A stretch of 64,000 nucleotides of DNA, from contig JASCOH010000008.1 of the NCBI GenBank assembly GCA_029959295.1, forward strand, positions 186,001 to 250,000, in the 5' to 3' direction. This document shows positions 1-64,000 of this stretch, in pieces. The stretch's first letter is position 1. Every line of letters begins with the position of its first letter. The translations under genes were made by a program, and so were the position numbers. A model generated the notes under the pieces. The model made no database searches. It was not told the DNA's origin and was given only the letters and a program-made list of their open reading frames with translations. This DNA comes from Flavobacteriaceae bacterium PS02334 (GTDB lineage Bacteria > Bacteroidota > Bacteroidia > Flavobacteriales > Flavobacteriaceae).

Positions 1-427
1 ATTCTTTTCCGGAAGAGGCGTGGATGAACTTAGAATTCATGCCGTCTGCTTCACAGATAATTCCGACGTGGCCGATGGATTTTGTGTCTTTATAGCCGTA
101 AAAAACTAAGATGTCACCTTTTTGGAAAGCTTCTGGTTTTACGGTTTTTCCGATGTTCTTGAATTGGCTCGAACTTCTTGGTACTTCAATGTCAAAATGC
201 TTGAAAACATAATTCACAAAACCCGAACAGTCAAACCCTTTTGAAGGACTGCTGCTGGCGTATTTGTAGTTGATTCCGAGGTATTCTTTGGCGTAAGAAA
301 TTAATTTTTCTCTTTCAGATACTTTTGGAACTTCCGTTTTTATTATTGGTTCCGTAATTTTTACTTCTGTTTTGCTTGTAGCTAAAATTCCTATAAATAA
401 GAAGGGAATAAGTGTCTTGTAAATCAT
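1..427 (-). CDS. NlpC/P60 family cell-wall hydrolase (3' end outside window)
   Basis: Partial gene: the ATG is at 427 and about 142 codons are visible before the window edge. A hydrophobic N-terminus (residues 1-18) looks like a signal peptide, so the enzyme should act in the periplasm on peptidoglycan peptides. The NlpC/P60 signature is clear: DCSGF with the likely nucleophile Cys67, GHVGI with His120, and FIHAS with His136 as the likely third catalytic residue. The family cleaves gamma-D-Glu-meso-DAP type linkages, but the exact bond here cannot be told. It is divergent from dusB. The remaining C-terminus is probably short, since the catalytic domain is nearly complete. Confidence 0.9.
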   Translation of the reverse strand, partial: MIYKTLIPFLFIGILATSKTEVKITEPIIKTEVPKVSEREKLISYAKEYLGINYKYASSSPSKGFDCSGFVNYVFKHFDIEVPRSSSQFKNIGKTVKPEAFQKGDILVFYGYKDTKSIGHVGIICEADGMNSKFIHASSGKE

Positions 428-586
428 TTAAAAATTTTTGATGGTGAAGATGAATTTTATAAACGCAAAAATAGGCTTTATATTTTGTTGATTAGCAGGA
501 TATTGAAAATTTAATATTTTGCTATGGCCTAATTCTTACAAATCTATTCCGTAAACGCAAAACAGTACATTTCTTCAAAAAAGTCG

Positions 587-594
587 TAATTTTG
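587..594 (+). promoter_or_regulatory. Bacteroidota -7 box upstream of dusB
   Basis: TAATTTTG matches the TAnnTTTG consensus. It ends 18 bases before the ATG at 613. No convincing -33 TTG was seen at the usual spacing. Because the TTG at 592 lies in this box, it is unlikely to be the dusB start codon. Confidence 0.5.
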
Positions 595-612
595 CAAAAA
601 ATTTGCAAGAAG

Positions 613-1608
613 ATGGTCAAGATTGGCAACATAGAATTACCTGATTTCCCTTTACTTTTAGCTCCGATGGAAGACGTCAGCGATCCGCCTTTTCGCAGGT
701 TGTGCAAACTTCACGGCGCCGATATGATGTATAGTGAATTTATTTCTTCGGAAGGTTTGATTCGTGATGCCATGAAAAGCCGCCAGAAACTAGACATTTT
801 TGATTACGAAAGACCAGTCGGAATCCAGATTTTTGGAGGCGATGAAGAAGCGATGGCGCTGTCTGCAAAAATTGTGGAAACGGTTCGTCCTGATTTGGTC
901 GATATCAATTACGGCTGTCCGGTTAAAAAAGTGGTCTGCAAAGGAGCAGGAGCGGGTGTTTTAAAAGATGTGGATTTGATGGTTCGCTTGACGAAAGCTG
1001 TGATTAAAAGCACGCATCTTCCGGTGACGGTGAAAACAAGATTAGGTTGGGACGAAGATTCTATAAATATCGATGAAGTTGCAGAAAGATTGCAAGATAT
1101 CGGAGTGCAAGCTTTGACGGTTCACGCTAGAACGCGAGCGCAGATGTACAAAGGCCATTCTGACTGGACACACATCGAGAGAGTAAAAAATAATCCGAGA
1201 ATTACGATGCCGATTTTTGGAAACGGAGATATTGATTCGCCAGAAAAAGCATTGGAATATAAAAACCGCTTTGGCCTTGACGGAATGATGATTGGTCGTG
1301 CGGCAATCGGCTATCCATGGATTTTTAACGAAATCAAGCATTTTTTCAAAACCGGAGAAAAATTAGCACCGCCAACAATGGAAGACCGAGTAGAAGCCGT
1401 GAGAAATCACCTGACTTGGTCAATGGAATGGAAAGGCGAGCGCGTGGGAATCGTGGAAATGAGAAGGCATTATACCAATTATTTCAAGGGAATTCCAGGT
1501 TTTAAAGAATACAAACAAAGATTGGTCACTACAGATGCGCCGGAAGAACTTTACCAGACTTTGAATGAAATTCAAGAAGTTTTTGGGAGTTTTCAGTTTG
1601 TGCAGTAG
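613..1608 (+). CDS. dusB: tRNA-dihydrouridine synthase
   Basis: FMN-dependent enzyme that reduces uridine to dihydrouridine in the tRNA D-loop. The 331-residue protein has the usual TIM barrel opening LLLAPMEDVSDPPFRRL, the active-site segment INYGCPVKK with the catalytic Cys102, and the KTRLGW and GRAAIGYPWIF segments that bind FMN and close the barrel. A longer reading frame begins at TTG 592, but that codon overlaps a promoter box, so ATG 613 is preferred. Length and motifs are ordinary for the DusB subfamily. It is transcribed away from the NlpC/P60 gene. Confidence 0.93.
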   Translation: MVKIGNIELPDFPLLLAPMEDVSDPPFRRLCKLHGADMMYSEFISSEGLIRDAMKSRQKLDIFDYERPVGIQIFGGDEEAMALSAKIVETVRPDLVDINYGCPVKKVVCKGAGAGVLKDVDLMVRLTKAVIKSTHLPVTVKTRLGWDEDSINIDEVAERLQDIGVQALTVHARTRAQMYKGHSDWTHIERVKNNPRITMPIFGNGDIDSPEKALEYKNRFGLDGMMIGRAAIGYPWIFNEIKHFFKTGEKLAPPTMEDRVEAVRNHLTWSMEWKGERVGIVEMRRHYTNYFKGIPGFKEYKQRLVTTDAPEELYQTLNEIQEVFGSFQFVQ

Positions 1609-1679
1609 TAGATTAATAAGTTACTTTGCTTAATTGTGATATAAAAGCTAATTATTATGAATCAAAATTAACTATGCTA

Positions 1680-2327
1680 ATGAACATTTCGAGTCGAACA
1701 ACATACCTGTTGCCTATTATTTTACTTCTAATACCATGTTACTATATCAGTTTCATTTCATTTGAAGATGTTGTATTTTCCTTTATTTCATCGAATATCA
1801 ATATGTATTTTATTTTTCCTATAGTGTTATCGGTAATATTGTTCTTCTTTTTTAAACTGCTTGTAAAAAGTAGTTTTTTGAAGTATTTAAAATATACAAT
1901 ATTGTTCATACCGCTTGTATTGACAAAAATTCTAATTTACTTCACACAGAGTTATTATGATTTAGGAGCTATTTTTGCGATTATTATCGGAGGTATTCTC
2001 TATCTATCTTTCAATGAATTTTTATATCGATATACTGCGGTTTTGAATGACGAAGCTTTGGTTTTTAAAAATATTTTGGGATTTTCTAAAGTGGTAAAAT
2101 TGGCAGATATTATTAAACTAGAGCAAAAAATTAACTTGCTAGGAGTGTTTAGAGAGCTTAGATTTTTAAATCTATCAAAAAAAACTATAGTTCTCTATCG
2201 AGAAGATTACGATGAATATCAGATTAAATTTTTTACATCTATTGGGGAAGGAGATCAAATTTTTTCAAAGATTATTTCAAACGCTAATAAAATTGGAAAC
2301 CAAAAAATTAAAATGTATAGTTACTAA
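1680..2327 (+). CDS. uncharacterised membrane protein with possible PH-like C-terminal domain
   Basis: Not recognised as a named family. The first 130 residues hold about four hydrophobic segments rich in Ile, Phe and Leu. The last 90 or so residues are polar with alternating beta-like stretches (ALVFKNILGFSKVVKLADI, then KTIVLYREDYDEYQIKFF). That layout resembles small bacterial proteins with membrane helices and a cytoplasmic PH-like domain, which is an inference only. ATG 1674 is an equally possible start two codons upstream; a TTG at 1626 is less likely. The gene is more A+T rich than dusB and stands alone. Confidence 0.6.
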   Translation: MNISSRTTYLLPIILLLIPCYYISFISFEDVVFSFISSNINMYFIFPIVLSVILFFFFKLLVKSSFLKYLKYTILFIPLVLTKILIYFTQSYYDLGAIFAIIIGGILYLSFNEFLYRYTAVLNDEALVFKNILGFSKVVKLADIIKLEQKINLLGVFRELRFLNLSKKTIVLYREDYDEYQIKFFTSIGEGDQIFSKIISNANKIGNQKIKMYSY

Positions 2328-2455
2328 GCAATCAGGGGCTAACTTCTGATTAAGAATGCTAAATAAAATGTAGTTTTAATGTGTTTTGTTTGCTACATGC
2401 TGCTTATAAAACGAACATAACTTTTAAAGGTGGGAATTTTTAATTTAAAATACTT

Positions 2456-3880
2456 TTAAACCTGAATCGTCTTCCATTTTCCCTTCTTGAACAAAATATA
2501 TCCAGCAATGGTAATCGCAGTTTCTGCAATCGGAATTGCCATGAAAACCCCGGTCGGACCCATTTTCAAGACCTTCGCCAAAATATAAGCCATCGGAATC
2601 TGGAACAGCCAAAATCCGAAGAAATTAATCCAAGTCGGGGTCCAAGTATCGCCGGCGCCGTTAAAAGTATTGATCAAAACCATACCGATTCCGTAGAAAA
2701 TATAGCCAAGACTCATGATTCGAATCGCTTCTACGGCAATGTTCTGTACCAAAGCGTCATTCGTGAAAAATGCAGCGATATATTCAGCGCCAAGTAATGT
2801 AATTACCATAATCGTTGCCATAAAAATAACATTGTATTTTGCAGTTTGCATCACTGATTTTACAGCTCTGTCTACTTGTTTTGCACCTAAATTTTGTCCA
2901 ACTAAAGTCGCTGCAGCGTTGCTCAAACCCCAAGCTGGCAAGATGAAAAACATCATGATTCGCAAAGCAGTTTGGTATCCAGCAGAACCATGATCGCCGC
3001 CAGTCACGGCAACCAAATTTGCCAAGAAAATCCAACTGCAGGAAGCAATCACGAATTGCAAAATTCCTGGAGCGGCAACTTTTACAATTGCCTTAATCTG
3101 TTTCCAATCTGGAATAAAATAGCTTCCGATGATTTTTAAAACGCCTCTTCCGTTGAATAAATGATAGGCTTGATATAAAACACCAATGGTTCTTCCAGTG
3201 GTCGTGGCCATTGCAGCGCCAGTCAGTCCGAAAGCAGGAATTGGTCCGAGTCCGTTAATTAAAATCGGACATAGAATTATATTGCAGATATTGGCAATCC
3301 ACAAACTTTTCATTGCAATTGCGGCGTTTCCGGCACCACGGAAAATTCCGTTGATCAAGAATAGCAATACGATAGAACTGCTTCCTGCCATCATGATCTG
3401 CATAAAAGTAGTTCCATGTAAAGCGGCTTCCGGTGAAGCGCCCATCAGCATTAAAATATCTGTTGCATAAATAAACCCGAAGCAACTGATCACAGCATTT
3501 ACGGCAAGAGAAATGATTACGGCCTGCATTCCTGCTTTTGCCGCTTTCGTAGGATCTTTTTCTCCGATTCTTCGAGCCACAACTGCTGTTGCAGCCATGC
3601 TCAATCCAATTGCTAGAGAATAAATAATGGTTAAAACAGATTCTGTAAGGCCAACGGTTTGAATCGCAAAACTGCTATTCTCCAAATGGCCTACAAAATA
3701 TAAATCTACCAAGGCAAAAACCGATTCCATCATCATCTCCAAAACCATTGGAATTGCCAATAGAATAACGGCTTTTCGAATGTTTCCTGATGTATAATCG
3801 AAATCTGCTTCTCCGCGAAGGGATTGCTTGGTTACGGTAATAATTCTAGATATAAAACTGGGTTTGTTTGTCTTTGTCAT
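2456..3880 (-). CDS. MATE family multidrug/toxin efflux transporter
   Basis: Inner-membrane exporter of the MatE family, which couples Na+ or H+ influx to extrusion of organic cations and drugs. The 474-residue protein has about twelve membrane helices in two related halves; the segment IPMVLEMMMESVFALVDLYF is the typical first-helix MATE signature, with matching motifs such as NAAATLVGQNLGA in the second half. A longer frame opens at 3919, but its extra 13 residues look like upstream sequence, so ATG 3880 (MTKTNKPSF) is chosen. Substrate cannot be deduced. No partner gene is adjacent. Confidence 0.9.
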   Translation of the reverse strand: MTKTNKPSFISRIITVTKQSLRGEADFDYTSGNIRKAVILLAIPMVLEMMMESVFALVDLYFVGHLENSSFAIQTVGLTESVLTIIYSLAIGLSMAATAVVARRIGEKDPTKAAKAGMQAVIISLAVNAVISCFGFIYATDILMLMGASPEAALHGTTFMQIMMAGSSSIVLLFLINGIFRGAGNAAIAMKSLWIANICNIILCPILINGLGPIPAFGLTGAAMATTTGRTIGVLYQAYHLFNGRGVLKIIGSYFIPDWKQIKAIVKVAAPGILQFVIASCSWIFLANLVAVTGGDHGSAGYQTALRIMMFFILPAWGLSNAAATLVGQNLGAKQVDRAVKSVMQTAKYNVIFMATIMVITLLGAEYIAAFFTNDALVQNIAVEAIRIMSLGYIFYGIGMVLINTFNGAGDTWTPTWINFFGFWLFQIPMAYILAKVLKMGPTGVFMAIPIAETAITIAGYILFKKGKWKTIQV

Positions 3881-4047
3881 GATTTGATAAATGTAAAAAA
3901 TTGGGCACGCCTGCTTCACTTCCGCGACAGCGTAAAAAGAATTTAATCAAGATGACCTAAAAAAGTGTTAGGCCTGAACAAAAACAATCATAAGGCTAAA
4001 GTATTGGAAGGCAAATGTATAAATATTTTTTAAAGAATAAAAAATAT

Positions 4048-5247
4048 TTATTCTAGCAGTTTTTTAGAAACTCTGCTTGAGGCAATTAGGGAAGAAATAA
4101 TTCCAAGTGTAAAAATCGTGGCTAAAACAATCAGGATGTTTTCAATGTTGAAAATTACGGGATAGGGCATCGAAGGCGTAATCATCACAAGTGAATAATG
4201 TTGCTGCAGAAGAACTATGACTGTTCCCAAAATCATTCCGATAAAGCCGCCGACAATTGTCAATATCGAGCCCTGAAATAAGAATATTCTGCGCAGTTCT
4301 TTTATTTCAACGCCAAGATTATACAAGGTGGAAAGGTTATTTTTCTTATCAATAATCAGCATAATAATCGCTCCGGCTAAAGTGAAAAGCGTCAAAATAA
4401 TTACCAAAGTAAAGATGAGGTAAATTGCTGTCTGCTCGGTATTCAGCATTTTGTAAAGCGAATCGTTCAGTTCTGCGCGTGTTTTAAGCGTGACTTTATT
4501 GTTGAAAATTGCTTTCAATTTATCGGCAACGGCACTTTGATCGGCTTCCGGATTTAATTTGAACTCGATTCCTGAAACTTGGTTGCTTTTATATTGCAAA
4601 AGTTCCTGCGCCAATTTCAAATCGGAGAAAACATACTTGTCGTCTAATTCCTCGCTTACGGCATAAACTCCGACAGGCAGAACAACCGACTTGTTAAAAG
4701 CTTGCTCTGCATTCGTAATTTCACCTTTTCCCGCTTTCGGCACATAAACTTCCAACGGATTGTTGAAACTTAAAGCGCCGAGCGATAATTTCGTCGAAAT
4801 GCCATAACCCAATACGACTTGCGGTGAATTTGGCTCGAGCCATTGGCCGGTGTAAAGACTTTTTTCGGCACCGTTTACATTGACATAATTGCTGTCGATT
4901 CCTTTCAAATAAGTCACCGCTTCTTTGCCTTCATATAAAAAAAGAACGCGCTCTTCAATAATGCCGCTGAAAGCTTTTATCTCTGAAATTTTTCGGATTT
5001 CCTTTTCCTGTTCTGGAGAAATAAAAAATGATTTTCCTAAAATACTTGTCATTTTCAGATCCGGATCAAAGTCATTCGAAAAGGAAAGGCTGAAATCTTT
5101 TAAGCCGCTGAAAACGGAAAGCACCACAAACAAAGCGCACGCACCGACGATAATTCCGAGCGAAGCAATTCCAGTAATGATATTAATGGCGCTGCTTTTG
5201 CTGAAACTGACGGTGTAGCGTTTCGCTATGTAAAATGGAAAATTCAA
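4048..5247 (-). CDS. FtsX-like ABC transporter permease (LolC/LolE type)
   Basis: Membrane subunit of an ABC system of the MacB/LolC class; related proteins release lipoproteins from the inner membrane or work mechanically on periplasmic partners. The 399 residues show one N-terminal helix (about 17-45, GIASLGIIVGACALFVVLSV), a large periplasmic domain, and three C-terminal helices from about 275 onward (FtsX domain). The start is a TTG placed directly after the rbfA stop codon and in the same reading frame, so no upstream start is possible. The opening MNFPFYIAKRY fits other flavobacterial members, supporting this unusual start. No ATPase gene is adjacent. Confidence 0.87.
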   Translation of the reverse strand: MNFPFYIAKRYTVSFSKSSAINIITGIASLGIIVGACALFVVLSVFSGLKDFSLSFSNDFDPDLKMTSILGKSFFISPEQEKEIRKISEIKAFSGIIEERVLFLYEGKEAVTYLKGIDSNYVNVNGAEKSLYTGQWLEPNSPQVVLGYGISTKLSLGALSFNNPLEVYVPKAGKGEITNAEQAFNKSVVLPVGVYAVSEELDDKYVFSDLKLAQELLQYKSNQVSGIEFKLNPEADQSAVADKLKAIFNNKVTLKTRAELNDSLYKMLNTEQTAIYLIFTLVIILTLFTLAGAIIMLIIDKKNNLSTLYNLGVEIKELRRIFLFQGSILTIVGGFIGMILGTVIVLLQQHYSLVMITPSMPYPVIFNIENILIVLATIFTLGIISSLIASSRVSKKLLE

Positions 5248-5640
5248 TTATGCTTTTCTTCTTTTTTCTAATAAATCGCGGTTTTCTATCGGATTTTCCT
5301 TGTCTTTCAATGCATTGTCGATCTTCTCGATATAATCCAAAGAGTCATCAATAAAGAACATTAGGTTCGGAACTTTTCGCAATTGCAAGCGCACTCTTTG
5401 AGATAAATCGTGTTTAATTAAAGGCGTATTTGTTTTAATTGCGGCCAATATCTCAGCTGCTCTTTCCGTAGGGAAAATGCTCAAATGCACCGAAGCCACT
5501 GACAAATCCGAAGTCACATTTACTTTAGAAACTGAAATAATCAAATTTGAAATTCCGTTTTTTCTCACCTCACCTTGAAGAATATCTACCAAATCATTTT
5601 GCAGAACGCTTCCTATTTTTTTCTGTCTATTTGTTTCCAT
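5248..5640 (-). CDS. rbfA: 30S ribosome-binding factor A
   Basis: RbfA helps late maturation of the 30S subunit and 16S rRNA 5' end processing and is needed for growth in the cold. The 130-residue length is normal, and the KH-like fold is recognisable: METNRQKKIGSVLQNDL at the start, then VSKVNVTSDLSVASVHLSIF and LRKVPNLMFFIDDSLDY, the usual conserved beta strand and helix. It lies directly before the LolC/E-like permease with only the stop codon between them, an arrangement that suggests translational coupling. A TAnnTTTG box sits four bases before the ATG. Confidence 0.95.
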   Translation of the reverse strand: METNRQKKIGSVLQNDLVDILQGEVRKNGISNLIISVSKVNVTSDLSVASVHLSIFPTERAAEILAAIKTNTPLIKHDLSQRVRLQLRKVPNLMFFIDDSLDYIEKIDNALKDKENPIENRDLLEKRRKA

Positions 5641-5644
5641 TTTG

Positions 5645-5652
5645 CAAAAATA
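5645..5652 (-). promoter_or_regulatory. -7 box abutting the rbfA start (leaderless candidate)
   Basis: On the minus strand this reads TATTTTTG, followed by CAAA and then the rbfA ATG. In Bacteroidota, transcription starts a few bases after this box, so the mRNA would have almost no 5' leader. Confidence 0.45.
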
Positions 5653-5787
5653 CGATTTTATGTCTAACTTTTTGAGGCAAAAGTTAACTAGCCAACAGGC
5701 AAGAGTTTAAAGTTGCCTTTTAAGAAGCAAGTTTTATATATTTGTTTTAGATTTGAAGCCAAACAGAAGGTATTTTTTAAATGAAAT

Positions 5788-5855
5788 TCCCGTTGCCTTT
5801 CCAAGCTTTTGTGGCGAACCCCGCCACAAAAGGCTTTTCCCTTGCATCGGGGCTA
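5788..5855 (-). repeat. Dispersed palindromic intergenic element, copy 1
   Basis: Read on the minus strand it begins TAGCCCCGAT and ends AACGGGA, with an 11-bp perfect hairpin in the middle (arms 5806-5816 and 5822-5832, loop AACCC). The copy at 40519-40584 has the same ends around a different hairpin. It fills most of the gap between rbfA and the epimerase gene (5641-5949), where nothing else is evident. Confidence 0.65.
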
Positions 5856-5949
5856 GACACAAACGTTTAGGTTTATTTTAAACGCTCACATTCGTTGTCA
5901 AAAAACTTTGCTGCTTTGTAACTTCACCACTTTTAAACTTAGAAAAAAT

Positions 5950-6351
5950 ATGAGAAAAATAGAACACATCGGCATTGCCGTAAAAGATTTAGAAACATCA
6001 AACAATCTCTTTGAAAAACTCTTTGGAGCACCACCATACAAGCAAGAAGAAGTGGAAAGCGAAGGCGTAAAAACTTCCTTTTTCATGAACGGCCCAAACA
6101 AAATTGAACTTTTAGAAGCCACAAATCCAGAAAGTCCGATTGCAAAATTCTTAGAAAAAAAAGGAGAAGGAATCCACCACATCGCTTTTGACGTTGAAGA
6201 TATCATTTCAGAAATAAAAAGATTGCAGTCAGAAGGCTTCACGGTCTTAAACGAAACGCCAAAAAAAGGCGCAGACAACAAACTCGTAGCGTTTTTACAT
6301 CCAAAAGGAACCAATGGCGTTTTGATAGAATTGTGCCAAGAAATCAAATAG
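5950..6351 (+). CDS. mce: Methylmalonyl-CoA epimerase
   Basis: Converts (2S)- and (2R)-methylmalonyl-CoA in the propionate/succinate pathway. The 133-residue protein is a vicinal-oxygen-chelate fold with two beta-alpha-beta-beta-beta repeats. Metal ligands are visible: His6 in IEHIGIAV, His76/77 in GIHHIAFDV and Glu127 in GVLIELC; the AFLHPKGTNGVLIEL ending is characteristic. A longer frame opens at 5908, but ATG 5950 gives the standard N-terminus. The methylmalonyl-CoA mutase genes are not in this window. The gene stands alone between a repeat element and a tRNA. Confidence 0.93.
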   Translation: MRKIEHIGIAVKDLETSNNLFEKLFGAPPYKQEEVESEGVKTSFFMNGPNKIELLEATNPESPIAKFLEKKGEGIHHIAFDVEDIISEIKRLQSEGFTVLNETPKKGADNKLVAFLHPKGTNGVLIELCQEIK

Positions 6352-6451
6352 ATAGCGATTTTCAAAGCAATACTTTGCTGTTTTTAGAAAATCTATCCCA
6401 AAAACATTTGGAGTGAAGAAAAATTAGTAGTAATATTGCATCCTCTAAACC

Positions 6452-6525
6452 GGTCCTATAGCTCAGCTGGTTAGAGCACCTGACTCATAATCAGGTGGTC
6501 CCTGGTTCGAGCCCAGGTGGGACCA
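6452..6525 (+). tRNA. tRNA with CAT anticodon (Met elongator or lysidine-type Ile)
   Basis: Complete cloverleaf of 74 nt. The acceptor arms GGTCCTA (6452-6458) and TGGGACC (6518-6524) pair with one G-T. The anticodon stem is CCTGA/TCAGG (6479-6483, 6491-6495) with loop CTCATAA and anticodon CAT at 6486-6488. The T arm has GGTTCGAGCC and the discriminator is A6525. CCA is not encoded. The CAT anticodon can mean elongator Met or Ile read through lysidine; these cannot be separated firmly by eye. It is not an initiator, since the first acceptor pair is a normal G-C. Confidence 0.93.
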
Positions 6526-6534
6526 CAAGAGATA

Positions 6535-6564
6535 AAGCCTTTACAGAAATGTAAAGGCTTTTTT
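6535..6564 (+). terminator. Intrinsic terminator after the tRNA
   Basis: An 11-bp perfect stem (AAGCCTTTACA, 6535-6545, with TGTAAAGGCTT, 6550-6560), GAAA loop and a following T run. It lies 10 bases after the tRNA and also before the convergent bestrophin stop. Confidence 0.85.
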
Positions 6565-6588
6565 AATATCTAATTAGTTAGAGAAAAT

Positions 6589-7545
6589 TTACATCAAAAC
6601 TCCCATTTCCATACTAGGTCTTCTTGGCAAGTCAATATCGCCATACATTTCCTTCACATTTTCTTCCACAGTCACGCTGATAGCGCTTAATGGCGTGTCA
6701 TCCATTCTGTTTTCAAACGGATCTTCAGTTCTTTCACCGATATAATCCAAGGCCAGAAATACAAAATTGATAATTATAGAAAGCGGAATATTCGCCCAGC
6801 CCAATTCTTCAATAAAAGCAAACGGAATCAATGTGCCGTGAATGGTAACGAAAACTCTTGAGAAAAAGCTATACGGTCTAGGCAAAGGCGTGTTTTTGAT
6901 GCGCTCGCTCATTCCTTGGTGGTTGGTGAATTCAGTCAAGGTTTCGCTTAATTTTATGAATCGAAAATCAGAAAGCCAGCCGTTTTCAAAAGCTGTTTTC
7001 AAGTCATCGCCTTGCAATTTCAGCAAATGATTCGGCGGATTTTTCTTCGACATAGTTTCGGCATATTCTTCCTCGCTGATGAATTTTTTTATTTCTCCGT
7101 ATCGATTTCTTACTTCAATAATTTCCTTGATATTGGTTTCGTTATAGTCATGTTTTTCTCTTAAATAAACGCGAAGTGCATTCACAAAAGCAATATGCCT
7201 GTACAATAATCTGTTTTGGATTCGCTCAAATTCCGCTTTATTTTCTCCATTCGGAATTATCATTGTCAAAACTTCTCTTGACCAAGATCGGCTATAATTT
7301 ACAATCAATCCCCAGATTTTTCGTGCTTCCCACCAGCGTTCATAGGCATAATTGTTTTTAAAACCCAGATAAATTGCTAAAGCCGTACTTAAAGTCGCCA
7401 CGGCATTAAAGGGAATATTTAAGCTTCGAATGTCAAAAAGTTCGTGGATTACGTAAACTGAAATTGAAAGTGCTATAAAATAAATAAGCTTGAAGCGGGT
7501 GTAGTAAATAATGTGTTTCCAGCTGAGGTTTCTAGAGAGAATCAT
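6589..7545 (-). CDS. Bestrophin family (UPF0187) ion channel
   Basis: Predicted inner-membrane anion (or cation) channel of the bacterial bestrophin family, which forms pentamers. The 318-residue length is typical. Visible family features are the N-terminal amphipathic stretch and first helix (residues 1-40), the conserved NNYAYERWWEARKIWG segment at about 64-79, and RTEDPFENRMDDTPL near the C-terminus. Two further hydrophobic stretches around 235-270 complete the pore region. It is a single-gene unit, convergent with the tRNA and codirectional with the Fur-like gene. Ion selectivity and physiological role cannot be inferred. Confidence 0.9.
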   Translation of the reverse strand: MILSRNLSWKHIIYYTRFKLIYFIALSISVYVIHELFDIRSLNIPFNAVATLSTALAIYLGFKNNYAYERWWEARKIWGLIVNYSRSWSREVLTMIIPNGENKAEFERIQNRLLYRHIAFVNALRVYLREKHDYNETNIKEIIEVRNRYGEIKKFISEEEYAETMSKKNPPNHLLKLQGDDLKTAFENGWLSDFRFIKLSETLTEFTNHQGMSERIKNTPLPRPYSFFSRVFVTIHGTLIPFAFIEELGWANIPLSIIINFVFLALDYIGERTEDPFENRMDDTPLSAISVTVEENVKEMYGDIDLPRRPSMEMGVLM

Positions 7546-7696
7546 AGTTCAAATTTTAACTAAATTTACTCTTTTCTAAAATACGATTTTAGTCTATTAC
7601 AATTTTATTAAGATATTTTTGTTAATTAAATAAAGGAAGATTATTTTTTTATTAGATTCTAGAAATTTATTGCGATAAAATAAATTTTTGTCGAGC

Positions 7697-8086
7697 TTAT
7701 TTGCAATCCGGACAAATTCCAGTTACCATGCACTGAATTTCCTGCACTTGGTATTCTTTGGGAAGATTCAAAGCTGGTTCGCTATTTTCAATGCAAGAAA
7801 CTTTCTGGCATTTCACACAGTTAAAATGGATGTGGTCGTGCTTGTGTTTGTCCATGCAATGATTGCAAAGCGCATATTGGACGGCATTTTCAACCCCCGT
7901 AATTTTATGGATTTTGCCTTCTTCATGCAAACGGTCAAGCGCTCTGTAAACAGTCACTCTGTCGCAAGAACCTTTCAGAATATCTTGAAAATCCTTTGGG
8001 GACAAAGCTTCTTTTCTCTCAGATAAGATTTCAAGTATTTGATTTCTTACCGCCGAACTTCTTTTTCGAACAACTTTATTTTCCAT
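7697..8086 (-). CDS. Fur family metal-dependent transcriptional regulator
   Basis: A 129-residue Fur/Zur/PerR-type repressor. The winged helix lies in residues 15-70, with CDRVTVYRALDRLHEEGKI as the recognition region. Structural zinc would bind Cys90/Cys93 (CVKC) and Cys125/Cys128 (CPDC). A His-rich hinge (HKHDHIHF, 81-88) holds likely regulatory metal ligands, and an extra CNHC at 74-77 is present. A longer frame opens at 8164, but MENKVV at 8086 is preferred. It is divergent from a thioredoxin-reductase-like gene across paired palindromes that look like its own operators. Zinc, iron or peroxide sensing cannot be decided from sequence. Confidence 0.88.
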   Translation of the reverse strand: MENKVVRKRSSAVRNQILEILSERKEALSPKDFQDILKGSCDRVTVYRALDRLHEEGKIHKITGVENAVQYALCNHCMDKHKHDHIHFNCVKCQKVSCIENSEPALNLPKEYQVQEIQCMVTGICPDCK

Positions 8087-8090
8087 CTTA

Positions 8091-8098
8091 CAAAGATA
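8091..8098 (-). promoter_or_regulatory. -7 box abutting the Fur-like gene start
   Basis: Minus-strand TATCTTTG, then TAAG, then the ATG at 8086. This matches TAnnTTTG and implies a nearly leaderless mRNA. The first palindromic operator lies just upstream, where it could block this promoter (autoregulation). Confidence 0.5.
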
Positions 8099-8108
8099 AG
8101 AAAAAATT

Positions 8109-8163
8109 AAATGCAATATTGTTGCGTTTAAAATTAAGTTTCTATATTTGCAATCATGTTGCA
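8109..8163. promoter_or_regulatory. Two Fur-family operator palindromes
   Basis: Two copies of TGCAA-N5-TTGC(A/G): 8112-8126 (extended near-palindrome 8109-8129) and 8149-8163. They lie 37 bp apart in the divergent region between the Fur-like regulator and the oxidoreductase. The second overlaps the -7 box of the rightward promoter and the first covers its -33 TTG, the expected placement for repression. Confidence 0.6.
8122..8150 (+). promoter_or_regulatory. Promoter of the thioredoxin-reductase-like gene
   Basis: TTG at 8122-8124, 18 bp, then TATATTTG at 8143-8150: a full match to the Bacteroidota -33/-7 pattern. The ATG at 8193 is 42 bases further on. Both elements lie inside or against the Fur-type palindromes. 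Confidence 0.65.
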
Positions 8164-8192
8164 TTTAATAAATACATCTTAACTCAGAAATC

Positions 8193-9098
8193 ATGAAAAA
8201 CGAAACTATTTTCGACGTAATTATAATAGGAGGAAGCTATTCCGGACTTGCTGCAGCAATGGCTTTAGGCCGTGCTTTAAGAGATGTCTTGATCATCGAC
8301 TCAGGAAAACCTTGCAATAAACAAACGCCCCATTCGCATAATTTCTTGACCCAAGATGGAAATACGCCAAAGGAAATTTCTGAAACAGCTAAGTATCAAG
8401 TACTGAATTATGATACAATAAAATTCCAAAACGGAATTGCTATTAATGCGACAAAAGAAGATTTTGGCTTCGCCGTAAAAACAGATTCCAACGAAATTTT
8501 TAAAGCCAAGAAATTAATTTTTGCCACAGGTTTAAAGGATATTTTTCCAAAGATTGAAGGCTTCTCAGAATGCTGGGGAATATCAATTTTGCATTGTCCT
8601 TACTGCCACGGATACGAAGTCAGAAATGAAGAAACCGGAATTATCGCTAATGGCGAAGCAGGATTTGAATATGCCAGATTAATTTCAAATTGGACTAAAA
8701 AACTGACCATTTTTACCAACGGAGAAGCAACTTTTTCAAAAGAACAAACCGAAAAACTTTCAAGTAAAAACATCCAAATTATAGAAAAGGAAATTTTAAA
8801 AGTAAATCATTCCGAAGGAAAAGTAGAAAGTGTAGAATTTGCAGATAATTCCAAAGCGAAAGTAAAAGCAATTTATGCACGACCCCATTTTGAACAGCAT
8901 TGCAAAATTCCACTAGAATTAGGCTGTGAAATCAACGAACAAGGTTTACTTAAAGTAGATGTTTTCCAAAAAACTACCATTAAAAATGTTTACGCTTGCG
9001 GTGATAATTGTGCAATGCGGTCTTTGGCTTTAGCCGTTTCCACAGGAACAATGGCCGGCGTTGTAGCAAACAAAGAATTAATCGAAGAAGAATTTTAA
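8193..9098 (+). CDS. NAD(P)/FAD-dependent oxidoreductase, thioredoxin-reductase-like
   Basis: A 301-residue flavoprotein of the thioredoxin reductase type. The FAD-binding motif IIGGSYSGLAAAMALG is at 11-26, a CPYC redox-active pair at 135-138, and the C-terminal FAD motif NVYACGDNCAMRSLALAVSTG-like segment around 264-285. The NADPH motif in the middle (GIIANGEAGFEYARLI) departs from the textbook GxGxxA pattern, so the electron donor is uncertain. No thioredoxin gene is adjacent, hence no firm trxB assignment. Divergent pairing with a Fur-family gene under shared operators suggests metal- or peroxide-controlled expression. Confidence 0.85.
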   Translation: MKNETIFDVIIIGGSYSGLAAAMALGRALRDVLIIDSGKPCNKQTPHSHNFLTQDGNTPKEISETAKYQVLNYDTIKFQNGIAINATKEDFGFAVKTDSNEIFKAKKLIFATGLKDIFPKIEGFSECWGISILHCPYCHGYEVRNEETGIIANGEAGFEYARLISNWTKKLTIFTNGEATFSKEQTEKLSSKNIQIIEKEILKVNHSEGKVESVEFADNSKAKVKAIYARPHFEQHCKIPLELGCEINEQGLLKVDVFQKTTIKNVYACGDNCAMRSLALAVSTGTMAGVVANKELIEEEF

Positions 9099-9100
9099 TA

Positions 9101-9174
9101 AAATTTCAGCCACGAATCGCTAAAATCTTCAAGAGTAAATTCATGAAAATTCGTGCAATTCGTGGCTGAAATTT
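9101..9174. terminator. Long inverted repeat between convergent genes
   Basis: Two perfect 17-base arms (9101-9117 and 9158-9174) containing AGCCACGAAT, with a 40-base loop and a T run. It probably terminates transcription from both sides. The arm core recurs in the hairpin at 28525-28570. Confidence 0.55.
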
Positions 9175-9184
9175 TTCTAAAATA

Positions 9185-9901
9185 TTAAGGATTAGTAGAC
9201 CAAAGCGAAGACAATTTCACAAAAGCCCTGCGGTTCAGTTTCAATTGTGCTACAACCAATTCTGCAAAATCTTCAGGCTGTAAAACACGTTCCGGATTTC
9301 CGTCAGTAAATTTTAATTCCAATGTCATGTCTGTGGCAATAGTACTTGGCAACAAAGTCGTTACTCTAATATTGTGTTTTCTGACTTCTGACATTAACGA
9401 TTCTGTCAAACCAATAACTGCAAATTTTGATGCGCTGTAAGCACTCATTCCTGCATTTCCTTTAATTCCTGCAGTCGAAGAAATATTAATAATATCTCCC
9501 GTATTTTTCGCTATCATGTCTGGCAAAACTTCACGAGTCACATTATAAATTCCCATCACGTTCACGTTCAAGATCTCCTGCCATTGCACCGGATCCATTT
9601 CAAGAAAAGTTCCGTAACCTGCGATTCCAGCGTTGTTGATTAAGATATCTGCTTCGCCAAATTCAGCCTTGATTTTTGCAATTCCAGCTTTTGTGTCTGC
9701 CGCATTTGCCACGTCAAAAACTGCATAAAAAGCTTTTACGCCTAAAGCTTGAATTTCTTTTACAGTCGCCTGCAAAACGCTTTCGTTTCTTCCTGTTATT
9801 GCAACGTCAACGCCTTCTGCCGCTAAAGCCAAAGCCGTTGCTTTCCCCAATCCACGGCCTCCGCCAGTAATCAAAGCTTTTTTACCTGTTAATTTTTCCA
9901 T
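9185..9901 (-). CDS. Short-chain dehydrogenase/reductase (FabG-like)
   Basis: A 238-residue classical SDR. It shows the cofactor motif TGGGRGLG (12-19), NNAG (89-92), a Ser at 141-142 and the catalytic YSASK (Tyr155, Lys159). It is close to 3-oxoacyl-ACP reductases in sequence, but such similarity does not fix the substrate and no fatty-acid genes are nearby. It is last in a tight minus-strand unit with a cupin protein (11-bp gap) and an MFS exporter, which fits a small stress or detoxification operon better than primary fatty-acid synthesis. Confidence 0.88.
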   Translation of the reverse strand: MEKLTGKKALITGGGRGLGKATALALAAEGVDVAITGRNESVLQATVKEIQALGVKAFYAVFDVANAADTKAGIAKIKAEFGEADILINNAGIAGYGTFLEMDPVQWQEILNVNVMGIYNVTREVLPDMIAKNTGDIINISSTAGIKGNAGMSAYSASKFAVIGLTESLMSEVRKHNIRVTTLLPSTIATDMTLELKFTDGNPERVLQPEDFAELVVAQLKLNRRAFVKLSSLWSTNP

Positions 9902-9912
9902 CGTATGATTTT

Positions 9913-10278
9913 TTAATTTTTGTCTTCATTTATAATAAATCCGTCGTCAGCATCTTGGTCTGGAACGATGTAAATTCGGTGCCATTCTTCGCCGTCGAGC
10001 AATTTCCACGAATGGCCTTCTCCTTCGGTATCTTTTGCAATCAGCACTATTCCGGGTTCCAAAATAAAACTTTTATTGTCAGAAGTGGTGAATTCTAATT
10101 TTCCTTTCAAAGTCACGACATATTGATATCTTGGCGCCGGATGCTGTCTTTTCTGGTAATCTTCAATGCCTCTGGCAATAAAAAAGTGGTCGCTCTTCAA
10201 ATTAAAATGTTCTGGCAAAACACCTTCTTCGAAAAAAGATTTTCCTAAATCATCGTTTTGAATTCTGAATGTGCGCAT
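9913..10278 (-). CDS. Small cupin-domain protein
   Basis: A 121-residue single-domain protein with a cupin-type beta barrel pattern: PAPRYQYVVTLKGKLEFTT, then SFILEPGIVLIAKDTEGEGHSW. The usual metal-binding His cluster is incomplete in the first motif, so enzyme activity is uncertain; it may only bind a ligand. It sits 3 bp after the MFS gene and 11 bp before the SDR gene, so the three are almost surely co-transcribed. Substrate unknown. Confidence 0.75.
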   Translation of the reverse strand: MRTFRIQNDDLGKSFFEEGVLPEHFNLKSDHFFIARGIEDYQKRQHPAPRYQYVVTLKGKLEFTTSDNKSFILEPGIVLIAKDTEGEGHSWKLLDGEEWHRIYIVPDQDADDGFIINEDKN

Positions 10279-10281
10279 TTT

Positions 10282-11457
10282 TTATGTCGTTTGGATAGAC
10301 TGCAATTTTACGACATTCTTTCTGTTTTGGATAAAAATAAATACCAATATCACTCCCAAAAGTGCCATTCCCACACCAACTAAATTCGGCGAAGCATAAC
10401 TAAATCCAGCAACCAAAGGCAAGCCGCCAAGGAAAGCGCCCAAAGCATTCCCGATATTAAACGCTGCTTGAATCGCTGCCGAAGCAATCATTTCTGCGCC
10501 AACGGCCGTATTTATCATCAGCATTTGAATCGGAGCCACGGCCGCAAAAGCAATCGCTCCGGTGAAGAATACCAAAATCAAAGAAATAATTTGGGTCGAT
10601 GAGAAAAAGTATACGGAAACCAAATCCAAAGCCATGATTAAAAGGATGCTGATTACGGTTTTTGCAGGAGAAAATTTATCGGCTAATTTTCCTCCGGCGA
10701 AATTCCCGGCTACCATTCCGAGTCCGGCTAAAATCAATATGTAAGGAACATCTTCCGCAGAAAATTTTGAAACATCGGTCAATAAAGGCGCGATATAACT
10801 GATCCAGCAGAATAAACCGCCAAATCCAAAAGAAGTAATTGCAATGATCAGCCAAGCTTCTTTTTTCTTAAAAAACTGCAATTGGCTTTTGATAGTTTCC
10901 TTTGCTCTGGCTTCCAAAACGGGCATCCAAAAATAAAGCGAAACAAACGTCAGAAATCCAACGACCGCAATAATTATAAAAGTATAGCGCCAAGAATAAT
11001 GATGCCCGATATATGTTCCGATTGGAACTCCCGCAAGATTGGCAATCGTCAAACCTGAAAACATAATCGAAATTGCCTGCGCTTCTTTTCCTTTGTCTGC
11101 CAAACGGCTTGCGACTACAGCTCCGACGCCAAAAAACGCTCCGTGAGGCAATCCTGAAAGCAATCTTGAGGCGAATAATATTTCATAACTCGGTGCAATA
11201 ATCGACAAAGCATTGAAAACGGTCAGCATGATTGCCAAAACCAAAAGCATTTTTTTCGGAGGATAATTTCTTCCGAGAATTACTAAAAGTGGCGCACCAA
11301 TTACGACGCCCAAAGCATACGCAGAAATTAAATATCCTGCGACTGGAATCGAAACTTTCATGTCTGAAGCGATGTCAGGTAGCAAACCCATCATCACAAA
11401 TTCTGTAATTCCTATAGTTAAACCGCCCAAGGAGAGCGCGATGAGACTTTTTTTCAT
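10282..11457 (-). CDS. MFS exporter, DHA1 (AraJ/sugar-efflux-like) family
   Basis: Inner-membrane proton-coupled exporter of 391 residues with twelve predicted helices. The N-terminus MKKSLIALSLGGLTIGITEF followed by VMMGLLPDIA is the hallmark of the AraJ/YdhP-like group, and motif A (GRNYPPKKML) follows helix 2. Members export sugars, arabinose analogues or drugs; the substrate here is unknown. It is first in a three-gene unit with the cupin and SDR genes, with 3 bp to the next gene. Confidence 0.88.
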   Translation of the reverse strand: MKKSLIALSLGGLTIGITEFVMMGLLPDIASDMKVSIPVAGYLISAYALGVVIGAPLLVILGRNYPPKKMLLVLAIMLTVFNALSIIAPSYEILFASRLLSGLPHGAFFGVGAVVASRLADKGKEAQAISIMFSGLTIANLAGVPIGTYIGHHYSWRYTFIIIAVVGFLTFVSLYFWMPVLEARAKETIKSQLQFFKKKEAWLIIAITSFGFGGLFCWISYIAPLLTDVSKFSAEDVPYILILAGLGMVAGNFAGGKLADKFSPAKTVISILLIMALDLVSVYFFSSTQIISLILVFFTGAIAFAAVAPIQMLMINTAVGAEMIASAAIQAAFNIGNALGAFLGGLPLVAGFSYASPNLVGVGMALLGVILVFIFIQNRKNVVKLQSIQTT

Positions 11458-11520
11458 GTGTTTTTGTAAAAAATAAAAATGTGTAAAATTGATAATCCAA
11501 ATTATAGGAAAGATCCGATT

Positions 11521-12696
11521 CTACGGTTTATTTCTGTAAGAATAGAAAGCAACTGCAAAAGCCAGGGCGCTCCAGAGAATTAATTGCCAAGTTACTAGAT
11601 TCCAACCGCCGAATTTCCAGCATTGGACGCCGACAAAAGTTCCGACAGCGCCGCCGATAAAATAAGAAGTCATGTAAATCGTGTTGATTCGGCTGTTTGC
11701 TTTTTCGTCTAAAGTATAAATTGTAGCAATGTTTATAAGCTGTGTAGCTTGTACTCCGACATCCAAAAGCAGAACGGCGACGATAATAGCCCAAACCGAA
11801 TGAGGCAAAATGTTTAACAAAATGACACTGAAAAGCAGCATTCCGGTGGTGTATAATTGTGATTTCGCAGCGTTTCCTCCATCGACCATTTTCCCGAAAT
11901 AAGGCGCTAACAAAGCTCCTGCGATTGCTAAAATTCCGAATAAACCGATGGTGTCTGAGCCAAAATTAAACGGAGAACCACTTAAATGAAATGTCAAAGT
12001 CGTCCAGAAAGAACAGAAAGCTCCGAAAATCAAGGCGCCCAAAAGCGTGCTTCTTCTCAAAACGGAGAAGCGTTTTATCTGCTGTAAAGCTGACTGCAAA
12101 AGCGAAATGTAATTCCCCGTAAATTCTTGTTTTACATCTGGAAGCGAAAAATGAACCATCAAAGCTGTTGCAAAAACCATCACGGCAGAAATTGCATAAA
12201 CGTAATGCCAGCCAAACCATTCGGCGATTGTTCCAGCGAAAACACGTGCGGCTAAAATCCCGATTAAAATTCCTGAAAAGATAAAACTGATGGTTTTTGC
12301 GCGATTGTTTTTCTCTAAACTTGCCGCCATCGGAAGAATTACTTGCGCCGCGACGCTGCAGATTCCGATAATCAAGCTCATGGCAAAAATCGCAATTCTG
12401 CTATCCAGAAAAACCATTCCCAATAAGGCGAAAATCAGCAATCCTTGCAACCCTAAAATCAGTTTTTTTCGGTTGAATTTATCGCCCAATGGTGTAATGA
12501 AAAACAGTCCGAAACCATAACCTGCTTGGGCTAAAACTGAAATTAGTCCAACATTAGCTTCGGTCGTATTTAGTGATTTCGCAATGTCTTTCAACACCGG
12601 CTGGTTGTAATAAATATTCGCCACGCAAACTCCGGCAGCGATTGCCATGATGGTTATTTGTGACTTTGAAAGTGATTGGTTTTGCGTATTTTCCAT
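11521..12696 (-). CDS. MFS transporter (DHA1-type)
   Basis: A 391-residue MFS protein with twelve hydrophobic segments. The opening ANIYYNQPVLKDIAKSL and motif A (PLGDKFNRKKLIL, about 65-77) place it with the YgaY/YbcL-like MFS exporters, distinct from the paralogue just downstream. It is divergent from an AraC-family gene across 70 bp, so that regulator is a natural candidate to control it. A TAnnTTTG box lies four bases before the ATG. Substrate unknown. Confidence 0.88.
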   Translation of the reverse strand: MENTQNQSLSKSQITIMAIAAGVCVANIYYNQPVLKDIAKSLNTTEANVGLISVLAQAGYGFGLFFITPLGDKFNRKKLILGLQGLLIFALLGMVFLDSRIAIFAMSLIIGICSVAAQVILPMAASLEKNNRAKTISFIFSGILIGILAARVFAGTIAEWFGWHYVYAISAVMVFATALMVHFSLPDVKQEFTGNYISLLQSALQQIKRFSVLRRSTLLGALIFGAFCSFWTTLTFHLSGSPFNFGSDTIGLFGILAIAGALLAPYFGKMVDGGNAAKSQLYTTGMLLFSVILLNILPHSVWAIIVAVLLLDVGVQATQLINIATIYTLDEKANSRINTIYMTSYFIGGAVGTFVGVQCWKFGGWNLVTWQLILWSALAFAVAFYSYRNKP

Positions 12697-12700
12697 GATG

Positions 12701-12708
12701 CAAATTTA
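12701..12708 (-). promoter_or_regulatory. -7 box abutting the MFS start (leaderless candidate)
   Basis: Minus-strand TAAATTTG, then CATC, then the ATG at 12696. The spacing matches five other genes in this window. Confidence 0.45.
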
Positions 12709-12733
12709 CTTCTACGGAAATTAAAATAAGTTG

Positions 12734-12741
12734 TACTTTTG
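12734..12741 (+). promoter_or_regulatory. -7 box of the AraC-family gene
   Basis: TACTTTTG, 25 bases before the ATG at 12767. No clear -33 TTG at the standard spacing. Confidence 0.45.
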
Positions 12742-12766
12742 TGCTATAAACTTGTAATAATAAGTT

Positions 12767-13600
12767 ATGCAGAAATTAAAGCAATTCGAAACGCTGGTGA
12801 TTGATGAATTTGAGGAAGAAAAATTTCACCTTCCAGAACACAGCCATACGTATTATGAAATCATTTATATCAAAAAAGGTTGTGGCGTTCATCATTTGAA
12901 TAAGAATCTTTTGCCTTATAAAGCAGGCGATTTATTTGTGCTTTCGCCAGACGACGAGCATTATTTTGATATCAAGAAAAGTACTCGATTTGTGTTTATA
13001 AAATTTACAGATAATTATTTCAATTCCAATAAAAAGCTGTCGTGTGACGAATTTCTTTTGAACACGCCAGAGAATTTTATGCGGGATAAATTACTGAAAG
13101 AAACGGTTTTAAAATTGGATGATCCTTGTCGCACGATTTTAAAAAATACGATAGAAAATATTACGGCTTACAATTGCAAGATTGATATTTCAACTTCCGC
13201 AATTGTGTTTTATCAGATACTTTCCATTTTCGGATTGATCAAGGAAACTATGCGTTCCCAGAATCTTCAGATGAACGGGAATTATATCGATCACGAACAG
13301 ATTACGTCTTACATCCACCAAAATATTTACAATCCCAAATTGGTTCAAGTTAAAGCGATTGCCGAACATTTTAATATTGCCCAGACCTATTTCAGCGCTT
13401 ATTTTAAAAGAAGTTTTTCGATAACTTATAGAGATTACATCAATAATTTACGCTTAAAATTAATTGAAAAAAGAATTTCAAACAACCACATGCCGATCAA
13501 GCAAATCGCTTATGAATTTGGATTTACTGACGAAAGCCATCTTTCTAATTATTTTAAAAAGCGAAAAAATATTAATCCGAGCGAGTTTAAGAAGCTGTAA
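12767..13600 (+). CDS. AraC family transcriptional regulator
   Basis: A 277-residue regulator with an N-terminal cupin-like sensor (HLPEHSHTYYEIIYIKKG, about 22-39, with GDLFVLSPDDEHYF after it) and a C-terminal double helix-turn-helix (about 175-277; IKQIAYEFGFTDESHLSNYF is the second HTH). Such proteins bind a small effector in the cupin domain and usually activate transcription. It is divergent from the MFS transporter at 11521-12696, the most likely target. The ligand is unknown. Confidence 0.9.
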   Translation: MQKLKQFETLVIDEFEEEKFHLPEHSHTYYEIIYIKKGCGVHHLNKNLLPYKAGDLFVLSPDDEHYFDIKKSTRFVFIKFTDNYFNSNKKLSCDEFLLNTPENFMRDKLLKETVLKLDDPCRTILKNTIENITAYNCKIDISTSAIVFYQILSIFGLIKETMRSQNLQMNGNYIDHEQITSYIHQNIYNPKLVQVKAIAEHFNIAQTYFSAYFKRSFSITYRDYINNLRLKLIEKRISNNHMPIKQIAYEFGFTDESHLSNYFKKRKNINPSEFKKL

Positions 13601-13610
13601 TTTTATATAA

Positions 13611-13646
13611 AAAATCCCTTCCAAATTTATTTTTAGAAGGGATTTT
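13611..13646. terminator. Bidirectional intrinsic terminator
   Basis: Arms AAAATCCCTTC (13611-13621) and GAAGGGATTTT (13636-13646) with T or A runs on both sides, between the convergent AraC and SDR genes. Confidence 0.8.
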
Positions 13647-13667
13647 TATAGGATTTTTTTCTAGAAA

Positions 13668-14408
13668 TTAATTTCCAAAACCACCATCAACATCAATGCT
13701 CGAACCGTTGATGAAAGCCGCTTCATCGCTGGCAAGATAAGAAGCCATGCTGGCAATTTCTTCACCTTTTCCATACCTTCCGACAGACATAAATGTTTTC
13801 AAATAAGTTGCGAATTCACCATTTTCAGGATTCATATCCGTATTTACCGGACCCGGCTGGATGTTGTTAATCGTGATTCCCAACGGACCGAAATCTCTAG
13901 CCAAACCTCTTGTCAATCCTTGAACCGCAGCTTTGCTCATTCCATAAACGCCTCCGCCTTGAAACGGAATCCTATCAGCATTGATACTGCCGATGTTGAT
14001 AATTCTTCCTCCAGATTTCAAATGTTTTGATGCCGCTTTTATAGCTACAAAAATCGCTCTCACATTTATGTTTAAGGTCTTGTCAAAATCTTCCAAAGAA
14101 AATTCTTTGATGTCGCCCATGATTGCGATTCCGGCGTTGTTTACTAAAATATCTAACTTTCCTAATTCTGAAACTGTTTGATCAACTACTGAAGTCAAGG
14201 CTTCCGCATCAGCATTATTGGCTTGAAAAGCGATTGCGTTTCTTCCTAATTTTTTAATTTCTGCGACTAATTCGTCTGCTTTTGTTTTGTCTGAAGCATA
14301 AGTGAATGCCACATCTGCGCCGTCATTTGCCAATCTTCTTACGATTTCGGCACCGATACCGCGACTTCCTCCTGTAACCAAAGCTACTTTGTTTGCTAAT
14401 TTTGTCAT
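13668..14408 (-). CDS. Short-chain dehydrogenase/reductase
   Basis: A 246-residue classical SDR with TGGSRGIG (12-19), the NNAG motif, a catalytic YGMSK and the C-terminal DVDGGFGN ending common in FabG-like SDRs. The strong FabG likeness does not establish a role in lipid synthesis, since it stands alone here. The gene upstream is a Crp-like regulator with its own terminator between, so the two are separate units. Substrate unknown. Confidence 0.88.
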   Translation of the reverse strand: MTKLANKVALVTGGSRGIGAEIVRRLANDGADVAFTYASDKTKADELVAEIKKLGRNAIAFQANNADAEALTSVVDQTVSELGKLDILVNNAGIAIMGDIKEFSLEDFDKTLNINVRAIFVAIKAASKHLKSGGRIINIGSINADRIPFQGGGVYGMSKAAVQGLTRGLARDFGPLGITINNIQPGPVNTDMNPENGEFATYLKTFMSVGRYGKGEEIASMASYLASDEAAFINGSSIDVDGGFGN

Positions 14409-14513
14409 GATTTTATTTTTTTAATGTTTTGAAACTTGTTTAAAATCTCGTTTGATTTTCTTTGACAAAGTTGCGCCAATACCAAGTGTTTTTCCATTGA
14501 CAAAAAGCAAAAA

Positions 14514-14539
14514 AAACTCTTGACATTTGTCAAGAGTTT
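14514..14539 (-). terminator. Intrinsic terminator after the Crp-like gene
   Basis: Perfect 11-bp stem (14514-14524 with 14529-14539), loop ATTT, with a T run on the minus strand. It lies 22 bases past the Crp-like stop codon. Confidence 0.8.
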
Positions 14540-14561
14540 GAAGTAGAATTGTTTTTTACGC

Positions 14562-15140
14562 TTATTTTTTAACCATCATATTCCGAGCTCGGCTCAATGT
14601 TTCTGGTGAAATTCCGAGATAAGAAGCGATCATGTGCTGTGGCACTCGGTTGATAATATTAGGATAGGTTTTGATAAATTCTTGGTATTTTTCTTCAGCC
14701 GTAGAGCTGATCAGGCAATGAATTCGATCTTGGGAAGCAACAAAGCTTCTTTCCAAAAGTGTTTTTGCAAAATCTGCTAGGGCGGGAATCGCTTTTAAAA
14801 TTCTCTGGTAATCTTCCTTGGCAATTAAGATAACTTCAGAATCTTCAAGCGCATCAATGTTTAATTTTGCCGGTTTTTCACTGAAATAGCTTCCAGGATC
14901 ACCAGTCCACCAGTTTTCTGGGCAGAATTGAAAAACGTGCTCGTGTCCTTTGTCATCTACGCGATAGCTTCTGAAAATTCCTTTAGAGACAAAAGCATTT
15001 TTTTGCCATAAATCCCCTTCCTGCAAAAGATATTGGCGTTTTCTGATCTTTTTGACAACGCATACTTCCGCAATCAATTCGCGTTCAGCGTCTGTCAAAG
15101 GGAATTTATCTTCCAGATATTTCAGAAAATTGGCTACCAT
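14562..15140 (-). CDS. Crp/Fnr family transcriptional regulator
   Basis: A 192-residue regulator. An N-terminal cyclic-nucleotide-binding fold (about 20-120) contains RQYLLQEGDLWQKNAFVSKG and HVFQFCPENWW; the Arg/Ser cAMP-binding pattern is not evident, so the ligand is unknown. The C-terminal HTH (VPQHMIASYLGISPETLSRA) is intact and typical of the short flavobacterial Crp-like group. It lies just after a 2H-phosphoesterase gene (9-bp gap) and may be co-transcribed with it. Confidence 0.88.
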   Translation of the reverse strand: MVANFLKYLEDKFPLTDAERELIAEVCVVKKIRKRQYLLQEGDLWQKNAFVSKGIFRSYRVDDKGHEHVFQFCPENWWTGDPGSYFSEKPAKLNIDALEDSEVILIAKEDYQRILKAIPALADFAKTLLERSFVASQDRIHCLISSTAEEKYQEFIKTYPNIINRVPQHMIASYLGISPETLSRARNMMVKK

Positions 15141-15149
15141 TTTTATAAA

Positions 15150-15722
15150 TTATTCAGCGTTTTGAAACAGGATTTCTTCAACTACTTTAAAACCGCCTTT
15201 CTCTTTTTTCTTTAAAATCGTGACTTTGTTGCAAATCCATCCGCTTTTATAATGAAAGGCATCCAAGTTGTCTTGAATTTTTTCAAAGTCTGCCACGGGA
15301 ATATTTTGCTCGATTGTTAAATGCGGATTCAGGCCTGTCTTGATCTTAAATTCTTCTTTAAAAGAGTCATATAAAGACTGAATCGGCTTTGGATTTTCTA
15401 TTTTCAGGAATAGCGTTTTGGCCTTAGTTCCGTGATTGTAAACATCGGAACCATTGATTTCTACAGAAAATTCCTTTTGGTCGGCAATGCTCTTTCGCAC
15501 TCTATCTAGCACATGCTTGTCTTTTTCCCATTTGGTTTTGAACAGTGAAATGTGTGCGACAGATTTATTGTTTTCAGTTTCTCGTCCAATCATTTTGTAA
15601 AGCTTCTTTTTAAGCTTTGTCGTTTCTTTCTTAATCTCTTCCGTAGGAGAAAGCAACACGAAATATTCGGTTAATTGTGGCGGCGGAAAGAGAAGAAACT
15701 GTCCTTTTTTTGTCGTATTCAT
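15150..15722 (-). CDS. 2H phosphoesterase / 2'-5' RNA ligase family protein
   Basis: A 190-residue member of the 2H superfamily, whose members hydrolyse or form 2'-5' or cyclic phosphate bonds in RNA or nucleotides. Both catalytic H-x-(S/T) motifs are present: AHISLF in the first half and PHLTIEQ in the second. A longer frame starts at 15773, but MNTTKKGQF at 15722 is a better start. It lies 9 bp upstream of the Crp-like gene. The natural substrate is unknown; bacterial members vary widely. Confidence 0.82.
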   Translation of the reverse strand: MNTTKKGQFLLFPPPQLTEYFVLLSPTEEIKKETTKLKKKLYKMIGRETENNKSVAHISLFKTKWEKDKHVLDRVRKSIADQKEFSVEINGSDVYNHGTKAKTLFLKIENPKPIQSLYDSFKEEFKIKTGLNPHLTIEQNIPVADFEKIQDNLDAFHYKSGWICNKVTILKKKEKGGFKVVEEILFQNAE

Positions 15723-15925
15723 TTTTGAGCTTGTAAGAAAGCTTAAAGATAAAAAAACTTCGCAGGTCTTCATGCTTTTGGTACGACTTCTTTTGATTTT
15801 TGGTTGCTATTTCAATAATTTCAGTATGTCGCATGCTAAGTAAATTAGATCTGGCAAATTTATAATTGTTTGAATTTTGCAATTTTTGATTTGCTTACCG
15901 CAATAATCAGACACGATTTGCACCC

Positions 15926-15933
15926 TAACTTTG
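15926..15933 (+). promoter_or_regulatory. -7 box upstream of the SDR pair
   Basis: TAACTTTG, 44 bases before the ATG at 15978. No clear -33 element. Confidence 0.4.
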
Positions 15934-15977
15934 CCTCATCAAACGAAAGTAAATTATTAATCAAAAATTAAAGCAAA

Positions 15978-16820
15978 ATGAAAAATTCAAATCAAAAAGT
16001 ATGGTTTATTACGGGAGCGTCAAAAGGTTTAGGATTGTCGCTTGCTAAAAGATTATTAGACGAAGGTGAAAAAGTGGTGGCAACTTCAAGAAGTTTGGAA
16101 GACCTTAAGAATGCTGTTGGAGAACATGAAAACTTTCTTCCTTTAATATTAAATTTAACAGATGAAAAAAATGTAGGCGAAGGAATTGACGAAGCGGTAA
16201 ATCATTTTGGAAAAATTGACGTAGTCGTAAATAACGCTGGATATGGACTAACAGGCGCTTTGGAAGAATTGTCAGATGAAGAAGCAAGAAAAAACTTCGA
16301 TATAAATGTATTTGGTTCTTTGAATGTAATCCGCAAGGTTTTGCCTTATTTGCGAAAACAAAAATCAGGACATATCTTTAATATCGCTTCTATCGGAGGT
16401 TTCACCGGCGCTTTTCCAGGATTCGGTATTTATTGCGCTACAAAATTCGCCGTTCATGGATTTTCAGAGTCTTTAGGTGCTGAGGTTAAGGATTTCGGAA
16501 TCAATGTTACCGTGGTTTCTCCAGGTTATTTCAGAACTAATTTTTTAGAAAGCTCTTCTTTAAATGTTCCGAAAAATCCAATTCAGGAATATGAAACGGT
16601 TCGACAAGTGCAAGCGGCACATGAAAATGACATCAATGGAAACCAGCCTGGCGATCCGGAAAAAGCAGCGCTGGCTTTTATCAAAACAGCGAATATGCAA
16701 AATCCTCCAATGCACTTATTTTTGGGAGAAGATGCTTATAATCTTGCCGATTTGAAAATTAAATCAGTGCAAGATGACATGGAAGCAGTTCGCGATTTCG
16801 CATCGGCTACTAGTTTTTAA
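15978..16820 (+). CDS. Short-chain dehydrogenase, first of a tandem pair
   Basis: A 280-residue SDR with TGASKGLG (about 12-19), VVNNAGYG, and the catalytic YCATK. The C-terminal part (GDPEKAALAFIKTANMQNPPMHLFLG) is shared in arrangement with the next gene, and the two are clear paralogues by tandem duplication. Members of this subgroup are annotated as oxidoreductases of unknown substrate. A short inverted repeat (16838-16882) lies between the pair. It probably forms a unit with the downstream SDR and AraC genes. Confidence 0.88.
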   Translation: MKNSNQKVWFITGASKGLGLSLAKRLLDEGEKVVATSRSLEDLKNAVGEHENFLPLILNLTDEKNVGEGIDEAVNHFGKIDVVVNNAGYGLTGALEELSDEEARKNFDINVFGSLNVIRKVLPYLRKQKSGHIFNIASIGGFTGAFPGFGIYCATKFAVHGFSESLGAEVKDFGINVTVVSPGYFRTNFLESSSLNVPKNPIQEYETVRQVQAAHENDINGNQPGDPEKAALAFIKTANMQNPPMHLFLGEDAYNLADLKIKSVQDDMEAVRDFASATSF

Positions 16821-16927
16821 TATAGAAAATGACCAAAAATTCGCAGATTTTTTATTTTAAATAATATAAGAACCTGCGAATTCGAGGTAAAAAAAACAAA
16901 ATGAATCTACCGCAAAAAGATAAAAAT

Positions 16928-17776
16928 ATGGAAACGAAAAAAGTATGGTTAGTAACAGGAGCTTCTAAAGGATTAGGACTCGTTTTAATTAATAAGCTAT
17001 TGGCGTCAGGATACAGCGTTGCCGCGACGTCCAGAAATATAGAAGTTTTGCAAGAAGCAGTAATAGTAAATACAGCAACAAAAGGAAATTTTTTGCCATT
17101 AGAAGTTGATTTGGTAGATGAAAAATCAGTTGAAAATGCAATTCAAAAAACGCATGAAACTTTTGGAAGATTGGATGTAATCGTTAATAATGCAGGTTAC
17201 GGAATCGGCGGTACGCTGGAAGAATTGACCCAAGAAGAAATTCTGCAAAGTTTTAATATCAACGTTTTTGGAACTGTCAATGTCATTCAAAAAGCGATGC
17301 CTTATCTGAGAGCGCAACGTTCAGGATATTTTATCAATATTTCTTCGATTGCAGGATTTGCACCGGCAATTGGCTGGTCGATTTATTCTGCTGCAAAACA
17401 TGCTATTGTTGGATTGTCAGAAGTTTTGGCTGAAGATGTAAAGTCTTTAGGAATCAAGGTTACCGTAGTTGCTCCGGGCGCTTTCAGAACGCAATTTCTT
17501 TCAGAAGATTCGCTGGTAATGTCTAAAAATAAAATTGACGATTACAAAGAAGTTCAAGAATCACATGCAAGATATAAAGCAATGAACGGAACACAATTAG
17601 GAGATCCAGAAAAGGCGGCAGAAGTTTTTATAAATCTAGCTGAAGATGAAAATCCGCCTGTTCGATTGTATTTAGGAAGCGATTCTTATAAAAGAGCTTC
17701 AAATAAGATGGAAACGCTTGCTTCTGATATGGAAAAATGGAAAAGCGTCAGTTTCTCAACAGATTTTACTAATTAA
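16928..17776 (+). CDS. Short-chain dehydrogenase, second of a tandem pair
   Basis: A 282-residue SDR with TGASKGLG, IVNNAGYGIGG and the catalytic YSAAK (a Y-x-x-x-K). It parallels the preceding gene over its whole length, including LEELTQEEI versus LEELSDEEA and the GDPEKAAEVF tail. ATG 16901 is an alternative start nine codons upstream; 16928 aligns with the paralogue's start and is preferred. An AraC-family gene follows after a small hairpin. Confidence 0.87.
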   Translation: METKKVWLVTGASKGLGLVLINKLLASGYSVAATSRNIEVLQEAVIVNTATKGNFLPLEVDLVDEKSVENAIQKTHETFGRLDVIVNNAGYGIGGTLEELTQEEILQSFNINVFGTVNVIQKAMPYLRAQRSGYFINISSIAGFAPAIGWSIYSAAKHAIVGLSEVLAEDVKSLGIKVTVVAPGAFRTQFLSEDSLVMSKNKIDDYKEVQESHARYKAMNGTQLGDPEKAAEVFINLAEDENPPVRLYLGSDSYKRASNKMETLASDMEKWKSVSFSTDFTN

Positions 17777-17809
17777 TTTGTAATTTCATACTCACAAAAA
17801 AACAATTCT

Positions 17810-17831
17810 AACCTGCTAGTTTTAGCAGGTT
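17810..17831 (+). terminator. Hairpin between SDR and AraC genes
   Basis: AACCTGCTA (17810-17818), loop GTTT, TAGCAGGTT (17823-17831). The following T run is poor, so it may attenuate and not fully terminate. Confidence 0.45.
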
Positions 17832-17852
17832 TAGAGGTTTAAAAATAAAATT

Positions 17853-18752
17853 ATGGCAACAGAAACGCTAGAAGATTTTTATAAACATAAATTTAGTTTT
17901 CTTCCTGATAATTTGCAGAAAGATTTAGGGCATTTTAATGTTTTTGTGACAGAAGATTGCTATCAAGATGGAGCTTCTCCGGTAATTTATGCACGAAGGG
18001 ATTTTTATAAAATAAGCCTTATCCGAGGCAGAAATATTGTGCATTATGGGGATAAAAGTATCGAAGTGGATGGAACAATGCTGATTTTTTTTAACCCTCA
18101 GGTTCCTTATACTTTTGAATCGCTTTCTGAAACCAAAACTGGTTTTTTCTGTATTTTCAAGGAAATGTTTTTTACAGAATCTTTGCGAAAAGGAATCAAT
18201 GAGTTGCCAATGTTTAAGATAGGAGGAAGGCCAGCTTATATTTTAAATGAGGAACAAGACCAGCAAATCAGCAATATTTTCTTGAGAATGATTGAAGAAA
18301 TAAATTCTGATTATCAATATAAATATGACTTGATCCGCAGTTATGTTTCAGAAATGATTCACGGCGCGATGAAAATTTCTCCAACGGAAACGCTCTACCA
18401 GCATCCAGACGCGAATTCTAGAATTACTTCGGTTTTCACAGAATTATTGGAAAGACAATTCCCGATAGAATCGCCGACGCAGCGTTTTGCATTTCGTTCG
18501 GCTAAAGATTTTGCTGAAAAATTATACGTTCACGTAAATCATTTGAATCGTGCAATCAAGCTGACAACAGGAAAAACGACAACCGTTCTTATCGCCGAAA
18601 GATTGTTAAACGAAGCACAGGCTTTATTAAAACACACCGACTGGAATATCTCTGAAATCAGCTATTGTCTGGGTTTTGAAGAACCGGCTCATTTTAGTAA
18701 TTTCTTCAAAAAGCAATTATCAGTCACGCCGTTGGCTTACCGATTAAGATAA
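17853..18752 (+). CDS. AraC family transcriptional regulator
   Basis: A 299-residue regulator with an N-terminal ligand-binding region (residues 1-170; NIVHYGDKSIEVDGTMLIFF is cupin-like) and a C-terminal AraC DNA-binding domain (about 195-299), whose second HTH reads WNISEISYCLGFEEPAHFSNF. It is codirectional with two tandem SDR genes, and regulators of this type often sit beside the oxidoreductases they induce. The inducer is unknown. A strong bidirectional terminator follows directly. Confidence 0.88.
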   Translation: MATETLEDFYKHKFSFLPDNLQKDLGHFNVFVTEDCYQDGASPVIYARRDFYKISLIRGRNIVHYGDKSIEVDGTMLIFFNPQVPYTFESLSETKTGFFCIFKEMFFTESLRKGINELPMFKIGGRPAYILNEEQDQQISNIFLRMIEEINSDYQYKYDLIRSYVSEMIHGAMKISPTETLYQHPDANSRITSVFTELLERQFPIESPTQRFAFRSAKDFAEKLYVHVNHLNRAIKLTTGKTTTVLIAERLLNEAQALLKHTDWNISEISYCLGFEEPAHFSNFFKKQLSVTPLAYRLR

Positions 18753-18789
18753 AAAAAGCCGAAAATCAATTAGATTTTCGGCTTTTTTT
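18751..18789. terminator. Bidirectional intrinsic terminator
   Basis: A 17-bp perfect stem (18751-18767 and 18773-18789) with a GC centre GCCGAAAATC and A/T runs on both ends. It separates the AraC gene from the convergent frr gene. Confidence 0.85.
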
Positions 18790-18804
18790 ATAAGTGGCAA
18801 AGTT

Positions 18805-19368
18805 TTAAACTTTCATGATTTCAGCTTCTTTATTAGCCAAAAGCTCATCAATTTTTTTAATATAAGCATTAGTCAAATTCTGAACTTCGTCTTCGGCGCT
18901 TTTGCAGATGTCTTCTGAAGTTCCTTCTTTTTCTAATTTTTTAATATCAGAATTCGAATCCTTACGAACATTTCTAACTCCAATTTTCGCATCTTCTGCT
19001 TCAGATTTAGCTTGTTTTGCCAAATCACGACGACGCTCTTCCGTCAAAGGCGGTACGCTGATAATGATCATATCACCATTGTTCATTGGGTTAAACCCGA
19101 TATTTGCAAGCTGGATCGCTTTTTCAATCGGCTGGATCATATTTTTTTCAAAAGGCTGAATCGTAATCGTTCTCGCATCAGGAACGCTTAATTTTGAAAC
19201 TTGAGACAAAGCCGTTTGTGAACCATAATAATCCACAAAAACGCTTCCCAACATTGCAGGACTCGCTTTTCCAGCACGGATATTTAAAAATTCTTTTTCA
19301 AGGTGCGCAATAGAACCTTCCATAGCTTCTTTTGTGCTGTCTAATATAAAATCAATTTCTTCAGTCAT
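18805..19368 (-). CDS. frr: Ribosome recycling factor
   Basis: Splits post-termination 70S ribosomes with EF-G. At 187 residues the length is standard. The conserved N-terminus (AHLEKEFLNIRAGKASPAML), the YYGSQTALSQVSKLSVPDAR segment and the ITIQPFEKNM segment are all present, as is VPPLTEERRRDLAK. It follows pyrH in the common pyrH-frr order, with a 77-bp gap holding an AT-rich hairpin (arms 19401-19411 and 19435-19445). Confidence 0.97.
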   Translation of the reverse strand: MTEEIDFILDSTKEAMEGSIAHLEKEFLNIRAGKASPAMLGSVFVDYYGSQTALSQVSKLSVPDARTITIQPFEKNMIQPIEKAIQLANIGFNPMNNGDMIIISVPPLTEERRRDLAKQAKSEAEDAKIGVRNVRKDSNSDIKKLEKEGTSEDICKSAEDEVQNLTNAYIKKIDELLANKEAEIMKV

Positions 19369-19445
19369 CTTTTAGATTTTTAGAGTATTAGATGGTTAGA
19401 TTTTTAGACTGTCTGGCAATCTAAGAAGTCTAAGCAGTCTAAAAA

Positions 19446-20153
19446 TTATACATTAACTACTGTTCCAATATTTTGTCCTTCGCAGATTTTTAGAAGGTTT
19501 CCTCTTTTGTTCATATCAAAAACAACGATCGGCAATTCGTTTTCTTGGCTTAAAGTAAAAGCCGTCGTGTCCATTACATTCAATCCTTTTTTCAAAACGT
19601 CTTCGAACGAAATCGTGTCAAATTTTACAGCATCAGCATTTTTCTCTGGATCAGAAGTATAAACTCCGTCAACGCGAGTTCCTTTTAAAATTACGTCAGC
19701 ATGAACTTCAACACCTCTCAAAACCGCTGCAGTATCTGTTGTAAAATAAGGATTCCCAGTTCCAGCTCCAAAAATAACGATTCTTCCTTTTTCAAGATGA
19801 CGAACTGCTCTTCTTTTGATATAAGGTTCGGCAATCGCTTCAATTTTCAAGGCAGTTTGCAAACGCGTCAGCATTCCTTTGTCTTCAAGAGCTCCTTGAA
19901 GCGCCATCCCATTGATAACCGTTGCCAGCATTCCCATATAATCGCCTTGAACTCTGTCCATTCCGTTGCTTGCTCCGGCAACGCCACGAAAAATATTTCC
20001 TCCTCCAATCACGATAGCAATTTCTACGCCTTTATCGTGTATTTCTTTAATTTCTTCTGCATATTCGGCCAATCTTGCTGGGTCAATTCCATATTGTCTG
20101 TCGCCCATCAAGGCTTCGCCGCTTAATTTCAGAAGGATTCTTTTATATTTCAT
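19446..20153 (-). CDS. pyrH: UMP kinase
   Basis: Phosphorylates UMP to UDP in pyrimidine synthesis; bacterial PyrH is a hexameric amino-acid-kinase fold enzyme. The 235-residue protein has KLSGEALMG (about 8-16), the [11 protein letters not shown] nucleotide loop, [15 protein letters not shown] and the [16 protein letters not shown] segment. It is upstream of frr as in most bacteria. A TAnnTTTG box lies 58-65 bases before the ATG. Confidence 0.97.
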
Positions 20154-20210
20154 AGCTTGGTTTTAGTTTTTCTTTCAGCAGATTTATTTTTGAAAATCCC
20201 AAAAGTTGTG

Positions 20211-20218
20211 CAAATATA
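20211..20218 (-). promoter_or_regulatory. -7 box upstream of pyrH
   Basis: Minus-strand TATATTTG, leaving a leader of about 50 bases before the pyrH ATG. No -33 TTG at 18-19 bp. Confidence 0.4.
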
Positions 20219-20278
20219 GTCATAATCTGTTTTTTTGGAATAAGTTGCTTAAAAAAAAGTATTTCCATTTTTTAGAAT

Positions 20279-20286
20279 TAATTTTG
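20279..20286 (+). promoter_or_regulatory. -7 box upstream of the thioredoxin-like gene
   Basis: TAATTTTG, 18 bases before the ATG at 20305. Confidence 0.4.
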
Positions 20287-20304
20287 TGCTACTAAATCAA
20301 AGTT

Positions 20305-20916
20305 ATGAAAGATATAATTAAGGATAGTTTGGACAAAAGCCTGACTTATTTTGAATATAGAAAATTAGTTTCTGATTTTCTTTCGCAAGGAAAATCAACA
20401 GGAAATATCCAGTCGGAGGCTTTATTGCATTACAGCAATTTGAACGAAACCCGAATGAATCGTTTGGAGAAAACTATTGTCATAACCCCAGAAAATGTAG
20501 AGCGATTAAAACTTCTGAAGAAGAAATATCTTTGGTTGGTAATTTCTGAAGGTTGGTGTGGCGACGCTGCCCAATTGCTTCCAATTATGCACAAAATGGA
20601 AGTCCTTTCAGATAATATCGAATTCAAAATCGTGCTTCGTGAAGAAAATGAAGCGTTGATGAATCAGTTTTTGACTAATGGCGGAAAATCAATTCCGAAA
20701 TTAATTATTCTTGATTCAGAAACTTTGCAAGTTTTAGGGGATTGGGGACCAAGACCAAATGATGCCCGAGATTTAATTAGAAACTACAAAGAAAAACACG
20801 GCGTTTTAGATGAAACCATCAAGACCGAATTGCAAATGTGGTATTTGCACGACAAAGGTTTGAGCAGTCAAAATGAGCTTTTGGAGTTGATGCGTCTGAT
20901 TGAGATTCAAGAATGA
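20305..20916 (+). CDS. Thioredoxin-fold protein with a single active-site cysteine
   Basis: A 203-residue protein recognisable as a thioredoxin-family member by VISEGWCGDAAQLLPIM and the cis-Pro segment KSIPKLIILDSETL. The second Cys of the usual CxxC is Ala (WCGDA), so a normal dithiol redox cycle is unlikely; a monothiol or non-redox role is more plausible. No signal peptide is seen, so it is cytoplasmic. Its stop overlaps the start of the next gene by 4 bp (ATGA), which points to translational coupling. Confidence 0.82.
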   Translation: MKDIIKDSLDKSLTYFEYRKLVSDFLSQGKSTGNIQSEALLHYSNLNETRMNRLEKTIVITPENVERLKLLKKKYLWLVISEGWCGDAAQLLPIMHKMEVLSDNIEFKIVLREENEALMNQFLTNGGKSIPKLIILDSETLQVLGDWGPRPNDARDLIRNYKEKHGVLDETIKTELQMWYLHDKGLSSQNELLELMRLIEIQE

Positions 20917-21398
20917 GCATGAAAGAAACTTATCAAATAGCGAAACGTTTCAGAGAAGTTATTCTAGACGGGACTTGGATTGCCAATACAAATTTCAAGC
21001 ATCAATTGTCAGGTATTAATTGGAAAATTGCAACAACCAAAATACAATCATTAAATACAATCGCAGATTTAGCACAACATATTCATTACTATATAAACGG
21101 AATAAATGCTGTTTTTAAAGGCGGAAATCTTGATATAAAAGATAAATTTAGTTTTGATTTCCCGCCAATAAAGACGCAAAACGAATGGGATGCTTTTCTC
21201 CTTAAATTTTGGAATGATGCGGAAGAATTTGCTTCCTTAATTGAAAATATGCCCGATGAAAAGATGAAGGAGAATTTTGTTGAAGAAAAATATGGAACCT
21301 ATCAACGAAATATTGAAGCAATGATTGAGCACAGCTATTATCATTTAGGACAAATAGTTTTGATTAAAAAATTACTTGTTCAAAATTCCCAAGATTAA
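20913..21398 (+). CDS. DinB-like four-helix protein (DUF1572 type)
   Basis: A 161-residue, mostly helical protein. The pattern of metal-ligand histidines fits the DinB/YfiT superfamily: HIHYYINGI in the middle and HSYYHLGQIVLIKK near the C-terminus. In bacillithiol or mycothiol producers such proteins are thiol transferases; here the function is unknown. It is coupled to the thioredoxin-fold gene by a 4-bp overlap, and its 3' end overlaps the convergent YiiX-like gene by 27 bp. Confidence 0.78.
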   Translation: MSMKETYQIAKRFREVILDGTWIANTNFKHQLSGINWKIATTKIQSLNTIADLAQHIHYYINGINAVFKGGNLDIKDKFSFDFPPIKTQNEWDAFLLKFWNDAEEFASLIENMPDEKMKENFVEEKYGTYQRNIEAMIEHSYYHLGQIVLIKKLLVQNSQD

Positions 21399-22004
21399 AA
21401 TTTTATCAGAAGTAGACATTCCTCCAGGATTGCAACCCGGTTTTCCTTCTGGAATTTCGCTTCCAATTTCTTTATAATATGCAATCCAAGCTGGAAAAAA
21501 GTCATTTGTTCCCGGTTCTTTATACGTCATCGGAAATAATTGAAAGAATGGTTTTTCTTTATTTGCTTTTTTGAAAGCGTCATAAATCAATTCCGAACAA
21601 TAATATTTTCCGTTGTCATAAACATAGTCGTCATCATAAGTAACGCCAATTTGTTCCAAAGAAAAAGAAATAGCTTCTGGTATTAATTTTTCATATTTCT
21701 TTTTGACTCTTCCGATATACATTGGCTTTTTTGTATTCTTTGAAAATTTTTCCAAAGTATTCAATCGAACTGCCGAACCCGCCGCTTCAATAATATAAAT
21801 AGTGTCATTTTTTTTGTAAACCAATCCCATGTGGCTGAAATCGTTCCCTTTGTAGCCTTCAGTCACAGCTTCAATCGCATCGCATAACGGACCGCAATCC
21901 ATATCTTGGAAGATAAAATCGCCTGTTTTTAAATTGGATGAATTTATTTGAGCGTTAGATAAATACGTAAAACTTAATAGGAATAGAAGGATTGCCTTTT
22001 TCAT
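21372..22004 (-). CDS. YiiX/YebB-like NlpC/P60-superfamily cysteine hydrolase
   Basis: A secreted 210-residue protein with a signal peptide (residues 1-18, ending SNAQ). It has the circularly permuted NlpC/P60 layout: LKTGDFIFQDMDCG, then DFSHMGLVYKKNDTIYIIEA with the active-site His, then GKYYCSELIYDAFKKA with the catalytic Cys. The YiiX group is thought to act on cell-wall peptides or lipids, with no agreed substrate. It lies 2 bp after truB on the same strand and its 3' end overlaps the DinB-like gene. Confidence 0.83.
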   Translation of the reverse strand: MKKAILLFLLSFTYLSNAQINSSNLKTGDFIFQDMDCGPLCDAIEAVTEGYKGNDFSHMGLVYKKNDTIYIIEAAGSAVRLNTLEKFSKNTKKPMYIGRVKKKYEKLIPEAISFSLEQIGVTYDDDYVYDNGKYYCSELIYDAFKKANKEKPFFQLFPMTYKEPGTNDFFPAWIAYYKEIGSEIPEGKPGCNPGGMSTSDKILILGILNK

Positions 22005-22006
22005 AA

Positions 22007-22714
22007 TTACTCCGCTTTTTCAGAAATAGAATCCACAAAAGCTTCCAAATCATAACCATCTTCGACTTTATAATCGCCAATTTTTGTTCTTCGCAAAGCC
22101 GAAAGATGTGCACCAGAATTCAACGCTTTTCCGAAATCAAAAGCCAGTGAACGGATATAAGTTCCTTTGCTGCAAACCACTCTAAAGTCGATTTCTGGCA
22201 AAGCAATTCTGGTAATCTCAAATTCGTGAATAACGGTTTTTCTGGTCGGAATTTCAATTTCTTCGCCTGCTCTTGCGTGTTCATACAAACGGATTCCGTC
22301 TTTTTTCAAAGCTGAAAATATTGGCGGACGCTGGTCAATTTCGCCCAAAAATTGTTTTACAGTTTCGTGAATTAATTCGGCAGTAATATGTTCACTCGGG
22401 AAAGTTTCGTCGATTTCAGTTTCCAAATCATACGAAGGGGTTGTGCCTCCAACCGTGATTGTTCCTGTATATTCTTTGGCCTGGCCTTGCAATTCTGTGA
22501 TTCTTTTGGTGAATTTTCCAGTGCAAACTAAAAGCAATCCAGAAGCTAATGGATCTAAAGTTCCGGCGTGACCAATCTTGAATTTCTTTGGAAGTCCTGC
22601 CTTATTAATTAAAGTATATTTTAATTTATTAACCGCTTGAAATGATGTCCATTTTAAAGGCTTGTCGATCAATAAAATTTGGCCTTCCTGAAAATCTTGT
22701 ACGGATAATTTCAT
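22007..22714 (-). CDS. truB: tRNA pseudouridine(55) synthase
   Basis: Makes the universal pseudouridine 55 of the tRNA T-loop. The 235-residue protein has the TruB motif GHAGTLDPLASGLLLVC with the catalytic Asp, plus DKPLKWTSFQAVNKL at the start and SKGTYIRSLAFDFG. It lacks a PUA domain, as short bacterial TruB forms do. It overlaps the uppP stop by one base (TAATG), so the two are coupled in the run ftsX-DUF3098-uppP-truB. Confidence 0.95.
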   Translation of the reverse strand: MKLSVQDFQEGQILLIDKPLKWTSFQAVNKLKYTLINKAGLPKKFKIGHAGTLDPLASGLLLVCTGKFTKRITELQGQAKEYTGTITVGGTTPSYDLETEIDETFPSEHITAELIHETVKQFLGEIDQRPPIFSALKKDGIRLYEHARAGEEIEIPTRKTVIHEFEITRIALPEIDFRVVCSKGTYIRSLAFDFGKALNSGAHLSALRRTKIGDYKVEDGYDLEAFVDSISEKAE

Positions 22715-23526
22715 TATTTCTTAAGGTAAATAAAGTAAATTAAAAATAGCGTTCCAGCGATGATTCTGTAATAACCCCAAGGCTTGAAACCGTATTTTTT
22801 AATGACTCCGATGAAAAATTTGATGGCAATAATCGAAACGATAAAAGCAACTACATTTCCAATCAAAAACAATTTTAAGTTATCGCCAGATTGCATCAAT
22901 AATTCATATCCTTTTAAATTTGAAACGTGATAGGTTTTCAAAAAAACGGAATAGCAAGTTACCGCCAGCATCGTCGGAACTGCCAAAAAGAAAGAGAATT
23001 CCGCGGCAGTTTGTCTGGTCAATCCTTGTTGCATGCCACCAATAATTGACGCTGCAGAACGGCTTGTTCCTGGCATCATCGCCAGACATTGCCAAAAACC
23101 AATCGTCACCGCTTTCTTGATTGAAATTTCTTCTTCTGATGCAACAGTTGGATTCTTGAAATAATTGTCAATAAATAACAATACAAAACCTCCAACGATT
23201 AAAACGATTGCAATCGGAATTGGATCTCCCAAAACCGCATCGATATAATCATCAAAAATATATCCTAAGATTAGCGCAGGCATAACGGCACACGCTAATT
23301 TGATGTAAAAACTAAATTTTGAAAAGTCAAAAAATTTCTTCCAATACAAAGCAACGACCGCCAAAATGGCTCCGAATTGAATGGAAACTTGAAATAATTT
23401 GGTAAAATCGTCTTCCTGAATTCCAAAAAAAGAACTCGTGAAAATCATGTGTCCTGTAGAAGAAACCGGTAGATATTCTGTTAAACCTTCAACAATGGCG
23501 ATTAAAATAGCTTGAATTAAATCCAT
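22714..23526 (-). CDS. uppP: Undecaprenyl-diphosphatase
   Basis: Integral membrane BacA/UppP enzyme that dephosphorylates undecaprenyl pyrophosphate to recycle the lipid carrier of cell-wall synthesis; overexpression gives bacitracin resistance. The 270 residues have the signature EGLTEYLPVSSTGHM (about 13-27) and PGTSRSAASIIGGM in the middle, with about eight helices. It is part of the conserved flavobacterial order ftsX, DUF3098, uppP, truB. Confidence 0.96.
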   Translation of the reverse strand: MDLIQAILIAIVEGLTEYLPVSSTGHMIFTSSFFGIQEDDFTKLFQVSIQFGAILAVVALYWKKFFDFSKFSFYIKLACAVMPALILGYIFDDYIDAVLGDPIPIAIVLIVGGFVLLFIDNYFKNPTVASEEEISIKKAVTIGFWQCLAMMPGTSRSAASIIGGMQQGLTRQTAAEFSFFLAVPTMLAVTCYSVFLKTYHVSNLKGYELLMQSGDNLKLFLIGNVVAFIVSIIAIKFFIGVIKKYGFKPWGYYRIIAGTLFLIYFIYLKK

Positions 23527-23532
23527 AAAGTT

Positions 23533-23591
23533 AATTAGATAATTGTCAATCAGGTAATTAGGTAATGATTCAAACCGGCAATTATCTAATT
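23533..23591. repeat. AT-rich inverted repeat between DUF3098 and uppP
   Basis: Perfect 13-base arms (23533-23545 and 23579-23591) around AATTAGATAATTG. Similar AATTAGATAATT runs occur at 40420-40460. It may pause transcription or be just simple-sequence drift. Confidence 0.4.
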
Positions 23592-23609
23592 ACCGAATTA
23601 TCAAATTTT

Positions 23610-23861
23610 CTAATTCTTTTTCGGGGTTTTTAAAATCGCATAAATCGTAATTCCAAAACCAATCAAAACCGTAGTAGGAGCCAGACGAATTCTTCTGAAA
23701 TCAAAAATCTTGTCGCTGAAAACTGCTGGATCTTCCGTTCCACCGCCTGACATCAAAATAAATCCAAGCGCAATAACTGCGATTCCAATCAATAAAAATT
23801 TATAATTTACCTTTTCAAAAAGGAATTCGTTTTTATCTGTATTTGTTTCTTTAGTACTCAT
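23610..23861 (-). CDS. DUF3098 family small membrane protein
   Basis: An 83-residue protein with two hydrophobic helices (about 22-40 and 64-78) separated by SGGGTEDPAVFSDKIFDFRR. This matches the Bacteroidota family DUF3098, always found between ftsX and uppP in related genomes. Its function is unknown; the neighbourhood suggests a link to envelope or division. The DFRRIRLAPTTVLIG segment is the most conserved part. Confidence 0.87.
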   Translation of the reverse strand: MSTKETNTDKNEFLFEKVNYKFLLIGIAVIALGFILMSGGGTEDPAVFSDKIFDFRRIRLAPTTVLIGFGITIYAILKTPKKN

Positions 23862-23923
23862 AATTTTAAGTCAAAAGTTAATAGCCAAAGTGTATTCTAA
23901 AATCTTAAATCAAAAATATCAAA

Positions 23924-24799
23924 TTAATAAAGGTCGTCTGTTCTCAAGTTCAAGAAACGTTGCGTCGCAAAAAATGTGCTGAACCAAGTAATCAGAATTC
24001 CAACCGCCAAAACGCCAACCAAAACCAATGAAATCATAAATTGATCTTTCAGGATTTCTAGATTCGGGAAATTCGTGTCTACATAATATAAAACGCCCAT
24101 CAAAGCGATAATCGCCAAAACAGAACCGATAACGCCCAATTTGATGCTTCTCCAGATGAATGGTTTTCTGATAAATGATTTTGTCGCACCGACCATCTGC
24201 ATCGTTTTAATGATAAAACGGTTTGAATAAATTGAAAGTCGCATCGAGCTGTTGATCAATAAAACCGCTACTAAAGCCAAGAATCCGCTGGCAATTAAAA
24301 TCCAGAAACTGATTTTTTGAATGTTGTCGTTTACCAAATTCACCAAAACTTTATCATAAACAATATCTGAAACCATTGGATATTCTAAAATTCTAGCTTC
24401 AAATTTCTTGATGCTGTCCGTAACGATATAATCGGCTTTCAAGTGAATATCAAAAGAGTTTTCTAAAGGATTTTCTCCTAAAAACGCCATGAAATCCTCA
24501 CCGATAATATCCGTATGCTGTTTTGCCGCTTGTTCTTTCGTAACAAAATTGTAAGATTTTACAAACTTCGACGTCTTCATTTCAGTGTCAAAAGCATTGA
24601 TAAGGCTATCAGTCGCTTCGTTTTTGAAATAAACAGACATGGCGATTTCTTCCTTGAAATCATCCGATAATTTCTTAGAGTTGATTACAAATAACCCCAA
24701 AATTCCCAATAAAAAAAGCACCAAGAAAACACTTAATACCACAGAGAAATAAGAAGAAATAAGTCGTCGCTTTTGAAATTTTTCGAAAGAAGATGCCAT
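23924..24799 (-). CDS. ftsX: Cell-division permease-like protein FtsX
   Basis: Membrane subunit that pairs with the ATPase FtsE to control cell-wall hydrolases at the septum. The 291-residue protein shows a cytoplasmic N-terminus, one helix (about 20-42), a periplasmic domain, and three C-terminal helices (FtsX domain) with SMRLSIYSNRFIIKTMQMVGATKSFI. The ftsE gene is not adjacent, as is common in Flavobacteriaceae. It heads the ftsX-DUF3098-uppP-truB set and is divergent from leuS. Confidence 0.92.
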   Translation of the reverse strand: MASSFEKFQKRRLISSYFSVVLSVFLVLFLLGILGLFVINSKKLSDDFKEEIAMSVYFKNEATDSLINAFDTEMKTSKFVKSYNFVTKEQAAKQHTDIIGEDFMAFLGENPLENSFDIHLKADYIVTDSIKKFEARILEYPMVSDIVYDKVLVNLVNDNIQKISFWILIASGFLALVAVLLINSSMRLSIYSNRFIIKTMQMVGATKSFIRKPFIWRSIKLGVIGSVLAIIALMGVLYYVDTNFPNLEILKDQFMISLVLVGVLAVGILITWFSTFFATQRFLNLRTDDLY

Positions 24800-24866
24800 A
24801 GATTTTAATTTAAGCCGTAAAAATAATAAAGAATTTCTTTAAACACAGTTTATAACGCTCAAAGTT

Positions 24867-24895
24867 TTGACTTTCGTACAATAAACGTAAATTTG
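24867..24895 (+). promoter_or_regulatory. leuS promoter (-33/-7)
   Basis: TTG at 24867-24869, 18 bp, TAAATTTG at 24888-24895: a complete Bacteroidota promoter. The leader to the ATG at 25028 would be about 130 bases, long enough for regulatory RNA structure, though no T-box-like element was recognised. Confidence 0.6.
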
Positions 24896-25027
24896 CGACT
24901 TCGAATTGATTTTTTTTGTATGGAAAGCCATTTCGAGAAACGGGCGCCATCACAACCCGAATAAAACACAACGACATGAACGTTCAGCTCTAAAACCCTG
25001 AACCCAAAACCTTGAACCAAAAGAGAA

Positions 25028-28000
25028 ATGAAATACAATCCTAACGAGATAGAGAGAAACTGGCAAAAATATTGGGCCGAAAACCAAACCTTTGCTGCAG
25101 AAAATAATTCAGACAAACCAAAATATTATGTTTTGGATATGTTTCCTTATCCATCCGGAGCCGGCTTGCACGTTGGGCATCCGCTAGGTTACATTGCTTC
25201 TGATATTTATGCACGATTCAAACGCCACCAAGGTTTCAACGTTTTGCATCCGCAAGGCTACGACAGTTTCGGACTTCCGGCGGAACAATATGCCATTCAA
25301 ACGGGTCAGCATCCTGATAAAACTACGAAGGAAAACATCGCCCGTTACAGAGAACAACTAGACAAAATCGGTTTTTCTTTTGATTGGAGTAGAGAAGTGC
25401 GAACTTCAAACGCTGATTATTACAAATGGACACAGTGGATTTTCATTCAGTTGTTCAATTCTTGGTATGATAAAGATGCCGACCAAGCCAGAGATATCAA
25501 GACATTGGTGATGGATTTTGAAGAAAACGGAAACGCTAAAGTAAACGCAGTTTCCGACGATAATATTCCAACATTCTCTGCCGAAGACTGGAAATCCTAT
25601 TCAAAAGAAGAACAAGAAAGAATTTTACTAAAATATAGATTGACTTTCCTAGCCGAAACCGAAGTAAACTGGTGCCCGGCATTGGGAACGGTTTTAGCAA
25701 ACGACGAAATCATAAACGGCGTTTCAGAACGTGGAGGACATCCCGTAATCCGCAAGAAAATGACGCAGTGGAGCATGCGAATTTCCGCTTATGCAGAACG
25801 TCTTTTGACTGGTTTGGACACGATTGATTGGACAGAATCTCTAAAAGAAAGCCAAAGAAACTGGATCGGGAAATCAGTAGGAGCTTCGGTTACTTTTAAA
25901 GTAAAAGATTCTGAATTCGAACGAAACGCTGTCGATTATATCTTAAGCGGAGACGAAACCAACGAGCACGTTATTGAAGTCTTCACAACAAGACCTGATA
26001 CGATTTTCGGAGTAACATTTATGACTTTGGCGCCAGAACACGATTTGGTTTCAAAAATCACAACACCTGAACAAAAACAAGCCGTAGAAGCTTACGTAGA
26101 AGCAACTGCAAAACGTAGCGAACGCGAAAGAATGGCCGATGTAAAAACCATTTCGGGCGTTTTCACAGGCGCTTATGCCGAACATCCTTTTACAAAAGAA
26201 GCAATTCCGGTTTGGATTGGCGATTATGTTTTGGCTGGTTATGGAACTGGAGCCGTGATGGCTGTTCCGTGTGGTGACGAACGCGATTATGCTTTCGCAA
26301 AACATTTCAATATCGAGATTAAAAATATATTTGAAAACGTAGATATTTCGGAAGAAGCTTACGGTTCAAAAGACAATGTGGTGCTTGACAATTCTGATTT
26401 CTTAAACGGATTGAATTACAAGGAAGCCACCAAAAAAGCCATCGAAGCTTTAGAAGAATTAAACCAAGGAAAAGGAAAAACCAATTACCGTTTGCGTGAC
26501 GCCGTTTTCTCCCGCCAAAGATATTGGGGCGAGCCTTTCCCAGTGTATTATGTAAACGGATTGCCACAGATGATCGAAACACAGCATCTGCCAATTCGCC
26601 TTCCGGAAGTAGAGAAATATTTGCCAACCGAAGACGGACAACCGCCTTTAGGAAACGCAACGGATTGGGCTTGGGATTCTATCAACAACAAAATTGTCTC
26701 CAATGAGCTTGTCACCCCGAGCGCAGTCGAGGGGCAATCTTCTAACGGAATTTATTCTTTAGAATTAAACACCATGCCAGGTTGGGCAGGAAGTTCTTGG
26801 TATTGGTTGCGTTATATGGACGCTCATAATAATGACGAATTTGTTTCGGGCGAAGCACAAAACTATTGGCAGAATGTCGATTTATATATAGGAGGAAGCG
26901 AACACGCCACAGGCCACTTGTTATATTCTCGTTTTTGGAATAAATTTTTGAAAGACAGAGGTTTTGTAAATCAAGAAGAACCGTTCAAGAAATTGATTAA
27001 TCAGGGGATGATTTTGGGGATGAGTGCTTTGGTTTATAGATTAGATGTAAATTTTAATATTCAATTTACAATTAGTAAAGAATCAGAAACTATTGGCAAA
27101 AATTATAACCGTGGATTTGTAAATAAAGCTGAGCAAGATGGTAGTTTTGGTAGTAAATATTTTTTCTCTAAAGAACTGATGATTAAAGTGAAGTCTAAAG
27201 AGATAAATATTAAAGATGAAATCATTAGAAATATTAAGTCTACTTTAGAAGAAATAACACCAAAGTATCCTTCCGAAAATTTTGAAGCATTAAATTTATT
27301 CGATAGAGAAATTGCTATAACTGAATTTTCTTTTAATCCAATTCACATTGATGTAAGTCTTGTAAATTCTTCTGACGAAATTGATGTAGAAAAATTAAGA
27401 CAATGGCAACCTCAATTTAATGATGCCGAATTTATTTCTGAAAATGGTAAATTTTATGTTGGTAGAGAAGTTGAAAAAATGTCTAAACGTTGGTATAATG
27501 TTGTTAATCCAGACGACATCTGCGAAGAATACGGAGCCGACACCTTACGTTTATACGAAATGTTCTTAGGTCCGTTAGAGCAGGCAAAACCTTGGAATAC
27601 CGCTGGAATCACAGGGGTTTTCGGATTCTTGAAAAAACTATGGAGATTGTATTTTGACGAATCAGGTTTGATTGTAAACTCAAATCCTGCCACGCCAGAA
27701 GCCTTGAAAACATTGCACAAAACCATTAAAAAAGTTCAGGAAGACATCGAGAATTTCTCTTTCAATACGTCAGTGAGTTCTTTTATGATTGCCGTAAATG
27801 AATTGACCGCGCAAAATTGCCACGAACGTTCGATTTTAGAGCCGTTAGCCATTTTAATTTCTCCGTATGCGCCTCATATCGCTGAAGAATTGTGGGAAAA
27901 ATTAGGGCATACCGAAAGCATTTCAAGAGTGCCTTTCCCAAGATTCAATCCAGAATATTTGGTGGAAAGCAACAAAGAATATCCAGTTTCTTTCAACGGA

Positions 28001-28156
28001 AAAATGCGTTTTACGATGAATCTTCCTTTAGATTTGACGAAAGAGCAGATTGAAGAAATCGTGATGAAAGACGAAAGAACGATCAAGCAATTGGATGGTA
28101 AAACACCAAACAAAGTGATTATTGTTCCAGGAAAAATCATCAACTTGGTAGGATAA
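25028..28156 (+). CDS. leuS: Leucyl-tRNA synthetase with an enlarged, low-GC insert
   Basis: Charges tRNA-Leu. Class Ia features are clear: HVGH of the HIGH motif at 48-51, the editing (CP1) domain around 230-430 with TRPDTIFGVTFMTLAPEHD, PGWAGSSWYW and GGSEHATGHLLYSRFWNKFL, and the C-terminal anticodon domain. The protein is 1042 residues, longer than the family's usual 850-950. Two oddities: an in-frame copy of a dispersed repeat at 26711-26734 encodes VTPSAVEG, and residues about 670-826 are encoded by a block with G+C near 27 percent (flanks about 43) that adds an extra 80-odd residues and gives KMSKR (817-821) in place of KMSKS. All catalytic residues otherwise look intact, so the enzyme is probably functional. 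Confidence 0.95.
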   Translation: MKYNPNEIERNWQKYWAENQTFAAENNSDKPKYYVLDMFPYPSGAGLHVGHPLGYIASDIYARFKRHQGFNVLHPQGYDSFGLPAEQYAIQTGQHPDKTTKENIARYREQLDKIGFSFDWSREVRTSNADYYKWTQWIFIQLFNSWYDKDADQARDIKTLVMDFEENGNAKVNAVSDDNIPTFSAEDWKSYSKEEQERILLKYRLTFLAETEVNWCPALGTVLANDEIINGVSERGGHPVIRKKMTQWSMRISAYAERLLTGLDTIDWTESLKESQRNWIGKSVGASVTFKVKDSEFERNAVDYILSGDETNEHVIEVFTTRPDTIFGVTFMTLAPEHDLVSKITTPEQKQAVEAYVEATAKRSERERMADVKTISGVFTGAYAEHPFTKEAIPVWIGDYVLAGYGTGAVMAVPCGDERDYAFAKHFNIEIKNIFENVDISEEAYGSKDNVVLDNSDFLNGLNYKEATKKAIEALEELNQGKGKTNYRLRDAVFSRQRYWGEPFPVYYVNGLPQMIETQHLPIRLPEVEKYLPTEDGQPPLGNATDWAWDSINNKIVSNELVTPSAVEGQSSNGIYSLELNTMPGWAGSSWYWLRYMDAHNNDEFVSGEAQNYWQNVDLYIGGSEHATGHLLYSRFWNKFLKDRGFVNQEEPFKKLINQGMILGMSALVYRLDVNFNIQFTISKESETIGKNYNRGFVNKAEQDGSFGSKYFFSKELMIKVKSKEINIKDEIIRNIKSTLEEITPKYPSENFEALNLFDREIAITEFSFNPIHIDVSLVNSSDEIDVEKLRQWQPQFNDAEFISENGKFYVGREVEKMSKRWYNVVNPDDICEEYGADTLRLYEMFLGPLEQAKPWNTAGITGVFGFLKKLWRLYFDESGLIVNSNPATPEALKTLHKTIKKVQEDIENFSFNTSVSSFMIAVNELTAQNCHERSILEPLAILISPYAPHIAEELWEKLGHTESISRVPFPRFNPEYLVESNKEYPVSFNGKMRFTMNLPLDLTKEQIEEIVMKDERTIKQLDGKTPNKVIIVPGKIINLVG
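26716..26733 (+). repeat. Dispersed repeat core inside leuS
   Basis: CCCGAGCGCAGTCGAGGG is identical to the core at 28251, 28372, 28492 and, in reverse orientation, 40646. Here it is translated in frame as part of leuS. Confidence 0.85.
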
Positions 28157-28164
28157 TTTTCTTT

Positions 28165-28526
28165 CCACAGATTAAAAGAATTAAAAGGATTTCTATTGTA
28201 ATCCGTGAGAATCCTTTAATCTTTGGCAAAAGAAAGAAGCTGTCTGTCATCCCGAGCGCAGTCGAGGGAATACAAATACACATAGCCACAGATTAAAAGA
28301 ATTAAAAGGATTTATATTGTAATCCGTGAGAATCCTTTAATCTTTGGCAAAAGAAACAAGCTGTCTGTCATCCCGAGCGCAGTCGAGGGAAAACAAATAC
28401 ACATAGCCACAGATAAAAGAATTAAAAGGATTTCTATTGTAATCCGTGAAAATCCTTTAATCTGTGGCAAAACAAACAAGCTACTTGTCATCCCGAGCGC
28501 AGTCGAGGGAACGCAAAGAAACACAG
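28165..28526. repeat. Tandem array of three 121-bp units downstream of leuS
   Basis: Three near-identical units start at 28165, 28286 and 28407. Each has an imperfect palindrome opening CCACAGAT(T)AAAAG and closing AATCCTTTAATCTTTGG (AATCTGTGG in copy 3), followed by the core CCCGAGCGCAGTCGAGGG (28251, 28372, 28492). Any reading frames inside are products of the repeat. The gap 28157-28868 otherwise holds a hairpin, one terminator-like stem and nothing else evident. Confidence 0.9.
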
Positions 28527-28570
28527 CCACGAATTCAAGAATTTTAAAAAGAGATTCAGAATTCGTGGCT
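28525..28570. terminator. Hairpin after the repeat array
   Basis: Arms AGCCACGAATTC (28525-28536) and GAATTCGTGGCT (28559-28570), 22-base loop, then TTTTTCTT. It could end leuS transcription; the arm core matches the inverted repeat at 9101-9174. Confidence 0.5.
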
Positions 28571-28694
28571 TTTTCTTATACCAAAACTAAAAATTACACG
28601 TTAAGATATTTATTCAGAATTTTGGCACATTATTTGAAAGCCATTTATTCGAATAAAAACAGCCTCAATCAAAAAATGGTTACTAAATTGCCCC

Positions 28695-28723
28695 AAACCT
28701 CGTCTAATCAGCGAGGTTTTTTA
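28695..28723 (+). terminator. Terminator-like hairpin without an obvious gene
   Basis: AAACCTCG (28695-28702) pairs with CGAGGTTT (28712-28719), followed by TTTATTTT. No coding gene lies just upstream; it may belong to leuS read-through or an unrecognised small RNA between 28571 and 28694. Confidence 0.45.
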
Positions 28724-28868
28724 TTTTGGAGTGTTCCAGCTTTAAGAAAAATTTAGCACTGACAAACTTTCAGAATAGCCGAAACAGCTGTAAATTGGCT
28801 AGATTCTTGCTTTTTAAAACACAAGAATCTTTAAATTCTTAAAACATCAAATCTTTAAATCAAAAACT

Positions 28869-29567
28869 ATGTTAGGATATTATATTTTACTCGGAATTAT
28901 CGCTTTAGTAAGCTGGGCAGTCAGTGCAAAGCTCCAAAGCAAATTTGAATATTATTCAAAGGTGCATCTCCGCAACGGAATGAGCGGTGCCGAGATTGCC
29001 GAAAAAATGCTCGCCGACCACGGAATCACAGGCGTAAGAGTGATTTCGACTGCAGGCCGTTTGACTGACCATTACAATCCGTCAGACAAAACCGTGAACT
29101 TGAGCGAAGCTGTTTACAACCAAAGAAATGCTGCAGCTGCAGCCGTTGCCGCACACGAAGTGGGTCATGCCGTGCAACATGCGCAGGCTTATCAGTGGCT
29201 GACGATGCGTTCAAAAATGGTTCCGATGGTGAATGTTGCGGCTCCGATTTCACAATGGCTGATTATTGGAGGTCTGATTTTGGGAGCGGCTGCAGGAGTA
29301 GGCGCTGGGTTTTATGTAGCCGTTGCCGGACTTGCGTTGATGACCATCGCCACAATTTTTAGCGTCATTACGCTTCCCGTGGAATATGACGCGAGCAACA
29401 GGGCTTTGGCGTGGCTGAAAAATAAAAATATGTTGAGCCAGCAAGAATATGCAGGTGCTGAAGATTCCTTGAAATGGGCGGCGAGAACTTATTTGGTGGC
29501 TGCTTTAGGTGCTATCGCTTCTTTGCTTTATTGGGCGATGCAGGTTTTTGGCGGCAGGAGAAATTAA
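28869..29567 (+). CDS. Neutral zinc metallopeptidase (YugP-like)
   Basis: A 232-residue membrane protein of the Zn_peptidase_2 family (YugP). The zinc motif HEVGH is at 96-100, followed by AVQHAQAY, and hydrophobic helices lie at 3-18, about 125-145 and 150-170, with another near the C-terminus. Ligands and spacing are intact, so it should be a membrane-bound protease; no physiological substrate is known. It stands alone, with its own terminator at 29618-29647. Confidence 0.9.
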   Translation: MLGYYILLGIIALVSWAVSAKLQSKFEYYSKVHLRNGMSGAEIAEKMLADHGITGVRVISTAGRLTDHYNPSDKTVNLSEAVYNQRNAAAAAVAAHEVGHAVQHAQAYQWLTMRSKMVPMVNVAAPISQWLIIGGLILGAAAGVGAGFYVAVAGLALMTIATIFSVITLPVEYDASNRALAWLKNKNMLSQQEYAGAEDSLKWAARTYLVAALGAIASLLYWAMQVFGGRRN

Positions 29568-29617
29568 AAAGAGATACTGAGGAAATTAGGTGCTGAGGTG
29601 CTAAGTTTATAAAAAGG

Positions 29618-29647
29618 AAATCCGTGTTGTAAGGCACGGATTTTTTT
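29618..29647 (+). terminator. Intrinsic terminator of the zinc peptidase gene
   Basis: AAATCCGTG (29618-29626) with CACGGATTT (29635-29643), then a T run. Confidence 0.8.
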
Positions 29648-29665
29648 CTGCCCAGTCATTGCTAG

Positions 29666-29714
29666 GCACGAAGCTATCGCATATCGTTATTAGTTTGGTG
29701 TGATTCCTTCGTGC
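29666..29714. repeat. Degenerate palindromic repeat (GTCATTGC...GCACGAAG type)
   Basis: GCACGAAG (29666-29673) and CTTCGTGC (29707-29714) form a hairpin preceded by AGTCATTGC. It resembles the dispersed GTCATTGCGA/CGAAG palindromes often seen between Bacteroidota genes; pieces reading GTCATTGCGA also occur near 30273 and 40466. Confidence 0.45.
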
Positions 29715-29728
29715 TTCACAATTATATA

Positions 29729-30199
29729 TCATACCTGAATCTGTCTTTCAATCTGCGTGTCTAAAGAAATAAAAGTCTCCGTTCTTGAAACGCCTTCGAT
29801 TGCTTGGATTTTAGTATTTAATAAGGACATCAAATGTTCATTATCGCGGCAGATAATCTTGATTAGAATAGACCAGTTTCCTGTAGTATAGTGGCATTCC
29901 AAAACTTCGGGTATCTTTTTTAATTCTCTGACGGCTTCTGAATTTCGGGCGGCTTTATCTAGATAAATTCCGACAAAAGCCATAGTGCTGTAGCCCAAAA
30001 CTTTTGTATTGACTACGAATTTTGATCCTGAGATTACGCCCGACTGTTCTAGTTTTCTTAAACGCTGGTGGATTGCCGCGCCAGAGATTCCAATTTTGTT
30101 AGCGATTTGCAAGATTGGTTTTCGAGCGTCTTCCATCAGGTCTCTGAGGATTTCCTTGTCGATTCCGTCGATTTCTATTTGAAGGGAATTTATTTTCAT
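29729..30199 (-). CDS. Lrp/AsnC family transcriptional regulator
   Basis: A 156-residue regulator. The N-terminal HTH (about 10-60) includes ILRDLMEDARKPILQIANKI and GISGAAIHQRLRKLEQSGVI; the C-terminal RAM/AsnC domain (about 70-150) has CHYTTGNWSILIKIICRD. Such proteins sense amino acids. The next gene upstream on the same strand is a saccharopine-dehydrogenase-like enzyme, a plausible but unproven target; a terminator lies between them. Confidence 0.9.
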   Translation of the reverse strand: MKINSLQIEIDGIDKEILRDLMEDARKPILQIANKIGISGAAIHQRLRKLEQSGVISGSKFVVNTKVLGYSTMAFVGIYLDKAARNSEAVRELKKIPEVLECHYTTGNWSILIKIICRDNEHLMSLLNTKIQAIEGVSRTETFISLDTQIERQIQV

Positions 30200-30331
30200 G
30201 GGTTCTGATTTTATAGTAAAATAGGAAAATTTGTTTTAAATGTAAATCAAATATAAGGATTTTGTTTTAGTATGTCATTGCGACTAAGGGCGCCATCACA
30301 TAATGTAGCGCCGCAAAGTTTAAGTACTAAA

Positions 30332-30361
30332 AAAGGCTTATCTCTTTCGAAATAAGCCTTT
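30332..30361 (-). terminator. Intrinsic terminator of the saccharopine-dehydrogenase-like gene
   Basis: Arms AAAGGCTTAT (30332-30341) and ATAAGCCTTT (30352-30361), with a T run on the minus strand. It separates this gene from the downstream Lrp gene. Confidence 0.8.
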
Positions 30362-30395
30362 GCTTTATGTTATTGTTACGTTCCTTGCAATTCTA

Positions 30396-31766
30396 TTAAC
30401 TAGAAACGCTCTTTGGATTATAGCCCATGTAAGGAACTTCCTTTTCATTAAAAACAACTCCATACTCCTCTAATTCTCTTAAAATCGGCAGATAAACTTC
30501 TTTATTGATAGGAAGTTGCACGCCCGGAGTCGTGATATTTCCGTTCAAGATCTGCAAGGTTGCCATCGCCACGGGAAGACCCACGGTTTTTGCCATCGCG
30601 GTATACGTCTGGTCGTCGCCGATGCAGACCATTTTTGAATCGATCTGTTTTTCTTGACCGTTGATTTCATAACCAAATTTGTGATACATAACAATCATGT
30701 CTTTGTCATGCTCATCCAAGCTCCAGCTTTCTGATAAAATTTTCTCTAGAATTTGTGCCGGAGTTGCGTTTTTCAAGCCTACAATCTTCTTCGGATTAAA
30801 TAAATCCAGCTCTAAAAGTTTGTCCCATTTGATATCGTCTTGATCGATCTTAAGGCTCAAGCGCAGTTTGATTTCCACAGAATCAGTCGGGTGATAAGGC
30901 AGGAAAGAGTTGGTGAATTCACGGTAAGTCATGTTTTCAGAATCTTCCATAGTGTAAGAATCGTCGGTCATGCCTAAAGTCACGAACATGTTCCAGGCTT
31001 TTGAAAAACCGACACGGCGAATCGTACCTCTATATAAAGTCAATGCGTCGTCAAGGCCGTAAACACTGCGGTATTTCAACGAATCGCGGTTGGCATAGCC
31101 TTCAAAACGGCCATAGCCTTCGACTTCCATGAACTCTGTCCTTCTAAATAATTTATGATAAGGGATGTATTTGTAAGTGCCTTCCTGGATGAATTTTGCA
31201 GCACCGCCTTGTCCGGCTAAAACTACATTTCTCGGATTCCAAGTGAATTTGTAATTCCATAAATTAGTATCAGATTCAGGAGCCACAAGTCCGCCACAAA
31301 ACGATTCGAAAAGAATGATTTTTCCGCCTTGGTCACGAATTTCGTCGATTACTTTCATCGCGCTCATGTGGTCGATTCCTGGATCAAGCCCGATTTCGTT
31401 CATGAAAACTAAGTTATTCGCTTTGGCTTGTTCATCTAAACTTTGCATGGCGTCACTGATATAAGAGGCAGTAACCATATGTTTTTTATAAGCGATACAG
31501 TCTTTTGCTACTTCAATGTGCATAAAAGCAGGCAACATTGAAATGACGATATCTGCTTTCTGAATTTCAACCTTTCGTTGCTCAGGATCATAAACGTCGA
31601 AGGCAATTGCCGTTGCATTTTTATGATTTTTGGTTTTTTTCTGAGCCAATTCTAACGAGAGGTCGCCAATTGTCAAGTGTAGATTTTCTTCCTCTGATTT
31701 GTTCAGAAGATATTGAATTAGTGAAGAAGCAGACCTTCCGGCGCCAATTATTAAAATATGTCTCAT
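30396..31766 (-). CDS. Saccharopine dehydrogenase/reductase family protein
   Basis: A 456-residue NAD(P)-dependent enzyme. The Rossmann motif ILIIGAGRSASSLIQYLL is at 4-21, then ADIVISMLPAFMHIEVAKDC and GLDPGIDHMSAMKVIDEI, all typical of saccharopine reductase (Lys9-like). It could take part in lysine breakdown or an alpha-aminoadipate-type route, but no partner lysine-ketoglutarate reductase is in the window, so the substrate is inferred. An Lrp regulator follows. The divergent gap to the next gene (31767-32085, 319 bp) is very AT-rich and shows no gene. Confidence 0.87.
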   Translation of the reverse strand: MRHILIIGAGRSASSLIQYLLNKSEEENLHLTIGDLSLELAQKKTKNHKNATAIAFDVYDPEQRKVEIQKADIVISMLPAFMHIEVAKDCIAYKKHMVTASYISDAMQSLDEQAKANNLVFMNEIGLDPGIDHMSAMKVIDEIRDQGGKIILFESFCGGLVAPESDTNLWNYKFTWNPRNVVLAGQGGAAKFIQEGTYKYIPYHKLFRRTEFMEVEGYGRFEGYANRDSLKYRSVYGLDDALTLYRGTIRRVGFSKAWNMFVTLGMTDDSYTMEDSENMTYREFTNSFLPYHPTDSVEIKLRLSLKIDQDDIKWDKLLELDLFNPKKIVGLKNATPAQILEKILSESWSLDEHDKDMIVMYHKFGYEINGQEKQIDSKMVCIGDDQTYTAMAKTVGLPVAMATLQILNGNITTPGVQLPINKEVYLPILRELEEYGVVFNEKEVPYMGYNPKSVSS

Positions 31767-32085
31767 TGATCGAATTTGGTTATTGAAATTAAAAAAACAG
31801 CGAAATTTAATGACTTGATTTTAATTTTGAGCATAAAAATACGAAAGTATTAAAAAATCTATCAAATTAGAATAATTGCGTAATAAATGGTTTGTTAAAA
31901 TTATATATTTTTTGAGTCACTTAATTGTAAATTATTTTATTTTTACTGCTTAGCAATTTTTTTTACAATAATCTATTGACTTTAGCTTTGAATGAAATGT
32001 TTTTATCGTTAAAAATAACTTTAATGCTTTTGTTTGTATAAATATAACTATTTTGCTTTTTTAAAACAAATTAAAATATATTTAT
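31767..32085. other. AT-rich divergent intergenic region
   Basis: 319 bp between the saccharopine-dehydrogenase-like gene and the secreted-protein gene. It is about 80 percent A+T in its second half. Only a lone TAATTTTG box at 31823-31830 (plus strand) stands out; it is too far from the next start to assign. Nothing else is seen. Confidence 0.5.
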
Positions 32086-32961
32086 ATGAGAAAGACTTTT
32101 AAAGTATTATTCGCAGTTATTTTTTTCGGAATGTCGTCACAAGCGCAAATTAAAATAGGTGATAACCCTACAATAGTAAATAATGCTGCGTTGTTAGAAT
32201 TGGAAAGTACTAATAAAGGCATTTTGATGCCTAGGATTTCTTTGACAGGGACACAAGATGTTACAACAATACCTTCTCCCACCACAGGGCTTTTAATTTA
32301 TAATATTTCAACAATGGGCGTATCGCCAAATAATGTAGCGCCTGGATTTTACTATTATGATGGAATGCAATGGAAGGCTTTTGTTTCAACGACAACTGTT
32401 GTAGGGGCTGAAAGCAAAGCAGGGCAATTCTTAAGATTTGGAATTGATTCACAAACAATAAATGCTAGTACTGAAGTTAGCTTAAGATTTGTAAATAACA
32501 ACAGCACCGCTGAAATGGGCAACAACTTATCAGGAACAGCAAATTTTATAAGCACTTTTGAAGATTCAGAGATTGGCACGGGAAGTTTAGAAAATGTTGC
32601 GCTTTCGGCAGGATTGGGGACGCCAGCAAGAACTACTGACCGCGTAAAGCTGTCTGAAGGCGTTTATAGAATAACCCTTCAGCTGGTTGGAAAATCTGAT
32701 TATAATCCTGTTCCTGCGTATTTGAATTTTAAGTTAGCGATAAATAATAATGAATATTCTTATAGAGATGGGCTTTTATCTCAGACTAATGGAAACACTG
32801 ACATGACGGGTACATTTATTGATTATGTAATACTGACATCAGAGAGTTATATTGATTTTACGGTAAGCGCCACTAACAAAAACTGGGTCTTGAAAGATTA
32901 TGTATCTCTTTCTGGCGGGAAGCTTTACCGCTCTATTTGTACAATTGAAAGGCTCAGATAA
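32086..32961 (+). CDS. Secreted protein of unknown function
   Basis: A 291-residue protein with a signal peptide (1-20, ending SSQAQ). The first part, NAALLELESTNKGILMPRI, is a recurrent N-terminal motif of Bacteroidota exported proteins that often carry tail-fibre or adhesin-like regions. The C-terminal 150 residues look all-beta (LSEGVYRITLQLVGKSDY, FIDYVILTSESYIDFTVSA), compatible with a C1q/TNF-like jelly roll. No T9SS sorting domain is present, and the function is unknown. A long-loop terminator follows. Confidence 0.7.
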   Translation: MRKTFKVLFAVIFFGMSSQAQIKIGDNPTIVNNAALLELESTNKGILMPRISLTGTQDVTTIPSPTTGLLIYNISTMGVSPNNVAPGFYYYDGMQWKAFVSTTTVVGAESKAGQFLRFGIDSQTINASTEVSLRFVNNNSTAEMGNNLSGTANFISTFEDSEIGTGSLENVALSAGLGTPARTTDRVKLSEGVYRITLQLVGKSDYNPVPAYLNFKLAINNNEYSYRDGLLSQTNGNTDMTGTFIDYVILTSESYIDFTVSATNKNWVLKDYVSLSGGKLYRSICTIERLR

Positions 32962-32985
32962 ATTTCTTATTGCAAAGTTTGTACT

Positions 32986-33034
32986 AAATGCCATATATAT
33001 TTAAAAATGCTATCTTTTTCAGATGGCATTTTTT
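32986..33034 (+). terminator. Long-loop terminator after the secreted-protein gene
   Basis: AAATGCCAT (32986-32994) with ATGGCATTT (33023-33031) and a T run. The loop is 28 bases, so it is a weaker case. Confidence 0.5.
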
Positions 33035-33058
33035 ATATTTATACCAATTTTACAAATC

Positions 33059-33445
33059 ATGGACAAGAAAATAATTGCAACAGGAGCTATTTTAGGATTT
33101 ATCGCTATCGTTTTAGGCGCTTTTGGCGCTCATGCTTTGAAGGAAGTTTTAGATGCCAACCAATTGGCTTCTTTTGAAACCGGCGTTCGCTATCAAATGT
33201 ACCATGCGATCTTTTTGCTTTTCATAGGAAGTACTTCTTATGTATCTGAAAAAGCTAAAAAAAGCATTTATTATTTCGTTTTATCAGGAGTCGTACTTTT
33301 TTCAGGATCAATCTATTTTTTGGCTACAAGAGGCATAACTGGTGTTGATATTCGTACAATTGGCGTAGTAACTCCAATTGGAGGATTGCTAATGATTTGT
33401 GCTTGGGGAATGCTTTTTTTGAATATTATTAAGAAGAAGGGATAA
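33059..33445 (+). CDS. DUF423 family small membrane protein
   Basis: A 128-residue protein with about four helices matching DUF423 (YgdD): LGAFGAHALKEVLDANQLASFETG at the start is the family signature (quoted in part), with VRYQMYHAIFLLFIG following. Family function is unknown. A longer frame starts at 33023 inside the preceding terminator; ATG 33059 (MDKKIIATG) is the natural start. Confidence 0.88.
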   Translation: MDKKIIATGAILGFIAIVLGAFGAHALKEVLDANQLASFETGVRYQMYHAIFLLFIGSTSYVSEKAKKSIYYFVLSGVVLFSGSIYFLATRGITGVDIRTIGVVTPIGGLLMICAWGMLFLNIIKKKG

Positions 33446-33482
33446 ATTTTTGCCAAATTAATTTTTTTATAAAATTATTTTC

Positions 33483-33490
33483 TACTTTTG
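33483..33490 (+). promoter_or_regulatory. -7 box of pckA
   Basis: TACTTTTG, 33 bases before the pckA ATG at 33524. No -33 TTG at standard distance. Confidence 0.45.
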
Positions 33491-33523
33491 CCGAATAATT
33501 AAACACAACTTAATCATAATTCT

Positions 33524-35152
33524 ATGGATAATTACGCTCAATTTACGAAAACGATTGCGTTAGAGAAATATGGAATCAAAAATGCAGAAGAAGTAATCTA
33601 CAATCCTTCTTATGATTTGCTTTATGACGAAGAACTGAATTCGGCTTTGGAAGGTTTCGAAAAAGGACAATTGTCAGAGCTTGGAGCCGTAAATGTAATG
33701 ACTGGAGATTTTACAGGCCGTTCGCCAAAAGACAAATATATTGTTGAGGATGACGTGACAAGAGATACGATTTGGTGGACTTCGCCAAAAGCGGTAAATG
33801 ACAACAAGCCAATTTCAAAGGATACTTGGAATGCGTTGAAGGAAACTACAGTTCAGCAATTATCCAATAAAAAATTATTCGTTGTAGATGCTTTTTGCGG
33901 TGCGAATGAAAACACGAGATTGAAAGTCCGTTTTATTATGGAAGTGGCTTGGCAGGCGCATTTTGTGAAAAATATGTTCATCCGCCCGACGGAAGAAGAA
34001 TTAGAAAATTATGGCGAGCCTGATTTCGTAGTTATGAACGCTTCGAAAACAGAATTTACAGATTATAAAGCACACGGATTGAATTCTGAAGTGTATATCG
34101 CTTTCAACCTTACAGAGAAAATCCAGATTATTGGAGGAACTTGGTACGGTGGCGAAATGAAAAAAGGATTGTTCTCGATGATGAATTATTATTTGCCACT
34201 GCAAGGAATCGCTTCCATGCACTGCTCGGCAAATAAAGGAAAAGACGGCGATGTTGCTGTTTTCTTCGGATTATCTGGAACAGGAAAAACTACTTTATCG
34301 ACAGATCCAAAACGTGAGTTGATCGGTGACGATGAACACGGCTGGGACAATGAAGGCGTTTTCAATTTCGAAGGAGGCTGCTACGCAAAAACCATCGACC
34401 TGAGCAAAGAAAACGAGCCAGATATTTTTAATGCGATCCGAAAAGATGCGTTGTTGGAAAATGTTACGCTTGACGAAAACGGAAAAATTGATTTCAAAGA
34501 CGGCTCTGTAACTCAAAATACAAGAGTTTCCTATCCAATTTACCATATTGACAATATCGTGAAACCGGTTTCAAAAGCTGGCCATGCTTCAAAAGTTATT
34601 TTCCTTACGGCAGATGCTTTTGGCGTAATGCCTCCGGTTGCAAAACTGACTCCAGAGCAAACTAAATATCACTTTCTTTCAGGTTTTACAGCTAAATTGG
34701 CCGGAACAGAAAGAGGAGTTACAGAGCCACAGCCAACGTTTTCAGCTTGTTTCGGGAAAGCATTTTTATCATTGCATCCAACAAAATATGGAGAAGAATT
34801 GGTGAAGAAAATGGAGCAGAATAACGCAACAGCTTACATCGTAAACACTGGTTGGAACGGAACTGGAAAAAGAATTTCTATCAAAAATACAAGAGCAATA
34901 ATTGACAGAATTTTAGATGGTTCTTTAGAAAATGCTGAAACTACGACTTTGCCAATCTTTAATTTTGCAATTCCAACAAGTTTGGAAGGAGTTGATTCAG
35001 CTATTCTTGATCCAAGAAAAACATATGCTGACGAATTAGAATGGCAGCAAAAAGCAAAAGATTTAGGAAAATTATTTGTGGCTAATTTTGAACAATATGC
35101 GACAAATGAAGAAGGAAAAAATCTTGTAAAAGCAGGTCCGCAAGTTATCTAA
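33524..35152 (+). CDS. pckA: Phosphoenolpyruvate carboxykinase (ATP)
   Basis: Converts oxaloacetate and ATP to PEP and CO2, the entry step of gluconeogenesis. The 542-residue length is standard. The P-loop [16 protein letters not shown] lies at about 248-263, with the kinase-1a/2 motifs [20 protein letters not shown] after it and [16 protein letters not shown] further on; the substrate-binding [14 protein letters not shown] segment is near residue 65. It is a single gene with a -7 box and a strong terminator. Confidence 0.97.
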
Positions 35153-35174
35153 ATCGTACTCAATTATATTCAAT

Positions 35175-35208
35175 AAAAAATCCGATCGTTTTGGCGATCG
35201 GATTTTTT
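35175..35208 (+). terminator. Intrinsic terminator of pckA
   Basis: 14-bp arms around ATCCGATCG (35175-35188) and CGATCGGAT (35195-35208) with a T run; it can also serve the convergent hemD-like gene. Confidence 0.85.
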
Positions 35209-35227
35209 TATTTCTAAAAGTAAAGTT

Positions 35228-35986
35228 TTATTTTTCCTTCACTTCTTTATTTGCTTTCGCAATATATTTCTCTAAAGCCATTGTCATCGACGGAGCTTCC
35301 GGTGAAGGCGCCATGATGTCCACTCTCAATCCGTGTTCTAAAGCTTCTTTTTGAGTTGTGCTTCCAAAAACTGCAATTCTTGTGTTGTTCTGTTCAAAAT
35401 CTGGAAAATTCATGAACAAAGATTTGATTCCGGTTGGGCTGAAGAAAGCCAAAACATCATAATAAACATCGGCCAAATCTGACAAATCGCTCATTACGGT
35501 TTTGTAAAAAGTACCTTCTGTCCAATTTACTTTCAAGTTGTTCAGCGTTTGCGGTGCGTCAGCATTTAACTGGTCTGAAGCAGGCAAAAGGAATTTTTCG
35601 TCTTTGTATTTTTTAATAAGAGGCGACAAGTCAGCAAAGTCTTTTTGACCAACATAAATCTTACGCTTTCTGTACACCACATATTTTTGCAGGTAAAAAG
35701 CAACAGCTTCTGACTGGCAGAAATATTTCAAGTCTTCAGGAATCTTATATCTCATTTCTTCAGCTACTCTAAAAAAATGATCCACAGAATTCTTGCTCGT
35801 TAAGATGATTGCGGTAAAATTATTTAAGTCAATTTTTTGTGCTCTCACGTCTTTTGCGCTCACGCCTTCAACGTGGATAAAAGGCCTGAAATCAATCTTG
35901 ACTTTGTGTTTTTGTTGCAACTCAAAATAGGGAGAATTCTCTACTTTAGGCTCTGGTTGCGATACCAAAATTGTTTTCACTTTCAT
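35228..35986 (-). CDS. hemD: Uroporphyrinogen-III synthase family protein
   Basis: A 252-residue HemD-like protein, the enzyme that cyclises hydroxymethylbilane to uroporphyrinogen III in haem synthesis. Two lobes are visible: FTAIILTSKNSVDHFFRVAEE in the first and YYDVLAFFSPTGIKSLF (about 165-181) in the second. HemD sequences are poorly conserved, so the assignment rests on these two segments and gene order. It lies 19 bp after a DUF4271 gene on the same strand, a common flavobacterial pairing. Confidence 0.82.
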   Translation of the reverse strand: MKVKTILVSQPEPKVENSPYFELQQKHKVKIDFRPFIHVEGVSAKDVRAQKIDLNNFTAIILTSKNSVDHFFRVAEEMRYKIPEDLKYFCQSEAVAFYLQKYVVYRKRKIYVGQKDFADLSPLIKKYKDEKFLLPASDQLNADAPQTLNNLKVNWTEGTFYKTVMSDLSDLADVYYDVLAFFSPTGIKSLFMNFPDFEQNNTRIAVFGSTTQKEALEHGLRVDIMAPSPEAPSMTMALEKYIAKANKEVKEK

Positions 35987-36005
35987 ATTTGATATTTTCT
36001 TTCTA

Positions 36006-36671
36006 CTACGTTTTCGTAAACCAATAATACATGAAATAATAGGGTGCTATTTCAAGAGCGCAAAGATACAAAATAAAATAAAACAACTTGCCAATTATTA
36101 AATTTTGATAAATTTTCAAGGAAATTAGATATGTAATCGCATTAATTATCAAAATAACAGCAATGGTGAAATATATTAAGAAATCTATTGGTGTATCGTT
36201 ATAAAACAGAATTATATTGAGTGGCAAAATGCACAAACCGATATACGTTCTATAGCTTACTTTTTGCAGATTAAATTGTTCGCTAAATTCTTCAATATTG
36301 AAAGAAGTTGCTATTATCTTCTCAATCAAGTATTTAGAAAGTATGAAAATACCTAAAAGCGTTATAATCTGAATATAAGAAATCCAGTCTGTTTTTTCAA
36401 TAAATCCGAAAAAACTAAGAGATAACTGAATAAAAAAAGCAAAAGAGATGACCTGAACCACAAAAAGTGCAATTGTGAACCAATTCATCAGGTTGCCAGT
36501 GTCGCGGTAAATCTTGATATATTTGTCGCTATAGATCAATCGCGAAAAATCGACAAAGCGATTTTCAAAAACGCCTCTCGTTATCGCAATCAGCACAAAA
36601 CTGAGCACAAAAAGAACGGTCGCCCAATCTTTGCTCCCAATATTCCTCGGCTGTAATACGAAATCTAGCAT
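36006..36671 (-). CDS. DUF4271 family membrane protein
   Basis: A 221-residue protein with about six helices, first at 18-33. The N-terminal pattern RNIGSKDWATVLFVLSFVLI is typical of DUF4271 in Bacteroidota. Function unknown; it is usually upstream of hemD as here. A -7 box is 4 bases from the ATG, suggesting a leaderless mRNA. Confidence 0.85.
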   Translation of the reverse strand: MLDFVLQPRNIGSKDWATVLFVLSFVLIAITRGVFENRFVDFSRLIYSDKYIKIYRDTGNLMNWFTIALFVVQVISFAFFIQLSLSFFGFIEKTDWISYIQIITLLGIFILSKYLIEKIIATSFNIEEFSEQFNLQKVSYRTYIGLCILPLNIILFYNDTPIDFLIYFTIAVILIINAITYLISLKIYQNLIIGKLFYFILYLCALEIAPYYFMYYWFTKT

Positions 36672-36675
36672 AGCG

Positions 36676-36683
36676 CAAAATTA
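36676..36683 (-). promoter_or_regulatory. -7 box abutting the DUF4271 start
   Basis: Minus-strand TAATTTTG, then CGCT, then the ATG at 36671. Confidence 0.45.
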
Positions 36684-36856
36684 ATCAAATTTTTCACGTT
36701 TCTTTATTTTTTTTACCACCTAATCGCTGATTTATATTATGCTTTTGTGCGGAAACTTTGCCTGTAAATTGCTGTAGCTTAATTGCCTCGGTTTTAAAAA
36801 AGCGAAATCAATCAGATTATTATAATTTTATTATGAATCATCAGCTATAAAAAGTT

Positions 36857-36864
36857 TACTTTTG
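36857..36864 (+). promoter_or_regulatory. -7 box of the polyprenol-phosphate glycosyltransferase
   Basis: TACTTTTG, 22 bases before the ATG at 36887. Confidence 0.45.
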
Positions 36865-36886
36865 TCCTGAAATTTTATGTGAAAAT

Positions 36887-37612
36887 ATGAACGACGGCAT
36901 TGTTATAATTCCAACTTATAACGAAATTGAAAATATCGAAAGCATTATCAGAGCTGTATTTTCTCTGCAAAAGCCGTTTCACATCCTGATTATTGACGAC
37001 AATTCTCCAGATAAAACTGCCCAAAAAGTAATCGAGTTGCAACAAGAATTTCCCGATAGGCTTTTTATGGAACAGCGTACAAAAAAATCTGGATTGGGCA
37101 CTGCCTACGTACATGGCTTCAAGTGGGCCCTCGAACGCCATTATCAATATATTTTTGAGATGGATGCCGATTTTTCACATAATCCAAATGACCTGGAAAA
37201 GCTTTATGATGCCTGCAAATTTGGTATTTATGAAGTTGCAATTGGTTCAAGATATGTAACTGGCGTCAATGTTGTCAATTGGCCTTTAAGCCGTGTTTTG
37301 CTGTCTTATTTTGCTTCTGTCTATGTCAGAATGATTACCGGAATGCAGATTCAAGATGCCACAGCAGGATTTATCTGCTATAAAAGAAATGTCTTGGAAG
37401 GAATCAATCTTGACCGAATAAAATTCATCGGTTATGCCTTTCAAATTGAAATGAAATATAGGGCTTTTGCCAAAAATTATAAGATCGTCGAAGTGCCGAT
37501 TATCTTCACAGATCGAACAAAAGGCCAGTCAAAAATGAGCAATTCTATTATAAAAGAAGCTGTTTTTGGAGTTTTGGCTTTACGAATAAAAAAAATATTT
37601 AATACTTTATAG
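36887..37612 (+). CDS. Polyprenol monophosphomannose synthase-like GT2
   Basis: A 241-residue GT2 enzyme that most likely transfers mannose (or another hexose) from GDP-sugar to polyprenyl phosphate. Motifs: IIPTYNEIENIESII (7-21), IIDDNSPDKTAQKVI, the DXD-like EMDADFSHNP and GSRYVTGVNVVNWPLSR. It has no C-terminal membrane domain, as with the soluble Dpm1 type. It starts a row with dihydroorotase, a DUF4296 lipoprotein and, in opposite direction, an epimerase; the gap to pyrC is 42 bp. Confidence 0.9.
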   Translation: MNDGIVIIPTYNEIENIESIIRAVFSLQKPFHILIIDDNSPDKTAQKVIELQQEFPDRLFMEQRTKKSGLGTAYVHGFKWALERHYQYIFEMDADFSHNPNDLEKLYDACKFGIYEVAIGSRYVTGVNVVNWPLSRVLLSYFASVYVRMITGMQIQDATAGFICYKRNVLEGINLDRIKFIGYAFQIEMKYRAFAKNYKIVEVPIIFTDRTKGQSKMSNSIIKEAVFGVLALRIKKIFNTL

Positions 37613-37657
37613 ACAGAATTATTCTGTTGAAAATTACCACCGATACAAAAATTGATG

Positions 37658-38998
37658 ATGAAAAGTGTTTTGATTAAGAATGCCAAGATAGTTAATGAGG
37701 GAACTATATTTGAAGGAGACGTTTTAATTGAAAACGAATTTATTGTAGAAATTGCTGAAACAATCAGTGCGAAATCTTCTGCTACAAAAATTATAAATGC
37801 TGAAGGAAATTACCTAATTCCAGGAGCGATTGATGATCAAGTGCATTTTCGCGAACCAGGATTGACACACAAGGGCGACATCGAATCTGAATCAAGAGCG
37901 GCTGTTGCTGGTGGAATCACGTCGTTTATCGAAATGCCAAATACAAATCCGCAGTCAACGACTATCGAATTGTTAGAAGATAAATTTGCAATTGCGGCTG
38001 AAAAATCTGCAGCAAATTATTCTTTCATGTTTGGCGGAACAAATGACAATTTAGAAGAAATTTTAAAGGTAAATCCCAAAACTGTTGCAGGTCTAAAATT
38101 ATTTTTAGGTTCTTCAACCGGAAATATGCTGGTTGACAATGAAGAAGTCTTAGAGAAAATATTTTCAAGCACGCCTTTGTTGATCGCAGTTCACTGTGAA
38201 GATGAGGCTACGATTAAAGCCAATCTTGAAAAATACAAAGAAGAATACGGCGATGATATTCCGATGAAATTTCATCCTTTGATCAGAAGCGAGGAAGCTT
38301 GTTTTATTTCGTCTTCGAGAGCGATTGAATTGGCTAAGAAAACCGGAGCAAGATTGCACGTTTTCCACCTTTCTACTGGAAAAGAAACGAAATTATTCAG
38401 CAATAAAATTCCGTTAGAAGATAAAAAAATCACGGCTGAAGTTTGTGTTCACCATCTTTGGTTCACCGACGCCGATTATGATAAAAAAGGAAGCTTGATC
38501 AAATGGAATCCTGCGATTAAAACGCAAGCCGACAAAGACCAATTATGGGAAGCCTTGCTAGACGACAGAATCGACGTTATTGCAACCGATCACGCGCCTC
38601 ATACTTTAGAAGAAAAGAAAAATGTTTATACTTCGGCGCCTTCTGGCGGTCCGTTGGTGCAGCATGCGGTTGTGGCGATGTTCGAAGCTTTTCACCAGGG
38701 AAAAATTTCTGTGGAGAAAATCGTAGAGAAAATGGCACACAATCCAGCAAAGATTTTCAAAATCGAAAAGCGCGGTTTTATCAAGGAAGGTTATTATGCT
38801 GACTTGGTTTTGGTAAATTCCGGATTGCCTTGGAGCGTGAAGAAAGAGAATATTTTATACAAATGCGGCTGGTCTCCGTTTGAAGGTTTTACGTTTAAAT
38901 CAAGAATTACCCATACCTTTGTAAATGGCGAATTGGTTTATAACAACTTTAAAGTCAAAGATGTTAAAGCTGGAAAAAGACTTCAGTTTGACCGCTAA
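37658..38998 (+). CDS. pyrC: Dihydroorotase
   Basis: Cyclises N-carbamoyl-L-aspartate to dihydroorotate in pyrimidine synthesis. About 446 residues, class-I type amidohydrolase. Metal-binding motifs: DQVHFREPGLTHKGD, the catalytic EDEATIKA region, HVFHLSTGKET, and ATDHAPHTLEEKK near the C-terminus. Two ATGs (37655, 37658) and a TTG (37652) are adjacent; 37658 gives MKSVLIKNAK, the usual start. Related hydantoinases are excluded by the HFREPG pattern, but substrate is inferred. Confidence 0.92.
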   Translation: MKSVLIKNAKIVNEGTIFEGDVLIENEFIVEIAETISAKSSATKIINAEGNYLIPGAIDDQVHFREPGLTHKGDIESESRAAVAGGITSFIEMPNTNPQSTTIELLEDKFAIAAEKSAANYSFMFGGTNDNLEEILKVNPKTVAGLKLFLGSSTGNMLVDNEEVLEKIFSSTPLLIAVHCEDEATIKANLEKYKEEYGDDIPMKFHPLIRSEEACFISSSRAIELAKKTGARLHVFHLSTGKETKLFSNKIPLEDKKITAEVCVHHLWFTDADYDKKGSLIKWNPAIKTQADKDQLWEALLDDRIDVIATDHAPHTLEEKKNVYTSAPSGGPLVQHAVVAMFEAFHQGKISVEKIVEKMAHNPAKIFKIEKRGFIKEGYYADLVLVNSGLPWSVKKENILYKCGWSPFEGFTFKSRITHTFVNGELVYNNFKVKDVKAGKRLQFDR

Positions 38999-39008
38999 TT
39001 AAAAGAAT

Positions 39009-39413
39009 ATGAAAAACTTTTTTTTATTTTTTATAGGTTTTTGCTTTCTGGTTTCTTGCGAACAAAAGGCCATTGAAAAGCCGGATAACTTGATCGAAAA
39101 AGAAAAGATGGATGATATTATCTACGATCTTACATTGCTTCAGGCAATGCGTGGCGGTTATCAAGCTACTTTGGATTCGAATAAAGTGGATGTGGCAAAT
39201 TACATTTATAAAAAATATAAAATTGACAGCCTTCAGTTTGCAAACAGCAATCGTTATTATGCTTCAGATGTTGCAGCTTACAACCGAATGTTCAATCGTG
39301 TTAATGAAAGATTGATTGCCAATAAAGCAAAAGCGGATACTTTGGCAAAAAGGGAAGAGAAATTAAATTTGAAAAAATCTTCAGATACGCTGAACAAAAA
39401 ACCTAAAAATTAA
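39009..39413 (+). CDS. DUF4296 family lipoprotein
   Basis: A 134-residue predicted lipoprotein: signal peptide with a lipobox near FLVSC and Cys17 as the lipidation site. The body, KMDDIIYDLTLLQAMRGGY, and the charged C-terminal helix match DUF4296, a Bacteroidota-only family with no known function. It follows dihydroorotase by 10 bp and its last 4 bp overlap the convergent epimerase stop. Confidence 0.85.
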   Translation: MKNFFLFFIGFCFLVSCEQKAIEKPDNLIEKEKMDDIIYDLTLLQAMRGGYQATLDSNKVDVANYIYKKYKIDSLQFANSNRYYASDVAAYNRMFNRVNERLIANKAKADTLAKREEKLNLKKSSDTLNKKPKN

Positions 39414-40402
39414 TAAGTAGCACTTACTTTTTTAATATACTCATCAAGGCTTGCAAACTCAATGTTGCAGGCCTTTTTTATTTTTGAATTGTCAAATACT
39501 GTTTCTGTGTGCATTGATTTTGCCATGGCTCTTGACAGGTTTCTTTTTGTGAAAAAAAATGCAGAAAAAAACCAATCGATTCGCCAGGCTAAATTCGTCA
39601 TCCATGATTTTACAAGCATGTTTGGTCTTTTTACCTGCAAAGCGTCAGCAATTTTATTCGAAAGTTCTTGATAGCTGTAATTTTTTTCTACCAGCGTAAA
39701 TCTTTCTTTTTTGATGTCGCTTTTCATCAAAAAGTGCATGGTTTTTACAACTTCTTCCACGCTGATAAATCCAGAGGAGCCTTTGGTATAAAATTTCAAG
39801 CCTTTTTTAATTCTTCGGAAGATTTCACTGCTTCCGTTTTGCCAGAAACCTGGGCCTAAGATCACGCCAGGATTCACGATTACGGTATTTAAGCCTTCTT
39901 CTTGACCTCGCCAGACTTCCATTTCGGCTCCGAATTTTGAAATCGCATAATCGCTGTGCGGTTTTTCAGGATTCCATTCGGTTTCTTCAGTGATGATGTG
40001 TTCATGTTCTTGCAAATCTCCGAGTGCGGCAATGGAACTGACGTAGCAGAGTTTTTTTATGTTTTTTGCCAGGCAGAAATTTACAATATTCGCTGTCCCT
40101 TCAATGTTTATTTTTCGTAATTTTTCTTCGTCATTTGGATCAAAAGAAATGTAGGCGGCGCAGTGATAAACATAATCTATATTTTCAAAAGCGATTTCTA
40201 GAGTTGGAATTTCGGTAATACAGCCTTGGATCCAGTTTATTTTTTCGAATAAATCAGATTGGTTTTTCCAGTTGAAAAAGGCTTTTGTTTTTTGGATGTT
40301 TTCTTGATTTTTGTATAAAGCGCGGACTTCTTCTCCGTTTTCGAGAAGTTGTAAAAGTAGGTGAGAGCCTACTAATCCGGTGGCGCCTGTGACTAGAATC
40401 AT
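39410..40402 (-). CDS. NAD-dependent epimerase/dehydratase (extended SDR)
   Basis: A 330-residue extended SDR. The Rossmann motif TGATGLVGSHLLLQLL is at 5-20, the catalytic YAISK (about 153) is preserved, and VNPGVILGPGFW follows. It resembles dihydroflavonol-4-reductase-like epimerases; substrate unknown. A -7 box lies 5 bases from the ATG. Confidence 0.87.
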   Translation of the reverse strand: MILVTGATGLVGSHLLLQLLENGEEVRALYKNQENIQKTKAFFNWKNQSDLFEKINWIQGCITEIPTLEIAFENIDYVYHCAAYISFDPNDEEKLRKINIEGTANIVNFCLAKNIKKLCYVSSIAALGDLQEHEHIITEETEWNPEKPHSDYAISKFGAEMEVWRGQEEGLNTVIVNPGVILGPGFWQNGSSEIFRRIKKGLKFYTKGSSGFISVEEVVKTMHFLMKSDIKKERFTLVEKNYSYQELSNKIADALQVKRPNMLVKSWMTNLAWRIDWFFSAFFFTKRNLSRAMAKSMHTETVFDNSKIKKACNIEFASLDEYIKKVSATY

Positions 40403-40407
40403 AGTTG

Positions 40408-40415
40408 CAAAAATA
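40408..40415 (-). promoter_or_regulatory. -7 box abutting the epimerase start
   Basis: Minus-strand TATTTTTG, then CAACT, then the ATG at 40402. Confidence 0.45.
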
Positions 40416-40518
40416 CGCTAAATTAGATAATTTGATGATTAGATAATTAGATAATTTTATTGAATGTCATTGCGACGATGATTGGTCTAGAGTTTTTAAA
40501 AATCAAGTAGTTTTTCGA

Positions 40519-40584
40519 TAGCCCCGATTGGCGGCAGTAGCCTTTTCTTCCGTTTTCGGAGAAAAGCTACTGCAGAAAGCGGGA
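40519..40584 (+). repeat. Dispersed palindromic intergenic element, copy 2
   Basis: Begins TAGCCCCGAT and ends AAGCGGGA, with a hairpin at 40535-40572 (CAGTAG with CTACTG, CTTTTCT with AGAAAAG, one bulged C). Copy 1 is at 5788-5855. The surrounding gap (40403-40774) also has AATTAGATAATT repeats at 40420-40460, a reversed repeat core at 40646, and TTTTCTAATT repeats at 40702-40743. Confidence 0.65.
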
Positions 40585-40645
40585 CTTTAGATTCTGAAAA
40601 TACCGAAAGTTTCGCTTCTGATAATTTTATAAAGGATAATGCGTT

Positions 40646-40663
40646 CCCTCGACTGCGCTCGGG
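40646..40663 (-). repeat. Dispersed repeat core (leuS/28-kb array type)
   Basis: CCCTCGACTGCGCTCGGG, the exact reverse complement of the core in leuS and in the tandem array. Confidence 0.85.
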
Positions 40664-40747
40664 ATGACAATGCTGTTTTTATAGAAATTACGGAATTTAA
40701 TTGTCAAATTTTCTAATTTTCTAATTCGCTAATTTTCTAATTAAAAC

Positions 40748-40755
40748 TATCTTTG
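40748..40755 (+). promoter_or_regulatory. -7 box of tyrS
   Basis: TATCTTTG, 19 bases before the tyrS ATG at 40775. Confidence 0.45.
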
Positions 40756-40774
40756 CCCAAATTATTTACAAGAA

Positions 40775-42397
40775 ATGAAGAATTTAGTTGAAGAATTAAA
40801 GTGGCGCGGGCTGTATGCTGACAGTATGCCGGGGACGGAAGAGCAATTGCTGAAGGAAGTGACGACGGCATATATTGGTTTTGACCCGACGGCTGATTCG
40901 TTGCATATTGGAAGCATGGTTCAGATTATTTTGCTGGTTCATTTGAAGAATTTTGGTCATCAGCCGATTGCCTTGGTGGGTGGTGCGACTGGAATGATTG
41001 GTGATCCGTCAGGGAAATCTGAGGACAGAAACCTGCTGAACGAAGAAACTTTGGCGAAAAACGTGGCGGGCATCAAAAGCGTGCTTTCTCGTTTTTTAGA
41101 TTTTAATTCTACAGATAAAAATGCGCCGGTAATGGTAAATAACTATGACTGGATGAAGGAATTTTCGTTTATTGATTTTGCGCGTGAAGTAGGAAAACGC
41201 ATCACGGTGAATTATATGATGGCGAAGGATTCTGTGAAAAAAAGATTTAGCGGTGAAGGCGACGGAATGTCTTTTACCGAGTTCACCTATCAATTGATTC
41301 AGGGTTATGATTTTTATCATTTGTATAAAAATCACAACTGTCTTTTGCAAATGGGCGGTTCTGACCAGTGGGGAAATATCACGACTGGAACGGAATTAGT
41401 GCGACGAATGGGTGGTGAAAGTGCGAAAGCGTACGCTTTGACAACGCCACTAATTACGAAAGCTGACGGTTCAAAATTCGGTAAATCAGAAGGCGGCAAT
41501 ATTTGGTTGGATGCTGACAAAACTTCGGTTTATAAATTTTACCAGTTTTGGGTAAATACTACGGATGTTGATGCTGAAAAATACATCAAAATCTTTACTT
41601 TTTTAGATAAAGAGACTATTGATGCTTTGATTGAAGAACATAAAACAGCGCCTCATTTGAGAGTTTTGCAACGTAAATTAGCTGACGAGATTACGACTTT
41701 TGTGCATTCAAAAGAAGAGTTGGAGAAAGCGATTCAGGCTTCTGAGGCTTTGTTTAGTAAGGATTCTAATGCATTCGAAACATTAGATGACGAAACATTT
41801 CTTGATATTTTCGAGGGTGTTCCGCAAGCTGAATTACCATTAAGTCAATTTAAAAAAGGAATAAATGTGGTTTCCTTGCTTAGTGAGAAATCAGGATTTT
41901 TAAAATCGAATTCTGAAGTTAGAAGAGCAATTAAAGAAAACTCTCTTTCTATAAACAAGCAAAAAGTTAGTGATGAAAATTTTAAAATAACTTTAGATAA
42001 TCTAATTAAGGGAAAATATATCCTTTTACAGAGAGGAAAAAATTCTAAATTTATTATTAGTTTAAAACAACCTAAAAGAGTTGAACAGTTTAGATTTATC
42101 ATTCAGCCTATAAAAAATGAGAGGTCAGTGAGGAAAATCATTAATTCAGAAAGAATTGTTGTTTTGCCAAAGGAAGTTAGACTAAAACGAGGTAATGTGA
42201 AAACTAAAATTCAAAGTTTTCAGCCACTTTCTAATAAAAGCATAGTTGTTAAAGCAGTAATAAATGATTCTCAATTTGTTAAAAGTGGAATCATAGAAAC
42301 CACAAGTCAATTTAGAAAAGACTTGAAAGTTAACTGGGGAGATGAAATCTCAGCTGAAATTAAACGAGGAAAAATAATTTACGCTAAAGTTAAATAA
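40775..42397 (+). CDS. tyrS: Tyrosyl-tRNA synthetase with a low-GC C-terminal extension
   Basis: Charges tRNA-Tyr. The catalytic core is standard: DPTADSLHIGSMVQI with HIGS, QGYDFYHLYKNH, QMGGSDQWGNITTG and the KMSKS-like KFGKS. An S4-type RNA-binding region follows (GFLKSNSEVRRAIKENSLSI, LIKGKYILLQRG). The family normally ends near residue 430, but here a basic tail of about 109 residues continues (432-540, ending DEISAEIKRGKIIYAKVK). From about 41780 the G+C falls from about 42 to about 27 percent, covering the S4 part and the tail. The tail could be a fused new domain or fused foreign sequence; its WGDEISAEIKRGKIIYAK ending has an AbrB-like look, which is speculative. The stop lies 8 bp inside the convergent LuxE-like gene. 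Confidence 0.93.
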   Translation: MKNLVEELKWRGLYADSMPGTEEQLLKEVTTAYIGFDPTADSLHIGSMVQIILLVHLKNFGHQPIALVGGATGMIGDPSGKSEDRNLLNEETLAKNVAGIKSVLSRFLDFNSTDKNAPVMVNNYDWMKEFSFIDFAREVGKRITVNYMMAKDSVKKRFSGEGDGMSFTEFTYQLIQGYDFYHLYKNHNCLLQMGGSDQWGNITTGTELVRRMGGESAKAYALTTPLITKADGSKFGKSEGGNIWLDADKTSVYKFYQFWVNTTDVDAEKYIKIFTFLDKETIDALIEEHKTAPHLRVLQRKLADEITTFVHSKEELEKAIQASEALFSKDSNAFETLDDETFLDIFEGVPQAELPLSQFKKGINVVSLLSEKSGFLKSNSEVRRAIKENSLSINKQKVSDENFKITLDNLIKGKYILLQRGKNSKFIISLKQPKRVEQFRFIIQPIKNERSVRKIINSERIVVLPKEVRLKRGNVKTKIQSFQPLSNKSIVVKAVINDSQFVKSGIIETTSQFRKDLKVNWGDEISAEIKRGKIIYAKVK

Positions 42398-43370
42398 CCA
42401 TCAAATTACATCCTCGGATATCAGAATTATCAAAACGGCCCAATACTTCGAAAGAATTGTTGGGCTTTTTTTTACCTAAATCTTGCGTAGCTATAAAGGA
42501 ACAGGAATTTATATTTGCTAAATCTATGACGTTAATGCCGCCAGTTTTTTCATTTTCTATATAAGATAAAGCATCTTCAGTATCTCGGATTAAAATTTGC
42601 ATCCAGTTTGGGCATTCAAACACGCCATGACCGAGAGAATACGCTTGGGAAAGCAATTCTGTCATTCCGTATTCTGAATGGATGGCATCGACTCCAAAAC
42701 CCTTGCAGAGCAAATCGTGTAGTTCTTCACGAATCATTTCTTTTCTTCGGCCTTTCATGCCGCCGGTTTCCATGATGATGGTGTTTTTTAATTGGAAGTT
42801 CTGCTTTTCGATTAAATCTAATAAAGCATACGTAACTCCGATTAAAATTATATTTTCTCCAGAGGAATCTAATTCGAGTAGCTTTTGGATTAATTCGTCA
42901 TAATTATTGAGGTAAAAACCGCTTTCGGGATGGTTTGATAATTTGATTAAATCATCTACCATATAAATCAAAGACGAACCTTCGCGGTCTAAATAAGATG
43001 GGAGCAAAGCTAAAACAGTGTAATTCTCAATGTTTCCGTAAAATTCAGAAAAGGCTTTTCTATAACTTTCTTCGTATAATGTAATGTCGGTAACCAAGTG
43101 TCTCGAAGTTGTCATTCCGGTTGTTCCAGAACTGGTAAACGTTTCTTGGATTTTTTCTTCGGAAGATAAAACTTCGTGGCTTTTAAAGAATTGGATTGGC
43201 AAAAACGGAATCTGTTGCAACGATTTCACATCGTGTTTTTCTACATTCAAATATTGGCAGAATTCACGATAGACCACATTATTGTCATACTGAAAACGGA
43301 ATACTTTTAAGGCAATTTTCTCAAATTGCTTACTGCTTGAAATGCTGAAGATGTCGGCTGGTGAAATCAA
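42390..43370 (-). CDS. LuxE-like acyl-protein synthetase family protein
   Basis: A 326-residue protein of the acyl-protein synthetase (LuxE)/phenylacetate-CoA-ligase-like adenylating group. The ATP motif FTSSGTTGMTTSRH is present (about 82-95), and METGGMKGRRKEMIREEL and HSEYGMTELLSQAYS follow. In luminous bacteria LuxE activates fatty acids; here no lux genes are near, so it probably activates another carboxylate in surface-sugar or lipid work. The start is a TTG at 43370, since no in-frame ATG is near. It overlaps tyrS by 8 bp at the 3' end. Confidence 0.83.
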   Translation of the reverse strand: MISPADIFSISSSKQFEKIALKVFRFQYDNNVVYREFCQYLNVEKHDVKSLQQIPFLPIQFFKSHEVLSSEEKIQETFTSSGTTGMTTSRHLVTDITLYEESYRKAFSEFYGNIENYTVLALLPSYLDREGSSLIYMVDDLIKLSNHPESGFYLNNYDELIQKLLELDSSGENIILIGVTYALLDLIEKQNFQLKNTIIMETGGMKGRRKEMIREELHDLLCKGFGVDAIHSEYGMTELLSQAYSLGHGVFECPNWMQILIRDTEDALSYIENEKTGGINVIDLANINSCSFIATQDLGKKKPNNSFEVLGRFDNSDIRGCNLMVI

Positions 43371-43402
43371 TGGGAATTATTTTTGGCAAAGGTATAAAAT
43401 AA

Positions 43403-43430
43403 AAAAGCTCCAACGTGAATTGGAGCTTTT
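43403..43430 (-). terminator. Intrinsic terminator of the M43 protease gene
   Basis: AAAAGCTCCAA (43403-43413) with TTGGAGCTTTT (43420-43430), loop of 6, T run on the minus strand. Confidence 0.8.
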
Positions 43431-43447
43431 AGAAAATTTAGAATTAA

Positions 43448-46400
43448 TTATTGCTTGATGATTTTGATTACTTCTGACGTTCCATCAGAATTTTTTACGG
43501 TTAAGATGTAAATTCCGTTTTGGTAAGAAGCGATGTCTAATTGGTGGAAATTTGTATTTGCTACTTTTTTAGATACTATCAATCTTCCTTCAATAGAAAT
43601 CAATGAAATTTCAGTCATTTCCTTGTCTGTTTCAATGCTTACTTGGCTTGAAGCAGGATTTGGATAAGCTCTGAGTTTATTGATATTAGCAACTTGTTGT
43701 TTCTTGGCTGTCGTAAATTGACTGCAAGGCTGTATTTTAGCTAGAAAAACGGCTCCGTTTTGAATATGCGTCATGGCTTTTATTGTAATTGCTTTTCCTG
43801 CAGTCAGCGTAATATCATATCCAGACGGAACAACATAATTGGTAGTAGTAGTAATAGTATTTGAAGCCTGATAAGTTTGCAACGAAGCAGGTTCTGGAAC
43901 ACTAAACGTATAATCTGAAGGGCAAGACGGTTGTGTATTGCATTCAGATGCGATTTGTTTTGTAACTGTTGAAGTACAGCCTGAAGCATCGGTCACGGTC
44001 AATGATACGATTCCTGGCAATGCAGTCCAGTTTATGGAAACATCTGACTGGTTGCTTTGTCCAGAAATTGTTCCCGTTCCAGAGGTAATTGACCACTGTG
44101 CTGTTTGTCCTGGCTGTAAAACAACAGAATTGTTTGTTGAATTGCTTCCGGTCGCACAGGCAACTGAACTTCCAAGTATTGTTGGAGTTACAAGTCCTTG
44201 TACTGTGATCGTCGTTGTCGCAATTACAGTATTTGCACTGTTTTTGAGGCTTACTGTATAAGTTCCATTCGAAGAAAAAGTATGCGTTGGAGTTGTCAAT
44301 GTAGACAAATTATTGGCTCCTGAGCCAGGGTCTCCAAAATCCCAACTGAATGTAGTGCCGCAAAAATCTGGGAAGAATTTATAAGCATTACAGCCAATTA
44401 CATATTTGCTTATACTATTGTTGTAAGCTGTTTCAAATTTGGCGTCTATCAAATTTGGAAGACCTTGGCCAATATTTACTGTTCCGAAACCTTTTACAGG
44501 ACCATTTAGACTAAAATAACAAGCGTTTGAGTCATATTGGGTAGCAAGTGTGTTTGGGCTATGAATTACTCCAAGTTTTTTTGAAAATCCTATTCCGACA
44601 TAAATTTTTCCGTCAGGTCCAATTTGTAATTGACCTATGTGATTATCGTTAGAAACTCTTCCAATTTCAATTTTGCTATTGTTGATGTTTATTGCATTTA
44701 AATTGTATTGGAATATATTTTTTTTCACATTATCAGTTACATACAGGAGTTTTGAATTGGGGCTAAATGAAGTTCCTGCAGTAGAAATATTTGTTATTTC
44801 TATAGGGTTGCTTATTGAACCATTTGACTTGTCAAAATCAAGTACGTAATTTTTTACTGTACTATTAGGCTGGAACAATGCTATTTTGTCTCCATTTGGA
44901 GATGCTTTTAGCTGAAATGTCCAATATATTCCTGCAATTGAAGGTATTTGCCAAGAGGCATTGCTATTGTAGGCAATTCCGCTTGAAGTAAGAGAGTGTG
45001 CTACTAATCTGTAGCTGTAACCTCCTGAGCCATATTCTAGAGTCGTGAGGATCCAATAGCCACTACAATGCTTAATAACTGTAATGCCTGTGGCTCCGGT
45101 AACGGCTCCATCTGTTCCCGATGCATAACCTGGAGGCGTTGTTATAGGTTGGTTTATGGCTGTCACGACTGGATTACCACTACTGATGTCTACAATTGTA
45201 TATCTAAAGCCAGTGTTGGGATCATTCATTCCGTATGAAGTGTGAAAAATATAGAATTTCGTACTGTCTCCAGGCTTTGGAACAATTGCTACTTGGTTAT
45301 TCCAACTATTTGAAATTAGAGGAATGGAGTTTATTTGTGTATGCGAATTGTTCCATATGTTTGTTCCATTTGTATAAAACAATAAGTTTCCTGAAGAATC
45401 ATTTTGTACGGCACATGAAGTATATGTGTATTTGTTTTCTGGAAATGTAGTATCAAATACAGGGGTACCAGAATTAAATTTTAACCCGTTGCTTAGGCTC
45501 AAATACCAATAAGAATCTCCATTATTTATTGGATTGCAAGTTGAAGCAAATATTTGAGTCGTAGACATTACGCTTTCAGTTCCATTCGTAACCACGAGCG
45601 TAACATTGTAAGGCAAGCTAGATGCAGTAAAAGTATGGCTAGGATTTTGAAGCGTAGAAGTATTGTTCACTCCAGAAGCCGGATCGCCAAAATTCCAAGC
45701 ATAAGTTGCATTTGGTTGCGCCAAAGATTGAAAAGTTACCGGAACTCCAGCGCAAGGAGTATACGTACTCGGTGTAACAGTAGCTGAAATCAAATTTTGA
45801 TAACCGCAAACGCCTGTATAAATTAAATTATCATAAGAAAAGAGCTCGCTTCTTGATAAATTCAAGGCATTATACATTCTGTCTTTTTGTCCTGAAGTAA
45901 ATTGGTAGATGCACACGTTGTCTCCATAATCCATGAAATTGTGGATGTCATCTGGAAGATCAGGAGATGCTTCATGGCAAGAATTTATACCTGAAACGCA
46001 GCCATAATTTGGAGCAGCAACTGGAGGCGTATCGCAAACACGGTCACCTTCTAAGCTGCAAGTGCTAGAATTCATACCAGCGCAACTTTCATGAAAAGTA
46101 TGATATAATCCTAAATAATGCCCAACTTCATGAACCAATATTTTTCCTTGGTTGTAAATTGGCATTAAAGTACATCCAGGGCAAGAGCTTCCAACTTCGT
46201 CTCCAAATACATCATATTGCATTACGACTCCGTCAAAAACGGAAGACGTATTAGGAAACATCGAATATCCTTTTATTCCAGAAGTTGGTCCGTCAATGCT
46301 TTTGACTACCCAAATTCTCAAATATTTGTCTCTTGTAATTGATGAATTCGCAGTATTTACCAATGCAGATAATTCTGTATTAGAATCATGATCAGCCAAA

Positions 46401-46831
46401 GCGGCATTATTTATGTGTAAAATGCCAGGCGTGTTTTGAACTCCGGTACCAGGAATATTTGTTGTGTTTCCTGCTTTGGTAGCTAAGCAAAATTTGAGCC
46501 CATAAGAGCTGAAATAAGTATTCAGCGCTGTGATTTGAGTGTTTACTTGAACATCTGAAATGTTTGAACCAACTCCCAAAGGCTGTCCGTCATGAACCAC
46601 ATAAATTACAACAGGAATTGTGATAGTTACAGAATTTGTGTTTCTAGCCGTAAGGCTTTTTTCGCTAATTGTTTTGTCAAATAATTCTAACTGTTTTTTG
46701 ATTTCCGGATTCTTTTGAATCGCTTCTTCCATTAATCTGTCAGTCAGACACGTTTGTGGTTTGATTTGTTTTTGAGCAAAACTATTTATCCCGACTATGA
46801 AGACGAGAAAAAATAAATATAAGTTTTTCAT
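43448..46831 (-). CDS. Secreted M43 (pappalysin-like) metalloprotease with PKD domains and T9SS sorting signal
   Basis: A 1127-residue exported protein. Order: signal peptide (1-19), M43 protease with HEVGHYLGLYH at 234-244 and a Met-turn FMDYGDN near 296, a PKD domain (about 350-430), a long beta-propeller-like middle (about 430-820), a second PKD (about 820-900), and another beta region. It ends in the T9SS type A sorting domain (YPNPASSQVSIETDKE, then ISLISIEGRLIVSKKV and GIYILTVKN). It should be surface-anchored or released. A role in protein breakdown or adhesion is likely; target unknown. First of six secreted-protein genes on this strand. Confidence 0.88.
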   Translation of the reverse strand: MKNLYLFFLVFIVGINSFAQKQIKPQTCLTDRLMEEAIQKNPEIKKQLELFDKTISEKSLTARNTNSVTITIPVVIYVVHDGQPLGVGSNISDVQVNTQITALNTYFSSYGLKFCLATKAGNTTNIPGTGVQNTPGILHINNAALADHDSNTELSALVNTANSSITRDKYLRIWVVKSIDGPTSGIKGYSMFPNTSSVFDGVVMQYDVFGDEVGSSCPGCTLMPIYNQGKILVHEVGHYLGLYHTFHESCAGMNSSTCSLEGDRVCDTPPVAAPNYGCVSGINSCHEASPDLPDDIHNFMDYGDNVCIYQFTSGQKDRMYNALNLSRSELFSYDNLIYTGVCGYQNLISATVTPSTYTPCAGVPVTFQSLAQPNATYAWNFGDPASGVNNTSTLQNPSHTFTASSLPYNVTLVVTNGTESVMSTTQIFASTCNPINNGDSYWYLSLSNGLKFNSGTPVFDTTFPENKYTYTSCAVQNDSSGNLLFYTNGTNIWNNSHTQINSIPLISNSWNNQVAIVPKPGDSTKFYIFHTSYGMNDPNTGFRYTIVDISSGNPVVTAINQPITTPPGYASGTDGAVTGATGITVIKHCSGYWILTTLEYGSGGYSYRLVAHSLTSSGIAYNSNASWQIPSIAGIYWTFQLKASPNGDKIALFQPNSTVKNYVLDFDKSNGSISNPIEITNISTAGTSFSPNSKLLYVTDNVKKNIFQYNLNAININNSKIEIGRVSNDNHIGQLQIGPDGKIYVGIGFSKKLGVIHSPNTLATQYDSNACYFSLNGPVKGFGTVNIGQGLPNLIDAKFETAYNNSISKYVIGCNAYKFFPDFCGTTFSWDFGDPGSGANNLSTLTTPTHTFSSNGTYTVSLKNSANTVIATTTITVQGLVTPTILGSSVACATGSNSTNNSVVLQPGQTAQWSITSGTGTISGQSNQSDVSINWTALPGIVSLTVTDASGCTSTVTKQIASECNTQPSCPSDYTFSVPEPASLQTYQASNTITTTTNYVVPSGYDITLTAGKAITIKAMTHIQNGAVFLAKIQPCSQFTTAKKQQVANINKLRAYPNPASSQVSIETDKEMTEISLISIEGRLIVSKKVANTNFHQLDIASYQNGIYILTVKNSDGTSEVIKIIKQ

Positions 46832-46856
46832 ATTTTAGATTTTAGATTAACTTATA

Positions 46857-47813
46857 TTATTTCTTTGCCATAAGGCTTTTTACCATCTCTTTTAGCTCGT
46901 CAATTTCTTTGCTTTGTTTCTCGTTTATTTTATTCTGCTCAATAATATAAAGCGTCAATTCTTCGATTTTTTCTTGCTGAATTTTTGCCATGTTTCCAAG
47001 CTCGATACCGTCTTCTTTAACTTTTTGCGCAGAAGGAACGTTTGGAAGATGTCCGTTTTCTTTGATATAGCTTTCTAATTCTGCTAAAGTTTTTAAATTA
47101 TACTCTTTTGAGAAAACATAATCAGCCCAGTCAGCTTCAAGATTTACTCTTACTTCTTCAGTAAGGATGCCGCCTTTTACAAATAAATTATATTTGTCTA
47201 CATTATAACCGCCAGCAGTCGTTGGGTAATTTCCGAAATTATAACCAACACCTACTTTGCCGTTCAATTTGATTAGAAATTCTTTGAAATCTCCCCAAAT
47301 TAAAGGCACGGCTCTATAAGCATTGCTGATATGCAATTTGTTGTCAGTTCTTTCAGAATATCCTGCGTAATTTCCAAGGAAGACACCATAACTTCCAGTA
47401 GATTTTGCTCCAGAGTTGCTTCCTAAAAAAGTGTTGAAACTTCCTTGATTTGCTTGTCCAGAATTATTTCCCACATAAGTGTCATCGGTGCCTCGGAGGT
47501 TGTTGTATCCTGTGGAAAAGCCTAAAAAGGTATTGTAGTTCCCGCTATCATTGCTGATTCCGGCTTGATGGCCAACAAAGACATTCATTGTGCCTCTTGT
47601 GTTTTTTGCTCCTGACTGCTGTCCGAAGAATGCGTTGAATCTGCCTTCGGTCTGCGATCCTGATTCGTTGCCATAGAAAGCGCTTTCGGTTTGATTGCTT
47701 CCCGCATTTAAGCCACCGCTTGTTAATGTTGATGTTGAAGAAACATCTTGAGAATTTGCAGACATAATTCCACCAAGAATTAGTCCTGCACTGAGGATTT
47801 TTGTTAAGTTCAT
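46857..47813 (-). CDS. Secreted protein with adhesin-head-like repeats and coiled-coil end
   Basis: A 318-residue exported protein (signal peptide 1-21). Residues 40-155 hold about five repeats of 22-28 residues with NxFxGxxSG-type cores (NTFLGFSTGYNN, NTFLGSNSGAKS, GVFLGNYAGYS), as in trimeric adhesin heads. The last 130 residues are the conserved Bacteroidota region NLEADWADYVFSKEYNLKTL followed by ESYIKENGHLPNVPSAQKV and a predicted coiled coil (about 285-318). It lies 25 bp downstream of nothing on its strand but just before the protease gene. It may be a trimeric surface fibre; no partner is known. Confidence 0.8.
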   Translation of the reverse strand: MNLTKILSAGLILGGIMSANSQDVSSTSTLTSGGLNAGSNQTESAFYGNESGSQTEGRFNAFFGQQSGAKNTRGTMNVFVGHQAGISNDSGNYNTFLGFSTGYNNLRGTDDTYVGNNSGQANQGSFNTFLGSNSGAKSTGSYGVFLGNYAGYSERTDNKLHISNAYRAVPLIWGDFKEFLIKLNGKVGVGYNFGNYPTTAGGYNVDKYNLFVKGGILTEEVRVNLEADWADYVFSKEYNLKTLAELESYIKENGHLPNVPSAQKVKEDGIELGNMAKIQQEKIEELTLYIIEQNKINEKQSKEIDELKEMVKSLMAKK

Positions 47814-47986
47814 TTTTAAATAGATTTAAGGGTTATATCAAACTTACTAAAAAATTTGTAATAAAAAAACTATTATTATTCAGTTAAAGTGTTAATTTTT
47901 ACGGTTTTAATGAATGTGCTAGTAATTGCTGATGTTCACAGATTTAATTTTTCTTAAATTTATTTGTATTGCATGTTTGTTGAATA

Positions 47987-48017
47987 AAAAAGCATCCTTT
48001 GTCAAAGGATGCTTTTT
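47987..48017 (-). terminator. Intrinsic terminator between two secreted-protein genes
   Basis: 14-bp arms around AAAGCATCCTTT (47987-48000) and AAAGGATGCTTT (48004-48017), tri-base loop, T run in minus direction. The gap 47814-48065 holds nothing else evident. Confidence 0.8.
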
Positions 48018-48065
48018 GTTTTTTTGGACTAACAGCGCTATATCATCTGAAGATGAGAGCCTTAT

Positions 48066-48855
48066 TTATTTGATCACTAGCTTTCTAGTAGCAGTTTTAC
48101 CCTCTTCTGTAATTTTTATAATATAAATGCCGGCTTTTAAATTGGATACATTTACTGATTCTGTAACAATAGTATGAATTAATTGTTTTCCTAATATGTC
48201 AAAAACGGTTATATTTTTTTCGCTATTAGAATCTGTAGAAATAAATAATATTCCGCCTGTCAATGGATTTGGATAAATTTTTAGCCCAGCAATATTATTT
48301 TCTTTAATCGAAAGTGTATTTCCAGTAAGTTTTACATCATCAATCCTAAAGCCTATATTAGAGATTGGATTTTCAAATTTAATTCGAAGGTTGTTTGTAG
48401 AAGGTATTGTTCCTGCAGGAGTAATTAGTGTCCAAATTGAAGTTCCTGCGCCTGTAGGTCTTGTATAAGATAAAGGAATCCAGTTTGTACCGTCTGAACT
48501 TACAGCAACAGTTAATTCCTTGTTTCCTGCATTTGTGCCTTTCTGATGGCCAAACGATAAGATGATATTAGAATAATTTGAGGTATTGATTCCTTCAATT
48601 ATAAAAGTTTTGGCAGGAGTTGTTCCTCCAAAAAACACACAGCCATTTCCCGAAGCCCCAGGATAAGTATCAGAGGGTGTTGATATTCTTATATCAGCAG
48701 TTCCTGAAAATGTTATTGGACTGCCATTTTGAAAAATATTTGCATTAATTGCAGTCGTCCCAGCAGGAGTGCCTATGTTTTCTGAAAAAATAACGGTTTG
48801 TGCATTTGTGAAATGAAAAAGGACTATAAATAGCAAAATATAAATTTTTTTTCAT
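48066..48855 (-). CDS. T9SS-exported protein with a one-base frameshift in a start-proximal A run
   Basis: A secreted protein of about 260 residues with a beta-sandwich-type passenger (SGNGCVFFGGTTPAKTFIIE) and a T9SS type A sorting domain (YPNPLTGGILFISTDSNSEK, ending KTATRKLVIK). The open frame only starts at a TTG (48836), giving a 13-residue truncated signal. An ATG at 48855 followed by eight A (48845-48852) is one base out of frame. If the run had seven A, the start would read MKKIYILLFIVLFHFTNAQ, a textbook signal peptide. This could be a sequencing or assembly error, a slippage or phase-variation site, or recent inactivation. The body is intact. Confidence 0.75.
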
Positions 48856-48895
48856 ATAATTGTTGTATTTGGATTAGATAACAATAATACAAAAA

Positions 48896-48919
48896 AAAAC
48901 ATCCCATTTGGGATGTTTT
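48896..48919 (-). terminator. Intrinsic terminator of the 343-residue T9SS protein
   Basis: 11-bp arms AAAACATCCCA (48896-48906) and TGGGATGTTTT (48909-48919), two-base loop and A run that is a T run on the minus strand. Confidence 0.75.
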
Positions 48920-48939
48920 AGATATATTTTTAAACTTAA

Positions 48940-49971
48940 TTATTTTATAACTAATTTTCTAGTAGCAGTTTTACCGTCTTCAGTGATTTTAACGATGTAA
49001 ACACCACCCTTTAAGTTAGAAACGTTTACTGATTCAGTTGCAGTTGTATTAACTACTTGTTTTCCTAATACGTCAAAGATAACTACTGATTTTTCATTGT
49101 TAGCATCTGTTGAGATGAATAATCTTCCTCCTGTTACTGGGTTAGGGTAAACTTTAAGACCAGCGATAGCATTGTCTTTAACGCTTAATGATACTGGTGT
49201 TACAGAAGCCCAAGTAGTTCCAACTCTAATTTCATCTATTTCAGTTTTTGGACCACCAGCAGCATTTCTAATATAAACTGATGCGAAAGTAGCGAAAGCT
49301 TGCGTTCCAGAATTGTTAGTAACAGTTGATGCAGGTTCTGTTCCTCCTAATGAAGATGGGTTAACCCAAAGAGTTGCAGTAGTTGGAGATGCAGAAGCAT
49401 CATATTTCACAACCACTAAGTAAGTTGTTCCAAAAGTTAAATCAACTGCATTTTCTGTAAATGTTGGAGTGCCTCCAGAAATATTTTGAATGCTTAATCT
49501 GAAATTTGCACCTGCATTAGAAGATGCAATTCCTAAACGAGCACCTAATGTAGTTACTGAAACTCCAGCTGCTCCTCCAAAACCAAAAAAGTAAGTTGGA
49601 TTAGCAGTTAATTGAGTGTTGTCAATTACATTAATTAATACTGAGTAGTATAATGTTGTTGCAGTAGAAGTAATTGCTCTGTTAACATCTCTTGGAACTG
49701 CTGAATTGCTACCTGGTAAATATACTTTATTTCCAGCTGAAGCTGTTAATCCAGGATAAGATAAACTTCCGCTTATAACATCAATTGTTCCAGCATTTCC
49801 AACAGTATTACTGTGTGTCAACCAATTGTTTGATCCAGTAGCGTCAGTAGCTGTTGTTGTGTTTCCCCCAATGTTACCTGGTACAGCATAACTGAAAGTT
49901 TCGGTAAGAATGTTTTGTCCAAAAGACAAAGCACCAACCATTAGTAAAGATAAAGTGTAAAGTTTTTTCAT
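48940..49971 (-). CDS. T9SS-exported protein of unknown function
   Basis: A 343-residue exported protein. A signal peptide (1-18) is followed by a Thr/Ser/Asn-rich all-beta passenger with TLWVNPSSLGGTEP and IDEIRVGTTWASVTP, probably a concanavalin-like lectin fold. The C-terminal T9SS domain (YPNPVTGGRLFISTDANNEK, then VFDVLGKQVVNTTATESVN, ending KTATRKLVIK) is almost identical to that of its neighbour, which suggests a recent duplication or shuffling of sorting domains. Substrate unknown. Confidence 0.85.
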   Translation of the reverse strand: MKKLYTLSLLMVGALSFGQNILTETFSYAVPGNIGGNTTTATDATGSNNWLTHSNTVGNAGTIDVISGSLSYPGLTASAGNKVYLPGSNSAVPRDVNRAITSTATTLYYSVLINVIDNTQLTANPTYFFGFGGAAGVSVTTLGARLGIASSNAGANFRLSIQNISGGTPTFTENAVDLTFGTTYLVVVKYDASASPTTATLWVNPSSLGGTEPASTVTNNSGTQAFATFASVYIRNAAGGPKTEIDEIRVGTTWASVTPVSLSVKDNAIAGLKVYPNPVTGGRLFISTDANNEKSVVIFDVLGKQVVNTTATESVNVSNLKGGVYIVKITEDGKTATRKLVIK

Positions 49972-50085
49972 GTTCTTAGATGTTTTTTGTTATAATTTCT
50001 CTGCAAAGATAAGCACAATTTATTGCGCTCAAAAATTATAATGTAAATTTATAGTTAAATGTAGCGGGAAAGTGAAGTTTTGCAA

Positions 50086-50406
50086 CTACTTGATAATAAG
50101 CTTTCTTGTGACAGTTGCGTCGCCTTCCTTGATTTTAATGATATAAACTCCTGGTGAAAGTGAAGAAACGTTTAATTCTTTTGACGTCATGGTGCTTTGC
50201 TGTACTTTTTTTCCTAAGACGTCATAAATCGCTACTTCCTTATTCTGCATTGATTTTGACGAAATAAAAATCTTGCCGTTGCTCACCGGGTTTGGATAGA
50301 AGTTAAATCCTTCAATAGCACTATTGCCTTTGTTTTCCTGAGCTTTTGACTCAAAAGAAACAAGGAAAAGGAAAAATAGAATTATATAAGCGTATTTTTT
50401 TATCAT
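50086..50406 (-). CDS. Minimal T9SS sorting-domain protein
   Basis: Only 106 residues: signal peptide (1-22, ending SKAQ), a spacer of about ten residues, then directly a complete T9SS type A domain (YPNPVSNGKIFISSKSM, DVLGKKVQQ, LSPGVYIIKIKEGDAT, RKLIIK). There is no passenger. It may be a remnant of a larger gene, or a real small protein acting on the secretion or attachment machinery. No frame disruption is seen upstream. Confidence 0.82.
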   Translation of the reverse strand: MIKKYAYIILFFLFLVSFESKAQENKGNSAIEGFNFYPNPVSNGKIFISSKSMQNKEVAIYDVLGKKVQQSTMTSKELNVSSLSPGVYIIKIKEGDATVTRKLIIK

Positions 50407-50472
50407 GTCAGAAATTTGGCTATGTAAATATAAAAAAATAATTCAATAAGTATACCAAAAAATATATTAAAC

Positions 50473-50501
50473 AAAAACATCCGCCATTGGCGGATGTTTT
50501 T
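50473..50501 (-). terminator. Intrinsic terminator of the beta-helix lipoprotein gene
   Basis: 13-bp arms around AACATCCGCC (50473-50485) and GGCGGATGTT (50489-50501), three-base loop. Confidence 0.8.
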
Positions 50502-50521
50502 TATACTAAGAATTTTGATTC

Positions 50522-51721
50522 TTATAGGTTTGAAAGCAAGTTAACTCCGTCAACAGTTGCCCAAGCACCACCAGTCAATTGTGCTCCAGTTGCAGCGCCA
50601 GTTGAGAATGAAGCACCAAAGCTTGTTGCATTTACTGTGAATGTGTTAGGAACTCCAGAGATAAAGTTGTTATCTGTGTTCGTGATTTTCACGTTAGTTA
50701 ATTTTACATGTCCAGTCAACACTTGGTTGTTATAAGTAGCTACGTCAAGAACTTGAATTGCACCACCATTTGTAGCAGGAGTTGTATAGTTTTTGTAGCC
50801 ATCGATCACGATGTTGCTGAAATCTCCGTTTCCTTCTTTTTTGAATTGGAAAGCATCAAGTTGAATTTCCGATAAAGCTTCTGTTTGAGTTCCAGCAGCT
50901 CTTTTTAATGTGATGTTTGTTACTTTAGGCCAGAAAGTGTTAGCTACACTTTTTGCTTCTACTTCAACACCATAATTTGCAACACCTGTTTGGTAAGCAA
51001 ACCAGTTTGTGTTTTCTTGACCTCTCCATCCATCTTGCCAGTCAAAAGAATCATCAGAGTTTCCGTAAGAAATTAAGTTTTTACCGCTTACAGTTCCTCC
51101 ATAAAATTCAAAACCGTCATCATTTCCTTTGTAAGAAACTAGGTTTTCAAGAGTTGTTCCAGCACCTACAGAATAGAAAGAGAATCCGTTTTGCTCTTTG
51201 TTGTTTTGAGTAATTACTTGTCCAGCATATTCTACTCTTACAAATTTCAAAGTTCCACCATTGTGTTGTGCGTTAGAACCTCCGTAAGATAAAGATTGCC
51301 CGTCTTCAGAGATTGCAGTTTGTGGAGCAGGAGCAGTTGCAGAGTTTACGATTGGAGCATCACCATACATGATGATACCACCCCAAGAACCAGCTATTTT
51401 AGATTTTTCTGTAAATACGATTGGAGAATCAGCAGTACCAACAGCAATTACTTTTCCTCCTTTTAAGATGATCAAAGCATCTTCACCATTTGTTTTGTCA
51501 GCAGTAATTGTTGAACCAGCTTCAAAAGTAACTGTTGCTCCAGCAGCGATCTTAACGTTTCCGTTTAATGTATAATTTCCATAAGCGAAAGTTTTGTCAG
51601 AAGAGATAGTTCCGCTTATTTCTCCTGTTACTGGAGTTTTAACTGGTGTACTGCTATCATCGCTTGAACAGCTTGTGAAAATTGAAGCTAAAACAGCTAC
51701 GCTTAATACTAATTTTTTCAT
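50522..51721 (-). CDS. Lipoprotein with a right-handed beta-helix
   Basis: A 399-residue predicted lipoprotein: LASIFTSCSSDDSS gives the lipobox, with Cys at about 18. The body has repeating segments that suggest a beta-helix or beta-solenoid (KVIAVGTADSPIVFTEKSK, SWGGIIMYGDAPIV, GNDDGFEFYGGTVSGKNL). It is separated by 130 bp from the upstream TonB receptor on the same strand and is likely a surface partner of that receptor. In related genomes such pairs lie beside PhoB/PhoR-type regulators; the substrate is unknown. Confidence 0.82.
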   Translation of the reverse strand: MKKLVLSVAVLASIFTSCSSDDSSTPVKTPVTGEISGTISSDKTFAYGNYTLNGNVKIAAGATVTFEAGSTITADKTNGEDALIILKGGKVIAVGTADSPIVFTEKSKIAGSWGGIIMYGDAPIVNSATAPAPQTAISEDGQSLSYGGSNAQHNGGTLKFVRVEYAGQVITQNNKEQNGFSFYSVGAGTTLENLVSYKGNDDGFEFYGGTVSGKNLISYGNSDDSFDWQDGWRGQENTNWFAYQTGVANYGVEVEAKSVANTFWPKVTNITLKRAAGTQTEALSEIQLDAFQFKKEGNGDFSNIVIDGYKNYTTPATNGGAIQVLDVATYNNQVLTGHVKLTNVKITNTDNNFISGVPNTFTVNATSFGASFSTGAATGAQLTGGAWATVDGVNLLSNL

Positions 51722-51851
51722 TTTCTTTAATTTTAGTTTTTGTGTTATTTAATAATGCAAATCTAGATGTTAAATATTTTTGGTATCATAGCTTAAGGTT
51801 ATCAAATGGTAACCTGAGGGATAACAAAAGGTTTCTTTAATGTTAACTCGA

Positions 51852-54626
51852 TTAGAAAGTGTAAGACAGGTTTAAAGAGAAACCAACTCCTTTTTTATAA
51901 TCTTTTACAGTAAGGTCGCTTTCTGTAATGTCGATCTTGCTTTTATCGCCCATTTCGATTTTATATTTAGGATTCAGAAGATTTTCTGCAGCAAATTTCA
52001 AATCCCAATTTGAAGATAATTTACTGTTCCAAATAAAATCAAGCTTGTTGAATGGCATTTCATAATAATGATCTAAATCACGAGTACCAACTGCAAAAAT
52101 TCTTTTTCCGTATACATTGTAAACTAAGGAAACTGTGTTATTCCATGTTTCGCTGAAATCAAATTCATATTTTAAATCAGCATTGATAAGCCACGGTGAA
52201 GCACCTTGAAGTTGTCTTTCATTATCTGTTTCAATAACATTCTCAGTAGTTACTTTAGTGTACATAACAGAAGTGTTGAAACCTAATGACAAGTCTTTAA
52301 GTGATTGTGAAACTCTGTCCAATTGCACTAAAAATTCAAGTTCGGCTCCTAATAATAATGCTTTTTTAGAGTTGGCATAAGATATGATTTGACCTCCACT
52401 ACCTGCTGAGTTCATGAAAATTCTTTCAATTGGGTTTTGCAGGTATTTTGAGAAAGCTGTTACAGCAAATAATTCTTTGTTTGTTGGGAAAATTTCATAC
52501 TTCAAATCAACATTATAGTTGTCGCTGTTTACAAGTTCTGAATTTCCGTTTTCGATTGTTCCGTCAAGATTAACAAACTCTAGAGGGAAAGCTTCCATGA
52601 TTACAGGTCTTGTAATAGTTTTTGAAGCACTGAATCTTAAGTTTGAAGCATCACTAACTTTATATTTCATGTTAAGCGATGGCAATAAATCTACATTGTC
52701 TGTCTTTTTAACAAGCAAAGGATCGTCAAAACTGCCTTGTTCTCTATATTTTGTCTCTTTGCTGCTTTGTTCTACTCTTGCTCCAATGTTAAGTTCATAA
52801 GATTCTCCAAATTTCAAAGCTAAATCTACATAACCGGCGTTTACAAATTCTTTAAGTTTTGCTTGGTAAGTTGAATTTGAAGCATCGCTATAGTAAAAAT
52901 CAGAATTTTGAATTGCTGATTGGAAGATGTCATCAGGCGTGTTTGTTGGAAATGCTACTTGGTTGTTGCCACTCGCACCTCTATTTGACTTAGCAAATCT
53001 ATAGCTAGATTCCATGTCGTTCATATAACCGTTGTATCCAGCTGTCAATTTGTTTGCTTTTGTAATGTCTTCATTTCCAAATTTCCAGTTATATTCTACC
53101 ATTCCTGAAGCATAAAATTTACCGCTGATGTCAAAATATTGTCTAAGCAAGCTGTTTCCGCTATAGTTGATTCCTGTAGTTTCTTCATCTTGTTTAAAAC
53201 CGCTGAAAGATTTTCTGTCTGGCAATTCAAAAGTTGTTTTTGTATAAGAAGCTCCAGCTTTAATTTCTTGTCTTTCATCAGCAGTCAATTTATAAGTAGC
53301 CAATAATTGCGAGTTGAAGAAAGAAGTTTCAGTCAATTGGTTTAATCTGATGAACGCGTTTTTATTAGTCGCAGCACCATTAGTATAACCCAATTGATCT
53401 TGAATCATGTTTTCAGTAGTTTTCAAATAGAAAGTATTTGAAGTCAAAGTAAATCTGTCTGTTTTATAATTTAAAACGCCTAACAATGACGAATTTGTAG
53501 TGAATTTGTATTGCTTATTGTACAAATCATTATTATAATTTCCTTGGCCTGGCGTAAAAAAACGGTCAACACCTTCTCTATACTGGTATTTATTGTCATA
53601 GTTGATTGAGAATAAATAATTGAAAGTATTGTTGTTTTTTAAATTGAATTTTTCAGAATGCAATATTCCCAAGCTTGTATTTAACGGAGCAATTTCTTCT
53701 TCTACATTAAATCCTGATCCAAATTGATTTTGTGATTCTTCAGCAGTAAAATCTTTTCTTCTAGGAATTCCTGCCATAACTGAAGGCATGTCTCTTTCGT
53801 TTCCTGAAAATCCAAAAAAGTCTCCAGTAGAATTTCCGTCTTCAGAAATTAAAAACTTCTTTAAATTATTGTTTGTAGTAAAGCTTGTCCCGATATTGAT
53901 TTTCGTCATGCTTTTGTTTCCTCTTGCTGTTACGATGTCAAAAGTTCCACCGGCAAAATCTCCATAAATATTAGTGTTGAATGTCTTGTAAGTTTCAATA
54001 ACGCTAACAATATCCGTTGGAAACAAATCTAAAGGAATAATTTTCTTAAAAGGATTGTTTGATGGAACAGCCAAACCGTTTATCAATAAATTATTGTAAC
54101 GGTCTTCCAAACCTCTTACAAAAATACCTCTTCCGTCTACTTTCGTGATTCCGGTGATTTTTGTCAAGCCTTCTTCAACATCGCTCACGCCTTTTCTAGA
54201 AAGTTCTTGCGCACCGATACTTTGCTTGATTTCAACAGCATTTTTTTGTTCCAGCAATAAAGCCGCTTCTTTTTCTCTGCTTTGAATTGACTCAATAACG
54301 ACATCTTCAAGGCTAACGCTTCCAGAGCTTAAAGACTTGTTCACTGTCTTTTTCTCTCCGGCGGCAATCGTGATTTTCTCTTCTTGCGATTCATATCCAA
54401 GAAAGCTAAAAACTAAAACATAAGCTCCCGGCTTTAATTCGATAGAATACTTTCCGTCAATGTCGGTCTGTTTTGAATTGTTTGTTCCTTTAACTGTTAC
54501 ATTTGCGAAAGGAAGTGATTCGTTATTCAAGTCCTTATCTGTAATAGTTCCAGAAATTGTACCTTTGCTTTGTGCAAATCCAAGAGTGCTAAGCAATAAG
54601 GTGATGAATAAAAGTTTAATTTTCAT
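51852..54626 (-). CDS. TonB-dependent receptor with carboxypeptidase-regulatory-like domain
   Basis: A 924-residue outer-membrane transporter. Signal peptide (1-18, ending GFAQ), then a CarboxypepD_reg-like domain (about 22-105; KGTISGTITDKDLNNESLPF), a plug domain (about 120-230; IFVRGLEDRYNNLLINGLAV) and a 22-strand barrel to the end, which closes with GVGFSLNLSYTF. A SusD partner is absent, so this is not a standard Sus system. The lipoprotein gene follows and a two-component pair diverges upstream. The substrate is unknown. Confidence 0.92.
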   Translation of the reverse strand: MKIKLLFITLLLSTLGFAQSKGTISGTITDKDLNNESLPFANVTVKGTNNSKQTDIDGKYSIELKPGAYVLVFSFLGYESQEEKITIAAGEKKTVNKSLSSGSVSLEDVVIESIQSREKEAALLLEQKNAVEIKQSIGAQELSRKGVSDVEEGLTKITGITKVDGRGIFVRGLEDRYNNLLINGLAVPSNNPFKKIIPLDLFPTDIVSVIETYKTFNTNIYGDFAGGTFDIVTARGNKSMTKINIGTSFTTNNNLKKFLISEDGNSTGDFFGFSGNERDMPSVMAGIPRRKDFTAEESQNQFGSGFNVEEEIAPLNTSLGILHSEKFNLKNNNTFNYLFSINYDNKYQYREGVDRFFTPGQGNYNNDLYNKQYKFTTNSSLLGVLNYKTDRFTLTSNTFYLKTTENMIQDQLGYTNGAATNKNAFIRLNQLTETSFFNSQLLATYKLTADERQEIKAGASYTKTTFELPDRKSFSGFKQDEETTGINYSGNSLLRQYFDISGKFYASGMVEYNWKFGNEDITKANKLTAGYNGYMNDMESSYRFAKSNRGASGNNQVAFPTNTPDDIFQSAIQNSDFYYSDASNSTYQAKLKEFVNAGYVDLALKFGESYELNIGARVEQSSKETKYREQGSFDDPLLVKKTDNVDLLPSLNMKYKVSDASNLRFSASKTITRPVIMEAFPLEFVNLDGTIENGNSELVNSDNYNVDLKYEIFPTNKELFAVTAFSKYLQNPIERIFMNSAGSGGQIISYANSKKALLLGAELEFLVQLDRVSQSLKDLSLGFNTSVMYTKVTTENVIETDNERQLQGASPWLINADLKYEFDFSETWNNTVSLVYNVYGKRIFAVGTRDLDHYYEMPFNKLDFIWNSKLSSNWDLKFAAENLLNPKYKIEMGDKSKIDITESDLTVKDYKKGVGFSLNLSYTF

Positions 54627-54810
54627 TTGTTGTGTTCTTTAATTTTGCGCAAAGAAACAGCCGCGCTGTAAAGTTCATGTTACTCACCTGTTACTATTAA
54701 GTTTCATTAACTTTACTAAATTGTTACCAGATTAAATTACCGTTAACACATATAATCCTTTTGTTTTATATTTACATTTACAACCGCTAAACGCATAATT
54801 TTTCCCAAAG

Positions 54811-55494
54811 ATGAAAAAGAAAGACATTAAGATTTTATTGGTTGATGATGAGCAAGATATTCTAGAGATTGTAGGGTATAATCTGACGCAAGAAGGCTAT
54901 CAGATTTTTACAGCAAGCAATGGCAAGGAAGCGATTCAGAAAGCAAAAAAAGAATTGCCACACTTGATAATTATGGATGTCATGATGCCAGAAATGGACG
55001 GAATGGAAGCTTGTGAAAACATCAGAAAATTGCCTGAATTGAGCAATGTCATCATCACTTTTTTAACCGCAAGAAGCGAAGATTATTCTCAAGTTGCCGG
55101 TTTTGATGCCGGAGCTGATGATTATATTACAAAACCGATCAAGCCAAAGCTGTTGGTAAGTAAAGTTAAAGCATTGTTGAGAAGATTGAAGGAAGACGAG
55201 CAAAACTCAGAAACTTTAAACGTTGGCGGCATCGAAATTAACCGCGAAGAATATAAAATCGTTCAAGACGGAAAAGAAATCGTTTTGCCAAGAAAAGAAT
55301 TTGAATTGTTCTATCTTTTAGCTTCAAAACCAGGAAAAGTATTCAAAAGAGAAGAGATTTTAGACAAAGTTTGGGGAAATGAAGTAATCGTCGGCGGCAG
55401 AACAATCGACGTTCACATTCGCAAATTAAGAGAAAAAATCGGAGAAGAATTATTCAAAACCATCAAAGGAGTTGGCTATAAATTAGAAGTTTAA
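54811..55494 (+). CDS. PhoB/OmpR family response regulator
   Basis: A 227-residue regulator: receiver domain (1-120) with VDDE (11-14), the phospho-acceptor Asp56 (IIMDVMMPEMDG) and the Lys of ITKPIKPK; winged-helix DNA-binding domain (about 135-225) with KEFELFYLLASKPGKVFKRE and GRTIDVHIRKLREKIGE. The next gene overlaps it by one base (TAATG). Divergent from the TonB receptor, its likely target. PhoB-like by domain and sequence, but phosphate sensing is only inferred. Confidence 0.93.
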   Translation: MKKKDIKILLVDDEQDILEIVGYNLTQEGYQIFTASNGKEAIQKAKKELPHLIIMDVMMPEMDGMEACENIRKLPELSNVIITFLTARSEDYSQVAGFDAGADDYITKPIKPKLLVSKVKALLRRLKEDEQNSETLNVGGIEINREEYKIVQDGKEIVLPRKEFELFYLLASKPGKVFKREEILDKVWGNEVIVGGRTIDVHIRKLREKIGEELFKTIKGVGYKLEV

Positions 55495-56537
55495 TGGCTG
55501 TAAGTTTCAAGAAAACCTATCGTTTTGCAGTAAAATCATCGCTGTATATTACCTTTTTCGCAACAGGATTAGCAGCGATTCTGACCGCGTTTTTCTTTAC
55601 GTTTTCTTGGAAATTCTGTTTTGTTTTTGCTTTTTCAATAGCTGTTTTTTCTTTCTTCGTAATTCAATACCGCGTCGAAAGATTTATTTACCGAAGAGTC
55701 AAGAAAATCTATGACGACGTTTCCCTCTTAGAATCTACCAATTTCAGGTCGCAGCCAATTACTACAGACATGGCGACCTTGACCAAGCAAGTCAAAAAGT
55801 TCGCAACCGACAAAAAACTAGAAATAGAGACTTTAAAAGTACGTGAAGAATACCGACGCGAGTTTATCGGAAACGTTTCCCACGAATTAAAAACACCGCT
55901 TTTTACTGTTCAAGGTTATCTTTCTACATTGCTTGACGGCGGCATGAAAGACAAAACAATCCGCAAGAAATACCTGCAAAGAGCTGAAAAAGGAGTAGAA
56001 AGATTGATAATCATAGTGCAAGATTTAGATATGATTACCAAACTGGAAGCTGGCGAATTGAACTTAGTCAATACCAGATTTGATATTCTCGAAGTAATCC
56101 AAAATGTATTCGATTTGCTCGAAATGAAGGCTTCCGAAAAAAATATCCTGCTGATGTTTGATGCCAAATATGTAAAGCCGATTTATGTTTATGGCGACAA
56201 AGAAAAAATCCAGCAGGTTGTCACGAATCTGGTCGTAAATTCCATAAAATATGGCAAAGAAGACGGAACTACTGAAGTGAGCGTCGAGGATTTAGTGAAC
56301 AATAAAGTAATCGTCAGGGTCATGGACAACGGCGACGGAATCGAAAAGCACCACATTCCAAGGCTTTTTGAGCGCTTTTACCGTGTCGATAAAAGCGGTG
56401 CCAGAAGCGAAGGCGGTTCTGGACTTGGACTTTCCATCGTGAAGCATATCATTGAAGCTCACGATGAAAAGATGTATGTGGAAAGCCAAGTAGGCAAGGG
56501 GTCAGAATTCTCATTTACCCTCGAAAAGACAAAATAA
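55494..56537 (+). CDS. Sensor histidine kinase (PhoR-like)
   Basis: A 347-residue kinase with two membrane helices (about 16-36 and 39-57) and almost no periplasmic loop, so it may sense membrane or cytoplasmic signals. HisKA domain: FIGNVSHELKTPL with His130. ATPase boxes: VVTNLVVNSIKYGKEDG (N box), VMDNGDGIEKHHIPRLFERF (G1/F) and SEGGSGLGLSIVKHIIEAH (G2). Pairs with the preceding regulator. Its 3' end overlaps the convergent glycosyltransferase by 27 bp. Confidence 0.93.
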   Translation: MAVSFKKTYRFAVKSSLYITFFATGLAAILTAFFFTFSWKFCFVFAFSIAVFSFFVIQYRVERFIYRRVKKIYDDVSLLESTNFRSQPITTDMATLTKQVKKFATDKKLEIETLKVREEYRREFIGNVSHELKTPLFTVQGYLSTLLDGGMKDKTIRKKYLQRAEKGVERLIIIVQDLDMITKLEAGELNLVNTRFDILEVIQNVFDLLEMKASEKNILLMFDAKYVKPIYVYGDKEKIQQVVTNLVVNSIKYGKEDGTTEVSVEDLVNNKVIVRVMDNGDGIEKHHIPRLFERFYRVDKSGARSEGGSGLGLSIVKHIIEAHDEKMYVESQVGKGSEFSFTLEKTK

Positions 56538-57575
56538 TTTATTCCAAGTTATATCGGTTCCAAAGTTTTTGAGTCCTTTGAAAAGGTCAATTTCCATAAG
56601 CTTTTCAATCTTGAAATCGGCTTGTTTTGAAAACGGAACCAATCCTTCTTTCTTCAGTTTTTTAGCCAAATATTCTTGTTCATATTGTCCCGGGGTTGGA
56701 ATGAAAAACGCTTTTTTTCCTAATTGTGCCAAATCCATAATCGTAGTGTAACCTGAACGGCAAAGCACAATTTCACTTTCGTTAAAAGTGTTTTCAAGCT
56801 CTTCGGTGTTCATGAAATTATAATAAGTCACATTTCCAAACTGTTCTACATTTTGTTCTGGCTCAATTTTTCCTTTGATAAAAATAGCATCGCCTTTAAA
56901 AGTAAGCATTTCCTTTTTTAATTGTTCTTCAAGCATCCCGCGCTGAGGTTCTGGACCAGAAAGAATAACCATCAGGTCATACTTTTTTGAAACGGTTTTT
57001 TTGTGCAGGCGGCTCAACGGACCAATGTATTTTATATTGGAATCTGGGTTTTCTAAATGGCCTAATTTTCCAGTAAGATTCGGTTTGGTTTCCACATCAG
57101 GAACCCAGCACTGATTGAATTTTTTGATAATCTGCTGGTGCATTTTGCTAGAAATCCAAGTCGTATTTCCGGTCAATACGTTTAATTGGTGCGTAATAAA
57201 AACCGAAGGAATTTTCTTAGAATGCACGCCAAGTCGATTGTCAGAAATAATTCCGGTTAAATCATATTCTTTAATCCATTTCTTGATGATTTTTTTCTCT
57301 TCATAAATTGCATCAAGCATTTTCGGAGCGTTTAAAAGCATTTTCCATTTAAAGAAAGCGCCATTTTTGGCATACTCAATTTGATAGGATGGAAGTTCTA
57401 AAGATTTTAAGTGCGGAAATTCTTTTTGGAGCATTTTTAAGGCAACTCCGTCAGAAGCGATAATCGGGTTATAGCCGTTGTTTTCTAAAGCTTCAATGAT
57501 CGGAATGCAGCGTGTTGCGTGGCCTAATCCCCAATTTAAAGGTGCTACAAGAATGTTTTTCTTTTGAGTTTCCAA
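56511..57575 (-). CDS. Glycosyltransferase of the MurG/GT28-like fold
   Basis: A 354-residue GT-B fold enzyme. The N-terminus MNILVAPLNWGLGHATRC-like stretch (seen as KNILVAPLNWGLGHATRCI) and the C-terminal CRSGYTTIMDLAQLGKKAFF then IPTPGQYEQEYLA are typical of GT28/MurG-like sugar transferases using a nucleotide sugar. Substrate unknown; it is not MurG itself, which is normally in the dcw cluster. The 3' end overlaps the histidine kinase gene. Confidence 0.86.
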   Translation of the reverse strand: METQKKNILVAPLNWGLGHATRCIPIIEALENNGYNPIIASDGVALKMLQKEFPHLKSLELPSYQIEYAKNGAFFKWKMLLNAPKMLDAIYEEKKIIKKWIKEYDLTGIISDNRLGVHSKKIPSVFITHQLNVLTGNTTWISSKMHQQIIKKFNQCWVPDVETKPNLTGKLGHLENPDSNIKYIGPLSRLHKKTVSKKYDLMVILSGPEPQRGMLEEQLKKEMLTFKGDAIFIKGKIEPEQNVEQFGNVTYYNFMNTEELENTFNESEIVLCRSGYTTIMDLAQLGKKAFFIPTPGQYEQEYLAKKLKKEGLVPFSKQADFKIEKLMEIDLFKGLKNFGTDITWNKLFCLFEGK

Positions 57576-57728
57576 GTTTCGTGATGCTTTACAGGTTAAA
57601 AATAGTCATTTATTCTTCTTGATTTTTTAAAACGTATTGTCGTTTATAATTAAAAGAACATCATCGAAGATAAAAGTAATTCAGTTCATATATATTTCCT
57701 TAATTTTACCAAAATTTTAAATTTAGCC

Positions 57729-58403
57729 GTGGGAAGTAAAAATAAATTAAAGCGATTTAAGGAAAACGCGACGTTTGAGAACGTTTTTCAGCCAACGAGA
57801 GAAGAAGTTGTAAGCGGGGAATTTCCGTTAAGAGGAAAATGGAATGCTGATTTTTTCAAAAATGACAATCCGATAATTTTAGAATTGGGTTGCGGAAAAG
57901 GCGAATATTCTGTTGGTTTGGCAGAGAAATATCCGAATAAAAACTTTGTTGGTATTGATATCAAAGGAGCTCGTTTTTGGCGTGGTGCCAAGACTGCTGT
58001 GGAAGATGGCTTGCACAATGTAGCATTTGTAAGAACTCAGATTGAGCTGATCAACTACGTTTTTGCAGAAAATGAAGTCGACGAAATTTGGATTACTTTT
58101 CCAGATCCGCAGATTAAATATAAGCGTACAAAACACAGAATGACAAATTCTGAATTCTTGCAGTTGTATAAAAAAATATTGAAGCCAGACGGCGTGATGA
58201 ACTTGAAAACCGACAGCGAATTCATGCACGGTTACACGCTCGGATTGCTTCACGGCGAAGGCCATGAAGTTTTATATGCGAACCATAACGTGTATAAAAA
58301 TGAGGGAAGTCCAGAGGAAGTTACAAGTATTCAGACATTTTATGAAAAACAATATTTGGAAATTAACAAAGCAATTACCTATATTAGATTCAAAATAAAA
58401 TAG
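57729..58403 (+). CDS. trmB: tRNA (guanine-N7-)-methyltransferase
   Basis: Methylates G46 of tRNAs with S-adenosylmethionine. The 224-residue protein has the SAM motif ILELGCGKGEYSVGLAEKYP (about 58-77) and the conserved WITFPDPQIKYKRTKHRM substrate region. The start is GTG at 57729; the sequence MGSKNKLKRFKENATF is the expected flavobacterial N-terminus. A LysE-type gene follows after one base, so the two are co-transcribed. Confidence 0.94.
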   Translation: MGSKNKLKRFKENATFENVFQPTREEVVSGEFPLRGKWNADFFKNDNPIILELGCGKGEYSVGLAEKYPNKNFVGIDIKGARFWRGAKTAVEDGLHNVAFVRTQIELINYVFAENEVDEIWITFPDPQIKYKRTKHRMTNSEFLQLYKKILKPDGVMNLKTDSEFMHGYTLGLLHGEGHEVLYANHNVYKNEGSPEEVTSIQTFYEKQYLEINKAITYIRFKIK

Positions 58404-58404
58404 T

Positions 58405-59031
58405 ATGGCGGTTGCGATGGCACTCGTGTGGGGTTTTTGCTTGTCGACCATTGGAATTGCACTTCCAGGGTTGATAAATATGACGGCGGCTAAAATTAGT
58501 GTTCGTGACGGCAGGTCAAGGGCTTTGATTTTTGTGGCCGGAGCGCTGGTAATTATTTTTGTCCAGACTTATATTGCAGTCGCTTTTGCGAAACTGATCA
58601 ACAGTCGCCCCGACTTGATTTATATGCTTCAGGAAATTGGCTTGGTGCTGTTTTCACTGCTGACAATATATTTCATGTTCATTGCAAAAAAGCCAAAAGT
58701 CAAAGCAGAAGATACCAAAGTGAGAACTAAAGTAGGCCGTTTTTTCTTAGGAATGTTGCTTTCGGCATTGAACTTTTTCCCGATTCCTTATTTTGTATTT
58801 GTAAGCGTAACTTTGGCAAATAACGGGCATATCAAGTTTGCTCCGTTGTCAAATTTTCTGTTTGTCATGGGAGTTTTGATCGGTTCGTTCTCAATTTTCT
58901 ATTTGTATATTATTTTTTTCAAGAAAATCGAGCACAAAACCGAATGGATGATGCGAAACATGAATTACTTTCTAGGTTCGGTTACAGGTTTGGTTGCTGT
59001 TGTAAATTTAATTAAGATTTTAAGGAATTAA
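58405..59031 (+). CDS. LysE/RhtB family amino-acid exporter
   Basis: A 208-residue membrane protein with about six helices. The opening FCLSTIGIALPGLINMTAAK with ISVRDGRSRAL after it is the LysE/RhtB signature; later helices hold LSALNFFPIPYFVFVSVTLA. Members export amino acids; the substrate here is unknown. It starts one base after the trmB stop. Confidence 0.88.
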   Translation: MAVAMALVWGFCLSTIGIALPGLINMTAAKISVRDGRSRALIFVAGALVIIFVQTYIAVAFAKLINSRPDLIYMLQEIGLVLFSLLTIYFMFIAKKPKVKAEDTKVRTKVGRFFLGMLLSALNFFPIPYFVFVSVTLANNGHIKFAPLSNFLFVMGVLIGSFSIFYLYIIFFKKIEHKTEWMMRNMNYFLGSVTGLVAVVNLIKILRN

Positions 59032-59096
59032 ATTTGAACCATTAATGTATTAAGTTTTGGGCGAAATCCTTGAAATCATTTAATCTGTGGCGAACA

Positions 59097-59429
59097 ATGA
59101 AAGAAGAAAATTTTTTCCAAAGGGTTTATCAAGTCGCAAGACAAATTCCATATGGAAAAGTAACTTCGTATGGAGCTATTGCTAGATTTTTAGGAGCCAC
59201 AGGTTCCGCCAGAATGGTAGGCTGGGCAATGAATGCTTCGCACAATATGGAAGATGTTCCTGCACACAGAGTGGTAAATCGAAAAGGACTTTTATCAGGA
59301 AAGCATCATTTTGAAGGCACAAATTTAATGCAGCAGCTTCTAGAAAATGAAGGAATTGAAGTAGAAGAAAACCAAATTATAGATTTCGAAAAACATTTTT
59401 GGGATCCGATGATTGAACTGAATTCATAA
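59097..59429 (+). CDS. MGMT-fold alkyltransferase-like protein (no active-site Cys)
   Basis: A 110-residue protein of the DNA-binding domain fold of O6-alkylguanine transferase. KVTSYGAIARFLGATGSARMV and GWAMNAS are clear, but the reactive PCHR(V) is PAHRVV: the Cys is replaced by Ala. It is therefore an alkyltransferase-like (ATL) protein, which binds O6-alkylated bases and hands them to nucleotide excision repair, and should not have transferase activity. A longer frame begins at 59070; ATG 59097 is preferred. A strong terminator follows. Confidence 0.88.
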   Translation: MKEENFFQRVYQVARQIPYGKVTSYGAIARFLGATGSARMVGWAMNASHNMEDVPAHRVVNRKGLLSGKHHFEGTNLMQQLLENEGIEVEENQIIDFEKHFWDPMIELNS

Positions 59430-59430
59430 A

Positions 59431-59460
59431 AAAAAGGCGAGATAATTTTCTCGCCTTTTT
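59431..59460. terminator. Bidirectional intrinsic terminator
   Basis: AAAAAGGCGAGA (59431-59442) pairs with TCTCGCCTTTTT (59449-59460); serves both the ATL gene and the convergent aquaporin gene. Confidence 0.85.
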
Positions 59461-59472
59461 TATTATAAAGAA

Positions 59473-60177
59473 TTAATTTTCTTCTTTTTGCAATAGAAAT
59501 TTATAAGCCAATCCGGCTAAAATTGCGCCGCCAATTGGTGCTGCCCAAAATAGCCAAAGCTGTGAAATATATTCGCCACCCACAAATAATGCTTGTGATG
59601 TAGATCGCGCAGGATTTACAGATGTATTTGTAATCGGAATACTGATAAGGTGAATCAATGTCAGTCCAAGTCCAATGGCAATGCCAGCAAAAGCTGAATT
59701 TGCAAACTTATCGGTTGCTCCTAAAATGATAATCAAGAAGAAGAAAGTAAGCAGAAATTCTGTAGCAAAAGCAGCTTGAAGCGAATATCCTGTTGGAGAA
59801 AGATTGCCAAAACCGTTTGCGGCAAATGCTCCCGCTTTTGTTGGGTCAATTGCAAAACCGTCTTTTCCTGATGCAATTAAATATAAAGCCGCCGCCGCGA
59901 CAATACCGCCGATCAATTGTGAAATAATATAAGGCGCTAAATCTTTAGCAGGAAATCTCCCGCCTGCCCACAATCCAAAGGAAACCGCAGGATTGAAATG
60001 CCCGCCAGAAATATGTCCGACGGCATAAGCCATTGTTAATACTGTTAAGCCAAAAGCCAAAGCAACTCCGGCAAAACCAATTCCTAATTCTGGAATTCCA
60101 GCAGCGAATAATGCGCTTCCGCAGCCTCCAAAAACCAGCCAAAATGTTCCAAAAAATTCGGCGAATAATTTTTTCAT
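59473..60177 (-). CDS. aqpZ: Aquaporin (MIP family, AqpZ-like)
   Basis: A 234-residue water channel. Both NPA motifs are present: [17 protein letters not shown] in the first half and [13 protein letters not shown] in the second. The ar/R filter Arg is present (NPARS). The N-terminus [20 protein letters not shown] matches AqpZ. A longer frame opens at 60207; ATG 60177 is preferred. Glycerol-type residues are not evident, so water is the likely substrate. Confidence 0.92.
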
Positions 60178-60349
60178 GTAGATCGTTTTAAGTGTTAATT
60201 GAAACAAATCTAAAAGTTCTATCCTTTATTTTTAGATTTACAACTTTCATATTTTCGGATTTGCCCATTTAATCGATGAACGACTTAAAAAATCTTTGAA
60301 CTGCATACTTCTTGCGAAAAACAAGCCGTTTTATTGCCTTAATTTGAAC

Positions 60350-60357
60350 TACTTTTG
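60350..60357 (+). promoter_or_regulatory. -7 box abutting the flippase-like gene
   Basis: TACTTTTG, then CTGAC, then the ATG at 60363. Confidence 0.45.
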
Positions 60358-60362
60358 CTGAC

Positions 60363-61307
60363 ATGTTTTCAATTTTCAAAAAAAGCAAGGGCTTTATCAT
60401 TCTCATCGTCAAAATTTTAATTGTCGGTGGCGCTTTTTATTTTATTTATAGCCAGTTGGCAAATAATGACAAGTTAGATTGGAAGAAATTTCTAGAACTT
60501 TTAGACAAGAAAAAATCCTTCTTCGGAATAGTATTTATCTTGTCATTCAGCTTTTTCAATCGCTTTTTTGAGATTCTCAAGTGGCAAAATCTAGCGCAAA
60601 TAATTCAAAAAATTTCGCTAAGCCAAGCAACCGAACAAGTTTTGGCAGCATTGACCGCTTCAATTTTTACGCCTAACGGAATAGGGGAATACGGTGCAAA
60701 AGCGTTATATTTTGAAAAAAGCCAAGCGAAAAAAGTCGTATTTATTAACTTGATTTGCAACGGAATACAAATGGTTTTGACCATTATTTTCGGCTTTTTA
60801 GGATTGCTTTACTTTAATTATAAATTTTCAGTAGTCTCAACAAATACTATTTTGGTTGTTTTTGCAATTTCAGGAATCACTTTGATTGTTCTTTTTGCGC
60901 TTAAAAAAACTACTATAAAAGGTTATTCTCTTGATAAATTATTCAAGAAAGTAAACGAAATTCCGAAGAAAATCCATCAAAAAAATATTCTTTTGGCGGT
61001 TTTTAGATACTTGATATTTTCGCACCAATATTATTTTTTGTTTCTGGCTTTCGACGTGAATCTGCCTTATTTTGAATTGATGGCAACAATAACGAGCGTC
61101 TATTTTCTAGCGTCTTCATTGCCTACTTTTCAGTTTTTAGATTTCGCTGTAAAAGGAAGCGTCGCCGTTTATTTCTTCGGAATTCTAGGTGTCAATGAAT
61201 GGATTGTCATTTTTATCACTACCTTAATGTGGTTTTTGAATGTCGTGATTCCGGTTCTGATCGGAAGTTTTTATGTCTTTAATTTTAAGTCCAGATGGAA
61301 ATCCTAA
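60363..61307 (+). CDS. Lysylphosphatidylglycerol-synthase-TM / flippase-like membrane protein
   Basis: A 314-residue protein with about eight helices of the UPF0104/LPG_synthase_TM family (FFGIVFILSFSFFNRFFEIL, LTASIFTPNGIGEYGAKALY, YFLASSLPTFQFLDFAVKG). The family includes lipid flippase-like membrane parts; activity here is unknown. It overlaps the following GT2 by 13 bp, so the two work together, probably in a glycolipid pathway. Confidence 0.85.
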   Translation: MFSIFKKSKGFIILIVKILIVGGAFYFIYSQLANNDKLDWKKFLELLDKKKSFFGIVFILSFSFFNRFFEILKWQNLAQIIQKISLSQATEQVLAALTASIFTPNGIGEYGAKALYFEKSQAKKVVFINLICNGIQMVLTIIFGFLGLLYFNYKFSVVSTNTILVVFAISGITLIVLFALKKTTIKGYSLDKLFKKVNEIPKKIHQKNILLAVFRYLIFSHQYYFLFLAFDVNLPYFELMATITSVYFLASSLPTFQFLDFAVKGSVAVYFFGILGVNEWIVIFITTLMWFLNVVIPVLIGSFYVFNFKSRWKS

Positions 61308-62416
61308 CAATCGTTTTTTTTGCAATAATCGCGCTCTATTCTATTTTTATAGGATCGCTTTTCTATGGATTTAAAAAAGTAAAAACCTTTGAGAAAAGTG
61401 ATTTAAAACCAATAACTGATTTTTCGATCATAGTTCCTTTTCGAAATGAAGCTACAAATCTTCCAAGTCTTTTGCATTCTTTTTCCCAATTAAATTATCC
61501 TAGAAATCAATTCGAAATTATCTTTGTAAACGATGCTTCCGAGGATAATTCTGTAGAAATTATTACTGATTTTCCAGTTTCCAGCTTTGCTTTTAAGGTG
61601 ATTGACAATATTCGGAAATCAAATTCTCCTAAAAAAGATGCCATTGCCACGGCGATAAATCAGGCTAAAAATGATTGGATTATTACAACCGACGCCGACT
61701 GTTTTGTCGATCAAAATTGGTTGCAAACATTAGATAATTACATTCAAAACTATAGTCCAGAAATGATTGCCGGAGCGGTTTCAATTTTAGCAGATGATAC
61801 TTTTTTGCACCAATTTCAGCAGTTAGATCTGATGAGTTTGCAAGGCGCAACGATTGGTAGTTTTGGGATTGGCAAGGGATTCATGTGCAACGGCGCTAAT
61901 TTTGCTTACACCAAAAAAATCTTTCAAGAGATAAATGGCTTCGATGGAAATAACAAAATCGCGAGTGGCGATGATGTTTTTCTACTCCAAAAAGCAATTG
62001 CAAAATATCCAGAAAAAGTACATTACTTAAAATCAGAAGATACAATAGTTTTGACAAAACCGGCAGACGATTGGAAATCTTTATTCTTTCAAAGAATGCG
62101 CTGGGCTTCCAAAACATCTTCTTATCAAAGCAGTTTTGGAAAAATCTTGGCATTGGTTGTTTTTGCAGGAAATTTGACTATCGTTCTGTCTTTTTTCTTG
62201 ACGCTGTTTGCTTCATTTTCCTTTTGGAATTGGTATCTTTTATTTGCTATAAAAATCTTTGCAGACTTTTTATTATTGTACCAAACCGGAAGATTTACCA
62301 AGCCGAGAGCCGTTAAATTCTTTCTTATAAGTAATTTATTTTACCCATTTTTCAGCACTTCTGTAGCTATTTATTCCTTATTTGGAAAATATCAATGGAA
62401 GGGAAGAAGTTTTTAA
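61295..62416 (+). CDS. Membrane-linked GT2 glycosyltransferase
   Basis: A 373-residue processive-like or transfer-type GT2. One N-terminal helix (1-25), then IVPFRNEATNLPSLLHSFSQ, IIFVNDASEDNS, the DXD-like TTDADCFVD, and two C-terminal helices. QRMRWASK (Q/RxxRW-like) suggests a membrane-associated enzyme of the cellulose-synthase-like group. Overlaps the flippase-like gene; the product is inferred to be a glycolipid. Confidence 0.87.
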   Translation: MEILTIVFFAIIALYSIFIGSLFYGFKKVKTFEKSDLKPITDFSIIVPFRNEATNLPSLLHSFSQLNYPRNQFEIIFVNDASEDNSVEIITDFPVSSFAFKVIDNIRKSNSPKKDAIATAINQAKNDWIITTDADCFVDQNWLQTLDNYIQNYSPEMIAGAVSILADDTFLHQFQQLDLMSLQGATIGSFGIGKGFMCNGANFAYTKKIFQEINGFDGNNKIASGDDVFLLQKAIAKYPEKVHYLKSEDTIVLTKPADDWKSLFFQRMRWASKTSSYQSSFGKILALVVFAGNLTIVLSFFLTLFASFSFWNWYLLFAIKIFADFLLLYQTGRFTKPRAVKFFLISNLFYPFFSTSVAIYSLFGKYQWKGRSF

Positions 62417-62430
62417 TGTATTCTTATTCC

Positions 62431-63369
62431 TTAAAATAATATCCTTTTCAAGCTCGTAATTATAATTAAAATTCCAACCATAATCATGAGCGCTTTCGTA
62501 GGGATTTTATTGGCCAAAAAAGCGCCAATCGGAGCCGCAATAACACCTCCAATTATCAGTCCGAAAATAACCGACCAATGCGTGAATCCGATAGTTGCAA
62601 TGAAAGTAAAAGAACTTGCAAGCGCCACGAAAAATTCTGCCAAATTCACAGAACCAATCGTATAGCGAGGATTTTTGCCATTGGCAATTAACGTGGAAGA
62701 AACTATTGGTCCCCAACCGCCACCGCCAATAGAATCTAAAAATCCACCCGCCGCAGCAAGTGGAAAAAGGCGCTTCACTTTTTTTCTGCCTCGGTTTTTC
62801 TGCAATGCCTTTCGGATAATGATGACTCCTAGTATTAAAGTGTAAATCGAAACAATTGGCGTAATATAATGATTGTAATCTTCCAAACTTGTCAAAATAT
62901 AAGCGCCTAAAATAGCACCGATAACACCTGGAATCAGTAGATTTTTAAACAATTTAGAATTCACATTTCCGAATTTCAAGTGCATCAACCCCGAAGCACC
63001 ACTTGTGAAAACTTCAGAAGCGTGGACGCTGGCACTTGAAACCGCTGGAGAAAGTCCGAAAGACAATAAGAAACTTGTTGCGGTCACGCCATAAGCCATT
63101 CCCAAAGCGCCATCAATCAGCTGCGCAATAAACCCAGCGAGAATAAACCAAAGGATATTTTCGTCCAGGTTTTCTATCACATGATTCCCAAACTGCCCGA
63201 TATCTTCAGGAGAAATAAAGCGGCCGGCAATGTAGCCGGTCACCAATAATGCGGGAATACTGCAACTGTAAATCCAGATTCTGAGGTTGCTGATTTTTAA
63301 TCTTCCTTTATTTTCTGAAGTTTCTATTTTCTTCTCTTCCGGGAAGTCTTTTTTGGTATCTTCTGACAT
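62431..63369 (-). CDS. TauE/SafE family sulfite/organosulfur permease
   Basis: A 312-residue membrane protein with about eight helices, matching TauE/SafE (AQLIDGALGMAYGVTATSFLL, LFPLAAAGGFLDSIGGGGWGP with a conserved Gly-rich motif). It sits 12 bp downstream of cysN in the same direction, so it likely exports sulfite or moves an anion of sulfate assimilation. Direction of transport is inferred. Confidence 0.87.
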   Translation of the reverse strand: MSEDTKKDFPEEKKIETSENKGRLKISNLRIWIYSCSIPALLVTGYIAGRFISPEDIGQFGNHVIENLDENILWFILAGFIAQLIDGALGMAYGVTATSFLLSFGLSPAVSSASVHASEVFTSGASGLMHLKFGNVNSKLFKNLLIPGVIGAILGAYILTSLEDYNHYITPIVSIYTLILGVIIIRKALQKNRGRKKVKRLFPLAAAGGFLDSIGGGGWGPIVSSTLIANGKNPRYTIGSVNLAEFFVALASSFTFIATIGFTHWSVIFGLIIGGVIAAPIGAFLANKIPTKALMIMVGILIIITSLKRILF

Positions 63370-63381
63370 CCTTTTATGGAA

Positions 63382-64000
63382 TTAATTTTCTAAAAACATC
63401 AAGGCTCCAACGGTATTAAAACTGGTTTCGTCAATCAGAATTGCATTTCCAGTCTTGTCATTGTCCACAAAAGAATCAAAAAACAAAGGCTGGTTTGTTC
63501 GAATGGAAACCTGTGCAATGTCATTCAATTTGATGTCTTCTGCAGGAGAAAATTCCCACTCATTGACATTCCATTTTTGATTGATAGCTTGCACTTTTAC
63601 GCGGACATTTCTGAAACGGTGCTGTAAAATATAAGTTTTTCCTAATTGCAAAGGCGCATTATCCAGCCACGAAATCCAAGTGTTGATTTGGTTTGATTCT
63701 TTTGGCAATTCATCAGTCTTAACCACAGTGTCGCCACGGCTGATGTCAATATTGTCTTGAAAATGAAGCACGATATTTTCGCCTGCTTTTGCTTCTGAAA
63801 CCGATTTCAGGTGCTTTTCAATTTTTATAATCGTAGTTTCAATTCCTGCAGGAAGAATTTTTACTATATCTCCAACGGAATACTTACCGCTTAAAACGGC
63901 TCCGGCATAACCTCTGTAATCGTGGTTTTCCTCATCTTTTGGACGAATTACCCATTGTACTTGAAAACGGGAAGCCAAATTTATATTGCTTTTTGGTTCA
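63382..64000 (-). CDS. cysN: Sulfate adenylyltransferase large subunit, C-terminal part
   Basis: GTPase subunit of ATP sulfurylase, which activates sulfate to APS. The window holds the last about 205 residues, beginning EPKSNINLASRFQVQWVIRP. This is the part after the G domain: the beta-barrel domains II-III of the EF-Tu-like fold (RGYAGAVLSGKYSVGDIVKI, SRGDTVV, KTYILQHRFRNVRVKV). A TTG at 63978 could be mistaken for a start; the frame stays open to the window end, so the gene is cut. TauE/SafE follows in the same operon. Confidence 0.9.
   Translation of the reverse strand, partial: EPKSNINLASRFQVQWVIRPKDEENHDYRGYAGAVLSGKYSVGDIVKILPAGIETTIIKIEKHLKSVSEAKAGENIVLHFQDNIDISRGDTVVKTDELPKESNQINTWISWLDNAPLQLGKTYILQHRFRNVRVKVQAINQKWNVNEWEFSPAEDIKLNDIAQVSIRTNQPLFFDSFVDNDKTGNAILIDETSFNTVGALMFLEN

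Follow-up and report, generated by a model that had tools for sequence, protein, structure and literature searches.

The leucine-specific domain (LSD) of leucyl-tRNA synthetase (LeuRS) lies, in the T. thermophilus and E. coli enzymes, between the catalytic fold and the KMSKS loop. According to the account in PMC5059758, the LSD of E. coli is mobile, acts as a buttress for the KMSKS loop and guides tRNA, and it matters for tRNA binding and for distinguishing tRNALeu isoacceptors; the same account describes this domain as not absolutely required and mentions LeuRS that have no LSD. Aminoacyl-tRNA synthetases are commonly regarded as housekeeping genes that change slowly, and the behavior of the LSD reported here is therefore surprising: species with 98% identical enzymes have completely different versions of a domain adjoining the LeuRS active site, and more distant species at times have it in common. 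The window analysed here, i.e., the whole stretch of 64,000 nucleotides, carries a leuS gene with a long LSD at the same site (Table 1).

Table 1. Coordinates of leuS and of its parts, numbered from the first letter of the window
Feature	Position	Strand	Basis
leuS, leucyl-tRNA synthetase, 1042 aa	25028..28156	+	ORF; TIGR00396; Pfam editing and anticodon domains
Palindromic repeat in frame in leuS, adding about 8 residues (..TPSAVEGQ..), apart from the LSD	26709..26736	+	alignment
LSD segment between GMILG and EKMSK, 151 aa, residues 665-815	27020..27472	+	alignment to solved LeuRS and relatives
Hypervariable LSD core, approximately residues 672-770, the replaced or expanded part	27041..27337	+	BLASTP against cores of relatives
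Conserved LSD tail (NPIHIDVSLVNSSDEID...VGREV) leading to KMSKS, low GC3	27338..27472	+	relatives; GC3
KMSKS catalytic loop (KMSKR, residues 817-821)	27476..27490	+	alignment; K817, M818, S819 and K820 invariant across 78 LeuRS sequences

The leuS product and its leucine-specific domain

The leuS reading frame is unbroken, and its product matches TIGR00396 (leuS_bact) with 904.2 bits against a cut-off of 548.4, which identifies it as a bacterial LeuRS; the editing domain is recognised as PF13603 (E 8.7e-56). The phmmer alignment to T. thermophilus LeuRS (PDB structure: 1h3n) breaks at residue 665 of the query and 580 of the chain, and resumes at 807 and 628, respectively. The break falls exactly at a stretch of low G+C content, so this stretch is identified by alignment as the LSD preceding KMSKS, in agreement with the proposal of an earlier note on this DNA. 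The segment between the aligned blocks has 47 residues in T. thermophilus (581-627) and about 141 here (666-806). The earlier note had included the KMSKS loop in the insert, but this is an ordinary conserved loop, located at the 3' edge and outside the insert.

The low G+C content itself is real: it is 0.264 in 27061-27480, as compared to 0.417 in 26761-26940 and 0.433 in 27481-27540. The flanks within leuS are richer (0.416 before 27020 and 0.394 after 27505), and the values for the whole gene and for the window are 0.388 and 0.363. The lowest 140-codon block of leuS, at 0.255, is below all 2000 codon shuffles, in which the minimum for such a block averages 0.338 and never falls under 0.286. 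Equally low values occur in 163 of 12,716 sampled 420-nt windows, representing 7 places in the 64-kb window with the LSD stretch included, so the stretch is not unique there. In the first genus set, each of the 52 long LSDs has less G+C than the rest of its own gene (differences from 0.04 to 0.23, mean deficit 11 points), and 5 of these 52 are more extreme than the present one. Low G+C as a proof of import was accordingly ruled out, AT-richness being general to long LSDs. As for GC3, in the tail of this LSD it is 0.28 below the rest of the gene, with lower values in 4 of 143 long forms, and core GC3 is lower in 16 of 143; given the extreme tail GC3, recent import of this LSD is possible but unproven.

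An expanded or replaced domain, with some 80 added residues, had been suspected from the sequence of this gene, and the relatives bear this out, as they have at the same place either a short LSD or an unrelated long LSD. The LSD of L038, whose backbone is 91.3% identical, is of the short form with 71 residues, so that the net excess here is 80 residues (151 against 71). L002 and L003 (backbones 93.7% and 86.5% identical), which with L038 make up the three nearest relatives, have LSDs of 150 and 130 residues, with cores that lack similarity to the present core and give no BLASTP match to it; the core is 31-32% identical to that of L005, and has a weak BLASTP match of 44 residues to L006 (E 0.001). 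Comparison of L001 and L002 in 30-residue windows gives 97-100% identity at starts 586-631, only 21-52% at starts 661-796, and again 93-100% at starts 826-856. Sameness of length and composition in the nearest relatives had been named as the observation that would speak against a replaced domain; length differs, and composition is partly alike, in that all 52 long LSDs are AT-rich.

The model of the LSD alone, built with 39 of the 50 long named relatives, has a mean pLDDT of 76, with residues 688-695 below 50. It contains strands at residues 662-683, 698-713 and 757-774 (model numbering + 652) and helices at 715-722 and 728-746. The full-length model, for which 77 of the 80 named relatives were used, has a mean pLDDT of 75.8, with residues 684-707 below 50, and agrees with the LSD model in outline; the whole LeuRS model aligns to LeuRS chains in a structure search. 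The core is predicted to form the long strands of a three-stranded sheet and to add two helices, and from the alignment we infer that it extends a sheet already found in the short form. Foldseek comparison of the LSD model to solved structures produced 40 matches up to E 10, the best at 2.9 and none at E<=0.001. The motif [FYVIL][ILVFM]S is found in 115 of 138 long cores, whereas 200 shuffles give 76 on average and 93 at most, and this motif of the middle strand is probably kept in long cores; a looser strand pattern, present in 129 of 138 long cores, was set aside, as it had no control.

Length variation and core turnover among relatives

The genus set consisted of 150 genomes, this one included, and leuS was read from 139 loci after 11 of the genomes with fragmentary leuS matches were left out; the wider sample added 119 family genomes, 118 phylum genomes and 80 named loci. 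Of the 275 LeuRS read, 269 were full-length and 249 distinct, with 6 that were not full length and 20 duplicates; all 20 duplicates are identical in coding DNA and probably represent one genome entered twice. Sequences from genus-mates are identical to named Flavobacterium records, an example being L024 and L235 (F. muglaense), which makes the source of the window a Flavobacterium. The motif cut of the LSD failed in 13 of 275 sequences, and later lengths were taken from alignment columns.

The genus LSDs, cut by motif in 136 sequences, divide into 84 of less than 90 residues and 52 of at least 90. Among the 249 distinct LeuRS the distribution is bimodal, with 103 LSDs of 70-89 residues and 143 of 90-193 residues, proportions that are not frequency estimates, since the family and phylum loci kept were the best-matching ones and long forms similar to the query may be over-represented; the genus set is the fairer sample. 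The other three of the 249, phylum outgroups L200, L201 and L202, have an LSD of about 4 residues by alignment columns, and, judging from these sequences, parts of the phylum seem to lack the domain. Both forms occur in other families of the class, the LSD being at least 100 residues long in 5 of 16 LSD-bearing loci (L180, L183, L191, L192 and L199). On these comparisons, the low-G+C stretch is one instance of a family-wide hypervariable LSD module in Flavobacteriaceae.

Complete LeuRS in the genus span 937-1345 residues, and part of this spread is due to an insert at the CP1 site. IleRS and ValRS, used as controls for length only, vary far less. A single near-full match to IleRS, of 3396-3507 nt, was found in 96 of 101 genus genomes, and the other five either are split, three of these having additional sequence near residue 300, or lie at a contig end; for ValRS, the single near-full match in 99 of 101 genomes spans 2616-2691 nt, and the other two are partial, at contig ends.

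The long and short states were mapped on a FastTree phylogeny made from 848 backbone columns, with the three outgroups of about 4-residue LSD labelled short (106 'short' labels). The labels require 50 changes on this tree, against a mean of 80 (68-92) in 200 shuffles, and the state of the LSD is thus labile but not random. Cores were called unrelated when they had no BLASTP match, the recount at E<=1e-3 taking in five forms of 90-99 residues, and cores unrelated in this sense may share a fold or be old, fast-changed homologues. Pairs in which both LSDs are long have recognisably related cores in 0 of 25 cases at backbone identity of at least 0.96, 0 of 54 at 0.94 or more, 4 of 152 at 0.92 or more, and 15 of 415 at 0.90 or more; 38 of 143 long cores have no partner at all. 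At the highest similarity (backbone identity of at least 0.98), five pairs are both short, five mixed, and one both long and unrelated. L068 and L229 (F. ginsenosidimutans), for example, have 98.9% identical backbones and LSDs of 72 and 148 residues, and L218 and L229 have unrelated cores at 98.1% backbone identity. Among the cores that are related, many share only 30-50% of their residues at backbone identities of 73-90%.

In 228 pairs above 0.95, identity, scored with gaps as differences, lies at 0.06-0.69 over the five 25-residue windows covering 676-800; it is 0.88 in both windows at the edges of the LSD, and at least 0.78 elsewhere. Nine close pairs, picked by hand, have DNA identity of 90-100% in the last 10 codons before the LSD, 63-97% in the first 10 codons after it, and 77-97% in the next 10. 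The collections do not include many strains of any one Flavobacterium species and thus give no view of swapping within a species.

Synonymous differences were compared in ten pairs with related cores; in four of them the core has significantly fewer than the backbone (p<0.02, uncorrected), and in the other six it does not. The four pairs are L011/L016 (4/62 in the core vs 181/744 in the backbone), L024/L025 (5/66 vs 246/781), L009/L216 (11/64 vs 260/754) and L219/L220 (15/70 vs 264/737), and for all of them p<0.03 with A/T-ending codons alone. In the first three pairs, dS of the LSD tail is 0.50, 0.71 and 0.79, as compared to 0.14, 0.15 and 0.36 in the core, so the effect of low divergence is not common to the tail; residue by residue, the low-divergence tract of L011/L016 stops near the conserved HVDL. 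By this measure, in a few pairs the spread of the core between species is more recent than the divergence of the backbone, and the six pairs without a significantly younger core may have received it by vertical descent. In the eight of ten pairs where it could be computed, core dN/dS is 0.11-0.51, and backbone dN/dS is 0.05-0.11; values that are below 1 yet above the backbone indicate that cores are constrained, less tightly than the enzyme. These averaged values do not point to positive selection within a core family. The cores look like functional cassettes, some of them exchanged between species.

The source of the present core was sought in 397 family genomes, where it matched itself and six other sequences with E of 0.002-0.006 (per genome), which we read as chance matches. 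No donor or close relative of this core was found in these genomes, in phages, plasmids or viral contigs; the cassette comparison is therefore not applicable to it, and its own import is not demonstrated. Searches with the entire LSD returned one unannotated phage record, covering the last 54 residues of the query, and three plasmid records from Bacteroidales over the last 68-71 residues, two of them annotated as leuS, with no match among viral contigs. A linked partner gene was looked for in 60 of the 80 named loci, and ftsX and the zinc peptidase beside leuS give no sign of a difference between long and short forms: ftsX is present in 46 of 53 long-form loci and 5 of 7 short-form loci, and the zinc peptidase in 46 and 4, respectively.

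Other in-frame insertions in leuS

The palindromic repeat CCCGAGCGCAGTCGAGGG, translated within leuS as ..PSAVEG.., resembles the Rickettsia palindromic elements. Copies of the palindromic 18-mer are also found at 28251, 28372, 28492 and 40646, for a total of 5 in the window against 0 expected; directly 3' of leuS, at 28160-28520, there are three similar tandem repeats of about 120 bp, each with the palindromic 18-mer. The peptide encoded by this repeat is also present in L006, at the same site, and in L045, at the CP1 site, and a different one is found in L011.

At the CP1 site, between WIGKSxGA and FTTRPDT, an in-frame insert of more than 90 residues is present in 14 of 243 related leuS, including L127, L128, L121, L138, L134 and L132. 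One insert that was tested is DUF559 (PF04480, E 7.5e-31), and all 91 of 91 pairs among the 14 are similar; the six inserts inspected are flanked by repeat-like peptides, such as PHPQPLSKGEG and PLSSGEGLGVR. Matches to the CP1 insert occur in 20 of 61 genus genomes, and, among the matches listed, 17 of 30 are in open frames of 597-1386 residues, two of those 17 in leuS of G016. The DUF559-like insert looks like a mobile in-frame coding element.

In L063 (G096, a one-contig genome), leuS is broken within a short LSD into frames of 684 and 225 residues (992-3046 and 3178-3855), which reflects either a sequencing error or a LeuRS in two pieces. The LeuRS of Aquifex is naturally divided into two subunits.

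Explanations of core turnover and comparison with known systems

We favour diversifying selection as the driver of turnover, with neutral tolerance as its main rival, and consider it likely that the stretch is this strain's long allele of a hypervariable, exchangeable LSD module, the turnover of which is best explained by such selection. The conserved ends of the domain (SALVYR... and ...IHIDVSLVN...EKMSK) stay put and the core between them differs in whole, switching between a short form of about 18 residues and many unrelated long forms of about 40-140, with a turnover far faster than change in the rest of LeuRS. Block replacement suggests recombination through the conserved ends. The conserved frame and tail probably keep the reported job of the LSD, i.e., support of the KMSKS loop and tRNA entry, and the core is probably an outward decoration on which diversifying selection would act, most plausibly as escape from a LeuRS-binding phage protein or from an inhibitor made by a competitor. 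The more specific proposition that the LSD is an arms-race recognition surface, with LeuRS-directed antagonists (phage proteins or inter-bacterial effectors) driving domain replacement in Flavobacteriaceae, would liken it to surface proteins under immune or phage pressure; it is put forward tentatively and may well be wrong. No LeuRS antagonist was found or is known, and the selective agent is one that we infer.

Under neutral tolerance, the exposed and non-essential tip of the LSD would take almost any foldable insert, to be reshuffled by recombination and indels without selection. The lack of a strict requirement for the domain in E. coli and its absence from some LeuRS, as described in PMC5059758, agree with this, as do the in-frame palindromic peptides in other LeuRS loops, the richness of the core in residues with AT-rich codons (FYMINK residues make up 39% of the core and 30% of the backbone), and core dN/dS above that of the backbone. 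However, core dN/dS stays at 0.11-0.51, the lengths are bimodal rather than graded, windows outside the LSD, including other loops, retain identity of at least 0.78 against 0.06-0.69 in the LSD, and IleRS and ValRS have no length variation of LSD size; we regard neutral tolerance as possible, if somewhat unlikely. Functional tuning, whereby the cores of each species would be suited to its own tRNA binding, response to temperature or interaction with a partner, accords with the role of the E. coli domain in tRNA binding and isoacceptor discrimination noted in PMC5059758, but is improbable in our estimate, as wholly different tuning needs seem unlikely for backbones that are 98-99% identical and carry short or unrelated long cores.

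Still less credible is fast divergence in place, i.e., vertical descent of all cores from one long ancestor with repeated losses and without exchange. The long form may indeed be ancient, given the LSDs of at least 100 residues in other families of the class, and both the low identity of many related cores and the six of ten pairs in which the core is not younger than the backbone are compatible with vertical descent; yet core synonymous divergence is below that of the backbone in the other four pairs, and whole-core differences are seen at 98-99% backbone identity and 92-94% DNA identity outside the LSD. Finally, insertion into the LSD of a mobile coding element, be it intein-like, palindromic or a homing nuclease, is very improbable, for although leuS carries such elements at other sites (the palindromic repeat at 26709-26736 and the DUF559-like CP1 inserts in 14/243), a Pfam scan of 40 long LSDs, this one included, gave one borderline match (E 0.0045) and no intein or nuclease, and the profile of one other core family matched, in 150 genomes, leuS in two and one frame-broken stretch (E 0.002).

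Turnover driven by diversifying selection would mean that LeuRS is the target of some agent in these bacteria, for which each core could serve as bait. Neutral turnover would make the LSD of this essential enzyme a site of unusual tolerance to grafts, of use in protein engineering. In both cases, the LSD should be masked in Flavobacteriaceae leuS before tree building. No description of LSD variation of this kind was found in the titles and abstract openings of the literature searched, which mostly excluded subscription papers and is weak evidence of absence.

The domain shares its site with the LSDs of other bacterial LeuRS and differs from them in being swapped wholesale between close relatives. 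Flagellin FliC is an exposed surface filament, unlike LeuRS, which is a cytoplasmic, essential enzyme. The likeness to the outer domains of FliC, as presented in PMC12445082, is of pattern only: a conserved part is combined with a hypervariable part whose size differs between species. AgnB2, the plasmid-encoded immunity LeuRS against agrocin 84 that is described in PMC5059758, is likewise a LeuRS that differs at the LSD, in the context of an antagonist; in that account AgnB2 has a small loop instead of the LSD, whereas here it is the chromosomal enzyme that varies, by its core, with no inhibitor known.
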